Shown: positions 1-64,000 of the stretch, piece after piece | Layout of the letters: the number at the start of each line of letters is the position of its first letter | How positions within the stretch are numbered: the stretch's first letter is position 1 | NCBI GenBank assembly: GCA_947561715.1 | Contig: OX387200.1 | Span: forward strand, 17,548,501-17,612,500 | Direction of reading: 5' to 3' | DNA length: 64,000 nucleotides | Origin: Ascidia mentula | Lineage: Eukaryota > Chordata > Ascidiacea > Phlebobranchia > Ascidiidae | Translations under genes and position numbers: made by a program | Notes under the pieces: model-generated | What the model was told of the DNA's origin: nothing | The model's input: only the letters and a program-made list of their open reading frames with translations | Databases searched by the model: none

Positions 1-138
1 TTTAAATAATATGTTTATTTCAGTCATTAAACATTTGTTTATTATTAAATAAAAATACATAATATACCTTTTTCGGACCTATGAATTTCATTTTACATTG
101 CATCTCTATCAAAAGGTGAAGTCCGAAGAATATTAACT

Positions 139-1796
139 ATGGCTGATAGAGGACTATCAACACTACAGTCGGACCAACTACTTTACGATAGATTAACCAC
201 TCTACACAAGACTTCAAAGAAAGCTGTGGATGAATCAATTCAACACCTGAAAGCCGCCAACGGACTGTAACACCTCACACCATTATTATATGTTTATTGG
301 AAGGCTGATTTCTTACTTTTTAGATACTTCGAGAAGACAGGGTTCCTGATTAACGACCCATGGATGCCGTACCAAGTTCCACCCCAACTAACAGAGCGGA
401 ATAACATTGCAGTGTTTCCAGATCGATTTCAAGGTAAAAGATGATTTGTCATTTGAAATCAGACATTTTCACAACTTTCCTGTCACATAACACAAGGTTC
501 TTATTTAATAGCACTGAACGTATATAAATTTGAAACTTTTCTTTATTCTTTAACATTAAGCTAATGTTTGCCTACAATTTGCAAACCTCTTTTGTGTGTC
601 ACCAGCTGAACTGCAAGAAGAGGAAAGTGATGAGTGCATGAATGCTATCACTGGTCAGAAAAATTATCAGAAATGCACTTTGGAAAACTGCTGGAAGCTC
701 ATGACAAAACCAGGCTCCAGTCTGTATACCACAACTCATCAAATTTTGTGGTTGTTGCTTGGAAGCAAGGTAGATAATTTCATATTAAAATATCCTATTC
801 TATCTGACATACGTGTTTAAAGGCAGGGTGTGGCCAAGTTCTCAACCAAGCTGCAATGGATGATGGACATAAAAATGGCATGGTGGACATTCTTAAGCAG
901 AAATGTGCCAGTGTTGTAATTGAAATGGAAGCTTTGTCCATGGATGGGGTGCAAAGTGTAGCCCAAGATATCTTTCTTGAACAAGGTTTAACTCGTTCTT
1001 CCTCAAAATATTCCATTGGATTGTTGTGTTTGTTAATATTAAAATTAGGAGCTATGATTTTGTGCATGTGACAGGGGTAACCTATAAACTGAATTGTTAA
1101 AAATGAAAAAGACATCAACATAAATGTTGAAAAATAGTTTTTTTAATGCCACCTATGACAAATGCTTTTTTATCAGGGTTTGTATGTGGAAGTATTGGAT
1201 TTATGGATGCTGTAAGGCCTGAATGGTTGGTAGATGCATTAAAGTGGCAGGGCCCAACTTTGGGTTGTTTGGGTTCACCAGATGATGGCAACCCCGAAGA
1301 CATGTTTAAAGAACTTCAATTCTGGATCAACATAAAAAAGTATGGATGCTGTTTGTGGTTTTGTGATATCAGCTTTAAATTGTGCTTTTTGTCTCACACA
1401 GGAATGAGTGGAAATCTAGAAAGCTGCATTTTGACACCACTTTAAAAGGTGCATACTTAACTGTGAAGAACCTCTTCCACCTAAATAAAAAGTAATACAA
1501 CTAGTTGTCTTACAGATGGTTGCAGTACCCACAAAACTGCCGTTGCAGCAACATTTTTTGCTACTTACCTACGCCTGTTTTTTCATCCTGCCTACAAAGA
1601 GCACATGTTAGATCCTTACATTGGAATTGATCATCAACAGAAACAGCTTCTCACAGCAACTCTATTGCAAGTTTTTTTCACTGCTGCTATGTTCTGTACC
1701 TGTGTAGTGTTTCGTAAAAAGGTTTTACTGGTTTTTAACTATGTTGCACTTAAAATGTATTCTAGAAAACAAGATCAAAGTTTTTCAGTTGTATGA
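139..1796 (+). CDS. C16orf89: C16orf89 / UPF0764 family protein, 7 exons
   Basis: Exons 139-266, 324-433, 606-769, 823-985, 1177-1339, 1402-1448 and 1516-1796 join in phase to 351 codons. The family is recognised from LMTKPGSS...TTHQILW, DIFLEQGFVCGSIGF, a RPEWLVDALKWQ..GCLGSPDD stretch and DGCSTHKTAVAATFFA, in the same order as in the vertebrate protein. Vertebrate members are reported as secreted proteins of unknown biochemical role. The first ATG seen (139) gives MADRGLSTLQSDQ, which is not a signal peptide. A 5' exon carrying one may lie upstream of the window. The C-terminus adds a hydrophobic stretch (LLTATLLQVFFTAAMFCTCVVF) followed by FRKK, which could be a membrane segment; I do not know it from the vertebrate family. 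Function is unknown; family assignment is firm. Confidence 0.85.
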
Positions 1797-1964
1797 AGCC
1801 ATCAGGTTTTCACATATTTTACTGTGTTTTTTTTTGTGAAACAGAATTTATGTTGTGTAGTAATGCTGTTAAAAGTGAATGTTTTACTTGTATTGCTGCG
1901 GAAAACTTGAGATTAGGTTGTTTGAGTGCAATGACCTCTATGTTGTGTATGTTCCTTGCCAAAG

Positions 1965-2006
1965 AATAAAAACAACTTTTTCAAAAGCAATATTTCTGTT
2001 TTTATT
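1965..2006. terminator. Back-to-back poly(A) signals of C16orf89-like and FRMD8
   Basis: AATAAA on the + strand at 1965-1970 suits the C16orf89-like gene. TTTATT at 2001-2006 (AATAAA on the - strand) suits FRMD8, whose stop is at 2299. The two signals face each other with 30 bp between them, so the two 3' ends should abut or overlap. Confidence 0.6.
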
Positions 2007-2298
2007 ACATACAACCAACCACAAAAACTTATTTTGCATGAAACAAACATATGATATAGCAGTACTTGATTGGCATTATCACATACAAAACAATAAGTGC
2101 AAAAAATTGAAAGCAAGGAAAAGTGCATGACTTCTGTTGTAAAATAAACGTCTGATCAAGCACCATTTTGGTTATGGTAGGGAGTTAGTTCCTAAAAACA
2201 CAACCATGGAATGCTGGTAAACAAATGGCAAAACTTTTCGTGGAGAACAGCAATGTCCCACTGCAGTGTCCTTATCAGGTTAAGATATCTTTTCCACT

Positions 2299-5200
2299 TT
2301 ACAAAAGTTCATATCTTTCTTCTTTGGAATAAGTTGTTTGAACTTTCTGCGGACCACCAAGTATTTTTAAAAATCCACGTTTATTAGATGTGCCAGGTTT
2401 GGGCTGGGAAGATGTTGGACTTGCAGCAGAATCTGAATTCTCTGCAACAAACAAACAACAGATAAAACACAAATTCTCAGTTTGGTTCTTTTGTTGAGTT
2501 GAGTCAGTGCCATGCACACATTTACATGAGATTCAAACCACCACGTAAACGAGTTCCTGTGCAGCATTCTTCAAAATATTATTACTTTACAACAGAAAAC
2601 CTGTTAGTCAGACGACGGGCCTGTAACCAATATATTAGGCCATGCAACCTTCACTTTTTTAGGACAATACTCTGCTGCATCAATAGTAATTTACTGCCAC
2701 TGTAAACTGCCAGCAAACCAGTGGTTTTTCAGCTATTGATGTGGCAAGTACAAGGGCCGCATGTTTATTTTAATGTAAATTGTTTTCTCCATGCCACCCC
2801 TGGATGTAATAATGTCACCACAAAACATGTCTTACCTTGGCAGCTTGCTTAGGGTGGGCTGGCTGTTAGATAAAAGCAAATTAAAGCGCAAATGTTGCTT
2901 ATAATGTGGAGATGTGATGTGACAGTTAGTGAAGCTAGTTTGTCTGTGTAAATTGTTCAAGAACAAATGATTCAAACTTGTACAGACGTCAACTTTATAT
3001 TTTAGAATACCATTTTTAGAAACAGATTTACAGCCTAGAGACTATTTAGTGTTGTTTACAACCTTATTTCAACTTAAATGTGGTTCATAAGTTGTAGAAG
3101 TCACTGTATTGGACACAAATGCATCTATGCCAGGTCTGATTTTGTAATAACTATGTGGATTGTTAATGCGGTAGGTCTTCAAGATATAACTACACAAAAT
3201 TGGTGTTTAATGTATTGATAAGGAGGTAAGATAATACAATGTTCTGACATTTACATGATGCGTGAAACAAAAATAATATACAATTTTACCTAGAACAATA
3301 TTTACACAAGAAAAATCAGCAATGGTGTAGTTGCCCAAATGAAATTTAACTGTAAGCGAAAGGATCTACAAAAAGCATTTTGTGCAGTATAACTTACCTG
3401 GCTCAACAAATTTAGTCAAATTAAGTTTCTCTGGTCTGCTGCATGTCACTGAGTTTTGCCTTTCAACGAGTGGTCTTACCCTAGTGGTGCCAAGAGCAGA
3501 AATATTGGCCTGGGATGAATTGCCTGTTGCATAAACACAACATTAGGTGTTGCCATGCTGGTAATGAATATGGAGATTTCATTGTGGTAATTACTACATA
3601 CTGCTTTTAGAGTTGTCCTCTGGTGTCATTGCCTCATTTTTTTGCAGTTCTTTATCATTTTTCATGGCAATACATGTTTCGATCATTGAATTCATCATTG
3701 GGGTCTAAGAAAACAGCAACAGATGTTAAACACCAAACAACATTGATAAGAAATAAATGTTGGTACCTCTTTGGACATGATCTGCAAGAGCTGAGTTTCG
3801 TTGGAACGTGCATTGTCAAACTCCAGAAATAGACTGGGTATTTGCTCCTCTTCGACATTCTCTGACACACCTTCCGTCACTTCCCAGTTAAACTCATTGT
3901 AGAGCAGTCCAATCAACACATGCTGCCAAGTTAAAATATGTTTAGACAAAGCTTGTAAATGAGATAAAAAACAAAGGCTGTGGCAGAGGCATGTAACAGA
4001 ATCAACAAATAACATGATCTTTTTTGACCCCAAACTGATTTACTTACTTTTTTATGAATATCAATGACCCACAGGCCTGAGGTGTTGATTGCCACCCGAA
4101 CGGGAATTTGTAGTTGAGCCCCAAACCATGTGGCCAATGTGCTGTTGTGTGCCCTTTCAACCATACCGTGGAACATAACACTCCTGTTGTAATGCACAAA
4201 ACAACATTGAACTATTTTTAGTATGGTACATACTTTTGAAAATAGTATGCATGTTTTGTTATTCCTAAGCTAAACTGTTATGAACCCAACGAAAAAACTT
4301 ATGTCAACAACCTATGGAGTTTGTAGAATTTGTTTGAATTGACAACATTAATGCAGAAGCAAACGACCAACACAGACATACCCATAATATGGCAACTGCC
4401 AGCAAATCTTCATAAATTCTAATGTTGGGCGGACTGATTGTTCTTGGGAGACCTTCTTTGCACATTTAATGATTCGATCTTCTATGGACTGCTGACGACT
4501 TAGGAAATGTCTTTTCTGCTTAGCCATATGTTCTGGTACCAGACTTGGAAGATTTTCCCTAATTATAAAAACGTGACATGTTGTTGTATGAAAAGCTTGT
4601 GCTTGTTAGTCATGACCACCAATTCTTTTCACACAACAATACATTCTTTTTGTTTTTACCTGACTGTCTTTTGCAATTCTTGTTCAGGTGTTTCAGACAC
4701 ACTTAAGCAAAGGAGAGCACCAAGTTGTTCAACATCCTCAGTGTCACAAGGATAAATTCCTGGTACAACAAATAAAATGTATTTGTGGTGAGCTGGTTTG
4801 GTTTGCTTATTGTTCATCCAAACCTTGCTGAATGTTGTACTTCGCCTCCAGTAGCAACACTTCAAGGATTGACTCGTCAGTTATCAACATTTCTTCTTCT
4901 TTTGTAAGAAAAGCATTTCGCCGGAAAAGTAAAGCAGGCTCATCTTAATTAGAAAATGCATTTGTAGTGGTAATATATACCAATATGCTTGGGTACAAAA
5001 ACAGGGAGTGAAGTAATTTGAACAAGAAAGCCAATGCTAGTATTCTACACACGCTGTGTTCATCATCAGTGCTAACTATAATTAATGAGTTGAATCAAGG
5101 CGTATATTGGTATATATACATACAACTTAACAGCTAAACTTTTAATTTAACAAACAACAGCCACATTAATTTATGGATGCCCAGTGAGGAAGGAAGCGAT

Positions 5201-5878
5201 CATTCAGAAGGAAGCAAACAACATTTATGCAAAAGCATGAATCATGTTTAAGCGGCAGGCCAATGCAGATATCTTTGTGCTATTCACCTTCCTTCTATCC
5301 TCATTAAAAGACACAAAAGTTTTCACATTATACACTGATAAACAGCAAGCACATTTTGTGTTGGGAGTTATCTTTTAAAGGGGGCCAATACATCACACAC
5401 ATACATTTACATCTTAATTCTCCTACTAAAGGCATATAAGTTCAGTATTTTCGGCCAACAAATCTTTACACTTTAATGCGAATTTAACATCATATCACAT
5501 ATAACTTGTGTTTATCACTCTTATATATAGTGTTAGCTTCTCACCGTGGGCCTTTTCAAGATCGCTGGCCATACAAAAGCGATCTATAAACATTGGCCAT
5601 TGTTTTACCATTCGAAACGGAATGTGCTGTGGTTTCAGTTGTACATCTGCAGATAAATGTACAATGGTTAATTCTGCTGTTTGATTATCACAGCGACATT
5701 CACACCCACCTAGCAATGGTGATTTTAACCAAAGGGAAAAACACTTTTTCGCCAACTGATCTGGCAGTTTCAGAGTTGCAATCATGATCTGTAGAAGCTG
5801 GGATGCTGGTGTAGTTTTCCCATTGGGAAGTGTAAATTGATGCCCTGTGTTGTCTGACAAATATATCACTACATCCAT
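2299..5878 (-). CDS. FRMD8: FRMD8 (FERM domain-containing protein 8), 10 exons
   Basis: Exons from 5' to 3': 5878-5710, 5646-5545, 4943-4824, 4759-4660, 4558-4382, 4183-4048, 3922-3767, 3704-3602, 3523-3398 and 2441-2299, joining in phase to 443 residues (human about 464). Diagnostic stretches are DVVIYLSDNT and FSLWLKSPLLDVQLKPQH (FERM F1), YPCDTEDVEQLGALLCL and FMKICWQLPYYG (F2), and VRVAINTSGLWVIDIHKK followed by SLFLEFDNARS (F3/PH-like). The tail is Ser/Thr-rich. In vertebrates FRMD8 binds iRhom proteins and stabilises the iRhom-ADAM17 sheddase at the cell surface; that role is inferred by homology. The start at 5878 follows a possible acceptor (ctttttgaaag), so a short 5' exon may be missing. 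Confidence 0.93.
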
Positions 5879-6819
5879 CTTTCAAAAAGGTAGTTAAACA
5901 CAAACCACCAAAGATTAACTAGATCCTGAATTTGGTTTTAGCTTAAATTGATTTGGGAGCCAACTTGATTTGTCCGTTCATTTTGCTCCTATAAAACAAA
6001 AAATATGTGTAACAACTAGTATGTTTACACTAGAATTCACATTTGATACAGAATTACTTTGATGCGTTACATATCCGAACACTGTGATTTTCAGAGTATA
6101 ATGTATATAGTTAAGCTCTGAAAACCAAACCTATCTCACACGTCACTAAAGAAGATAGGTCAACAACAAACACACAGACATAAAGAAAGGTTCAATTGTA
6201 AGTGTAACTCTCGCACTCTCAGCTGTTTTGTCATGGTTGGCATCGCACAGTGCGCGAAAAAGGTCAGTACGACTAAAGATACCATAAGGCATAAACTGAA
6301 ACAATCAATGCAAATTACAGTTTTGACTGATAACTCTCTGGTTTTATTCCCTGTTCAAACAAAACGGAACTAGAAGACAAACAAGCCTAATCGTAATCGG
6401 TGACAGCGCTTATTCCATGTTTAACTACAGCTAGTCGAGCGTAACGAACACAGTGACAGGCCAGGCCTAAGCAGCAAATTAGTAATCGATACAAGTATCA
6501 TTGTGCCATAACAAAGCAATGTGTAGTAATGTTATGAAGTTTCGCGCGGTTTTCAGTTGTTCAGAAGGTTAATAACAGAGAACTTTGCGTTGTTTAGAAT
6601 AAGCCACAGATTGCACAGATCAAAAGGCTGAGACTAGCTGCAAACAAATAGTCAAAGCCAAGTCGTGACCGCAACATGTGACGCCTTGCAATACGGAAGC
6701 ACTTAGCTTTCACACGTACTTTTCTGGTAAATGTGCCTTCAAATATACTGTCTTCAAATGCACTGGTACTAAAAGTCTTTGTATGTTGCTAGAAATTTAC
6801 TGTTGCTTAGACGTCAGCA
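5879..6819. other. Divergent promoter region, FRMD8 / DGLUCY-A
   Basis: This 941 bp stretch separates two divergently transcribed genes and must hold both promoters and 5' UTRs. On the - strand a good acceptor near 5993 (ttttgttttatag) could begin an FRMD8 5' UTR exon holding a 12-codon upstream ORF. I see no other gene or repeat. Confidence 0.45.
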
Positions 6820-9800
6820 TTGGTACCTATGATGAATACCAACGTTACCCAAAACTTGAGTAAAGCGTTGCCATCAACGGTCCAGGCTTTATTGAGGAAG
6901 AGTGGATTGAAACGCATTCCTACGACCCGACACTGCGAGGGCTACACGCAAGCAAACCTTGTGATTCTTCCAAGCTCGCTTGCCGATGACTTTGGGAAAT
7001 TTGCGAAAGGAAATTCCGGTGCTGTTCCATTGTTACACACCAGCAAGCCCGGGGATTTCGGCGCTCCAGGGCTTTGTGAAGATTCCGATGTCAGAACAGA
7101 CCTCCCACTGTACAACGTCATTAAAAACGGTGTCGTCGTTTCGCAAGTAGAAAATTTGAAAGGTGAACAATCGAGCACATAAAAGATAAAGTTATATATA
7201 CTTGCATCTAATATCCGGCCGAATACTTTATGACGTCACAAACTTACATCGGTTGTAAAAATATAAGTATTACCATGCACCAGTGTACCTTGGCCACAAT
7301 ATACCCCATAAAACCACTGAGCTTCTGTAGCTCAGTTGTTAGAGCGTTGGACCTGGTTAGCCCAAGGTCGAGTTCAAACCTCACCGGGAGCTTGATTTTT
7401 TCAGATATCGCTCCGACTTGTCGGGAAAAGTGGCTGATCCAGCTTGACTGCGAAGTCTGTGAACCTTATGATCTTTCGAACATATAATGCAACTTTACCT
7501 TACGTTTTTTTTAGATTTCGACTTGTCAGACATGGTTACATTCTATATCGGATGCAGCTTTTCGTTTTACAAAGCACTAATCAACCACGGAGTCACTACA
7601 GCCAAACAACCTGGCGAGAATGTGTCCATGTACACCACTGATGTTGACTGTTTCCACAGTGGACCGTTCAAATGCAAAATGGTAGTTAGTATGCAGCCAG
7701 TACACGAAAGTAAGCTAAATTTGGCCACCGACGTCACCAACAGTTTGAAGGACGTTCATGGCGGACCAATTCATTTTGGAAACCCGGGTTGGCGGAGCTT
7801 ATGTTTATAGAGTTTGTATAAAATATTATGTTAAATATCCACTTAACCACGACATCTGCAGAAGTTTCTGCACTGCATTGTAATAAGAGTGATTTTTTGT
7901 TAATTTATCTTAAATACACCATATTATTTTTAATCAATCTTATGTCTTAAGTTTTTCATTCCTGTAATGGTACAAAAATTTGGAACAATAAACAGTATTT
8001 TCATGTATTGAAGATTTAATTGGAATCGAAGACGTGACAAAAGTTAGTTTCGGAGATCCGGTCGAAATTGCAGAGGGGTTCGTGCCAGTATTTTGGTGTT
8101 GCGGCGTGACGGGCTTGGAAGCTTTGCGATCAGCCAACTGTGATCTGTCTTTCACGCACGCTCCTGGACACATGTTCATCACCGACCTGTTACAGTCTGA
8201 ACCCAACCTAGAACAACAACCTCCACACCTCTCATCCGAAGTAATCAAGTTTTCAGACAAGCGCCAGCAATACAGCGTGCTCTCAAAGCAGACGAAATCT
8301 ATATTAGAAAAGCTCGCGTCTATCACTGAACAAGACCCAGGGAAAAGAGGAATTCGGCATTTGGCTGTGCCCGGAGATTTTTTGAAGGCCAGTCTGGCTC
8401 TTTCGCACGCACGAAGTGTGGCCCTTATTACTGGATTTCCCGTTAACGATTTAACACCTCCAGATGAAACGGACGGTTTGCCAGGTAAAGGTGGATTTTT
8501 ACACTCCTGTTAACTTTTGATCCTAAACACATAAACCCGGGATGTGCATGAAAGATCAACTTGTTTGGGCCATCGTCACCATTGTAAATTTTAAACCCCT
8601 ATTTTGGTGGTGGTTTTTTATCGCTCATAGTATTTTTGTTTGGGAAAAGCCTGTGTTTCCACTGGGTCACTATCTTGACCTTAAAGCCCACAGATCCCTG
8701 CAGTTGGGAAACCCTGCGTTAAAGCAGCAAAGCGGCTATTAAAAACATTTCGTCGTTTACGTGAAACAAAAACGATGCATTAATTAATGGCACAATCCTG
8801 CACAATAACAAGTTTTCCTTTAACCCAGGAATTTTCAGTTTGGCGGCTGCGCTTCAGGCAGCTAATAAGGAGGTCTCGCTTATCGTCGACTTACACACGC
8901 TGGAGTTCAACCAAACCATCGCCAAGCGCTGCCGCGATCTAGGCATGTTACCGCGTGAGCTTCATGTCGTACCATATTTGCAAGATCAGGATCTCGAAAA
9001 GCAACTTTATGGTTCTGAGCGTCGTTATGACGTCATACTCGCTTCGGAAAGGGTTGGTCGTGGCCAAGATGGATGCTATTACGGCATGTTGGGGAAAAAC
9101 CTTACAGATCGGGTTTCCCCGATTGATGACTTGTACGAAACCGCTTCTCGACGCTCTGACGTTGTCACTGTCGCCATTGGCGACGGTGGGAACGAGTTGG
9201 GTATGGGAAAAGTGATCGACCAGGTCCGGAAGAACATTCCGCTTGGCGATAAGATTGCCTGCGTGGCCGCTGGGGATCTTGTTCTTGCGACAGGTAAGTA
9301 TAATCTCTACGAAGGAAAAAATATAAAAAAAAACATTGCAATTTTCGTGATGATTGGAGCAAACGCCAAATCCCAATCAATTTTTTTTATGTTTTATTTT
9401 CGGTAAGGAACGTGTAACTGGGGATGCTACGCGCTGGGTATTGCGCTGTATGCCCTGAAGTCTTGTCCAATCCATGAGCGATATTTGCGGAAGGCAGTTG
9501 GATTTCCAGAGGATACCAACACTTGGAAAGAATTTTTACCATCAGTTGCGAGGGTAAGGAGTCGAGTCGAAACGTTAACAGTTGTTATAAGACGTGTCAA
9601 GCTAGAACATCGTCAAATCGCTAAACGTTAAACCTAATTATGTTTTTTGTTTCGTTCATTGACTTCTAATCACTTAAATTCAAAGGAAATTTGTATTCAA
9701 AGGAAAGAAAAATCCTTGAAATTGTTGAGGAGTTTGGTGTTAAAGATGGAAGAAGTCCTAACCAAGTTATGTCGGTGGACGGGATGTATTTCGACGAAAA

Positions 9801-9846
9801 GCATTCGGAAATAATTCGATGTCTTCGGTCGGAAGCCGGTTTATAA
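6820..9846 (+). CDS. DGLUCY: D-glutamate cyclase, full-length copy (DGLUCY-A), 6 exons
   Basis: Exons 6820-7162, 7515-7787, 8014-8484, 8829-9293, 9408-9553 and 9703-9846 give 613 residues, almost the human length (616). The N-terminal DUF1445/hydro-lyase-like domain (residues about 15-300) shows CEGYTQANLVILP, VTFYIGCSFSFYKAL, GGPIHFGNP and FVPVFWCCGVTGLEA. The C-terminal DUF4392 domain (about 320-610) shows AVPGDFLKA, GDGGNELGMG at residues 480-489, CNWGCYALGIALY and VDGMYFDEKHSEII. The family converts D-glutamate to 5-oxo-D-proline in mitochondria. The ATG at 6820 precedes a basic, Ser/Thr-rich N-terminus that fits mitochondrial import. It is followed in tandem by a shorter paralogue. The exon 5 acceptor (cggtaag) is weak in pyrimidines but is required by phase and homology. 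Confidence 0.93.
7321..7490 (+). mobile_element. tRNA-derived SINE-like insertion in DGLUCY-A intron 1
   Basis: Bases 7321-7391 resemble a tRNA: acceptor arms GCTTCTG and CGGGAGC pair, the A-box-like part reads TAGCTCAGTTGTTAGAGC, and the B-box-like part reads GAGTTCAAACC. The anticodon loop is too large and the T stem pairs at only three positions, as if two bases were lost, so this is unlikely to be a working tRNA. A tRNA-unrelated body seems to follow to about 7490, just before the exon 2 acceptor. Only one copy is visible here, so the SINE reading is an inference. Confidence 0.5.
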
Positions 9847-11125
9847 AGTGCTTGTAGTACATGTATAAAGAGCATATACTTTGAATTCTCTTGGATCCTG
9901 GTAACAGTTCTGTATAATCCTAGGAGCATTTAGAAACCTGATGATTTCTTAACTTTTACGATAATTTGATTTGGCTTTGAAATTCAAAGTTTTAGCCTAT
10001 TTTTAGCAAGCAAAGCATGTAAACCTAATGATCTTGATAAGATAGCTGTGATCGCCAAGCAAGGGCCTGCGCAGTGGGGCGATCCTGCCAATCATGCGAT
10101 TGCATGAAACATTGCTGCGTTGTAACCTATGCTTTTAAATGAACAAATTCGTGATTTTACAAGTTTATGTTTACTTGCTTTCTTCTTCCATTGGTGTTGG
10201 TTGCTTTCAGTATATGTACCCGGGCTGTGTATTTCTATATTAATTCCAATACAGCGATCTTGCAGAAAGCTCAGTTTGTTGGTATTTTGTCGGTCACCGG
10301 TTTTTGGGTTTACCTGACTGTTGCGTTTCTGTTTCACCTGTGGCAGTTGTAGAAACTGATGATGCCTTTTAGGCAAAATATGTTTTTCTATACCAACCTG
10401 TCTGCAAGACCGCTGTATTGGAAGTAACAAAGAAATATATGTCGTGATGATATACGGTCAACAATCTGTCAGGGGACTTTGGTTTGAACTGATTTAAATT
10501 ACTTTATTATTTTGCAAACACAATTGTACTCGGGCTATAAATTATAGTTGCAATTTTGACAATATATAACCCATATGAGGTAACCAAAAACTCGTTAACT
10601 TTAATTTAAACACTGATTTATGCTGATGCAATTCTTATTTTCCACAACCAGAGTTATCATAATATTTAACCTGACCACAACAACAAATATAAGTGCGCCA
10701 ACCATCCTAACTAAGTGATACTCCCCTGTGTGGTATAAGGACAACATAGTAAACAATGGCGTTTTGGTTGAAAAGTTGTGAATAGCATTCTTATACGCCA
10801 GTATTCTTGGGAGCGTGGTGTTTCCAGTGTGAGCAATGTGCGCCGTATGTAGGATTGTAAATTTACAGTTAGTGCTATGATTGGTAATAAATTTAATTAC
10901 CTGTCCTTAACATGCTACTGTTTCTTTATGTATTTATGCAAGCGAAGCGGAAAGAAAGTTACAAAATCTGTTATTTACTCAAGCGTGTTTCGGCTTGTAT
11001 GGTGTTTGTTTTGTGACATGTATCCGCTAACACCAAGCAGTTCCGTTTCAACATCTGGATTTTAATCGTGCTTTTTAGTTGTGTCAGGCAAACTGTTTTG
11101 TTCGACTAGACAGGCTAGCAACAAT
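9847..11125. other. Spacer between the two DGLUCY copies
   Basis: This 1.28 kb stretch holds the 3' UTR of copy A, an inverted-repeat element (10244-10423, listed separately) and presumably the promoter of copy B. I see no coding exon. A CT-rich acceptor near 11079 (gctttttag) just ahead of copy B may be a 5' UTR splice site. Confidence 0.4.
10244..10423. mobile_element. Inverted-repeat element with hammerhead-like relic
   Basis: A 23 bp arm at 10244-10266 (ttccaatacagcgatcttgc...) reappears inverted at 10401-10423 with one mismatch. Before the right arm lies CTGATGA followed by the stem-loop TGCCTTTTAGGCA and then AAA, and after it CTGTCTGCAA. This is the order of parts of the hammerhead elements at 46019 and 59602, but the GAA core is AAA here and helix I does not pair. 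I read it as a decayed relative. Confidence 0.45.
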
Positions 11126-13738
11126 ATGTCATCAGACCTGAGGAAAGCCCACCCTAGGGATGTACGCGCCCTAATAAGAAGTGGAAAGCTGAAACGCCTG
11201 CCGACTCCACTTTATTGTGAGGGCTACAAGCAGACCAACCTCGCCATTATGCCCAGTAACCTGGCAAGTGACTTACAAAAGTTTGCACAGGCTAACTGGG
11301 GAGCCGTTCCATTGCTTTATACAAGCAAACCGGGGGAATTCGAAGCTCCAGATTTATGCAAAGACTCTGATGTAAGAATGGACGTTCCGATATACAAGGT
11401 CATTCAATTTGGCTCAACGGAGAGTGAAGTTGAATACCTTACAGGTAACCGTATGAGCAACCTTCTGATGGATACAGCATAGCTCAGAGGTTGGCAATTG
11501 TGAATCATATTCGTAGACACAAAACCTATTTCAAGTTAACAGGGATTATTTTGACCATTCCATGCACGTATGACATACAAGTGTTAAGTACAGAATAACA
11601 TCTAATCGTGCTCGATTTATTTGTAGACTACGACTTGTCGAACATGGTGACGTTTTACATCGGCTGCAGCTTTTCTTTCTATAAAATTCTTATTGACTGT
11701 GGGGCGACAAAACCGAAACAAGCGGGCAAAGAAACTTCTGCTTACAAAACAAACATAGAATGTTACCCCAGTGGTCCGTTTCAATGCAAAATGGTTGTGA
11801 GCATGCAGGCGGTGCACAAGAGTAAACTAACCTTGGCGTGTACCTTGACAAGCCTGATGTCGGACGTCCATGGAGCACCAATACACATTGGATCGCCAAG
11901 TAATTTTATTTTTTAAGAAAACGTTTTCATCTAGGAATAAAATTTGCTTCAGGAAAAATTATGAATTTAATTGACAAATGCAATTAAATGTGTATATCCA
12001 TTGCCACAGCTTTGGCACATAGGCATATTTCTGGACTTGGGGCCACTATGTTATGAACAGAACATCGCCTTAATTTACATATTTTGTCGTATCAGATTGT
12101 ATCGGAATTGAGGACGTAACCAAATGCGATTTTGAAAACGAAACGGCCATAGAAGAAGACTGTGCTCCTGTTTTTTGGTGTTGTGGTCTCACAGGTCTGG
12201 AAGCCTTGCGTTCTGCAAAACTGGAGCTTTCATTCACGCACGGTTCCAGCCAAATGTTTATAACTGACGTGCAGCAGCCTCATCCAAATCTTAATGATCT
12301 GCCTCGCGATAATTACGTCGAAGTCTTTTGGTAAGATAAGTTCTGAAAACAAATATAATAAATAATGCCTCTCAAATGCGGCTCGATTGGCTGCAACCAG
12401 ATCAAATACGTTATTGGTTACAAACTAAAGGCCTGTGGCAGTGGTTTGTGCATTGCACAACCAACCCCACAAAACAGTTTGAAAACACTAAAACCACGAA
12501 TAAAGTTTATTGTTAAATTTCATGTTGTTTTCAGGCTTTCCGGAAGCCAGGAGAAATACAGCATCATATCTGAAAGAACAAAGTCAACGTTGCAGCGAAT
12601 TGCAAACATTTTGCTTGAAAAAAGTGACAGTTTTAATGCATTCGCGGTCGAAAAGTTTTTGTCAACATGTTTGGGTTTTTCACATGCACGAAAAGTTGCT
12701 TTCGTTCTTGGAGGCCATAAGGAGGAACAGTTTGATCGGCAAAAACTAGCAGAGAGAATACAGGGTAGGATACACCTGTTGGAAGTTTGTATTAAAGCGA
12801 ACCCAACCGAATATATAGCCTATATGACCACCATACGAGGAAGGCTTGTTATAACTTAGAATTTTGTATTTGTGGAGTTGGTAGCAAATATCTCGATAGG
12901 TTTTGCATTGAACACCTTGCAACATTACACGAAATACGACTTATAGAACGTGATACATTTAAACGTTGATTGGAATCAATTGGGTCTATTCTTTTTGATT
13001 TACTACCAATCCTGCCTAGGTGTCATCAACTTGTCAGTGGTTTTGCTTAACTTGAAGAAGGAAGTTACAATAATTGCGGATGCCCAGTCCATCGCATCGT
13101 ACAAGGCCGTTATAAAACATTGCCAGAAGGAAGGGTTGTTGCCAGAAGGTGTTAAATTCCAACGTTTCGAAGATGGCCTTTCCCTGCGCTTCGACGTTGT
13201 CCTGACTACAGAAAGTGATGAAAAACAGGCGATGATCAACACAAACACGTCTTTTCATGGCGATATGCAATTTTCCACAGCACAAGGTAATCTGTGTTTT
13301 TCCAGGGTTACATACACTGCAGCTGAGGGTCAAAAATACTAACATTTTTTTTATAATCAGGAATGACTAATTCAATTTGGTGCGGTTTCTGCTTTGCATT
13401 ATATGTACTGCGTGCATGCCCTACCCATGATCGTTACTTGAGAAAAGCTGTTGGTTTTCCAACTGAAGTGGGGAACTTAGTGGAACTGTTACCTTCTCGG
13501 ATTGAGGTGAAAAATTATTTTCAGGAATTTGGTTGAGTATTTAAAGTTTGACTGAATTATTTTGCTCTAGGTAAAGACGAGAATAGAGGAAATTGTCGAC
13601 GCTGTTGCAACAACCAACGGTTTTTGTGTTAATTATAGCACAACGAAAGCGGATAGCTGCTCTGGCAACTTCGTGAACGAACTAAAAGTAGCAGTTGGAT
13701 TGCAAGAAAGTAATTCAAGCTTTGGAACAAATGGTTGA
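11126..13738 (+). CDS. Shortened D-glutamate cyclase paralogue (DGLUCY-B), 7 exons
   Basis: Exons 11126-11444, 11627-11899, 12096-12330, 12535-12764, 13020-13286, 13361-13506 and 13571-13738 join in phase to 545 residues. The DUF1445 half is well kept (CEGYKQTNLAIMP, VTFYIGCSFSFYKIL, GAPIHIGSP, CAPVFWCCGLTGLEA). In the DUF4392 half the exon matching copy A's 465 bp exon is 267 bp: 66 codons including the GDGGNELGMG motif are absent and the flanks still join in frame. The last exon also lacks the VDGMYF..KHSEI block. Open frames and splice sites are intact, so it is probably expressed but may have lost cyclase activity. It has an intron (12331-12534) that copy A lacks. The start is the first in-frame ATG after a possible acceptor. 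Confidence 0.87.
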
Positions 13739-14437
13739 ACAGCGATGATAAAATGATTAGTCCAAAAACCTTCCGGGCCACCAATATAACTTTATCGCAT
13801 TTACATCTGTTTGTGTGATGCACTGTTAACCACGAGGGAAAAGCTGATCGAAATAAACAACACAAGTGTTTGTTACCGATGTTTTATTTAGACGAGAGTT
13901 AAAAACGTGAGCAACGATTGCCAGCGAAGACAACTGCCGGGAAGACGGGCGAAAAACTTGCAGGTGTTCCAGGAAAACATCAATAAGGCACATGCGCGTC
14001 ATCCACATAATCCCACAAGCTACGTCATCAACGCCATAGTGGTCGCTTCAAACTCTGCACTTGCGTTGTCACAAATACATACAGGAGCAAAGGTTTATAA
14101 AAATAGGCAGCGTGAAGAAATCGTGGAGGTGCAACGTTAAATACATGGAGGAACGGACGCGATGCAATATTTGTTCTTGTAGGAAATGATTGAATCTGTC
14201 CATGTTTGGGTCTTGGGTTTGCTACATTGCCGCCTCAATGTGTCATTTGTACGCCAAGTTTACGGCTTGTGATTTGGTGTTAGTGACTGCCGTGAACATC
14301 ACTACAAACGTCGTACCACTGCGCAACGAACTACAAAAACAGAACGCAAAAAGGCGAAGAAAAGAACAAGATGCAAAAAACGAACGTAAAAACGGGAAAA
14401 GAACAAGATGCAAAAACGAACGCGCTATTCCGATATT
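13739..14437. other. Shared 3' region of DGLUCY-B and FRMD6-like gene
   Basis: The genes converge here. AATAAA (+) at 13852-13857 and TTTATT (AATAAA on -) at 13883-13888 face each other 25 bp apart, so bases 13889-14437 would be 3' UTR of the - strand FERM gene. A 28 bp unit (gaaaagaacaagatgc...) is repeated in tandem at 14359-14386 and 14396-14422. Small + strand ORFs here look accidental. Confidence 0.5.
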
Positions 14438-17400
14438 TCAAACAATAACTTCCTTAAATCCGTCCATTAAAACAGGCGGTCGCGACGTTAGAGCTGCATC
14501 ATTGTAGCAGGAGTAACTTTGCTGGTGGGCTGCGTACGACGGTGGAAGGGCCCCGGATGCCAGGTGGTATGACACGGGCCGACGTCGGTCCTCGTGGGCT
14601 CGTTCATGTTTCGTGCGCAGCAAGACTTCATGCTTGTGTGGTGTATTGCCAGCTGAGCTTATCTGGCCATTAGGTTTTGAAGACGAGGACGAGTGCTTCT
14701 TTGGCCTTGAGGGTTTGGGTGATGGTTCCTGCTCCTGCTGTCGCTGGATGCGGGAATCGGAGAGCTTACGGTGTTGGGCTGCGAGCGTCCGGTGGCACGC
14801 GTCGCTCATTTTGCGTTGGTCAAGCGGCCTATGTGGCTCCACCTCTGGATGCGTGATGCTGAAGGCCAAGTCTCGCTCACGGTGACTACGTGTAAGTGGT
14901 CCGCCGTCGCACAAATCGTCCACGCTTTTCTTGGCGGAAGGCACAGTTCCAAAATGCGGTCCAACCAACTGCTCCAGGCCCTCATGGACCGGCACGCCAG
15001 CGGACACAGGATTTTCCTGCAGGGATTTGTGCCTTTGGTGCCGTTGGTGATCTTTGCGCGAGTGACGTTCGTGCTTAAAGAGCGGACGGGATCCCTGCTG
15101 TGTATGGAGAGAGGAGTCGACGCTTCCACTTCTCTGCATGCTGCCCGATGCACGCGAGCTCCTCTTGTGGCGGTGTTTGCGCGCTCCATGCTTACGCGAA
15201 GACTTGTCCGGAGTGGTGGCTGTCCTACCATAGTCCAGGTCAGTTGATTGTGACCTGTAAGAACGAAAAAGTCAGCTTAACGAAGGCCATCGCATCAGTG
15301 GTTATAATGTTCGGGAAATCTTGGGTAGACCGCAACCATACTGTACGAGAGACTGGTGAAATGTAGCTTAAATTTCGATTCCAAATACATTTTTTATCAC
15401 AAATAAACACAGAACTCCTATTGCAATCTGTCATTTGTCGCAACATTCAAATAAGTTTTTGAGGCAAAACAGTTTGCACCACAAAGCTAGGACAATAATA
15501 TTACCAGCTCACCTCGTTTGCGCCAAAACTGTCTCCGTGTCGTCGTAATAAGTCCGGGATCCTGATCTCTTTGGTCGCGACAAGTAGTCGGGACTGGCGT
15601 TTCTCTCTTCCAGCACCACATGAGGTTTGTCAGCTGCTTCAGCCGCCGAATTTAGAAACAACGTTTCCAACGGCAGCGGGTCGTCCTTGGTTGACATATC
15701 GGTTTCCAATGGCCGCTCTGCTTTCAAAACTCGCAACTCGGCCGTTTTCGGTGGCAAAGAGTTTGTTTCGAGAATCAAAGTCTCGACGCAGATCGAGTTG
15801 GAGTTATTGTTGTTGGTTTCGACCTCCACTAGCTTAGGAGAAGGCGGACACTCAACAGGTTCCGGGCTCTTTCGGTTAGGTGAAGGTGGTTGGTCATTGC
15901 TTGGTGGTGGAATGATTGCTTCTTCTGCATTGGCCGCCTTGATTGTTTGTTCGCTTTTTTCCGAGGAGGTTTCTATAAAAATTGGCTTTTAATAAAAGCT
16001 TAACACTTACGGAAGGTCGCCTGATGTTTCTGAATCAGTATATTTCCCCCGTTTTCGCTTTTTATTGATAATTTCTACTTTTATTTGATTTTGATTTGTT
16101 GGAAACACGAAACATACATCTTTTAAATATGTTTAACGTGAGTCCATAAACCGAAACATTTTTCTGAAGGAAGCGATATGTTTTGTTAATCCACCAACCA
16201 GGTACATTCAAGTTACTCCAATACGAAAACATTAGGTAACACGACTCGGCAATCATGTAACTGGCAGCACGTCAACGGACCTAAAACTATGTCCAAAAAT
16301 ACCGATAAGCAAAGCATTTTAACGGTTTAAAAAAAATTTGACAACTTTTAGTACCGCTTTAGGTTGATTATTACCTGGTTCTTGAACCTCGTTAAGGTTT
16401 TCCCGTGACTCGCTAGGGGATTCTTCTGTTAAATCTGTTACACTAAGACTCTTGTGTTGTGGCGCCTCCAAGTGTTCTTGAGTAATGCATATCACACCGC
16501 CGCCGGGTGGCCTGTCGTGCTCTATTGGATCGAAGTCATTCGCGAAGGCGCTGTCTGTTTGCAATTTTTAAAGATAAGCGTTGTCAAACAGTTTGTTCCA
16601 CTTAAAATATCAAGTGACACAAAAGATAATTGCGCGAAAATGGGTTATTGTAGGTCAGACATAGTTTACTTGCTCCTAATGTGTCGTAATAAAGTATATG
16701 TACAAAAGGTATTTATTGAACTTTGTCGTAAGGTGGGTGTTCTCGGGAAGAAAGTAAGCAGGGAAGTTAATTAATGACTCACCGTCCTCTTCTTCCTCCG
16801 TTCTCTGCTTGGAATCGCTTTCGATACCGGATGTGTGCGAACTCCCGTGGCTGGTGCTCGAGTTGTACGATTTGTAAAGTTTGTCGCGGCCTACACAGGG
16901 GAATTAAAAACTACAATTAAAAGGCGCAAAGAGAAATAAGAGCAATGTTCTGTTTCCCACATTTTAAATCCATTCTGTAGGTTGGTTCTAAGGCAACATA
17001 AGGTCAATTTTAGAACAACTGAGTTTTAGATTTCTGAGTATGTGTTCAATTTTTGGTAGCGATTTACAATAGTCATGGTCATAATTTATGCCTTTTTTGC
17101 ACCATTTAAACGAAGTGTTTACGGTGACAAAATTTTTTTTTAATTAACCAACAGAAACTTTCTTTTGAGAAAAAACAAAACAAACAAAGAGTCTTACTGT
17201 CTTTGCTCTTGTTCGAAGAAGGACTAACGGCGTAATCGTCCACGTCGCCCACAAGTCGCTCTTCGCCAAACTTGCCCTTCTCCAAATCTTGTCCGCTGAT
17301 GTACGACTCCCTGTACTCACGTCGGGCTGCAAATAACACGAAAACAACATTTAAATACACGAGAACACACACCGCCATTCCAATAACTGAAAGCACACAC

Positions 17401-20400
17401 AAACAGTTCTGCACAATCCGATTTGGAGTTTCACGTTTTGCCGAGAAGAGAGTTGTCTGCGTTTGACTTTTTCAACATCAATAACAGGCATAATTCAAGC
17501 TGATAATTTATTCTTTGTATCCACTACATAGGATGAGCATAAATAAAACTCAACGGCTATTTACTGTGTACTTACAAGACTGCATCCGTAAAGCCTACCA
17601 AGCTAGCGTATATTAATCAGTTTAAAGGGTTTAATGTGGTTCTTTAAACAGGCCTAAAGCGTATTCACACAGTAGCACGGAACACCACCAAACGACGTGA
17701 CGAGAGGTAAGAGTTTCGAGTACACAGATAGCGGTTGCAGATGTGATCCTGGCTAAAGTTAACCGCCACACGCGCGACCGGCAAGTACCGCTGCTCACAT
17801 GGTTTTTATAAGTGTTTACGATAGGCCCGAACGGATGAAAGACCATCCTCATTTCTGCGGTCTGTCTTTCCTCACGGCGACGGGTCGAATTGGTTCGGAT
17901 ACTTCAGAAGCGAACGCGTGGCGCATTACAAAACTATTGCGTTTGGTAAATTTCTCAAAATCCTCAGAAAAGCCTCGATGTATTGTGCAATACGGTATAA
18001 TTGAAAAAAACAAGAATTTGGAAACAGACACAGTGGTGGTAAATATGTATGAGTTACATAGCAGCGCGTTACGACACTGGTTAGTGTGCCCAACAAGTCC
18101 ATGTACAAATAACTTGTATGACTCTAAAGAGAACAGAGATCAACTATAGAGTAAAGGCGTTTTGTTTGTCATGTGTTTACCCTTCCGGTTCCTTTCTATC
18201 TTAGGATGCCTTACGCAATGAGATTCGCAAACAACCCCGTACAAAAACCTTGTTTACAAGAGCTTCCCATCGAAACATCACAGGGGCCCGCCCAACGCGC
18301 ATATTCTCACGCCGCTGTAAGGAAGCTTCTGAAACAAGGCGAGTGTTTTACGATAAACGCGTCTTGTCAAGCATTCCTCCGATCGACACCTACAAGCTTC
18401 CAATGCAATAACACGATAAGGATGTGATAGTCTCCCTTGGCAACGCGACAACATAGTAAGCCACCCAACTGATACAACGCGACCAGAGGTTTGAAGTGTG
18501 GTCTGCAATATATGGGAGTACTACACCACTGACAAATCATCATTCCGCATGTGGTCGCCTACCGCAGCAACCAGTTTACACTGCCATCGAGTGAGCTACG
18601 CTGTACAGATCCATTCTCCGCACTACCAAAATGTTGAAATACAAAACCGCACGTTCAAGTTCACGAAAAATTTAAATCAAAAGATAATTTGGGGCAGTTG
18701 GGTGAAACGACCTAAATTTGTGCGTTTTAGTTTCTCCTCATGTATTGTGCGTAAAGGAACAGGTGCTCGGGTGGGGCGGGGTGGGATAGTGTTTATGTTG
18801 CTTGGGTGAGATTAATTTGTAGCGGAACTACAGCACTCATAAGAATGGGTAGGTTTGATTAAATTATGCCTGAAGAGTGACATGGTGGATAGGGGCATGT
18901 CAAAGAACAAAATGGCATTTTATTTAAAATCATAATTAAGGTCGTTTAAGTTTCGGGTTCGCGAACATTCATCCAAAATCAAACGTTAAAACAAAATGAT
19001 ACTGAACACTGTGAATACTGAGTACACACTTCGAACAAATAAAAAAACAACCAACCTTGTCTTCCGTCGGTATTTCGCATGTGTTGCACATACGGCGTCA
19101 GGCTCATATAGAGGGAGTGGGTCTCACGGAGCAGACGCAGAAGATACTTGGATCGCGACTGACTTCCCGTGTAGTAAGTTAACTTGCGGCTGGCTGGCAG
19201 ATCTTCCGGATATATGTCGAAGCGTCGAGCCTGCCAAGAAAAACATTGTCGACTGATATTTTTTAATTCAAAATCGGATTCAGAAGTTTTGGGAAAAATA
19301 CAACTGTGTTAGGTTGGAAAGTAAAACTGCATTTTTATTACATGTGTAAACTTGTTTTGAACAGCACTGCGTTTCGTTACTGGGACAAAGCAGATACCTA
19401 AACTAAAAACCCATACATCATGACCAACAATCCAACGCCAGCCAATAATTAAAATTCTACATCAAGGCAGCATTTCTTGTCCCATAAAGAATCAATGTTG
19501 AAATTCGACTTAATTACTATGTTCTCGATGCGATGCGCTCTCTGCACAATCGACCGTTGACTGCAGCTGTGGATAAACAAAGTGCAGATACAGGCCTTGT
19601 TGACAGTACAGGCTACGGAGCTAAGCTGTAAATAATAGGATCGCGACGAGGAAATGATAAGGCGCAATCGGAAAAATTTGGCGGAAAGCGAGGTCTTGGG
19701 AACTGCCGAAAACTAATTCATCCCGCAGGAAATAACGGCTTACAGAGCCGTGACGGCCAATACTTCGGTTGCTGTAAAGCTGATTGGAACACATCGTGTT
19801 GCGGTATGCTTGACATAGATCACTTTTTCCGTTACGAGGGGTTACGGTTTCATGCGAGTAAACATTCCAGGCGAAGGACGGGCGATAGTTGATATATTCA
19901 GTGTATCATAAGGGTTAAGTGTCTAAAGAAATTTGCCATTAATGTGTATGAAAGTAATCTTCAAAACTGGCAAGCCGAAACTTATCCGAAATTACAATTA
20001 ACTCGTGTCAGGATGGTTTCTCTGTCTTTTGCGCCGCATGTGAACTGTGAACCAGGAAAAATTCTTTTTGATGTTATTAGAGCACATGTTTAACAAAATG
20101 TATCAACACATTCATGAACAACAGGCGCATTTCTAGCGGAATCACGTGATCGATAGGGCGATTTAGCCTCATAGCAGTGGCTGAAGACAAACAAAGCAAG
20201 GAATGCCAGCTAGGTCTGAGGCTCGTCGGCGCGTAACGCGTTTATCTGGACGCGGGAAACAAAACGGCAAGTAGTTTTGTGCGCAAACAGAGGTGCTCGT
20301 TAGCTGAAACCTGCAAACTTCGGTAAATAAAACACATTGACAGTTGCAAGAAGCAAGATGGCGCTCACACAATACACGTTACTTTATTCAAATCTTTGGG

Positions 20401-23400
20401 CCATTTGTCTCAGTATCCTAGCTATTCTTAGCAGTAACGCACAGCACGCATATTGAAGCGCCCCGCCCACGTCGAATATGTACCAAGTTCTCGTTCTGGT
20501 ACAACTTACATCAGAAATCGCGTATAGCGTGACACGCTAACCAGGAGTTTCCTTTCACCCCCGCACGCTCACAGCAAAGCGAGTGTTACTATATTTAGCC
20601 CGAAGCTGATGAAACCCCTTCTAACAAAACGCGACTTGGCTCTTGTCCGTGGTATGCCGCCAACGAATTCATGCTAACTTACCGCGAAAAATAGGCGACC
20701 CACTTTGGCCCACGGAAACTCGAAGTCAAGAAGGTGACTGCCGTCCTTGGTTATGTGGTGGACGCGGATGCCTTGGTGGTAGATTCCAAGGATAACGGAT
20801 GATTCCAGTTCCTTCTTGGTCTGCAGGAAGACAAAAAATTTCCGTTACGTCATAAGTAAAAATAGCTTCCCACTAAAAGAACACAACTTTGAACAAAAGT
20901 ATTAAGGACGCTTACCAAAACATAATCATTTGCAGTGCATATTCAGGTAATTAATTCACATGAAAGCAATTAGAGTTGAACGTATATTTGTACAACAACT
21001 GTAAGTCTTTGTTTCACGAAAAGTGTGCAACCTACTGTGTAGGCACGCTATTTTTACATTTTTGGCGCTGTAACACGCAAAAAAATCTCTTTAGCTACCA
21101 ACTAAAGCCCACATATTGGTTGTAAACAATGGAGGGTCGCCATAAGTTTTCAACCTCACCTGAGGAAATCCCATTTTTAAGCTAAACAGCAAACCAGAGG
21201 AAGTGCGCGCGGTCAGACGTCGCACGCCAGTGCATTGTCAACCATTATTTGTTAGCCGTCCGTTCCACCTCGAATGTGGAAACGCGACACCTCGAACACT
21301 GGCAACCAACAGCGAGAGGGTATTGTAAAAACAATGGACCCAACAGTGCTGTGACGTCACATCGGCATCTCGGAAACAAAACGAAATCGAGAGACACGTG
21401 CGTGTTTGCGTTGTGCAGGTGCGTGTGTGTGTGTGTGTGTGTGTGTAAGCGTACCCGTGAAGAACCGTTACCAGAGTCCGCTTGCTGAACCGTTTACAAA
21501 AATTATGTAAAAGATTTCACACCGGGCGAGTTTGGTTGTCACGTGATGCGCTTTTGTCGCAATGCTTCCTTATTTTTCGCGTGTTGTCACGCCAGAAATT
21601 CCTCCACCGCCTGACAACACGTCATGCTGTCGCCTTATTCGGTTCAAGCCTAAGTCAACGTGGGTGCGACCCGACAATAACCCCACAGCTAAGTTTATGA
21701 GGTTTTTTCCAGCGATTGATTTTTGACTCTTTAAAATTTGATTTTCCTTTCACTTCCTGTCAATGATTTTAACCCGGGGAGGTTCATAAAGTGTCAACAT
21801 ATTTGAATGTGGTCAAGAACAAGAACAACAGCTATGTTTATTACTTTCTCTTATTGAGTGTTAAAAGCAATGTTCTGTTAACATAACACGTGTAAGGTAA
21901 ACGAATGGTTTCCTGGAGTCTATTTCTCTTGAAAAGCGACCCAAACATTTATATTTGATATATGACGACAAGCAGATGTTTTAATAGCTCCGGAGAGGCG
22001 TTTGAGACAAAGAAAAACATTTAGGAAATGACGTGGAGAGATGGACTTCGCGCTACACGAAATTGGCCGTTTTACCACAGAAGCGCTAAGATTTTCGTAT
22101 GATTTACACCGAAAGCATCCGGCAGGATTCGTCAAAACGCTGTGATGACCCGCGGTCTACAAGCTTATCGTAAGTTTGGTGAATCACGCCGGACCAGAGC
22201 AACATCACTCGAAAATGCTGTGTAATGTTATGCCTCACCAGAAACGGTTGAGACAAGGAACAAATAAGAATACGATAAAATAATAGAGGTGTGACGTTCA
22301 AAATTTAGTCAACGTTTGAAGGTTCTGTGATTCATGTTTGGTCTGGTTCAGTAAAATGCCTTCTTGTGGGAGTTTCACTTGTGCAACGAAACGAACAGTT
22401 GTCCCAAAAGACACGCCGCACTTAAATGTATCGAAGCAACCCACTCAAACGCGTTCGCTTTATCTTTACCTCAAACAAAGATTATAAATCTTCCACCATT
22501 TGAGGACTGCTTTAAACATCACAAATCGGTCCCTTTCGACAGACGTGTGGCTTAAGAAGAAATACAAACAAATACTTAGGTAAATATAAGTTTTAAGCAC
22601 GCCTGTGTTTCGTAAGGGAAAGACAGAAATTGCACTTACAGTCTAAGACGGTTTTTTTTTCAAGGTGTGACGCGAAACTTTTTCCAATTAGTAGGAATTT
22701 TTGAATAGTTTCCGCATATGTCAATAGATAAACATAATGTACAAGAGTCGATCGACCCTAAAGTGACCAGTGTTGTTCGAATATAACTGGGTTTAATACT
22801 GAAATTTAGTGATCCTAAAAAGTTTGAAAGCCGCATGCCGTGAGCCATATAGTTCGTTTTTACATCAATTCCGTGAAGTCAGATGGTTTTGACCTTTGCC
22901 TAAAAGTTAAACCCATAGTTATAGGCATTTCTATGGTTGAGCAAATTGACGTTTATCACTTGTGTGTAGACGGATCCGACCAGCAAGGCCAACAGTAAAC
23001 AGCGGGGTGCCAACCGAAATAGAATCTTGACATTATTGCGGTTAAAAAGGCTATGGACTTTTGTGTGACAACTTGAAAACAGCACAAAAACGTAGGTAGG
23101 AATAGTTGTTTTCGATCACTGGTAAACAGGTATGACGCCACACGCAACCACCAAAATAATAAACGCTATGTAGAAGAACTGGAAAATTCGACCAACCGAA
23201 TAGTTTGTTTGTTTAAAGTGATCAGACATTAAGTTCCGTGACGTCACCGAGTGCTTTTTCTCATTAAATTTTTTGGCGTAAAAGCGAATTCTTACGTGAA
23301 TTTCGCCAGAACTGACGCAGGTCGGAACGGATAGATCCGTCACACCGCAGTGGGGCGCCAGCTAAGAGAGTCATCGGGTACCCGAGCACTGGGAGACCGC

Positions 23401-26400
23401 TGCTACTTAACTCTAGGGGCTTAAGTAAGGGCGCGGTCGTGGTTATGACTCATCGTGCCCGTCTACGGCAACCTAATATGTGGGCAGAGCATTTTGTAAC
23501 GCACCAAAACCACCATCCTACTCTTTGAAACCAATGTAATTTCTGTTTAATTTTCGGGCGACTTTTAGTAGCAGCAAATTTGCTCGAAAAGTTTGTGATG
23601 TTAGAAATGAGCAAAAAAATGTTTAGGATAAGGTTTTGTTGTTGCAGTAACTTTTAAACCTATTCTTCGATTGTCATTGACCCTCTTTTCAAGTGTTTGC
23701 AAATTTTCACACAATGTCTTACCTGAAAAATCATTTTACAACCAGTTTTATATCATACCTTTTTTTTCAAAATGCCGTGCTTTGTTTCTTACATAGAAGA
23801 GTAATTAAATATTTGCATGATTACACTGACCTTGTACAGCTTGTAATAGTGAACGGGTACGTCCTCTATGGTTGATGCTCTACTGATGTAGTCCGCATGG
23901 CAGTCGAATGGTGAGGTCGAAGCTAACTCCGCATGCATTGTGGGAAGATGTGACCACAGGTAATCAGCACTCCACTTTTTTGCGAACTACGGGGCGAAAA
24001 AATCGACGAGCATTATTTAAAGAAACGTGGGATTTTAGTTTAACCGTCTGACTTTTGTTGTGGTTAGCCAACCCTGACAGACATAAAGGAAAATGGTCTT
24101 TACTATAGTGTTTAACAATACGTTTTAATACCCCACCACAGCATAATCGGCTTGGAGCACGTGAGATACTTACCCAAGCAGGGACGTATTCGTTTGGATC
24201 AAAGTATCTGCCGACGTGTTTGTTTGGGTCGAACGTGCCCATGTCCAAATGGAGTGAGGTGGCTGCGAGCGTGAAAACTTCCGCTTCCTGAGTTGGGACC
24301 TTGGATTGAAGAACGTTCTTCTTCAACTGCAAGTAGTAGTAGAACCGCGATTTCGGATCCCTGTATGAAACAAAGGGAGGTACGGGATTACCATAAGAAG
24401 TGCTTACAATGCGGAGCTTTGGAATACCCTGCAACACATATACCCAAAAGAACTTGCCTTTGGAAATTGCTAACGATACCACGCGAAGGAAGTAAATTGT
24501 CAGGGTATGTACAGTAAGAGGACAAACAATTATAATTCCAAGTAGCTGCAACGTGAACCCATCCTACCGCCCGAAACCTCATTAGCAGCTGGGTGCCAAC
24601 ACACAAATATGTTGACCGTAGCGACTGCTGCGAGCGTTCCGTAGCCACTTACGAAGGCTATCGTCGGCCGGCGGTTTGATGCCACATCCAACGGGCGCGT
24701 GTCAAATATAAGTGATCTCTTGATTGGTTGGCGAAGAGGCGCAATAACTGCCTGGAAAGCATCAGCTATTTACGCGCGACGCGCAATCACAACAAACTTC
24801 ACCGCGGTGCTCGCGCTCAAGGACCATCACGTTGGAATAGCGATCGTGCGCCGCGGGTGCCTTACCGCAAATTGATCTTTCCCGGCTCGCGATGGTAAGT
24901 TGACATAAGCTTTCCATCGTGGAATCCGTAAAAACAGATTCGAGATCGGACCATTGTTAAGATTTCCAGGCCCAACCCTAAGAACTGCTGGACTTTTTTT
25001 TGTATGGGTCGCAATATTTTATGTGGCAATATCAGGGCTTGAGTGCCATTGACCGCACAAGAAAGGCCGCGTCTTTAAGAAATGGGAAAAGGATTTACAC
25101 CTGCAATATTTTACAAATCGCTTAAACTTGGATGAATAATCTCGTAAAAACCCATATGGGTTACAGGCCATAAACTGGACATCTAATCGAAAATAAGCAA
25201 ATGCGATACTTTGACTGAATGGTCAACAATACTTTGAAATTGCTAATTGGAACACGGCTTTTATGTGGAACAGGCGGAACATCCGAATAATTTATTTTGT
25301 ATTATCACCACGTCACCCCTCATGTCAAATCGTCGGCTTCGCGATTGAAATCTCATCGGCGATTCATGCCTTTACAATCCGATACGTTTGCAGGTAATTA
25401 AGTCACAAACAATACACACGGCGGACAATAAACAGCTTACTCGCGCACTCGCATCGTCATCCGATTAAAAATGACAAATCATTGCTCGCTGCACTGAGTA
25501 CAGAGAATTTCTCTTCATTACGTTGAAAACCTCATGCGACAAAAACGTTAATAAGTTTTGTCAAAGCAATCTGTAACACAGATTAAACGACGCAATTTGG
25601 GCGATGTAGCTCGGCGGTATTGGATAATGGTAACAGAAGGGCGTCCACGAAAACGAAGCACTCTTTTCTGCCGTTTCCTGCATGTTTGTTTACCGCAACA
25701 AACGTTTTGAGCAACGGTTGTCCATGAAAGAGTGCGCATTTTCTAGTAAACTGTTCTAAATTTGAAAGGACTACAGAACATGTATGTCGACGTAGCGTCC
25801 TCTTCAAATTCCGAAATTGCAATTAGGCTATCAAGTGTGTGTTGCTAATTTAAAATCTCTAAATTTTACAAGTTTTCGCACAATCATCCGTTGGACACGG
25901 ATTAGTATTTATGTGACTACGATATCGGAACAGCGTCTTGAAGTTGCTGCGGTTCGCACCGCTCTGTCATCAAGAAACACGTTACGAATCTTCGTCAGAG
26001 GGCTCTTAATAATTCTCGCGCGGATCGGCTCGGAGCCACTTAAACGTCGATCACGACCGCGCTCTGCGTTGCCAAGGCACAGAACAGTGGCAATTACAAC
26101 GTTTCCCCGTGTGTCAATTTAACCGAGACCAACTATCACGTTTAGCAAACCATTTGTAGGGAACTGTTCAGGTATCGGCAGCTGCCTCATTATGACATGA
26201 CGCAACGAGGGTTAATAGCGGGCCTTAGGTATTTTAGCGATGTAATGGGTCGATCAGCACAGCCCGATTACAGCAATTTTCGCGCGACTGCTTCCGATTG
26301 CGAAGGGAGTAACTGTTCAACATCGGGTGTGCATCTGATCAGCAGATGATCAAAAATCAAAAACAAATCAAATATACCTGATTGTGCGCTTCTACCATTT

Positions 26401-29400
26401 CTGCATATGAACAGAAAATGGTGTTTGGCTTTAACAAAAGAACAATCGTGGAAATTTGCACGCAGAGGTCATCGATGAATATGTTAACCCCAGCAGCGTT
26501 ATTGGCGCCATGAAACAATTTTAGTTTACGCCGAATTTCACGGCCCGCCAACATATTAATAACGCCAGTACCACCATGACCAGGAGCAAGTTTTCTCGTG
26601 GTTTCGGTTGCATGCTTAACTGGGGCGCATTTTAGCGTTGGCCGCGGCTTTGTTGTCCCCAGGAAATGCTACCAATACGTAACGATACGTCTGGGCGCAG
26701 AAGGCGTGACCAGGGTAAAGCTGGAAGGTTGGTCGTGCCTATTTGCACAAACGCCCAAGTGATAAAGCGTCCGACAATGTAGGTCAAAAGCACAGATCGA
26801 ATGACGAGTTTTTAACCTGGGATCAAAAATGCCCTAAACCATTCGCCGCTGTTTAAGTCCTTCACGGATCAACTTAAATCTCGGCCTGCGCGCATTTGTA
26901 ATGTCTGAGTCACAACAGTCTTTCCGCGTGAATGCGCGGGCCTGGTGGACACGTCATATCGCAGGTATGCGCACCCAGTTCATATCAAAGCCTTCGTGAC
27001 AAGGTAATCCAGGGGACTAGCGCTACAAGTCAAATATACAGAAGCCGCAAGCGCGACAGGATTAAGGGCTTGACGTTGAAGATTGTGTAGACTCAATTGG
27101 AGCAGCGTCGTGGTAAGTGAGGCGATTCGCACCGACAATTTGACAAACAAAGAGCCCGCAGGTGCTTGGCTGACCGCAAACGAACGACAATGGGTGATCA
27201 GCGCGTTCTAAACCTTGAAAAATAGCGCCCGCGCGCGAAACGTTCGGTAGCCTTGGGCGAAACAACGTTGCGGAGAGGTAGTTACTGCTACCGAACAATT
27301 TTGTTTTTAACAATACACAAAGTACAATGTTTGGCAAAAACTTTTCACACTTGAGTTTTTGGCACCACTATTTTAAAGATATTTAAAGACGTATTACATG
27401 CGTTTTTTAGAAGGAAAATGTGTCGCCGAAAATCACACATATTTTGCCACATATTCACTCCAAAAATGACCAAAACAGACGAGTTGAAGATTTTGCAATG
27501 AGCCCGGAAACAACTGACCTTCCACAAACTACCGCTGGGTCGAGGGTCTTACAATCGCCTCTGGGCAACGCTCTGTTTGCATTTCAGTGTTTACAGAAGG
27601 CTTATTGGTCTTTTGTTGTCCACTGGCGTTTAAAGAAAACAAATACTGTCCGGAATTCTTACCTGATCAGTTTTGGATGCTCCACAAAGTACTGCACTTG
27701 AAATTGGACTGTGAAGATGGCAGAAGGCTGAACACTAAGGTCGCTGTCCTGAAAAAGAAATACAGTATGTAAGCGCGGATGTTCGTATTTAGTAACCAAC
27801 TGATAACAGAAAGAGTCAGTTTTGCTTTCACTCTAAGGCGTAATTCCCCAAAAATATTTCTAAATTGATCGGGAACAGATGGATTGGTACAAAATCACCC
27901 AGCTTTAAATCTTGCCCAGAGGGTTAGGCTAATTTAGAAGGAGGCGTTATCTAGAACAAATTTCTGGCCGGATATTAGTTGTCACATCGTTGCCGCGGGT
28001 CGAATATAGCCCTGGAAACACAAAGCCACTTGCTACGATGACCGCATCCCAAAACAGCACAAGGCTAAGGATATCCTTTGTGACACCACAAACAAACTAC
28101 AACCATATTGAATAGGGGCGCGAACGGTCGCTGCCGTAACTCCATTCTTTCAGGAAAAGTTGAACAATATTCAAACGCCAGCAAGGTCTGCGCCATTATC
28201 TCAAGGATGCCATACCGAGCGGGACGCACTCAAGCGATTACAGAAGCTATCGGTCAAGGTCAAGTTTCGTGCTAGACCTTAGCGGATGAGAGGCGACACC
28301 TCGTATACTTCGGTTTCAACCCGTAACCAAAATCGTTATGAAGTCACTAACTGAAGCAAACACAAATGCTTCGTCACTGGTTATTGTGGAAAGTATGTGT
28401 TGCTGGGTGTTGACATACAACAAAAACTAGAGCGTCCAAAATAGTTCGCTGTGGGTTGTACGCGGGGTCGGCGCGGTCTTTTAAAAGGAATACCGAGCGA
28501 CATAGTTGCCTGCCGGCGAGGGGCGGCTACATGACAAGCGCTAATGAACGTTTACGACCAACTGCGGCAATCGCGAGAGAATGCTAATCAAACACGAGAG
28601 AGAGAATCTGTTGCCCGTTTCCAATATAGTAGAACTGTGTCAAGCCTGACATGGAAATGTGTCATGTGACAAACGCCGGGTAATCTATCTGGGACATGTC
28701 ATCTGCACGTTCAACGTGGCACACACCGTTATGCCTTCAAAAAGAAATGAACTATCGAAAAGACCAGACGCGAGCACATCAAATCTGACGTTTTCAACAC
28801 AAACAAAGATATCGGCATAAGGATTTACTGGAGAGCGCATGCTTGCGTGAAAAACACCCCGCAGTGTCGCTCAACAAGTGGGTTTCAGATTCGGCGAATA
28901 CAATCGTTTGCGGTTTGCACTTCGTCCGTCGTTCGCAGACCCTTGAACGCGGCGGACGAGGATCGTAAATGACTTTGCGAGAAAAGAGAGAATCGAGGCG
29001 GTGCAAAAGCGCGAAACGATACTGTAACCGTGCAACGCGTCAGTCCATCGACTTTCGTTCGATCGCGCCGGCGTATAATGTACTTGTGAAGTTGGTGAAT
29101 GAAGAAGTCAAACACTCGACTCACAAAAGCGAACGGTAAAAGCGCTACCATGGCACTGAAACAACGACTCGAGCTTCTCGTCAAATGGTTTAAAACACAG
29201 CGCGTGTTTACACTAACTGATGCACGAAACTAATTTCCATGCAGGTGTTGTCAAGGTTTACACATCAAAGGCTTAACAAAACCTTAAATAAACATTTCTG
29301 TCAATCTTGTGCCAGACAGCAGGCAAAGCCAGTGTGTCTATTAGCTGTTTACAAAATCCAAAACGCTAATTATAATTACTGGTTGAACCCCAGACCGTAA

Positions 29401-31367
29401 TGGCCTTTTCGCACACAAAAGGCAGCGTTGTTGCAACATCTCCGAACCTCTAACGCGTATAATATTAATAGCTTACCCTTCTCTTCAGTTCCTTGCCCCA
29501 CTCCTTGGGCGCGTACTTGTTCAAGCGTTGTTTGGGGTCCAGAAATCGGAGCTCGTTTTCTATGTAAACAAAGTTTGTGTGATGGAAAACGCCTTTCCAT
29601 AAAGTTGACGAAACAAATTGAAACCTACCGATAAATGCGGACAGTCCGAAAAAATGACTTTCCTTGATTGAATGAAGGGCACATACTTGATCGAACACGT
29701 CCTTCACAGTCGCCTTTGCCTAAACAACATTGCAAACATGCAGAATATCAGTGTGCCTTACAGCGCGGTTACAAAAATTGAAACTACATAAATGGGTACA
29801 ATTGAAATTCTCAATACAAGGTGCAGTTACTTACATCGAATACAAGCAATATTGAGTCTCCGGTTAGAAGGTGGACCCGCACAGGTTTCTTGCCAGAATT
29901 CGCCCTCATTTTGCCCGGGGAATGTCCTCCAAACAGCTTGTCTTTTCTTTGACGGGCACTAATTATCCTGTCAACTTCTTGTGTTTCTACAGCTATCCTG
30001 TCCGTATTGCGGTCTGTAGATAAAAAATCCGGCAGCTCTTGGCGTTGCTGTGTAGTTTCCTGGTCCACAATTGGAGCTCTCTCATTCGTAACGCCTTTGG
30101 TTACGCCACCAGACACGGGGCTTGACCGACCAGGTGTGTTGGAATGCTGAAGGCCTGATACCGTTTCACCTGTTGCGTTTTCGCAGATGTTTCCACTCTT
30201 ATTGCCGGTATTCAATGTGGGACTGTCGACACTACTGTAGCTCCTGTTAGATTCACGGTGTTCCCTACTTGAACCTTCGCGTTGGTACACGGGAAACGGC
30301 TCAATGTTGTAATTGTAATATCCGAAATATCGCCGCACGAAACTGCTTCTGCTGAAACTGTTTCTTCGCGGCGTAGTAACTTCTTTCGCGCGCCTGTTCT
30401 TGCTCAGCGCTACAAACGTGTTTGCTGGACAACTGTAGAACAAAAAATGAAATGCTTACTGATTGTCGCAAAAAAATCAGCCCAAGTTACATTCTACTTC
30501 ACGAAGAGGAAGTCACACGATTGTTCCTTATGACGCCATAATACACTCTAATCTGATTGCTTTCAATAGTATTTCTTGGTGGACGAAACCCTAAACTGGA
30601 ACTACAAGTAAACACAGGTTCCGCTCAGCACACTATAAATTCAAACAACGCACAAAGATGCGTAACGCTCAAAACAAACTACAACGGCCGGCTTGATCCT
30701 TTCAGCGAATTGTTGAGAACTGTGCGCAGTGTGTTGCTCCGCGCATTTTTTTCCCTCTGGTCGTTTATGGAAGCGCCCTTTTTTCTTCGAGCCGAGAGCA
30801 ACGCGACCTAATTCAAGCGTCACCAAACAATCAAGCACGACTACAGTACAGCCATTGAACCTTTGCTGCAGCGTTTCAAATGCCCACAGCAAAATAACGA
30901 AGCTCGACAATTTGATGATTTCATAACAGTGCTAACTGCGACCATGATGGCGTCGGCAGAAAAAAATGCCCATCAGTCATTCGTAAAATATGGGCCTGTA
31001 AAAAGCGACGGAAATACGCAAACGAGGTGATGGGGTTCATTAATTGCGTGATGTATAGGCTATTTAAAGTTTACTTTACGTCGTTGTTTGCATATAGCTG
31101 CGTAAATCGTTTGCAAAAATTAACAGCATTTTAAAACACACATTAAGTAAAGCGCGTGCCAACCAATACGTCACGGGAAGTTTACCTGCGGAAGGTTTGT
31201 GCAATGTCCTCGCTGAACTCTAGCGTCCGAATCCCCTTGATGCAGGAACAAGTAAGACACGTAATTTCCCGAATGATGTTCGCAGTTGAACGACTGTGCC
31301 AAACGACGAGGGTACTTGCTGTTGCCCTGGTTGGAACTTGGCTGCCGGAAGGGGCTGAGTCGTCCAT
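14438..31367 (-). CDS. FRMD6: FRMD6 (Willin)/Expanded-like FERM protein, 14 exons
   Basis: Exons 5' to 3': 31367-31186, 30432-29835, 29719-29629, 29559-29477, 27748-27663, 24360-24174, 23986-23831, 20820-20683, 19230-19056, 17326-17198, 16890-16783, 16554-16375, 15972-15513 and 15254-14438; phases close to 1129 residues. A Ser-rich N-terminal region (1-240) precedes the FERM domain (about 243-565: VRVHLLTGDS; YAPKEWGKELKRR; YYYLQLKKNVLQSK; HVGRYFDPNEYVPAW; VHYYKLYK; FPWAKVGRLFF; RKLTYYTGSQSRSKYLL). After it come REYRESYIS, STSHGSSHTSGIES and GGGVICITQEHL, all FRMD6 hallmarks. The tail is basic and Ser-rich with PPSY at residues 1095-1098, and ends EVIV (human FRMD6 ends EFVV). The family acts at apical junctions upstream of Hippo/YAP signalling. 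The first exon, and so the N-terminal 60 residues, is the least certain part. Confidence 0.88.
14534..14545 (-). other. PPxY (PPSY) WW-domain ligand in the FRMD6-like protein
   Basis: On the - strand these 12 bases encode PPSY, 31 residues before the stop, inside GALPPSYAAHQQ. PPxY motifs in Drosophila Expanded bind WW domains of Yorkie and Kibra. I know of none in human FRMD6. Confidence 0.7.
17327..19055. other. Intron of the FRMD6-like gene
   Basis: Intron between the F3 end exon and the REYRESYIS exon. Bases 17800-18800 hold several short open frames on both strands without family resemblance or splice context. I see no gene or repeat family in it. Confidence 0.5.
20821..23830. other. 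Large intron of the FRMD6-like gene, with GT microsatellite
   Basis: A 3.0 kb intron within the FERM F2-F3 coding part. It contains a pure (GT)12 run at 21423-21446. No other exon, RNA gene or repeat could be supported. Confidence 0.55.
24361..27662. other. Largest intron of the FRMD6-like gene
   Basis: A 3.3 kb intron between the two exons that make up FERM F2. A tRNA A-box-like string near 25608 lacks a B box. I see no gene. Such first-half introns often hold enhancers, but nothing in the sequence lets me point to one. Confidence 0.4.
27749..29476. other. Intron of the FRMD6-like gene with a CG-rich patch
   Basis: A 1.7 kb intron. Bases 28880-29170 are richer in CG dinucleotides than the surroundings and hold a 99-codon - strand ORF without recognisable domains. 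It could be a regulatory patch or internal promoter; this is a guess from base composition only. Confidence 0.3.
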
Positions 31368-32895
31368 ACTTTTCTAAATGTTTAACTTTATCTTCAATTA
31401 AAGACTCGCAGTTCGCAAAATGTATGTGGAACAAATATAACCTGTACAATGAAAAAACATACGACTTATTAATTCCCATAAAACACCACAATAATTTGTC
31501 ACGTATTTTGTTATTATCCTTGCTACCTGAATCTTTTTCTTACCTCCACTATCTGATAACTGTTTCAATGGTGCCTTCTCTACCAAAAAAAAACTCAAGC
31601 AATACGAACTGCATGACCAGCTGCTTATTAAAGTTGAGGCTTCCAAGCCCCTTTAATTTCACACTACTACTCCGCACAATGCGCAACTTATGTAAACCGC
31701 ACGGAACTAGATTAAATATTGCCAAAGCTTTTGCGCGAGAAGGAGAAACGCGCTTGTTCACAATTACAAGTAAATCCGATACCAAGTTGTGAAGAGAGTC
31801 AGATTATCTGTTTTCATTTGCAACAAACAAGTCCTCTCGTCCACATCTTGCGCTTTTCTATCAATCCGCTACGCTGTCATGTTGTCTGTGCGACGATATT
31901 GTATCTCGGCAAGTTGCATAAGCAGGAAGTATTAATAAAGTGTAACAATACTATTTTCCGCCTGATCTCGTTTAACGTTGTTCTGATTCTTATCCCCTGC
32001 TGCTAAATCGCAACGTGTTTACGTCTAGTCAAGCTGGATGTTAGAATGAAAAATCACCTACACGGAAAATTTGTTATTCTCCAGACCACGGATTTCGGCT
32101 GCGAAAATGGTTAACCTTACTGATCGAGGCCCGCATTCCTTTCTGAAGCGCAAGTGTATTTGCGAGCTTCGTTGCCTCCGGCTAAGCCCTTCTGATGTTT
32201 TCCAAGCAAACAAATGTTGTTTTACGTGGGATGTTGTCAAAGGGCTAAATGGCATTTTAAGTGTGGTGCTATTTGTACAGTGAAGTGTGGTCTTGTTTTA
32301 CTTCAAAGTGTCAGTTCATTTATGGCTTTTCTTGGGGAAAATCACCACTGACATCTGCACCCATTCCCACGTGAAGAAGTTTCACATTTTTTTCGTCTAT
32401 AAAATATGAATTCGCAACCCAGACGTCTTCAATGTCTGGCATGCAGGTATGGAGAGTATCTGCGAATCCAGTAAAAACAATTGGCGACTTGCTTGCTCAC
32501 TTGCGCTCGGTGGTGGTGGTCATTGAAAATAGGAAATGAAGGTTTAGTTTCAATTTACCGATATTCTTTCTGTTCTGCCTTTATTCATAATGTTATTTTT
32601 ACAAAACGAGTTGCATTATAGTATAATGTTGATATACTATGGTTGTGTTATTATGCACCAACTTTGTTTACATACGTCACAATCGATTTGTCCATGTGCA
32701 GTCAAGTGTGATGATTTGGCATAAACTCATATCCGTGACCATGTTCGACGTAACACTTTGCCCAAAGGTGAAAGGATGTGATTTTTTTGTGTTTTTTTAC
32801 TAAAATCAACGCAATTAGTTGTGATTTTTCGCATTGAAGAACAAGTGTGGTGTCTTCTTTTGCATGTTAGTATATAGGGTTCGTCCCTTTCAACA
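31368..32895. other. Divergent promoter region, FRMD6-like / ZIP9
   Basis: 1.5 kb between the first coding exon of the - strand FERM gene and the ATG of ZIP9 on the + strand. It must contain the 5' ends of both. Several short ORFs occur on both strands (for example 31286-31792 +) with no family signal. Confidence 0.4.
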
Positions 32896-34708
32896 ATGGC
32901 GGAGTTTTGGACAATATGTTTACTGTCAATTGCAATGTTTGTTGGATGTGCAGTAGCCGGCTGGATTCCACTGGCATGTAACTTGTCACAGGTGAGTCCA
33001 TTTATGAAAACTTGCAGTTTCAACAAACCTAAAATTTATTTTGTTGCAGAGAAAAATACAGTTGTTTACAATTTTTGGTTCTGGCCTCTTGGTTGGAACT
33101 GCACTTGCAGTCATTATACCTGAAGGAGTTGACGCCATGTACAGCCAGGCCCACTCCCATCAATCAAGTGGTACGGCAAAACTTTTTTGTTCATCAAAAG
33201 TTTCCTAATGGAAATTCGAAGTTTGAACATTTCTTGTGTTGTGTAAATTTATCAAACATGTTTAGGTCAGATATGCTGATTTTAACACTGTTTGGCTAGC
33301 AATTTGCAGCATTTGGCTATAATTTTGCCATTTTATTAAAGAATTTTTTTTCATTGGCGATCACTCTATATGTGGTTGGTTAGTTCTTTTTTGTAACTGC
33401 CTCTCTGTAAAAATTGCCAGAAGGAAGCTGTTTCTGAAAATATGAAATGTCATTACTCACTGTAATCTGATTCATTTAGGGCAAGTCACCTCACATGATG
33501 ATGCTTCAGTTGAACAGCTTGACAACACCGCTGCAAAAGCAGTTGGACAACGTGTTTTAAATGAATTTCAAGGTCTAAACTTGTCACAACTACTTATAAT
33601 ACATGCTTTTAATCACTTAGCAAATAACACAGAAGTCCCAGAGCATCACGATCATATCGAAGGACCCCACCAAGCTGTAGGATTAGCACTTCTGGTTGGG
33701 TTTGTTTTTATGCTTCTTGTGGATCAGATTGGTGGACATTCCCACTCTCATTCACCAGATATTCGATTAGGTAAAAATATTTTGTGCTATGACAGGTGTT
33801 TTTTTAGAGGGACAGTATTTCAAACCACACCAATCACTATTCCAATAAATTTAATGTTATTTGCCAAGAATGACTAATGTACTAGAAAATATTCATCAAA
33901 AGTGAATATATAATATACAGCACAAATGAAAACCAGCAAACTGCATGTTTTTAGATGATTTAAATCAGAGCAAAATAGGAACAGCCAGATCACAGCAAAC
34001 TGACCCGAAGTCTAAGTGCCACACTGCTACCATTGGGCTTGTTGTCCATGCATCTGCAGATGGCATTGCATTGGGGGCTGCAGCGAGCACGGATAGAAGT
34101 GACCTACAGCTAATAGTGTTCTTGGCTATAATGCTTCACAAGGTATAACTTTAGAAAGTCACTAACTTTTTGGTGTTATATTGGGTAAATGCTTTTGTCG
34201 ACATCAAAAATCAGATGACTCTTCAAGTCGAGATATGTAGAACATTATTACCATTATGCCAATACAGTTATATTGTTCCATTTTTCAGGCACCAGCGGCA
34301 TTTGGGCTTGTGTCTTTTCTTGTTCACGAAGGTTTAGAACTACGGAAAGTTAAAAAGCATTTGCTTATTTTTTCTCTTGCTGCCCCAGTCCTCGCTATTG
34401 TGACCTTCATCTTTTTAAACCAGGTAGTAAACTTTTTTAGAAACCACATCTACTTAATTACTGGCAAATCTTAGTTCTGACTACTTTTTTCTCAGAGTGG
34501 AAAGCAGATGATGATGGAAGTGAATGCAACTGGCATTGCCATGTTGTTTTCTGCTGGCACTTTTCTTTATGTTGCTACAGTTCATGTTTTGCCTGAGATT
34601 ACCCATTCAAATTCAGGCAATAGGGGCTTGACTATTTTCGAAGTTTTTGTTCTAGTGTCTGGCTGCCTGTTGCCCCTTATTTTAAACATAGGCCACAGTC
34701 ACTCTTGA
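32896..34708 (+). CDS. SLC39A9: Zinc transporter ZIP9 (SLC39A9), 6 exons
   Basis: Exons 32896-32991, 33050-33170, 33480-33770, 33955-34142, 34289-34423 and 34496-34708 give 347 residues (human 307). The family is shown by [38 protein letters not shown], the metal-site helices [18 protein letters not shown] and [35 protein letters not shown] and the C-terminal [10 protein letters not shown]. The extra length lies mostly in the loop after helix 2 (exon 3 start), which ends in a His-rich patch (EHHDH), with another patch (GGHSHSHS) after helix 3. ZIP9 moves zinc into the cytosol from the Golgi or across the plasma membrane; in vertebrates it is also reported as a membrane androgen receptor. Poly(A) signal AATAAA is at 35045-35050. 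Confidence 0.94.
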
Positions 34709-35659
34709 GTAGCACTTACAATTACTACATTTCCAGTGCAATGAGCTAATTTATATCCAACTGTGGGTGAGCATGCCAATTTATGGTTTGAAATCAAGTG
34801 ATAAATTGAGCAAAATACTTTTTAATTTTAGTCCAATGTTTTGTGCATTGCAAGTGGAGGTTTTTCCTGATAATTTCGAGAGCATTGTGAAAGGAGCTGC
34901 TCAAATACTTTTACCAGTTTTCTGAACTTACCTTTTTAAGATTTTTATGACTGACTGTTTGTATGACCAAAAGCTTGGTGTTGCTCAAAGCATGCAGGTT
35001 GTTGTTTGTGCCATTTACTTACAATTCAACCTGCCTGACAATACAATAAACTGTTGAAACTTGACTCTTACCTCATACACAATAACCAATAGAAAGATTT
35101 CACTGTATGATGAGTTGAGCAAAAGATCAAAAACAACATTGAAGTTATATAGATATGAAAAATAGGATGATGGTGGCATGAGAAAATAATTCGAACAATG
35201 AAAAAAAGGCACAAACAGTTCAATAAATGAAACTAACTTCAACAGGAATAGCAAACCATAAATTTACCAATGATCAGTTTATTTAAATTTTTAAGCAAAC
35301 TTGGATCGTATATTTGATGGAAGAATAACGAACAAATATATTTTGTATGGTCCAGTCCTATTTTGTTCCACCAGTACTACCAACCTACAAGCACATATGG
35401 AGAGAAGGCATTTCAGTAGCAAATTTCTCATCGACACATAATTAAAACTATGGCCCACTTTGTTTCATTCTGTGTCCACCCAATCAATTACAAAGGTTAA
35501 CCATCCTGGACAACATGCATTTTATTTGGTCATAACTGCTTGTATAAAATGAAAGTCAAAAAATAATAAACAAATAATCTACTATTAATACATCTATGGA
35601 ACAATTCACTTTAATTAACATTTTTGATTATATATATGTTTATAGTTGAATAAAGGCCT
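34709..35659. other. Convergent 3' region, ZIP9 / BLOC1S3
   Basis: AT-rich 3' UTR space. AATAAA for ZIP9 lies at 35045-35050 and a - strand AATAAA (TTTATT at 35521-35526) suits BLOC1S3. No gene seen. Confidence 0.5.
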
Positions 35660-36115
35660 TCACAGTTCAAGAAACTTCGGAAGTTGTAATTTTGACTGTT
35701 CATTGATTGCATCAATTGTTGAAATAGCAGTCCTTAAATTTGAAATGTTGGAGCGAATGTTGTTGGATCCATTTACTGCCAAGGCTTGGGAGGAGTCCAG
35801 TTTCTGTTCTGTCCTTTTCAAAGTAGAAATCATATCTCTGCAAATTCTGTTTTCGGTTTGGCTCATTGCGCTGGCCCATAGTAAGTTAGCCTCCCTTAAT
35901 TTTTGATGTAGAATTGAATCAAGTTGCATGCTTGATGGACTTTTGTCAACCAAAGGTCTAGTTTTATGAGGAGTTGTGTTGATGTTGTTGAAACCAGCAG
36001 GTGTCTCTGCCTCTTTAATTGTGGTTGCAGCAACCATTGGAATTCTTTCTTCTACTTCATCATCGCTGTCTGGGGCTTCCCCGGGTACTACAACTTCTTT
36101 TGGACTGAAACTCAT
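35660..36115 (-). CDS. BLOC1S3: BLOC-1 subunit 3-like protein (BLOS3), single exon
   Basis: A 151-residue intronless ORF. The N-terminal VVVPGEAPDSDDEVEE matches the conserved VVPGEA-acidic motif of BLOC1S3, and the rest is a helical, coiled-coil-like region (LDSILHQKLREANLLWASAM onward) of the type found in BLOC-1 subunits. BLOC-1 works in the biogenesis of lysosome-related organelles and endosomal sorting. A strong acceptor (tttgtgttttcag, ending at 36158) lies 42 bp upstream of the ATG with no cis exon in view, and the upstream KAT8 poly(A) signal overlaps it; the gene is likely the last cistron of an operon. The main doubt is the short motif basis for the assignment. Confidence 0.75.
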   Translation of the reverse strand: MSFSPKEVVVPGEAPDSDDEVEERIPMVAATTIKEAETPAGFNNINTTPHKTRPLVDKSPSSMQLDSILHQKLREANLLWASAMSQTENRICRDMISTLKRTEQKLDSSQALAVNGSNNIRSNISNLRTAISTIDAINEQSKLQLPKFLEL

Positions 36116-36157
36116 TTTACATTTTTTCCCCTATTTTCTAATCATAACCGACGTTCT

Positions 36158-36176
36158 CTGAAAACACAAATTTATT
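36158..36176 (-). promoter_or_regulatory. Intercistronic poly(A) signal plus splice acceptor, KAT8 to BLOC1S3
   Basis: Read on the - strand, AATAAA (36176-36171) is followed after 11 bases by the acceptor dinucleotide AG (36159-36158). A poly(A) signal set directly against a 3' splice site, with a start codon 42 bp later, is the layout expected of a trans-spliced operon boundary. Confidence 0.55.
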
Positions 36177-36332
36177 ACAAAATTGTGATGTGTAAATTTA
36201 CAAGGTGATGTGGAACATCGTTCATTACATTTTGAAAACATGCAGACAGGTTAGTCGAAATTATATGGCAGTGGTAAAGCAGCATATACACTACATCAAT
36301 CAACTACAACCCCTAAATAAATCTATAAAAAA

Positions 36333-37706
36333 CTATTTTTTATGTTGAAGTGCATCTTTTTTTGACGACAAGCTCTTCTTTTTAGGTTGCCAGCGTAAAA
36401 AGGCAGTATCAACAGGTAGTCTAGGTCTCTTAAAAAATTGAGATTTTAAATGTTCCTCTATGTGTTTCTGGGTGACGCAAATAACATGTTGCCCTTTCCA
36501 GTACTTCACCATGTTAAGTGACTGCAGTGAAGAGATAATGTCAGCCTGTGTGATGCTGGTCATTTCGCTCAAGTCTTTGATGGAAAGTGTGCCACGAAAG
36601 TCTCTTAAAATTTCCAAAAGAACCCATGTCCAGTAACTCCGGTAGCTCAGTTTGCCTAAATCGGATAAGGGCTTTTCGGGCGAACCAATCATTCGTTCAA
36701 TTTTAGACAATTCATAGCTGAATGCTATGAGGAATTTGCCGTATCCTTTTCTTTGAAATGGTGGCAGTATCAAGATACATGCCAGGTTGTTTCCATCAGG
36801 GCTTTCTTTTTCCTTTGAGAAGTACCCAACCACGTGAGCACCACTGCGGTCCACTTCTGTCATTACGTAAAAGAGAAAAGGCTCCACATCAAAATACAAA
36901 GTCTTGTGGTCCAAAAATAGTTTCGCAAGCAGGCATAAGTTTTGGCAGTAGATTTTGTTGTCTTTTCCATCTATCTCATAAACTGATATTGTTGATTTAC
37001 GGTAAATTTCCTTGCCTGGTGGTTGTCTCCAAGTGCAGTCCGTAAGGTGTCTTCTGTACGTACACTCAAGACGCATGTACTTGAAACAGAACTCGCACAC
37101 ATACAATTTTGGCTGTTTTCCATATTCATCAGGATAGGGTGAAAAATACCATGCATCAATTTCGTACCGACCCAACTGAATCCGATCAATATACTTAATT
37201 TTGGTGATTGCCTCATGCTCTCTCTCCAAAGCAGCAGTGGCCGGATCCATTTCGGCATAAGACTTCTGCACATGATTAATTTCATCATGCTTTCGTTTCT
37301 GATTTCTTGTCATACGGTTGTCTACGTTTTCTGTGTTCTCACCAGGTGTGGCAACTGTTGTGTTGGTCTCAACTACTTGTTTTGTTGTGTCGATGCGGCT
37401 GGCATCAACCCACTCATCAAGTCTACGGTTACAGCCACGGTAGTGTACATAGTACTCATGGCAGTGACCTCGTGATGCATTTATTCGCTTTTGAATTACT
37501 TCAGCAATGTGTGTTGTGCCATCACTGCGGCAACAATGGTACAATCCATTGATAATAATTTTGGAGTCTTGTGTCCGATCCAAACATTCAGGTGCAGGTT
37601 TTTCAAGTACTTCCACAATACCGGTGTCGGTTTGTGCTTTCTTCTGAGCTTCAGCATCATTGGGATTCTCTGAGGCACATTTTTCACCTGGAGTAGTGAC
37701 ATCCAT
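36333..37706 (-). CDS. KAT8: MYST-family histone acetyltransferase KAT8 (MOF)
   Basis: A single uninterrupted exon encodes 457 residues (human 458). In order: chromo-barrel domain (about 51-106, [17 protein letters not shown]), MYST C2HC zinc finger with C204, C207, H220 and C224, and the acetyltransferase domain with K268 (the autoacetylated lysine position), catalytic C310 in [11 protein letters not shown], acetyl-CoA loop QRKGYG (318-323) and E344 in [14 protein letters not shown]8 acetylates histone H4 lysine 16 in the MSL and NSL complexes. An in-frame ATG at 37781 lies upstream of a splice acceptor (gactttag, exon from 37722), so I take 37706 as the start. The lack of introns is unlike its neighbours and could reflect an old retroposition or intron loss. 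Confidence 0.96.
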
Positions 37707-37787
37707 TTTGTTGTCATCAGAACTAAAGTCTTTAACAAAAAAAGCAATGTTTAACACTCGCAAAATGATACCCAAGTGCATGCATGG
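37707..37787 (-). promoter_or_regulatory. 81 bp intercistronic gap with acceptor, ZSWIM-like to KAT8
   Basis: The upstream stop codon is at 37790-37788 and KAT8 starts at 37706. Between them is an acceptor (ctttttttgttaaagacttta-g, AG at 37724-37723). There is no AATAAA and no room for an ordinary promoter. I infer trans-splicing in a polycistronic transcript. The alternative is cis splicing from the donor after GAGCTTG, which would read KAT8's first 80 codons in another frame. Confidence 0.5.
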
Positions 37788-38520
37788 TTAACACCAAAGC
37801 ATTCTTATGTTACCAAGCTCTGTTGGTGATTGGTCAGGAAGTGATTCATTGTCTGTGCCCCTTTTCTTTGGACTTTCTTGTTTCCTGCGTGCCTTCTGTT
37901 GTTCATATACTTCCTGTATATGCATATCGAAAATTACATAACAAATATGTTGCATTGCCTAGTGTACAGTAAAACTTATTTTAGGAAAGATTTGAAACAT
38001 TAATTTAACATGCCAATAACAAACATGTTTCAGCAAGTATATTGTGCAGCAGACAGACTAAACACAGCTTACCTCATTAATAGCATGACAGTGTGCAGTA
38101 TTTATTTTTGTGACTTGCAAATGTTGTCCATCTTTTGAGGCACGAAATTGCACAAACGATTCGCATTCCACACCAATGCTGCACAACAAGAGAACAATAA
38201 CAAACAGCAAAATAACTATATTGTAATTCAGCATTTATTAACCTGTTGGTATTCTTATCTTCGGTCGACTTTTGCAAATTTCGAGACGTTTTCTTTATAC
38301 ATGCGTACTTCAGTTCATAATAAACTAGTGCCGGATTCTCAGGGATGTTAACGCGCTTTTTGGCTGCCTTAAATGTTCGTGAGTCTCGCTTTCGGTAAAC
38401 AATTTTTTGCTCCTCCTCAAACGTTTGCATTGCAGACTCAACATCCTTGAAAGACGCGAACTGTTGTCCTACAGCAAGCACTTGTGACCCAATATCAAAC
38501 GTTTCACTGCTTTCGGACAT
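37788..38520 (-). CDS. ZSWIM1/3 N-terminal-type (FAR1-like) domain protein, 3 exons
   Basis: Exons 38520-38243, 38178-38073 and 37913-37788 join in phase to 169 residues. The central part (FASFKDVESAMQTFEEEQK...VYYELKYACIKKTSRN...CESFVQFRASKDGQHLQVTKINTAHCHAINE) resembles the N-terminal domain of ZSWIM3, itself like the FAR1/MULE transposase DNA-binding fold, with C..C and H.H positions kept. There is no SWIM zinc finger or transposase core; a basic tail (QQKARRKQESPKKRG) looks like a nuclear localisation signal. The stop comes right after a possible donor, so the last residues are uncertain. It is probably a nuclear protein, and the first cistron ahead of KAT8 and BLOC1S3. Confidence 0.65.
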
Positions 38521-39438
38521 ACTGAATTTTGAGTTCTGCTGCAACAACCGAGCAACATTTGCAGCATTTACTTTACACGTGCTTCGTCTTTGTTGGGTTT
38601 TTGAGTTGCGCCACAACGGGTAATTGCTTTTTAAGCCGAAGCACTAACTTTTCACAACGATTCATGTTTTAAAAATCAAAATAAATTATTTTGGTTTGTA
38701 TTTATTGTCACAATAACTGTCATCTAAGGAAAATACCTATTGCACCGGGCGACAAGAAAATCTGCGTAAAATGGAAATCTGTGCGAATTTTAGGGGTTGG
38801 GTGTAAACAGGGCCACCACCTGTTATTTTTGTTTATAAATTTGAATTGAAATACTACACGAAATCGTAGCGTTTTTTCGCACAGATTTCTATGTTACATA
38901 GGCTTATATGTGGATCAAGGTTTGAAAAAACTTTGGGACCCGGTGTAATAGTATCTTCCTACAACTGAAGTCGTGCGATACGTCGTGCGACATGCATTGC
39001 TGTCGTATATAATTAATTAAATAAAACACAAGTCAACACAAGGCAGATTGTAGAAAGTCTAGGGCCCGATATAAAAAGACCATTTTTGGTGGCCTTTTTT
39101 AGTTTGTTTGGAGTATAACAACAAATGTCAAATGTGCAAGGACCGGCTACGAGTCGACATAATCAAAATCAATGAACGCCGATACGAGTACTTTTAACCA
39201 AACAACCATTGTTCCCTTCTTTTGTGAAATGGAATACTGTTATCGCACGTTTGCGTGGCGTCGCCTATTGTCGTCAAATGTAACAACGCCGGTCGCGTAC
39301 TACACGGAAAGACATGTAATACATTTGTTACAGACATGCTACATTTGTAATCGAAAACAGCAAGCAGAAATTTCACGATTTGAGCTAAATTGTGTGAAGA
39401 TTTGTCAGGAATGAAAAAAGTTAACAAAAAGTATTGAA
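38521..39438. other. Divergent promoter region
   Basis: This stretch lies between the - strand ZSWIM-like gene and the + strand membrane protein. A + strand ORF (39172-39414) has no domain or splice support. I see no repeat or RNA gene. Confidence 0.4.
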
Positions 39439-41022
39439 ATGACGTCATACACCATGAAAATATGTTGTTACAATCCAAGAAGAGCAGCTATAGTGACTAG
39501 CATACTTTCAGTGGTAAGACAAATATAACACTTTTCTGCACGTGTTGTCAACTGTGTTTAGGCTAGACATGAGCCAATGTGGATTCCTTTGTTTAAACAG
39601 GGACAGTTTACATTGGAAGTGATCGCCTTTTCGTGCTTCGGTATTTATATAGTTCCCTTCGACTTAGGTAAGTGAACGTAGGTAAAGTGTTGCAGAAGTT
39701 CTCGTGTTGTTTCTTCTCACCTTACAACGTTTTGTTTCAGCAATCAAAGTTTTCTACGCTTTTGCCGCTATTTTTTCTTTATGGGCCCTGGGTGTGTCGG
39801 TTATTTGCATCTTGAGCGTTTCTCAGGTATTTTTTTTAACTACCTTGGTAAATTGGCAAAATACGTCTTTTTCTATCTTTACAACAGGACAGCCACAAAT
39901 GGATGCGACCTTGGCTGGTGACATACGTTGTTGTAACTATTTCAGAGTTGGTCATTACGTTCGTGGCACTTATAAATTTGAACAGTTTGCGGAGCATTAT
40001 GCAGTTCTACGTCAGTGCATGGCAGTTGGCGGTAAGAGTAAAATAGAGTGGTGTATGAATGTGAATAAGGTGAGCTCAATTAAAGTTTCACATGATAAAA
40101 TTTAAGTCAGTTTTCAGGGAAAGACACTGGTCTCCAGATGGCCAATGGCGACACTTTAAAAAAAAGTTATTACTGCGGTTGAATAAACAAAAAAACACGT
40201 TCTGCAATAAATCTTATAAGCGCATTTTCTTATGCAGCAACAACATCGTAACGACCAGCTATTCGTAGCACCATCTAACTCAACTGCTTGCACCCCAGTA
40301 TCCAACGCATTTCTTGCCCTCGGTGGCGATGAACTTCGCGTGGTGGCGCTGTTGAGTCAGCAGGGACCTGCTGGCTTATTGGCGTTTGCAGTTCTTGTTC
40401 TAGTGGCCAAAAACGTTTTAAATGTAGGTGAAATACTGTTTTAACTTTTTAAGTTTTTTAAGTATATAGTTCGTGAAAATAATTATCCTGCAAAAGTAAA
40501 AGATTTCGAATCAAAAATGCTCTTTACTTCAAATTAAAAAATATGTGTAAAGTAATACCTCAATAACTGTATGACTGAAATCTGACCATCGGTTATAGGC
40601 ATTGTCTTTTATTTTGCGATAGGAAATTACTGCCATTGGTATGTCTTCTAAAGCAACAAGCCTCTAATTTATGTCAGCAGATTTCCCTTATCTAGCATCA
40701 TCAGTTTCTTTTCAAATATAATCGTATGTGTATGCGAAGTACTGGCTTAATGGATTTTTGTGAAGTAATGGCATTCGAAATATTTAATATAACCAACAAT
40801 ATCCTTGTTGTTTTGAAGCGGTGGAATATTTATCTAATGCTCTTTACTTATCATTGATCACAACTATTTGTATATGGACGAAGTATATTTCCTTTGAACT
40901 TTGTATGTCATAGGTAATTTCCTTGTGTTGTGCAGGTGTACATGATCTTCGTAGGCTTTGTACAGTACAGAGAATTACAAGCGGGAAGAGGGTGTGAGAC
41001 TAACTACCCGCAAAGGGTATGA
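39439..41022 (+). CDS. Four-helix membrane protein of LAPTM/DUF4728-like layout, 6 exons
   Basis: Exons 39439-39513, 39562-39667, 39741-39826, 39888-40031, 40238-40423 and 40936-41022 give 227 residues. Hydrophobic segments occur at about 37-55 (FTLEVIAFSCFGIYIVPF), 61-87 (VFYAFAAIFSLWALGVSVICIL), 98-119 (WLVTYVVVTISELVITFVALI) and 180-208 (GLLAFAVLVLVAK, then VYMIFVGF). The N-terminus has a short CC motif (KICCYNPRRAA) like LAPTM and related insect proteins. The loop before the last helix (QQHRNDQ..NSTACTPVSN) has a glycosylation sequon. The tail is short and polar. I do not recognise a specific orthologue; the LAPTM comparison rests on size, topology and the CC start only. Poly(A) signal at 41341-41346. 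Confidence 0.7.
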
Positions 41023-42134
41023 TGACGTTTCCGGTGTAGTCCGCCTAAAAATCTTCCCATTTTGTTAGTAGAGATATTACGATCCACACGTTCGATCGCC
41101 AAGGAGGGAACAGCAGTTGCCCACTGTCCGAAGCATACCCACGTGACGACTGACAGGAGGCAATGGTCAATTGCGTTGCTGATTATGTGAAGGACACTGT
41201 GCGTGTTCGTTTTTGTGACTTTGTCTTTCGCCCAGTTGTGAATAGATCTACGACTTATTTCACAAAGAAGTTTACAAATCAAGTTATACGAGCCACTGGC
41301 ACGTGTACGCCAACGTATACACCAAAATTTGTGAAAATAAAATAAATTTAATGCTTAGGTATTAATTGTGTCAGTATTATATAGTCAGTGGCGCTAAAAA
41401 TGGTATTTCCAAATCAAGTCTTGCATTTACTATAAGCAGTCCTGAACCCGAAAGCATGTATGGGATTGTTGTGTTTGAAAAGCTCTGCAAAAAAACTCAA
41501 TTTAGACGGAAATTTTATGTGAACAAAACCTTGTAGCAACTCGGCTACATTGCAGGACATCCGGGTCACTGCTATGCATACCTCGATGCAGAATTACCAC
41601 GCAAGGAAAGATACAAAACACAACAACAAACAGCATACAGGAGCTGACACCACAGACTGTGTTAAGCATGCTTCCATTTGCTGTAGGTAAACACCGTCCA
41701 CCTGCCTAAACACGGGTAAAACAGCTGCCTTCACATTTTACTTCGAGGTTTGACCACACGCGGAGCTGTGTTTGGTGTGTGCGGGCGTCCTTGCACAAGC
41801 TTCGTGTATTAACTTCCGCCGTAATGCTAAATATTGTATTTATTTACTGTACTGACAATTTATATGATCCCAATCGGTAGGCTATAGGAAACTAAGTAGT
41901 ATCGCCCGGCTAACATGGCGCTAGATTGTGGGAAGTTTGGAAACCAAGTTGTGTTAGAGTATGGCACAAACAGGAATTGCAATTTAAAGATTTGTCACTG
42001 AGCGTGTTAGAGCATGCATGCATCAAAACTTGAAAATGTCAACAAATTGATCTTTTTTCTTCGATATTCAGGATTGTTTTAAATCTCGCGTTTTTTTATT
42101 AATTGGACTTACTTTGCAGAATCTAACCTAGGTC
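41023..42134. other. Intergenic, 3' UTR then SLC22 promoter
   Basis: The 3' UTR of the membrane protein runs to AATAAA at 41341-41346. The rest up to the SLC22 start should hold its promoter. An acceptor (ttactttgcag) ends at 42119, 15 bp before the SLC22 ATG, and suggests a 5' UTR exon or trans-splicing. Confidence 0.45.
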
Positions 42135-45100
42135 ATGGTTCGGTTTGTCTCCTACGAAGAAGCCTTGAAAAATATTGGAGCGTTCGGAAAATATCAGAAG
42201 TTTATTTGCTTACTGTTGGCCGTGAGTACAATTCCAAATGGATTTGTTGCCATGATGAACATTTTTACTCACAACACTCCGCCCCACTACTGTCGTCTAC
42301 CACAGCTTGAAGCCCTGGGAAAACGCCTGGTATGTATGTTGGCGTATTAATACCTGTAGAAAGTTACTGATGCTGGTTCCTGTTGCAGAACGTGTCTACT
42401 CAATCGGAGCAGTATAACCAATGGCTGGATATCGCACTTCCCAAAGAGATAAATAATGAAGGAGTTTTGGAAAGAAGCAAATGTTACAGGTACTTTAGAA
42501 TTTGAAAATTAACCCTTTAAGAGGTGGTGTTTTCAAAAGAACACATCTCCCGTTATAGTTGGCGTAGACACCTAAGGTTTTTACCAACAGACAGCTTGAA
42601 GCGTGAAGTATAAAAAAACATTCGCATTGAATTTTTTTTACTAATTAGTCACTCTTTGATGATGAATAATCACAAAAAACAAACCAGCACAGCAGGTGGT
42701 CTGATTATATGTCACAACAAATGGCCATCTACCCGTTGGATGTAGCGCGAAACGTTCTACAAACGAATTGTGCTCGAGGGTCTCAGCTTTCGATCGGCGG
42801 TTTCCGTTTCTCTCTATGACGTCAAAATGGCGAGATGTGCGCATGCAAATTTTAACTGGTGGTATTGCTGTAGTTTTTGCGTACAAAACAACAAAATAGC
42901 AGGAAGAAATGTACATAACATGAAATAAACATTATGGGGGTGCAATGTGATTAGTAAATCAAATCTGGATCAAAAAAACCAAAGGCCCCTGGCAGGCTGT
43001 CGATCGCACACCGTATCAATAATAATGTATTAAAATCCCGGGGGTGCAGTATGAAAAAAATAAAAATTATAATTTGTTTTCGCCAAAGCAAAGAAGACAC
43101 CAATTTCCAAAAAAAACTAGCACACCTTCATTACTTATAGTTACAGGTTTTTATTCTGGTCCCATAACACTGGTTTTGCTTTCCTAACAACAGACAATTG
43201 AGTAATTCTTTCCGCAGCATAACAATCGCCAATTGTTCTCGGAAGGATGTATCCAAAACATATCCACAAAAAGTTCAATGATGATGAATTGGTCGTGTCA
43301 CAGTCACCTCTGTTACATCCCTGATGCATAATTTGCTATCAAAGCATCATGTATTGAAATATATTTATGCGATTTGTTCAAGAATCAAACAGTTGTGGGT
43401 GTGGCTGTGGGCGTAACCCAGTAATTAGGTTAGCTTCTAATTCATAGAACTGATTTTTTTCCTTGTCTTTTTTCCACATTGTCTCTGTTATGTTGTGGAA
43501 AAGGTTTATATGCACCTGTGCTGTGTTATAAAGCTTACAAGCCGTTTTACAAGCAATAACTAACAGTGTAAGTAGGTTATACCAAAAAAACTCCCAAAAA
43601 TTTACCAGAGGGAAGCTGGTTAAAAAAAAAATCGCCAGTTAACAAAACTTTGAACGCGGGTTACTCGGCTACCTTACGAGGTAGCGGCATGGTTTTTGTA
43701 CACGTTATAGCTCATAGGCTGACCTTTCCAACGATATCAAAATTATTAAAAAAAATATTCATATTAGGTTATGAATATGATATGCGTATTATGGCATAAG
43801 TTACGAAAACAAGATTCGCTGGCAAAAATTTTGTAGAAATAAAGTTAAAGCTACCTGAACTTAAGCAATCGAAAATTTTTAATTATTTTTTAATGTATGG
43901 CGGTGTTTAAAGGGTTAAAATATCGGAATAACCGGTCAGCTTAAATAACAGCCTTAAAAGTCATCGGTCAGTAACAAGGTTCGCTGATATATATCGCTTA
44001 CATGTAGTCGACAATATCGCACTAGCTTGGGTACATGTACTTACTTCAGTTGTTTGATCTTCTGTTTACAATGCTAGTACTAGGAATCTTTGCAGATACA
44101 ACAGCACGATCGAATGGAACGAAACGCACGTTGAGATTGCTAACGGCACCGTTGTGGTATCATGTGACCACGGTTGGGTGTACGAAGTCGAAGGGGGGCA
44201 GGTGTCCATTGTTAATGAGGTAAGCAACAGTGCTATTAGGTTGAAGCGAAAAGGACTTAAATGTATGGGAAGAAAACCGCCGATAATTTCCTATTTGATC
44301 GAAATAACAGTTTACACGAGTTCAACCTGGACCCATAGCAACGTAACGATTCACATTGAACAATGATGGGAAAAAGGAAGTGAATCAATTGAAATAACGA
44401 CATGTTCAGTGCTCTGTCTGCCGCATGTTGTTTAAAAACCAACATTTATTTATAAACAGTTCACACCGAACAGAGACAGAGAACTCACACTGTTTAAATA
44501 CACCGGCTCACAATGTCATACGGCGGCCTCATACAAACTAGAGGCGCCGAATAAGGGACACTACAATCAGGAAACAATGCAACACAACGTTTTAATTATT
44601 TCGTGGAAACCGAAAAGTTTAGATGGTCGTGTTGACAAGAGTGTTTTGCAAATTCCCGACTGTCAGCACGACCATTAAAACAATAGTTCCCTATCGTTTT
44701 CAGATCGCGATTAACTTTTCAGAATCACATTAATAGGGACCACTTTTTAAATTTATGACAAATATTCGACCACGGTAATATTTGTTTTTACATGTTTGGC
44801 TCTTACAGCTTTGTCCGCCACTGGGGTATATCGTTAACATTTAAACTTGCATAAAAAGCTGCATTTACACAAATGGTGGACATTGCACACGTTAACATAA
44901 TTCGCGACCTTCCACGACGAACTTTGTGGATCACAATATGCGGTCTCGGCACACTAGATGGAAATTACTGATTTATAGCCCTTTATATTTCAGTGGGATT
45001 TGGTTTGTTCGAGATCGTCGCTGAAACCGCTGGCAATGTTTTTGTACATGTTGGGGGTACTCTTCGGTTCCTTTTTCAGCGGCATATTAGCCGATAGGTA

Positions 45101-48100
45101 CGTGTAACAGTTACCCTGCCTCACTTGACCCCTTCCACCTTCATTATCCTAAATAACTGCTCGGCTTACGTGTAGTTTATGTGGCAAATCACTGATGAAA
45201 AATTGGAATATTATTCCATAATTTTGTTCGTTTTCATGTACGTTTTACGTTTTAGGTATGGTCGTCGGCCAGCGTTCTGCTGGGGAACTCTCATACAGTT
45301 TGTTTGCATTGTTATTTTAAGTTTTTCAACTAACGTGACGATGTACTGCGTGTGCTTACTTATCACCGGACTTTCGGCAATGACAAACTACGTCGCTGCT
45401 TTTGTCATAGGTAAATTAGCACAGTCATTACTTTGGTTTTGTCAGCGAACTCCCAGGTGCCTAAAGTTTAACATACATGGACTGTCTAACCTTTATTGCG
45501 AGGCCTGCGCACGAACACAAGTAACGGGTTTGCAACAAAACTCAGGTTCTGAGATCTCGGATTCTTCAAAACGGGCGTTGATGGGAAGTATGGAGGTTGC
45601 CGGATTTACAATAGGATACATGATTTTGCCTGTTTTCGCTTACTTGTTTCCATATTGGAGGACACTCGTACGAATAACTGGATTCGGAGGCATCATATTT
45701 ATTCCCTATTATTGGTAGGTGATTTCTTTTCCAAAAGGAAACGTGGTCATTGATATAGCCAGGGAGTTCTGAGGGGCCATATATGGTCTCTCTCAAATCT
45801 CTTTATTTACAATTAAAGATTTTTAATTGTGTATAAGCTGCAGACAGATGGCCACTGTTTCGACCTAAAAGGTCTTGGCCATAGTGTTTCCACCTTGTTT
45901 TCTCCGTTTTGGTGGAACGTAGTTTAGTGCCCAACGGATGACGGTGATTGTATAGTCACCACAAAGTGGAAGTCTTTGCTTCGCCGATTGGTCAGCAAAG
46001 TCGTCTTATAGTCACAACAGCTGCACTGATGAGACCTTTTAGGTCGAAACAGTGGCCATCTGTCTGCAGCTTATACACAATTCATATTATTGGCTCCACA
46101 TTGCTTATCAAAAGATTTTTAAATTTGGATTTCTCATCATACTCAATTTGTCATAAAGTACGCTTGTTCGACAATTTAATTTTTGCTCACTTTGCACCAC
46201 AAAAAATTCTGGCTGGTTACGTTCCTTATTGTGGCTCTTGCTTGTGACCGAAGGTTGATCCCGGAATCGCCAAGATGGCTGTTGAATGCTGGCCGCGAAA
46301 AAGAAGCCCTAAAAATAATTAAAAAGATCGCCCGAGTTAATGGAAAGACACTCGTGGAAAAGGACTACGTGATTCCAGACAACCATGAAAAATTGGTAAA
46401 ACACTGCGACTATGGGTTGTTGTATAATCTTGTTGGTTTCCCTTCGATATATATACAGATCGACGAAAGCGGTGTTGGAAAGATCGAAGTAAAAAAATAC
46501 ACATATCTTGACCTGTTTGTAGAAGCAGCGACGCGAAGGCGAATCCTTGTCATGTTCTTGCAATGGTAAGGTACATGTGATCTTGCGATGGTAAGGTACA
46601 TGTGATCTTGCGATGGTAAGGTACATGTGATCTTACAATTGTAAGGTACATCTTGCGATGGTAAGGTACATGTGATCTTGCAATGGTAAGGTACATGTGA
46701 TCTTGCAATAAGGTACATGTGATCTTGCAAACGGTAACGTACTCGTGACAAACTTAGCTGGCGGGCAGTCAGGTGTAAATGTTTGCATTAGTTGTGAGGT
46801 AAAGTGGCTCACCAAACCCCAGGCTAATATTTGGAAAAAAAGGCATGATGGTCTGTCGTGCACTTGATTGATTGTGTTCCATTTGTTGGTTTGTTTTAAA
46901 AGTTTCAATCTGGACAAACATCCTGATGTAATTGGCAGCAAACATATTGTGGAAGTGGAAAAACTTTTAAGAAGGGGGCGACTATATACAAAAATACCGA
47001 AAGATTTTAAAGAAAGAACGCATGGGTTCTCAAGCTTAACCCTGTTTATCTATAATACAATTTACGAAAACTGAAGATCCAGGTTTAGATCATTATTCAC
47101 GCTTTGAACAGTTGTAACATTGAGTAACTGTTTTCCAAGGTTTACATGCAGTCTGATATATTACTGCATCAGCCTCAACTCCTCAAATTTGGGAGGGAAC
47201 AGCTACGTGGTGTGCTTTATCGCCGCTGGTGTCGAGATTCCAGCCTACTTGAGTATGTATTTTATGGCTGAAAAAGCTGGAAGACGATATTGTATGGCAG
47301 TTATGCTCGGGGCCTCTGCAATCAGCTGCTTTCTTTCACCATTCATTCGCCAAGGTAATGATTGTATGTTTATAAAATAATAACATAATGCATATGATGT
47401 GACCCGCAAGCAAGTATATTCAGTTATTGGAAAAGTAGGGTAACAGATAACTAACCAGGTCTTAATTATAATTATGGCACATATTATTTCTAAAACTGAA
47501 TTCAAGTCTTAGCTTCTGTGTTTCAAGTTAATCACGATGCTCTCCAATCATTTTATCGTTAACCAAATTACTTTAAAAGACGCAGTAGGATAATTTGCTC
47601 CATGATTCATAACCTCGCAGCAAATGAAACGGCGAGTATCGTGGTTGCAATGTTTGGAAAACTCACAATCAGCGCCGCCTTCGGCCTTGTTTACATTTAT
47701 TGCGGTGAGTTGTTTCCAACCATGATGAGGAACATGAGCATTGGATCCTCTTCCACAATGGCCCGGGTGGGAGCAGCCATTGCCCCTTACTTGGTGTTTG
47801 CTGGTAAGTTGCAGATGCTTATTATATTTGAAACTAACTGTACATAAGTGTCCAGGTGTACATTTTATTTCCAAATGCCGCTGTGCGTGATTTAGATGGA
47901 GCAACATTGTAAAAAAACAAAGGGATTTTAAAACGGATTCAAATTAATGAGAGCTGCAGACAGGGTGTGTACGTGGCACTGTGGTAGCTGGTAGACTAGC
48001 AGGCACACAGATTTCCACTTTGTGATACCTTTCGGTCAATCGTCGATATGTTGGGTACCAAACTAGGTACCAATCAACACAGACGAACCACGGATTCAAA

Positions 48101-48687
48101 TTAATTATATTGCACTGAGGAATCTTGAAACTCATAATTTTTCCAGGTGAGCAAGTGGGCAGTAGCGTGCCGTTCATGATTATGGGGATCCTGGGCATGA
48201 TTGCAACTCTTACTTCGATTTGTCTTCCTGAGACAAAATCACTGGAGCTACCGGAAAATATGGACGACACCATTGCACAGGAAAAGTTCGTACAAGTGTC
48301 CATGGGATTTACTTTATCAACTAACTCATGTTAAGCTCAAGTAAAATGTTAAATCAAAAAGGAAATAAACATTAGCTGGTATTAAAATACGTATATAAAA
48401 ATTATTGTCAGTAGAGAAGCTTATTTGGATTTTCCTATGCTTGTTAGCAGTTAAGGGCAAATTCATGTTGTTTTGTGTGAATCGATGTTGAAAAACATAT
48501 GTCTTACAAATTACTACTAATATAGACTTCGTACCATGATTACCGTTATACCTAATCAAATGGCATTTAATAGCCATTCAAAAGCAAATGTTTGTATTGC
48601 AGATATCTTCCCAAATTGGTGTGGAAATATATAGGCCAAAAGCAACCACTGGAAGGCAAATCCGAAGAAGTTGAACTGGACATGTAA
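42135..48687 (+). CDS. SLC22-family organic ion transporter, 12 exons
   Basis: Exons 42135-42329, about 42390-42489, 44096-44219, 44994-45097, 45256-45410, 45546-45714, 46254-46395, 46459-46565, 47140-47354, 47621-47803, 48147-48285 and 48603-48687 give about 572 residues. SLC22 marks: MVRFVSYEEALKNIGAFGKYQ start, long extracellular loop with Cys and sequons (YNSTIEWNETH), WDLVCSRSSLKPLAMF, MFS motif LADRYGRRPAF, IPESPRWLLNAGREKEA, YTYLDLF, LNSSNLGGNSYV, AEKAGRR, ELFPTMMRN and LPETKSLELPE. TM11 carries STMARVGAAIAP: an Arg here is found in anion-type SLC22 members, whereas OCT1-3 have Asp, so organic anions or zwitterions are the likelier cargo. It is a 12-helix plasma-membrane carrier. Intron 6 holds a hammerhead element; intron 8 starts in a minisatellite of donor sites. 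The exon 11 donor (AA|gttcgt) is non-consensus. Confidence 0.9.
45827..46110 (+). mobile_element. Hammerhead-carrying inverted-repeat retroelement A
   Basis: This 284 bp insertion in SLC22 intron 6 is flanked by the 12 bp direct repeat aaagatttttaa (45815-45826 and 46111-46122). It holds a perfect 51 bp inverted repeat (45825-45875 and 46032-46082, the left arm starting in the flank). The right half contains a complete hammerhead ribozyme; the left arm is an inverted partial copy lacking the CTGATG core. It has no coding capacity. The long target duplication argues for copying through RNA rather than a cut-and-paste transposon. Confidence 0.8.
46019..46071 (+). ncRNA. Type I hammerhead self-cleaving ribozyme (element A)
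   Basis: All parts are present in order. Helix I 5' strand AGCTGCA (46019-46025), core CTGATGA (46026-46032), helix II GACCT-TTT-AGGTC (46033-46045), core GAA (46046-46048), helix III ACAG / CTGT (46049-46052 and 46060-46063) closed by the 7-base loop TGGCCAT, cleavage base C46064 (GTC triplet), and helix I 3' strand TGCAGCT (46065-46071), the exact complement of AGCTGCA. Cleavage is predicted between 46064 and 46065. Helix I is open, so this is type I. It is in the sense direction of SLC22. Confidence 0.88.
46556..46735 (+). repeat. 25 bp minisatellite repeating the exon 8 splice donor
   Basis: The unit (tcttgcRatg|gtaaggtacatgtga) begins in the last 10 bases of SLC22 exon 8 and runs into intron 8. 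GTAAGG donors recur at 46566, 46591, 46616, 46641, 46661 and 46686, with steps of 25, 25, 25, 20 and 25 bp; two further units at the end have lost GTAAGG. The first is the one that fits the protein. Confidence 0.9.
47949..48090 (+). mobile_element. Short insertion D with 15 bp target duplication
   Basis: This 142 bp insertion in SLC22 intron 10 is flanked by cggattcaaattaat at 47934-47948 and 48091-48105. It starts with gagctgcagacagg, like the outer end of the hammerhead elements, and shares ttccactttgtg and gggYaccaaactaggt with element B. No complete ribozyme core remains. The matching intron in the duplicate (50159-50526) seems to lack it. Confidence 0.65.
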
Positions 48688-49398
48688 ACACTACGTTTTA
48701 TATCCATCCAGATTTCAGGCAATCACTGATGATTGATCACAGCTTCACTAACTTTAATGTGTCAAAGCTATGGGTGTTGTTGTTAATATTAATTCAACTT
48801 TGCTCAGGCAAAGTTAATTTGCTGTCTTTGCTATTTAGACAAATTGTTACGGTCTCAATTATGCAACGTCACGTTTGCCTGCAAAACATATATTGTTCCG
48901 CAATTTATTTAGGCTGTTTGTTTGAGATTTTTTGTAAATCAACCTGTGGAATATAATAAACTCACTGTTTGAGGCGGCCTACAAAATGATATCTCGCGCC
49001 CAACAAGATGCGTGAAAAACAAAACCAATAACAAGTGTTTTGCATAGGCAACACCAAATCCACACGAGGAAACTAATTAGTTTTTTGTCACGTTTGTGTG
49101 AGTTCGTATATTTCACATAAAAACAACTTCATTATCAAAAGTGCACCAAAATCCAACTGATTTCAGGTCGATTAACGCTTTTTATGCATTTTCCCCGGGA
49201 AAAAAACTTTCATCAGGTTTTAAGTTTTACATGAACACTTTTTGAAATTACGAAATCTAGAATCAGAATGCCAAGTCAGCAAGGAATAGTTAAGACAGGA
49301 AAAAAGGCGATCAAGCGTTTAAGCACGTGACGTTCGCCTCAAAGAAAAATGAGTGCACAGCAGGAAAACTGTTTTAAAGCTTATTTAAAATTAACCTT
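48688..49398. other. SLC22 3' UTR and spacer
   Basis: The 3' UTR runs to AATAAA at 48955-48960. Much of 48688-48950 is repeated at 51051-51290. The remaining 440 bp shows no gene. Confidence 0.5.
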
Positions 49399-50087
49399 TC
49401 ATGTTGGACACCGATGCCTCGGTAACTGCTTAGGTTGTGTTCTCGGTCAGGAAAAAGACGGTAAGGAGCATGTGATCGCTTACGGCTCATTTAAGTCCAG
49501 CTGAAAAGCATTATTCCACAACCGCACGAAATTACTGGCAGTTATATTTGCGACTAAGTTGTATCACAGTTATTTGCTTGAATCGAAATTTTTGTTGCGC
49601 ACAGAACATTCATCCCTTCTTTGGCTGTGGAGATCCAGGACATAATGGACAATGTGCTCGATGGTTTGAACACCTGGCTAGTTACAACTTTGATTTTCAA
49701 CACCGGCCCGGAAAGAAGCACACAAACGCAAATACGCTCAGCCGGAGACAACCGGAAGATGACGGATTTCCTTACGCAGTTGGTGAGGACGAGTCATTGG
49801 AATAGGTACTCGCACTTGATTTAAAGGCGGAGTACGGGTATGAGTCCACCCAAGTAGCAGAAGCGCAATATGAGGACTTTGCGCCCTGTAGTGAAATGGA
49901 TGCAACAGGGAATAAGGCCGTCTTTTCGCCACGTTAAACGCCTGTCGGCAGAGACAAAACACTTATGGAGCCTTTTTGAGCGGATATCATGTCACGGTGG
50001 GGTGCTATTCATTACTGACCCTGGTACGGTGCCAGGTTTAAACGAGGTACAGAAAGTGTTGGTACCCTTTGCCATGCGCAGCGAACA
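49399..50087 (+). mobile_element. Degraded Ty3/gypsy pol fragment (RNase H to linker)
   Basis: Translated pieces in shifting frames match Ty3/gypsy Pol: MLDTDAS, then GCVLGQEKDGKEHVIAYGS, LLAVIFATKLYHSYLL, LLRTEHSSLLWL (RNase H), then ARWFEHLASYNFDFQHRPGK..HTNANTLSRR (end of RNase H) and a linker-like stretch to about 50060. Stops and frameshifts break it several times. No LTRs are visible. It ends directly against a duplicated SLC22 exon fragment at 50088. Confidence 0.8.
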
Positions 50088-51050
50088 TGAGCATTGGATC
50101 CTCTTCCACAATGGCCCGGATGGGAGGGGCCATTGCCCCTTACTTGGTGTTTGCTGGTAAGTTGCAGATGCTTATTGTGTTTGAAACTAACTGTACATAA
50201 ATGCTGCAGTTGGAGATAATTTATTGATTTATTGACGTTTGTTGTGTTTATTTTACCAAGGAGTTAACGTTGCACTTTGCTTCAGAAACTGACGATGCCG
50301 TCAAGGCGAAATTAATATTTCTGAAAAATTTTAAATAAAATATCGCACTGATGCTGATCGTCAGATACTCTTTGACTTATTTTGGTTGTTCAGGTGTCCA
50401 TTTTGTTTCCAAAACACGCTGTACATAATTTACGTAGAGTAACGTTTGAAAAACAAACAGATTTTGAGATAGAATTTAATTACTTATATTGCCCTTAAAA
50501 CTCTTAAAATGTTTATTTTTTTCCAGGTGAGCAAGTGGGCAGTAGCGTGCCGTTCATGATTATGGGGATCCTGGGCATGATCGCAACTCTTACTTCGATT
50601 TGTCTTCCTGAGACAAAATCACTGGAGCTACCGGAAAATATGGACGACACCATTGCACAGGAAAAGTTCGTACAAGTGTCCATGGGTTGTTTTTTATGAA
50701 ATGACTTATGCTATAGCCTTAAGTGTTTAATGAAATAATAGAATAAAGCAATGACCGGTATTAGAATCCAATACTTCAAGATTACGTTCAGACTCCAATT
50801 AACTTATTAGGAATTGCAACATATTATGAACATATGCCTTATGTTTTCACTGCATAGACTTCGAACTATCACTACTGCCATATCTAATCACACGGTTTGG
50901 TTTTGGTCTAACATGACCTTCCATGTTGTTAGTAAAGACAGTTGCATTAAAATGTTTGTATTGCAGATACCTTCCCAAACTGGTGTGGAAATATATAGGC
51001 CAAAAGCAACCACTGGAAGGCAAATCCGAAGAAGTTTAACTGGACATGTA
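50088..51050 (+). pseudogene. Partial duplicate of SLC22 exons 10-12
   Basis: 50088-50158 repeats the end of exon 10 (from ATGAGCATTGGATCC), 50527-50665 repeats exon 11 with one base difference in the coding part, and 50968-51050 repeats exon 12. Splice sites are kept. In exon 12' a GAA codon has become TAA, so the tail would end after ..KSEEV, four residues early. There is no upstream part of the gene. Similarity continues in the 3' UTR to about 51290. It is either a dead fragment or a set of alternative last exons for the SLC22 gene. Confidence 0.85.
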
Positions 51051-51985
51051 AACACTACGTTTCATGTCTATTGGGCCCTGCTGATTGATCACAGCTTCAC
51101 TAATTTTAATATGTTAAAGCTAGGGCTGTTGCTGATATTAATTCAACTTTTCTGAGCAAAAGTTAGAAGGTTTTTTTTCGATTTGTGCACATAGAAGCGG
51201 TAATGTTGTCCTTGGTATTTAGACGAATTGTTACCGTTTTAATTGCACAACGTCACGTTCGCCTGCAACACAGTAAATCAACCTGTGGAACGAAATAAAA
51301 AACCTGGAGGCCACGAACCTTGTGACACGAAAATTGGCGACGACGAGGACAATAAAGTGCTACAGTCAGCTGCACGGAAGCATTTTCGATTTGTCATCCC
51401 GCAATTACTGCCCAGACAGTACACAGGCATGTTATCAACAAGACGTGCAAGTGGCTTAGCAAAATAGTAACGGCCGCAAATCCAACGTACTAATTAACCC
51501 AGCACACGTGGCATGATTAGCATTCTTGAAAGACTTAAGGAGCTTTTCCGCGGTCATCTCTTCTTCCGAATGCAAGCAATTTCATGAAAACGTACTGCTT
51601 CAGGTGGCGATTACCAAATTTTTGGGTGGCAATTCACCGAACCACAGGTAGTACGTGACCGCCGGTGATGCTTGTTTGTCTTGTTTTTCACCACCTGCAG
51701 GGCGCGTAACACGACTCTCACACAATCTGCATCAATTATACAGATGTCATGTGCTTTGGGAAGAACATCAGAAGATTTGTTTGGGCTTCAAGCGATCAAA
51801 GGCTTGTGCTGTATGCCTGTGGGGCGCAAGAAGTGATCAAACGCGGTGCATTAGTTATGCAGGAAGAAGTATGATCGATGCGGTACATTAGTTGGGGAAC
51901 AGGTTTAAAGGTGCGCCACAGGTTCTCAAACGGTTTGTTGCGCGTTTACTTGCAGGAAAAGTGGTTTAGCATTATCGACGTAAAT
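51051..51985. other. Duplicated 3' UTR and promoter space
   Basis: 51051-51290 resembles the SLC22 3' UTR (48688-48950). The rest up to the CUB-MAM gene has short ORFs only. An ATG-containing ORF at 51655-51891 has no family signal. Confidence 0.4.
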
Positions 51986-54942
51986 ATGTTTGTGTTAATT
52001 GCAATTTTTGCTGGTCTCGCTCTGGGACAGGATGCAAAACGTAAGTACGGGTCTGAATAAATGACTTGCTTTCGCAATATTGTTTCATGTCTAAACAGAA
52101 ACAAGTTTAGTTGTACCATAAGATTTGATATGTCCAATACTTCCTTAAACAGAACTTTTTTGTTCTACAAAATCATAAACGCCTGCCAAACAAGCAAAGC
52201 TGCTTTATTAAATCTACTTTCTGTAGCAAATGTTGTCGGCTCGTGCGGGGGAATGTTCACTGGTCAGTATGGACGAATCGCTAGTCCCGGCTTTCCTCAA
52301 GGTAATTATAAAGACAACCTCAACTGCCAATACGTCATCGAAGTCGATCCGGGTCACGTGATTGCGGTAAGATTTACGCAGTTTTTGTTTCCTTTTCCCA
52401 CTTAGTTGCTGCGGCAATCACGTGCTTTACAACCCTGTTTCTTTCAGGAAGGCACACATTCCGCCCTGTGGGCATATTCGACTCCTGCACGTGCAAACGC
52501 TTTTGATTTCACGTAAACATAAAAGGTCACCATAAGCCACTTATATAATAATTTAAAATTTTAAAGCTACGTGTTATGCAGTAACTATAACAATTTGTTT
52601 TATCGTTTAATCCTAAATAACACGGCACGCTGGTCTACTGAATTTGGCGGAGGCAATTATACAATACATTATTTTCAGTATCGCAGTATGTTCATGGATT
52701 TGGAGCCAGAGTTTTTGGGCAACTGTTACGACTGGGTCTCGATCTACAAGAGCGGCGACAAGACCGACACACCCGACAGCTTCTGCGGGAACGTCATCAT
52801 ACCTGATGACGCATCAACCGGCAACAAGCTCATGTTCGTTACTTCGACCTGTAAACTTTTACATTTTCACGAGGATTTCTGTTTTCAGCGTCGAATTCAA
52901 GTCGGACGTTTCATTGGGTGGAAGTGGTTTCGTGTTAGCCTGGTCTGCTCTTGACCTTAAGTCGATACCGGAAATGTTTGACTGTGACTTCGATGGACCG
53001 CTTGGAATTTGCCCAGGTATGAGAAACGTTTTTGGAAAAAAGGCGATCACCGTTTCGTTTTCAAATTGCATCTACGTAACACGTTAATAATTTCCCAAGT
53101 ATGATTTCTTGTTATCATTTTGACATCATGACGTTCATTTGTTTTGCAAATTAAAGACTTGTTTTTTTGTAAATAAAGATATGAATATGGACTATAAACT
53201 GACACATGTTATATAGCTTAAGGCCAAACGCTTTAAATTCTAAATAGAAGGGTATTTAGAGGTTTGTATGCATTGTCATGTACAGGTTGGACGCAGGCTC
53301 ACGAGGACATGTTTGATTGGAACATCAAGCGAGGCAGGACTACTGGCAGTTATACTGGACCAGATGCCGATCATTCGACTGGATCACACCGTGGGTTTTG
53401 TTTCAGAATGTTTTAACATGACAAACACAAGCATAGTGATTTTCGTGCGATAGTTGGCAGGTATGCATACATGGAGGCCGCCCGACAGCAAGTGAATGAC
53501 GCAGCAATACTGCTTTCACCCATGACAAAACTGGATCGTAAGTTATTAGCACACGTCTTTTGAGTTATTGCATTATTCGCTTTGATCCATGAACCTAATA
53601 AAAAATGAATTATAGCTAGTATCATAAATAAAAATTTTGACATGAGCCAAGGTTAGGTTGGATAACATTTGGAGTTATAACTATCAACCCATGATATAAC
53701 CAGAAAAAATTACTGGCGTTAAGATTGGCAAAAACCTAACAGTAAAATATTGTCACTGTGCCCGCAGGCGCACAGCAGTATTGCATGCGTTTCTGGTACC
53801 AAAATCACGGCGTGAGCAATGCGATATTATTTGTTGCACTGATTCGACCGCACGGCAGCGCGAAGTACATCTTCTCCCACAAGCAAGATTATCGCAACGG
53901 TTGGAGGGAAGGACAGGTCACGCTTGAGGGCAGTAGCGATTCCATTCAGGTAAATAAAACAAAACGCCCAAGTTTTTGTGGTTGAAAGACTACATCGCTT
54001 TTTCATTTTTCCGTGTAGATTGCTTTTGAAGCTCGACGGGGAAACTCAGCGTATTCGGATTTGGCGCTTGACGATATTACTTTGAGGACGGGGCCTTGTC
54101 CAGGTATACATACATGTATTCGGGTTTTAGAGTTGCATTGCCTGTAATTTTACGTCATTATAATCATATACCACTATCTTGATCCAGTACCAAGAACGAC
54201 AAAATCGCCTCCCGCGACAATGACCAGCACAAAAGGTTTGAGTCCCAAAAACTTGGCCAAAAAATAGATGTTTACCGACATTAAATTCTTCTGCAGCTGT
54301 TAAAATACGTGGTCGATCCACAACAAATATCGCAAATAGCTTGTTTAGATTTTACCAATATTAAACAAAGAGCTTCTTCGAAAAGCTTGTTTAACCAGAA
54401 TGAGTTTAGTTTTATTCTTTTGAAAACAGTATCCACAACCATGACGATCCCAGCCATTCCCTCCTGCGATTCCAACATGGTGTTCCAGGATTGTGTTCCG
54501 GGTTGCGATTTAACCTGCGAGCAGAACAGGAACGGCATCAAGTGCGAACACGAGTGTGTGAGTAGATGCGCTTGTCCCCGCGATCAGCCTATATGGATTG
54601 GAAGCAGGTGAGAACCTCGAGAGCTATGACACGAATAAATAAATCTGCAAGTTTGCGAAAAATAATTTTTTCTTGAGGGAATCTGGATATTACATGCAAT
54701 ATTTCTGCATTTTTCTTTAACCGCTTTCAAAATACTGCAGATGCATTTCCGCTACTACGTGTCCGACCACAACTACAGCCCCACCGACAACCAAACGAGA
54801 GACTGGCGCTGAGTGGATTGCTCGCCACTACGCGCGACTAGCAAGACTTGTCGGACCGGAAAGGGCCCTGAGTTTGTACATGAGACTCGTGTCTATATAC
54901 AACGCTTGGATGGAGGTATGGATTTTCCATTACGCGTTATAA
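51986..54942 (+). CDS. Secreted CUB-MAM-TIL protein, 11 exons
   Basis: Exons 51986-52040, 52227-52366, 52679-52833, 52889-53016, 53286-53390, 53454-53537, 53768-53949, 54019-54103, 54188-54235, 54430-54607 and 54741-54942 give 453 residues. Signal peptide MFVLIAIFAGLALGQ; CUB domain (about 24-135: GRIASPGFPQGNYKDNLNCQY, CYDWVSIY, GNKLIVEFKSD); MAM domain (about 140-311: CDFDGPLGICPGWTQAHEDMFDW, GRYAYMEA, QYCMRFWYQNHG, LALDDITLRTGPCP); Pro/Thr linker; TIL Cys-rich domain (about 337-400, CVPGCDLTC..CVSRCACP); helical tail (WIARHYARLARLVG). The function is not known to me; the set of domains recalls zonadhesin-type adhesion proteins. The exon 3 donor (AT|gttcgt) is unusual but is fixed by phase and CUB homology. 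Poly(A) signal 54981-54986. Confidence 0.85.
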
Positions 54943-55389
54943 GTACGATAGTTAGGGTATTGAAACGACGTATAAATATCAATAAAAACAAGACTGGAAA
55001 ATATATATGAAAAGTAATTGTCGGTTGAACGTGGTTATATGGTGCCAAGCTTTCTAAAATTCACATTCGAATAAGAAAACTTTCTGCATCCTACTCATTT
55101 TGGAACTTGCTGATTTGACGAATTCTGAATAAAAACCAAAGCAGACAACACGCATGAAACGCATTTTCTTTTTATTATCCGGCAGGGTCAGCGATCACAA
55201 CAATAACATTTGGAGGTTCAAATCATGTCAGTGAAAACACCATAAATGATAAAGAGACTACAATCCTCCTGCTCATACGTTCGGGCGATCCCTTTTGTTT
55301 GCCGAAAACAATCTCCTACGACTGTTCCTGAAATGTTTTTGTAAATATTTTTGTAAGAAATGTTTATACCAAACGCTGGTGTAAATTTA
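54943..55389. other. Tail-to-tail spacer of the CUB-MAM pair
   Basis: 447 bp with AATAAA (+) at 54981-54986 and AATAAA on the - strand at 55176-55171. No gene seen. Confidence 0.5.
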
Positions 55390-58300
55390 CTAGACGGTAT
55401 TTCTGCATTCATTGCAATCTCTCATCTGCTCGCCATCCTGCCACTTTTACGAAGCTGGTTGTTTTATGTTATTCTTTACCTCAATTGCGGCGTATATGTT
55501 CGAATACAAGTTTACGCAGGGTTGTAAGCGTTAAACGTAGATTTACCTCAATGTGATCCCCGATTTGAGTGAATAGTTTCAATATCTGCACGTGAACATT
55601 CTCTTTCGCTTGGCGAATAATCGCTCCATTGACCAACTCAGCCGGGCAGTCGCTGAACTCACGGCACCTGGACAGAAGAATTCAAATGTTATCTCGCAAT
55701 TGCAAACTAAAACTAAAAAAAATTCACCGCGTTTCAAGTTTGTATATTGTGGTAAGGCATTCAACGTCGTGACTTAATGCTTAAATATGTAAAAATCGGT
55801 TTACATTTTTGAGTTAAGATTTTAACAAACTTTTGTTAAACGATAAAAGGAAAGTATTGAAACATTGATCCCACCATCCTTCATGCAAAACGGGGAGATT
55901 GGCGGGGCAAGCGCATCGGCTGGTACAAACTGTGTCGCAAGGTGGCGGTACAGGGCCGTCCTCACATGTGTGGTTGCATCCTTTTACGCAACCGCCCCAG
56001 TACATGTTTCCTGGACACCATTCGGCTAAACGGAAGGAAAATGACAAGGTTTAATGTTTGTAGAAGTTTTGCACTTCAAACACTTACGAAAACACCCGTC
56101 CTCGTCCGAACCTTGAGGACAGTCTATTATGTCGTCACAAACGCGATCGAGCGCGATGCACGCATTGGAACGAAGGCAGGCGAAGAGACCGGGGTCGCAC
56201 ACTGACAATTCTGTAAACTATACTAATTAAACAAAATATAAACGTTTTTTTTTTAAATGTGATCTGGTTACAAACATAGTTCTGTTCAATAAATATATTT
56301 TACTCAAACTTGTTTGATTGACAATCACACGCACACAAGGCCTTGTGTCGCAGTGCTTTTGTGAATAAAATGACTAGTGCAAATAAGGGACGTAAAACTG
56401 GCAAACTATGGCACTGACGTATATAATAAAGTTGCGAATTGCGTTATATCGAACACTTTGTCAAGTTTGTGGTTTTACGTGCGTCGGCACCTCGCGTGAT
56501 AAACCAGCTCGTTCGGAAACTTTTAAACGCTCGTCGTCGCGCTGTGACGTTACTGTGTTTGGGGCCGCTGGCCTTGGGCCCTCGTTTGTGGCCCAATCGT
56601 TCAAACCTGTGCTTGTTTGCGGGCTTGCTGGCGGTGACTCTTGCGTCGTTTTCTGATTTTGTGTGCCGGTGTCCAAGGTCGACCCATTCTCTGCACACGC
56701 CCCTACCGTGAACGTGACGTCGTCAATTGCAAGGTCGGAGCGAAAGGTTTGACCTCTGGTTGCCTCGAAGACGATCTGCGCAAAAGTGAGGTTACGGTTG
56801 GTACAAATAAGTGGAGTTTATGATTATTATGTTGAAGAACACCTTTTCGTCTGTACGCAAAATTGCAACTTACTAACTTGGATCGTTCCCGCGAATTGAA
56901 CTGTTACCCATTTTTGAAAAAAAACAGCAAAGCGGTTTGTATTGCTATTTAGTCTCTTTCGCAAACACCGTACAACAACAAATCCAAATGTGCAAAACAC
57001 GTTAAAACAAAAACTTGTGATGCGAAAGTCGTATGGGACATTATTCCAATAAAACAACTGCTTTTTGATACATGCTGTTTGCTGTGCGTGGTGATGCGAA
57101 AAAAAACACAGGTCCAAAAAACATTGACACGTCAACGCCACGAGATATAATGGCCAATAACCAACACCCTTATAAACAACCAGCAACGCCCAATGGAAGT
57201 TGGTTACAATTGTTTGCTGCGAGAAAGGATACACAGCCACAAAGAGAAAAGATACACTGTATACGTAAGAATAGCGCATGATCAACATGACGTGTTCTGT
57301 TCCAACATCTCCTGTGAATCAGAGTATTTACCAAGGTCATAAACAAAGATGAACGCGAGGTTTTTGCACTTATGTGGTGACTTATTGCTAAACAATAACA
57401 TGTCTCGCTTGTGTTAACGGCAGAAACAACTCCGAAATAGAATTGTGTTTTTCACAGAGCCTGGTTGTTTTTTGTATCAATTTTCTTGCAACTTTATTCA
57501 TTCCTTCAAGCATTGGTTTAGTTTTGCCCAAACACGACAACAAACCTTACAGAGTGAGAAAAAGAAATGGAGACGTGAAACCTGGGCGGAAAGACGCTGG
57601 AAAAACCTTAAGGTTTACGAAGCCAAGCGTCACCTGAGGTCCTCATTACTTTATGACAAAAAATACTGTTTACAAGTGGGTTGAATGTATTGGTGGCGTT
57701 TGTTAACAATTTTTTCTGTTCATAGGCACATATAGCAATAATTTGATTTGCATCATGCGAACATTTCGTCAAGTAAGGAACGCTAGCACCATATTAATGT
57801 TTTTTTACCTGTAAGTCATATGCCTACACCACAAAATCCAAAATATTTAATTTGTCCTCTAACCAAACGAAACTGGAAAAACAGGACTTAATCACATATA
57901 ATCGCTCTTTACCTGCGAGGGGTAGAAAGATTCTAGCAATGTGATACTGACAGGCCACCAAACTTGATCGGTGAGCTCGCTTGAAGCCCACAGGACTTCT
58001 TCTTCGTTGGCGCCGAACCTGCGGATTACCGCTAATTCCCCGATACCTTCACCGTACGCGTGGTAGTCAAAATCAAGGCAGTAGTCGACGTCCCCTTCAC
58101 ATAAAGGATATTTTCTGTTTTTTATGTTAAAGTTACGTTCGTGCAACGTGAATATTTTTATTTTAAATTTTTAGGTTTATATTTGCTTTAAGCTGTTGGA
58201 TTTGTTTCAAATTCGTTTATGCCAGATTTTAAATTATTACTGTGAAACTCCGAAGCTATTCGTGGTATCGGAAACTGGCTACAAAACAACATGTTTTGCA

Positions 58301-61300
58301 CAGAAATAAATCAAGGAATTGTCTTCAGCGTATTTACAACTATTCCCACTAATCTGCTCAGCAACTTCTTACGACTCTGCGTTTGTATGTGCTATAAATG
58401 CCATCCACAACAAAGCGAATTAACGCCTTTGGCAATGAGACATTTTCGTCTGTGTACTGCGTGCTACATATTTCATCTCGCCAACCCACGGCTTCGTAGA
58501 TAGTGGCGACGATGTAACTGATATGAAACCTACAAGTTTTCTATATGTGGCAACTTCGTGCTTTTCATGAGCCAAGCAACAAACTATATGTTCTTTTCCC
58601 CTCAAGGGTGAAATGCGTTCGAAATTTATGGTTTACCATCTAGTGTCGGCGTTATGAGTCTGGCGACGCTTCCTCTGACAATGTTGGAGGCTTCAATGAA
58701 GGCGTATCTTCCTTCTGCAATTGGCACACTTACAATGTACGAATAATAAGATTTCAAGTACACTTGCGAATGGACTGGACATCAGACAATACCATACTTA
58801 AATTATACCATTAGTCCCAGTGTTGCTGTCAAACTCCGGACCAGTTCCGGTGGTGGGGGTAGAACCGCGTGTGAAAGACCAATCAAAGTCGTCCTCGCCA
58901 GTCACCTGTGACCACCCTGTCCGAATTGTTTGTAAGATCAGATCTTGGGTCAAACTTGCAAACGGTCCTAAGATCTTGTAAGATAACCGCGAGTGTCGAA
59001 AATAAACAGTTTAAAAACGCCCCTGTGGGATCTGTGAGAGATTGCACCGTGGCACCGTAGCGTGTATACATGTACATAAACATGCACTTTCAATTTTATT
59101 TGTCTTCATAAGGCACTTTAGCTACACAACATTTATATTATGTATACAGTACATATTCATCATTATGGTGTATGCAAATCAAGGTTATGACTTATTCGAA
59201 CAATATATTATGTTTTTTTAAATTAATATTTTATTAGTTTTGATACATAGATTGATTGCAATGCAGTTGGTCATACCTGGGCACAAAGCGAACCCTTCGT
59301 CAAATGCGCAGTCCATTTGGGGCGGTAACTTTCCTCGGTCCATCGCATTCCATTTAATAGCGAAACCCTCGGCAGTGACTGAGTTGTCTGTGAAGAACTC
59401 AACTCTATCCAGAAAAAATGCACAAGTTGAACAAACCACGGCGAGTCGATTTTTTCTAAATTAATTCCAAGCCATGCTTTACGAGTTTCAAAGGGTTTTC
59501 GGTAGTATAAGCGCCACCGTTTAAGCGAATGTTTTATGAAGATTTCGCCTTGGCTACCACACACCAAGGAACATAGCTTACGGTTTTAAAAACTGTGTAT
59601 AAACTGCAGACAGATGGCCAGTGTTTCGACCTAAAAGGTCTCATCAGTGCAGCTGGTGTGACTATAAGACGACTTAGCTGACCAAAGGGTCAAGCAAAGA
59701 CTTCCACTTTGTGGTGACTATACAATCACCGTCATGCGATGGGCACCAAACTAGGTGCAACCTTACTGAGAAAACAGTGGAAGTCTTTGCTTGGCCGTTT
59801 GGTCAGCAGAGTCGTCTTATAGTCACACCAGCTGCAATGATGAGACCTTTTAGGTCGAAATATATTATTATTATTGGCTCTACATCGCTTATCATATGGT
59901 TTTAAAAACTTTCATAATGAAAAACAAAGGTCATATGACTGAAACCAAATACATTCTTTGCAAACGCATTTCGATATCGTTTACCATTCTCGTACTTGCA
60001 TTTATAAGTTAATTATTGAGCATTTAAACTAAACTTGCGAAGAATTTGCTTCAGGTAATTAGAGCCTTGTTGTTTCTGTTGTACTCAATTAAGTGCATTC
60101 TATAGCAAATCTTTTAAGAAATTCTTCAAAACACCTAAAAATTCAATGTTTACGAAAGTGATCATGAGTCAAGTTATCCTTCCGGCCATTTCACGTGTAT
60201 TTATTGCAAACACAAACACTCTGGTGCAGTGTTTTCCAGCCAGTAAATGCGAAATCTTCCATAGGGCCGCGAAGCGTGTTACTATATACAGTAGTGACGT
60301 AACATTCAATGCTACATCTCGGGGGTAGGCAAAGTTGCTCACTGTTAAACTCATCTATTTAAAAAACAACAATCTAATCGTGATAAAAGTTTGTCGCATT
60401 ATCCCAGGTGCGGTCCCCCATAAAATTGTAATTAGGAGTGGGACGCTAGCTGGATAGTGAGTTTAACTCACATCAACTTGTTTTCCGGTGTGGCGTCTTC
60501 ATATATGATGTCTTCTCCACAATACTGTTCTATCCAACTAGTATTCTCACCCAGCACGTAATGAATGTTCACCGCGTCGAAACATCTCTCCGCTCCAATC
60601 CCGGGAAGTTCCAAATTTAGGTACAAACTTCGAAACTTTGAAATAAACAGTGATTCGTAACCACGGTTACGTGCACCCCGTTGCGGTTTCAAGACGGTGT
60701 AAAGCTTGCGGCAAATTCAAACAAACTTATACATAAAATTGAGTGTTACAAGCGTTACATTAAACTACACGCATTTTGCTTGACCACAGTGTTTCTACCT
60801 TGGTTGGTTTCCGGTGGGTTATACTAACGGTTAAAGGTGGTTGTATATTCACCACAAAGTGGAAGTCACAAAATAGCTGCGATGTTGAGGCCTTTTAGGT
60901 CAAAACAGTGGCCCTGTCGGGGACTCACTATAAAAACTTTATTGGCTCTATTACTCATACACTTATTTAATTTGCTTGGGTATAACATTGGAAAAGGGTG
61001 TGGGCAGGTATGAAAGTGGGATGCGAACAAGGAGAAAAGAGCTTTAATCAAAACAAAGGCGGGTGTCATGGAGACCTGCATTGTATTCCAGTGAGGAATT
61101 TAACTTGGACGAAGTGTCATTACACAACTCTCAGTTTTAAAAAGTTTTGCTCTTGGGTGCTATTTCATTATTGATACAGGGTTGTGTATATTGTTTCGTA
61201 ATGGTAACTGTCATTGTTATTACATGCTAATGTCATCGACACCTTATATATGGCATTTATATTTAAAGTAAATTGCCACAAGCATTTTGCAGATAACCAT

Positions 61301-62918
61301 TTTTGCTCTTCTATAATTTATGACGTTACAGATAACATCGAGTGAATCGGTGATTCCCAACATTTTTTGTGTGTGCGTACCACTTGGAGGTAAAACAATT
61401 TTGACGCGTACCACCTAGTTGAGTGTTACAAAGTGACCTAGGAGATGAAGTAACAAACATTTTGAGATCACTTACGATTTTTTAAATTCGAACTATATCC
61501 GCAATTTACGTAAAGGTGCTCGCGTACCACTACTAATGCCGTCGCGTACCACCGGTTGGGAAACACTGGAGTAAATTAACAACTCACGTACGATTATTTG
61601 CATTCCGACAGGAACCGTTATCTCATACTTGCACAGCAGATCGTTTGTGTAGTTGTTGCGGGGGAATCCGGGACTGGCGACGATGCCGCTTGTCTCATGT
61701 TCAACTATAGCATTGCAGGATCCTTCAACATCGGCTGAACATAAGTCCTAGGTTAACCAGGCAACACTAGCGCGCTAACTGACGACCCCGATCCTGGAAT
61801 GTCTATTTTTGCCAAACTGAATTAGTCCAAAAAAGTAAAAGAGAGTTTCATACGATTTTTACCAGTTTGGTATTTTCTATTTTAAAGGGAACTACTTTAG
61901 CAGTTGGATTTTTCCAGGGTATCGTTTCTATATCTAATTCCTGCATAATTTTTTGATGGTGATAAAAGAAACCCGTACACGTTACAAAACAAAACAATCG
62001 AGCTTTATTTGGGGCTGTTCTGCAAAATAACATTCCTGATTGCCCTAAAGGCACATTCCGATACGTAACTTTCCAAATATGATGAACACAGGCAACTGCG
62101 TGAATTCCTTGCATAAATAAACAACATTTGTGAAAGACTTTCGGGAGTTCACAAAACTAACTTTGCCCGCGAGGCGACGTGATCCAAAGCACATTTGAAA
62201 ACCGCACAATGCCGCAAAAATCCAAAGAGTGTTGAAAAACGCTTACGTTTTAAAGACTCCCCAAACACGCTTTTCATTAAAAAAACTAAGCACAATACCG
62301 TCGGTTTCATTCTTCTGTCCAATACCGATCACAGAAAGTCCACAAAGGCAAATCACGATCATTCTCAGACCAACGTACCGAGCAACAATGCATTAGCCTC
62401 GGGCCCGGAGCAAGTCTGCGGCTTCAAAAGTCACGATGCTCGATCGCACTTAATACCGTCACGAAATTGCCTTAAAGTTATTAATACTTTTGTAATCTCG
62501 CAAATACACAACAAGACGCACATCGAGGATATATTGCATAACAGCTTTAACTTTTTGTTAATTACTCAAAATGAAACGTTGATTAGATAAAAAAAACTTA
62601 TTTTTTTCAGTTTGGACAAGAAAAACATCTGCATCGTAATAAATTCTTGTGCCTCGTAGTGACAATACGTTGTTAAAACGGTAGCAAACAAAACGAAGCG
62701 GCTTGAAAATTTAAGTTACAAACAAGTTTGTTTGTTCGATAGAGATTCTCGTTGAATGTGTTAACGATTAATAATTTCCTTTCTCCTGCAAGTATACGTT
62801 TTTTGAACGAGGTACAAAGAAACAGCAACGGAATTTTAAAATCAGGACCAAGCTCACTCAAGGATGCATAAACATATGTTACAAAACTAAAAAAAAACAT
62901 TTTCTGATAATGAAACAT
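55390..62918 (-). CDS. Secreted CUB-MAM-LDLa-TIL protein, 12 exons
   Basis: Exons 5' to 3': 62918-62858, 61734-61592, 60635-60472, 59404-59277, 58916-58809, 58714-58637, 58094-57913, 56775-56505, 56210-56088, 56025-55875, 55667-55547 and 55437-55390 close in phase to 525 residues. Signal peptide MFHYQKMFFFSFVTYVYAS; CUB (about 25-150: GIVASPGFPRNNYTNDLLCKY, ENKLIVEFFTD); MAM (about 150-320: GWSQVTGEDDFDW, GRYAFIEA, VDYCLDFDYHAYG, LAIDDVTFTVGAC); Ser/Thr/Pro linker; LDLa (380-417, CIALDRVCDDIIDCPQGSDE with the Ca-binding DxxxDCPDGSDE pattern); TIL (421-482, CVKGCNHTC..CTSRCACP); helical tail ending CNECRNTV. It is a paralogue of the + strand gene, with the same exon phases in the shared domains. 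Introns hold hammerhead elements B and C. The last exon acceptor is weak. Confidence 0.83.
59595..59897 (-). mobile_element. Hammerhead-carrying inverted-repeat retroelement B
   Basis: A 303 bp insertion between CUB exons of the - strand gene, flanked by the 13 bp repeat ggttttaaaaact (59582-59594 and 59898-59910). It is nearly an inverted dimer: about 65-bp arms (gacctaaaaggtctcatcag... against ...gatgagaccttttaggtc) around a central part containing gtggtgactatacaatcacc. The - strand half has a complete hammerhead. The + strand half has AATGATGA in place of CTGATGA and is truncated after GAAA. The 3' part (attattggctctacatcgcttatca) matches element A. Confidence 0.78.
59602..59654 (-). ncRNA. 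Type I hammerhead self-cleaving ribozyme (element B)
   Basis: Read on the - strand: helix I AGCTGCA (59654-59648), CTGATGA (59647-59641), helix II GACCT-TTT-AGGTC (59640-59628), GAA (59627-59625), helix III ACAC / CTGT (59624-59621 and 59613-59610; three pairs and one mismatch) around loop TGGCCAT, cleavage base C59609, then TGCAGTT (59608-59602), pairing with helix I through one G-U. Cleavage is predicted between 59609 and 59608. It is in the sense direction of its host gene. Confidence 0.83.
60780..60950 (+). mobile_element. Decayed hammerhead element C
   Basis: Related along its length to element A (accacaaagtggaagtc, ttttaggtc, aaacagtggcc, ttattggctct). The ribozyme region 60875-60918 keeps helix II and helix III (ACAG / CTGT, then C) but the core reads ATGTTGA and AAA, so it should not cleave. 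Confidence 0.6.
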
Positions 62919-64000
62919 CTACTAATTGATAGCGTACAAATGATGCAGGGCAAATATACACAGAGTATTTTTTCTTGCACAAAGGCTGTGCGTATCAGTA
63001 ATCTTTATCGTGGTTGTTTGTTGCAGAACTTCCCAAGCTTTATTGCTCGCGACTTTTTCATTTGATTTCATTTTTACTCGACTCGTGTTTTTTTTGTTCT
63101 TCAAAACACGAAACGTGTACATATTTAAGATTCTTGGTGAAACGACTAAAAAACGTCTAGAATTCAGTAACATACCACAATGCAAAACAAGTATAATTTT
63201 GTTAAAGTATAAATGATATATACTGTAGTTAAATGTGTGTTTTGTGTGAAGTTGATACTCTTTCTAAAATGTCTCGTGCGACTTCGCACGGTAGGTTCGC
63301 GAATCCCAGTTAGAGAAGCGCTTAGGACGTCTTTGATGCAGCTCTTTTCCGCTTCTACAGGTTTTTTACTTGATTTGTAAGTCAAATATCTTGACTATTG
63401 TTGCTATTTGCTGGCCTTTATGTGTGATTTTCGATTTGGACGTGCCACTTGAGAAAGTAAATACGCAATAGCGCCACGTAACGGCGTTACACGATTGGTG
63501 TTATTCAAATATTTGATTGTGAGGCAAACTACTTGGTGGGAATTTTCCAGTTCTTTCGAATAGAAAACATATCGAAACAAAGTTATGGGGGAAACGCCGT
63601 CAAGTTTCCTAATGTAATCGATGCCCGAAACCCCGTTTTTTCGGTTTCATAAGACTTTTCAGGCAATTGTTCGGACATTTGAGCGGCATGACCCCGGGAG
63701 GCATCAACTTCGGTGCATTTTCGTGTTTGACATCGAGGCTAATGCTACTGGAAATACTGGAAACTACCAATCACGTGGCAATCACGCGTCCTTTTTTTCT
63801 TTTTTATCCGAACGAGGTTTGAGTTGGCTCGTGTGGTTTCAGGCGAACGTGACTAGAAGCCCGGATCCATAGGAGGATCCAGACGGCGAGAGGCGCCAAG
63901 AAAGCCCGTGTCCTTTCTGAGGGAAGTTGCACAACCGGTGTTTCAAATGAGCGCGTTTGTGTATTTGAAATGACGGATGCATCGCTTTTGGACCAAGTTG
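62919..64000. other. Region upstream of the CUB-MAM-LDLa-TIL gene
   Basis: This should hold the promoter of the - strand gene. Short ORFs on both strands (for example 63621-63872 +) have no domains or splice support. Nothing else recognised to the window end. Confidence 0.35.

Follow-up and report, generated by a model that had tools for sequence, protein, structure and literature searches.

The window analysed here, the whole stretch of 64,000 nucleotides from Ascidia mentula, contains a KAT8 gene, an SLC22-like coding frame and two head-to-head copies of a 285-nt element, the first of which lies 5' of the SLC22-like frame and carries a complete hammerhead ribozyme motif. The features are, in order of position:

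36333-37787, minus strand: KAT8 (79% identity to Ciona intestinalis, 78% to Styela clava)
45815-45826: left target-site duplication, 12 bp, AAAGATTTTTAA
45827-46110: complete retrozyme insertion, a minus arm followed head to head by a plus arm (alignment to a tandem unit of locus L010)
45827-45875, minus strand: minus arm, unit positions 251-203, 100% identity to the unit (alignment)
45874-46110, plus strand: plus arm, unit positions 45-282, 93% identity to the unit (alignment)
46019-46071, plus strand: type I hammerhead, open at helix I (direct reading, motif scan and simulated windows)
46019-46025 and 46065-46071, plus strand: helix I, 7 bp, AGCTGCA and TGCAGCT
46026-46032, plus strand: core CTGATGA
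46033-46045, plus strand: helix II, 5 bp, GACCT-TTT-AGGTC
46046-46048, plus strand: core GAA
46049-46063, plus strand: helix III, 4 bp, ACAG-TGGCCAT-CTGT
46064, plus strand: C17, with the predicted cut between 46064 and 46065
46111-46122: right target-site duplication, 12 bp, AAAGATTTTTAA
46210-46395, plus strand: SLC22-like coding frame 3' of the insertion (8 distinct solved-structure sequences matched)
59594-59897: second head-to-head copy of the 285-nt retrozyme (alignment, motif scan)
59582-59593 and 59898-59909: 12-bp duplication flanking the second copy, GGTTTTAAAAAC

The structures matched by the plus-strand frame 46210-46395 include SLC22 members 1 and 3 (best E 5.5e-6); the element therefore sits in sense orientation in an SLC22 intron, as had been proposed. 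A minisatellite (46556-46742, period 25, 7.8 copies) follows directly after the SLC22 exon ending at about 46566, and Rfam annotates a tRNA elsewhere in the window, at 7321-7392 (32.7 bits, cut-off 29).

The hammerhead that the earlier note had claimed at 46019-46071 is present letter for letter on direct reading. With minimum helix lengths of 6, 5 and 4 bp, a motif scan of both window strands returns 46019-46071 as the sole place, and it returns no place in 60 simulated windows with the dinucleotide make-up of the window. Helices of 5, 4 and 3 bp add a second place in the window, on the minus strand at 59647-59609, and again none in the 60 simulated windows, where a single place appears at 4, 3 and 2 bp. 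The same note had taken the absence of a covariance-model match above threshold as speaking against its reading, and no such match was found for 46019-46071: none of the hammerhead families of Rfam 15 reaches its gathering score in the window. With E values up to 10 admitted, the best line is RAGATH-1-hammerhead (RF03152), followed by Hammerhead_3 (RF00008); the core and helix II of both align with the window hammerhead, at scores far under gathering (24.2 bits against 56.3 and 22.3 bits against 48.5, respectively), and the listing shows the best family per clan only, hence the score of Hammerhead_1 is not displayed. The Rfam hammerhead cut-offs are likewise reached by none of six related loci, of which L097 and L101 give sub-threshold hammerhead lines and L010, L094, L096 and L100 give no hammerhead line at E of 1 or below. 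A whole-genome search with RAGATH-1 returned 0 matches and is uninformative, since control genomes also returned 0. In addition, the 65 nt around the motif fold with a z-score of -1.48, equalled or bettered by 17 of 200 shuffles. Across the 195.8 Mb and 79 contigs of the genome, however, a pattern based on the ribozyme matches 833 places (439 + 394), while the reversed pattern, used as a control, matches none (0 + 0). This difference outweighs both the Rfam miss and the ordinary fold energy, and the hammerhead motif at 46019-46071 is confirmed.

The matches are dispersed across large contigs and belong to a unit of about 285 bp that also occurs in tandem copies, as in the six units of L010, whose unit has a G+C content of 47.4%. 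Together with target-site duplications, the unit length, the tandem arrays and the dispersed copies support the retrozyme-like element suggested earlier: the hammerhead element is an animal retrozyme, small and non-autonomous, and the window element is, by sequence, a further member of this known class. In a second subfamily, represented by L097 and L101, the hammerhead is the same except that its helix III loop is longer; 40 nt of the ribozyme half match the first subfamily at 90% identity, and identity is 69.5% over a 141-nt alignment that takes in the same positions on the other arm. Read by eye, the L097 insertion has a flanking duplication of 12 nt (at 848-859 and again at 1146-1157), and its outer ends extend 31 nt past helix I on the left and 5 nt on the right, one long and one short. 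The head-to-head copy at 919-1112 of L097 also gives microRNA precursor scores under the cut-offs (MIR6140, 79.4 against 140; mir-34, 42.3 against 53.4), which are likely a false call of a kind that any long inverted repeat can produce.

Retrozyme insertions were called at a length of at least 60 bp and an identity of at least 90%, with shorter or more diverged pieces dropped. Eighty-three records, namely 81 loci fetched through the ribozyme sequence or pattern and the two window places, yielded 80 insertions; these constitute a sample, because the loci were picked by similarity or among the 100 pattern places listed first, which all lie on contig C1. The set excludes L001-L008 and L030-L033, as the same places were covered by other loci (mostly so for L001-L008) or refetched. 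The outer ends of the insertions cluster at two sites: S, at unit positions 244-266, lies about 16 nt beyond the cut site, and T, at unit positions 267-285 (and some bases further with the reference rotated), lies about 48 nt beyond it. Both were called from local alignments and are to be understood as clusters, not single bases. The window insertion combines the two: its short inverted arm (45827-45875) begins at S and is without the CTGATGA half of the ribozyme, and its longer direct arm (45874-46110) begins at T and carries the complete hammerhead. In the second window copy, the core of the minus arm is intact with a helix III of 3 bp (59647-59609), and the plus arm has the first C of CTGATGA altered. 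Two further retrozyme-like pieces, older or diverged, are found at 60826-60913 (88% over 42 nt and 84% over 50 nt).

Both orientations are present in 39 of the 80 insertions, always minus then plus and thus head to head; the other 41 are single-armed (23 minus only, 18 plus only). Among the two-armed insertions, S is paired with T in 35 of 39, with S first in 25 and T first in 10, and the remainder comprise one S with S, no T with T and three with one end outside both clusters. When the ends are shuffled, the S/T pairing averages 17.8 and has a maximum of 29, so that 0 of 20,000 shuffles reach 35, and with the reference rotated the pairing is still found in 34 of 39. These counts include some non-independent cases: two neighbours within L071 are nearly identical and each was scored as S/T, and pairs resembling duplicated segments are present in L046, L047 and L092. 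Flanking duplications of at least 7 nt accompany 11 of the 39 two-armed insertions, compared with 4 of the 1482 pairs obtained by swapping flanks, and duplications of at least 5 nt accompany 18 of 39 against 41 of 1482; no duplication of at least 7 nt lies within 3 nt of the called ends in 28 of 39. The 3' end sites are fixed and the 5' ends variable, with inner junctions that differ from copy to copy. At the head-to-head junctions, the arms overlap by 1-6 nt in 21 of 39 insertions, are joined bluntly in 2, are separated by extra bases in 13 and overlap further in 3, a distribution which may hint at arm joining by short homology.

Arms longer than 290 nt account for 24 of 119, the longest measuring 1680 nt. 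Inner ends fall at the cut site in 2 of 119 arms, a count that was set aside because most loci had been chosen by a pattern or query spanning the cut site, and at the 5' foot of helix I (unit positions 186-195) in 17 of 119, distributed over L013-L093 and possibly subject to the same selection bias. Arms ending at positions 186-195 produce short insertions of little more than the ribozyme. Among 166 copies selected by their tail, 158 reach the cut site exactly and 147 cross it exactly, counts that include units inside tandem arrays, which necessarily span the cut site; most templates therefore ran through the cut site, as expected of an uncut multimer or of a circle closed by ligation. Divergence is 1.31% between units within an arm, 2.68% between the opposite arms of an insertion and 5.22% between separate insertions. 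Of 70 minority letters in minus arms, 15 are common to the plus arm against 4.3 expected, which is suggestive of both arms having been copied from one RNA.

The genome also harbours Penelope-like elements (PLEs), with at least 150 places each in searches for RVT_1 and for GIY-YIG domains. In three PLE frames that were read, RVT_1 is found in all three (once just under the cut-off) and GIY-YIG in two. Among the GIY-YIG matches listed, neighbours less than 6 kb apart are arranged minus then plus in 22 cases, plus then minus in none and on one strand in 12. All three PLE insertions for which both outer ends were fetched combine an inner-site end with an outer-site end about 40 nt apart:

L110/L111: PLE insertion, outer ends 587 and 546
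L113/L112: PLE insertion, outer ends 666 and 627
L114/L115: PLE insertion, outer ends 671 and 629

Minimal hammerheads in which a palindromic ANNT replaces helix III can be recognized by eye in the PLE loci L094, L096, L098 and L100, with a less regular example in L095; the motif scan did not list them at its thresholds. The PLE tails that were read bear no clear likeness to the retrozyme tail. On the small contigs C15, C21, C49 and C51, RVT_1 lies in open frames of 3,977 to 19,197 amino acids, which perhaps represent tandem arrays of a stop-free element.

The retrozyme insertions show a PLE signature, with S and T used in a complementary manner within one insertion. Since head-to-head arms with a one-sided tail are known for PLEs and the same pairing is seen in the three PLE insertions of this genome that were examined, it is probable that PLE machinery mobilises the animal retrozyme, with circular or multimeric RNA as the template. 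The account favoured here, which is held with good though not high confidence, is that the 285-nt retrozyme is moved by a PLE reverse transcriptase/GIY-YIG enzyme through two-ended priming at S and T, with arms derived from a circle or a multimer. First, by analogy with other animals, the hammerhead, perhaps as a dimer, would cut multimeric transcripts, and the monomers would be ligated into circles. Next, in a step supported by the anatomy of the insertions, the Penelope-like enzyme would open the target with a short stagger; both target DNA ends would then prime reverse transcription of retrozyme RNA, one at S and the other at T, and the two cDNA arms would join head to head at variable points, often leaving duplications of 7-12 bp. 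Finally, synthesis over more than one turn of the circle, or along a multimer, may generate the arms that are observed as tandem arrays. Speaking against this account are the sub-threshold Rfam scores, the 28 of 39 two-armed insertions that show no duplication of at least 7 nt, the 41 single-armed insertions and the lack of clear likeness between the PLE tails and the retrozyme tail.

A PLE enzyme has been described that cuts and extends both strands and begins synthesis at two neighbouring sites inside the RNA, which delimit the tail; in the portion of that work available, the start site does not differ between the strands (PMC11167929). Head-to-head Penelope copies had earlier been interpreted as self-priming on an antisense template, according to the accessible text of PMC3846280; the S/T pairing found here favours a single event in which both strands are primed. 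A more specific version, in which a pair of PLE reverse transcriptases extends both target ends simultaneously on one retrozyme circle, each from a different start site, so that two opposed rolling-circle arms arise and the inverted copy silences the ribozyme, is judged evenly poised between true and false. If true, the insertions would provide direct genomic evidence for PLEs mobilising animal retrozymes and for two start sites used together, one per DNA strand. Dozens of insertions can be read that end in the PLE manner, in a genome whose PLEs have such ends too; they offer a clean, testable case for PLE-moved retrozymes, and bear on which enzyme, from which RNA, moves animal retrozymes.

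Among the alternatives, the one that survives best shares the retrozyme and its PLE-type integration and holds that the template is an uncut linear multimer transcribed from an array, with a hammerhead that is dispensable for movement; it is regarded as somewhat doubtful and still a serious possibility. Such a template accounts for the near-universal run-through of the cut site in tail-selected copies as well as a circle does. Furthermore, as reported in the accessible part of PMC11167929, hammerhead mutants left insertion by the PLE enzyme in vitro unaffected, and unprocessed RNA was its dominant substrate. Against it, retrozyme RNA is largely circular in coral, mussel and axolotl (PMC7229834, available in part), and the difference of 1.3% within arms against 5.2% between insertions fits one circle recopied, though a homogeneous array would fit equally. 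A circular template is preferred here because circles have been demonstrated in other animals (PMC7229834, as far as accessible), and the circle would accordingly be assigned to this retrozyme by analogy.

Two further explanations are rejected on end structure and considered highly improbable. A MITE-like DNA transposon, in which a transposase would act on true terminal inverted repeats and the hammerhead would be incidental, is suggested by the 60-nt inverted arms of the window copy, which are 93% complementary, and by its 12-bp duplication; the two outer ends of the insertions, however, are unlike (S and T), inner junctions are variable, arms are tandem arrays in many copies and 41 of 80 insertions have a single orientation. 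An ordinary satellite amplified by recombination, without retrotransposition, would agree with the existence of 285-bp tandem units and with the pairs in L046, L047, L071 and L092 that resemble duplications of larger segments, but not with copies that are dispersed, are flanked by target-site duplications and have variable 5' ends but fixed sites for the 3' end.

Folding predictions bear on the activity of the ribozyme. For one copy, the hammerhead fold (-16.0) is 1.4 kcal/mol less stable than the best fold (-17.4) and has a predicted probability of 0.014 with tertiary contacts ignored; two copies are predicted to cofold as a double hammerhead (-47.7) through the TGGCCA loop. Self-cutting of the retrozyme RNA is plausible. 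Within the intron (45719-46209), the inverted arm at 45825-45875 is predicted to form a duplex with 46032-46082; of the 11 pairs sampled between inverted arm and ribozyme, 10 have a probability of at least 0.98 and the outermost has one of 0.71, and the pairs of hammerhead helices I and II, which the calculation covers, have a probability of 0.0. The suggestion that the hammerhead could cut the SLC22 pre-mRNA is therefore not favoured, since the ribozyme strand is predicted to be trapped in a duplex with the inverted arm; in these models, cleavage at equilibrium is not expected, and the element is probably a mostly silent passenger of the SLC22 intron. Co-option of the intronic hammerhead to control SLC22 through pre-mRNA cutting, for which its sense orientation and intact core could be adduced, is very improbable, given the predicted sequestration and given that this hammerhead is one of 833 matches and that its element, with a perfect flanking duplication of 12 bp, resembles an ordinary insertion.

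Besides the Rfam families treated above, the retrozyme described here can be compared with three known systems. The animal non-LTR retrozymes, as described in the parts of PMC7229834 available, have units of 150-450 bp, a range into which the 285-bp unit falls, and share with it tandem copies, a type I hammerhead, duplications of more than 4 bp (12 bp for both window copies) and PLEs in the same genome; the unit G+C of 47.4% is under the 50% given in the text of that work and not under the 45% of its Figure 1. PLEs are regarded there as strong candidate movers on account of shared type I hammerheads, tandem occurrence and co-existence (PMC7229834). The class is also marked by linear and circular transcripts that cleave themselves. 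By eye, helix I of the window hammerhead has no evident clear loop, nor are the canonical loop 1 - loop 2 contacts of retrozymes evident; a mussel retrozyme is also without most of the conserved loop-contact bases (PMC7229834, accessible text). Among ascidians, nine loci of type I hammerhead are recorded for Didemnum in the available portion of PMC8704543. Two-armed head-to-head insertions with S and T ends, as found here, are not described for retrozymes in what is accessible of PMC7229834, and no prior report of them was found in the literature searched, with subscription journals largely outside it.

The second comparison concerns dimeric hammerheads, known from newts and the axolotl (PMC7229834) and from PLEs (PMC7761336), which, in the text available for both, share with the retrozyme the self-complementary TGGCCA in the helix III loop; the double-hammerhead cofold predicted for two retrozyme copies is a further parallel, whereas the 4-bp helix III of the retrozyme also permits the monomer form. 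The third comparison is with PLEs themselves, in which, as far as the accessible parts of PMC3846280 and PMC11167929 describe them, head-to-head arms, short target-site duplications, partial tandems and, at just one outer end, a tail of about 30 nt occur as they do in the retrozyme insertions. Penelope inserts carry an inverted pLTR with a 9-bp duplication and are mostly head to head, and a 31-bp tail is optional on one of the inverted pLTRs (PMC3846280, in the portion available). In contrast, PLEs encode a reverse transcriptase with a GIY-YIG endonuclease, for which the 285-nt unit is too short, and the PLE hammerheads of this genome have a palindromic ANNT in place of the 4 bp and 7-nt loop of the retrozyme helix III. 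The retrozyme inserts like a PLE without being one.
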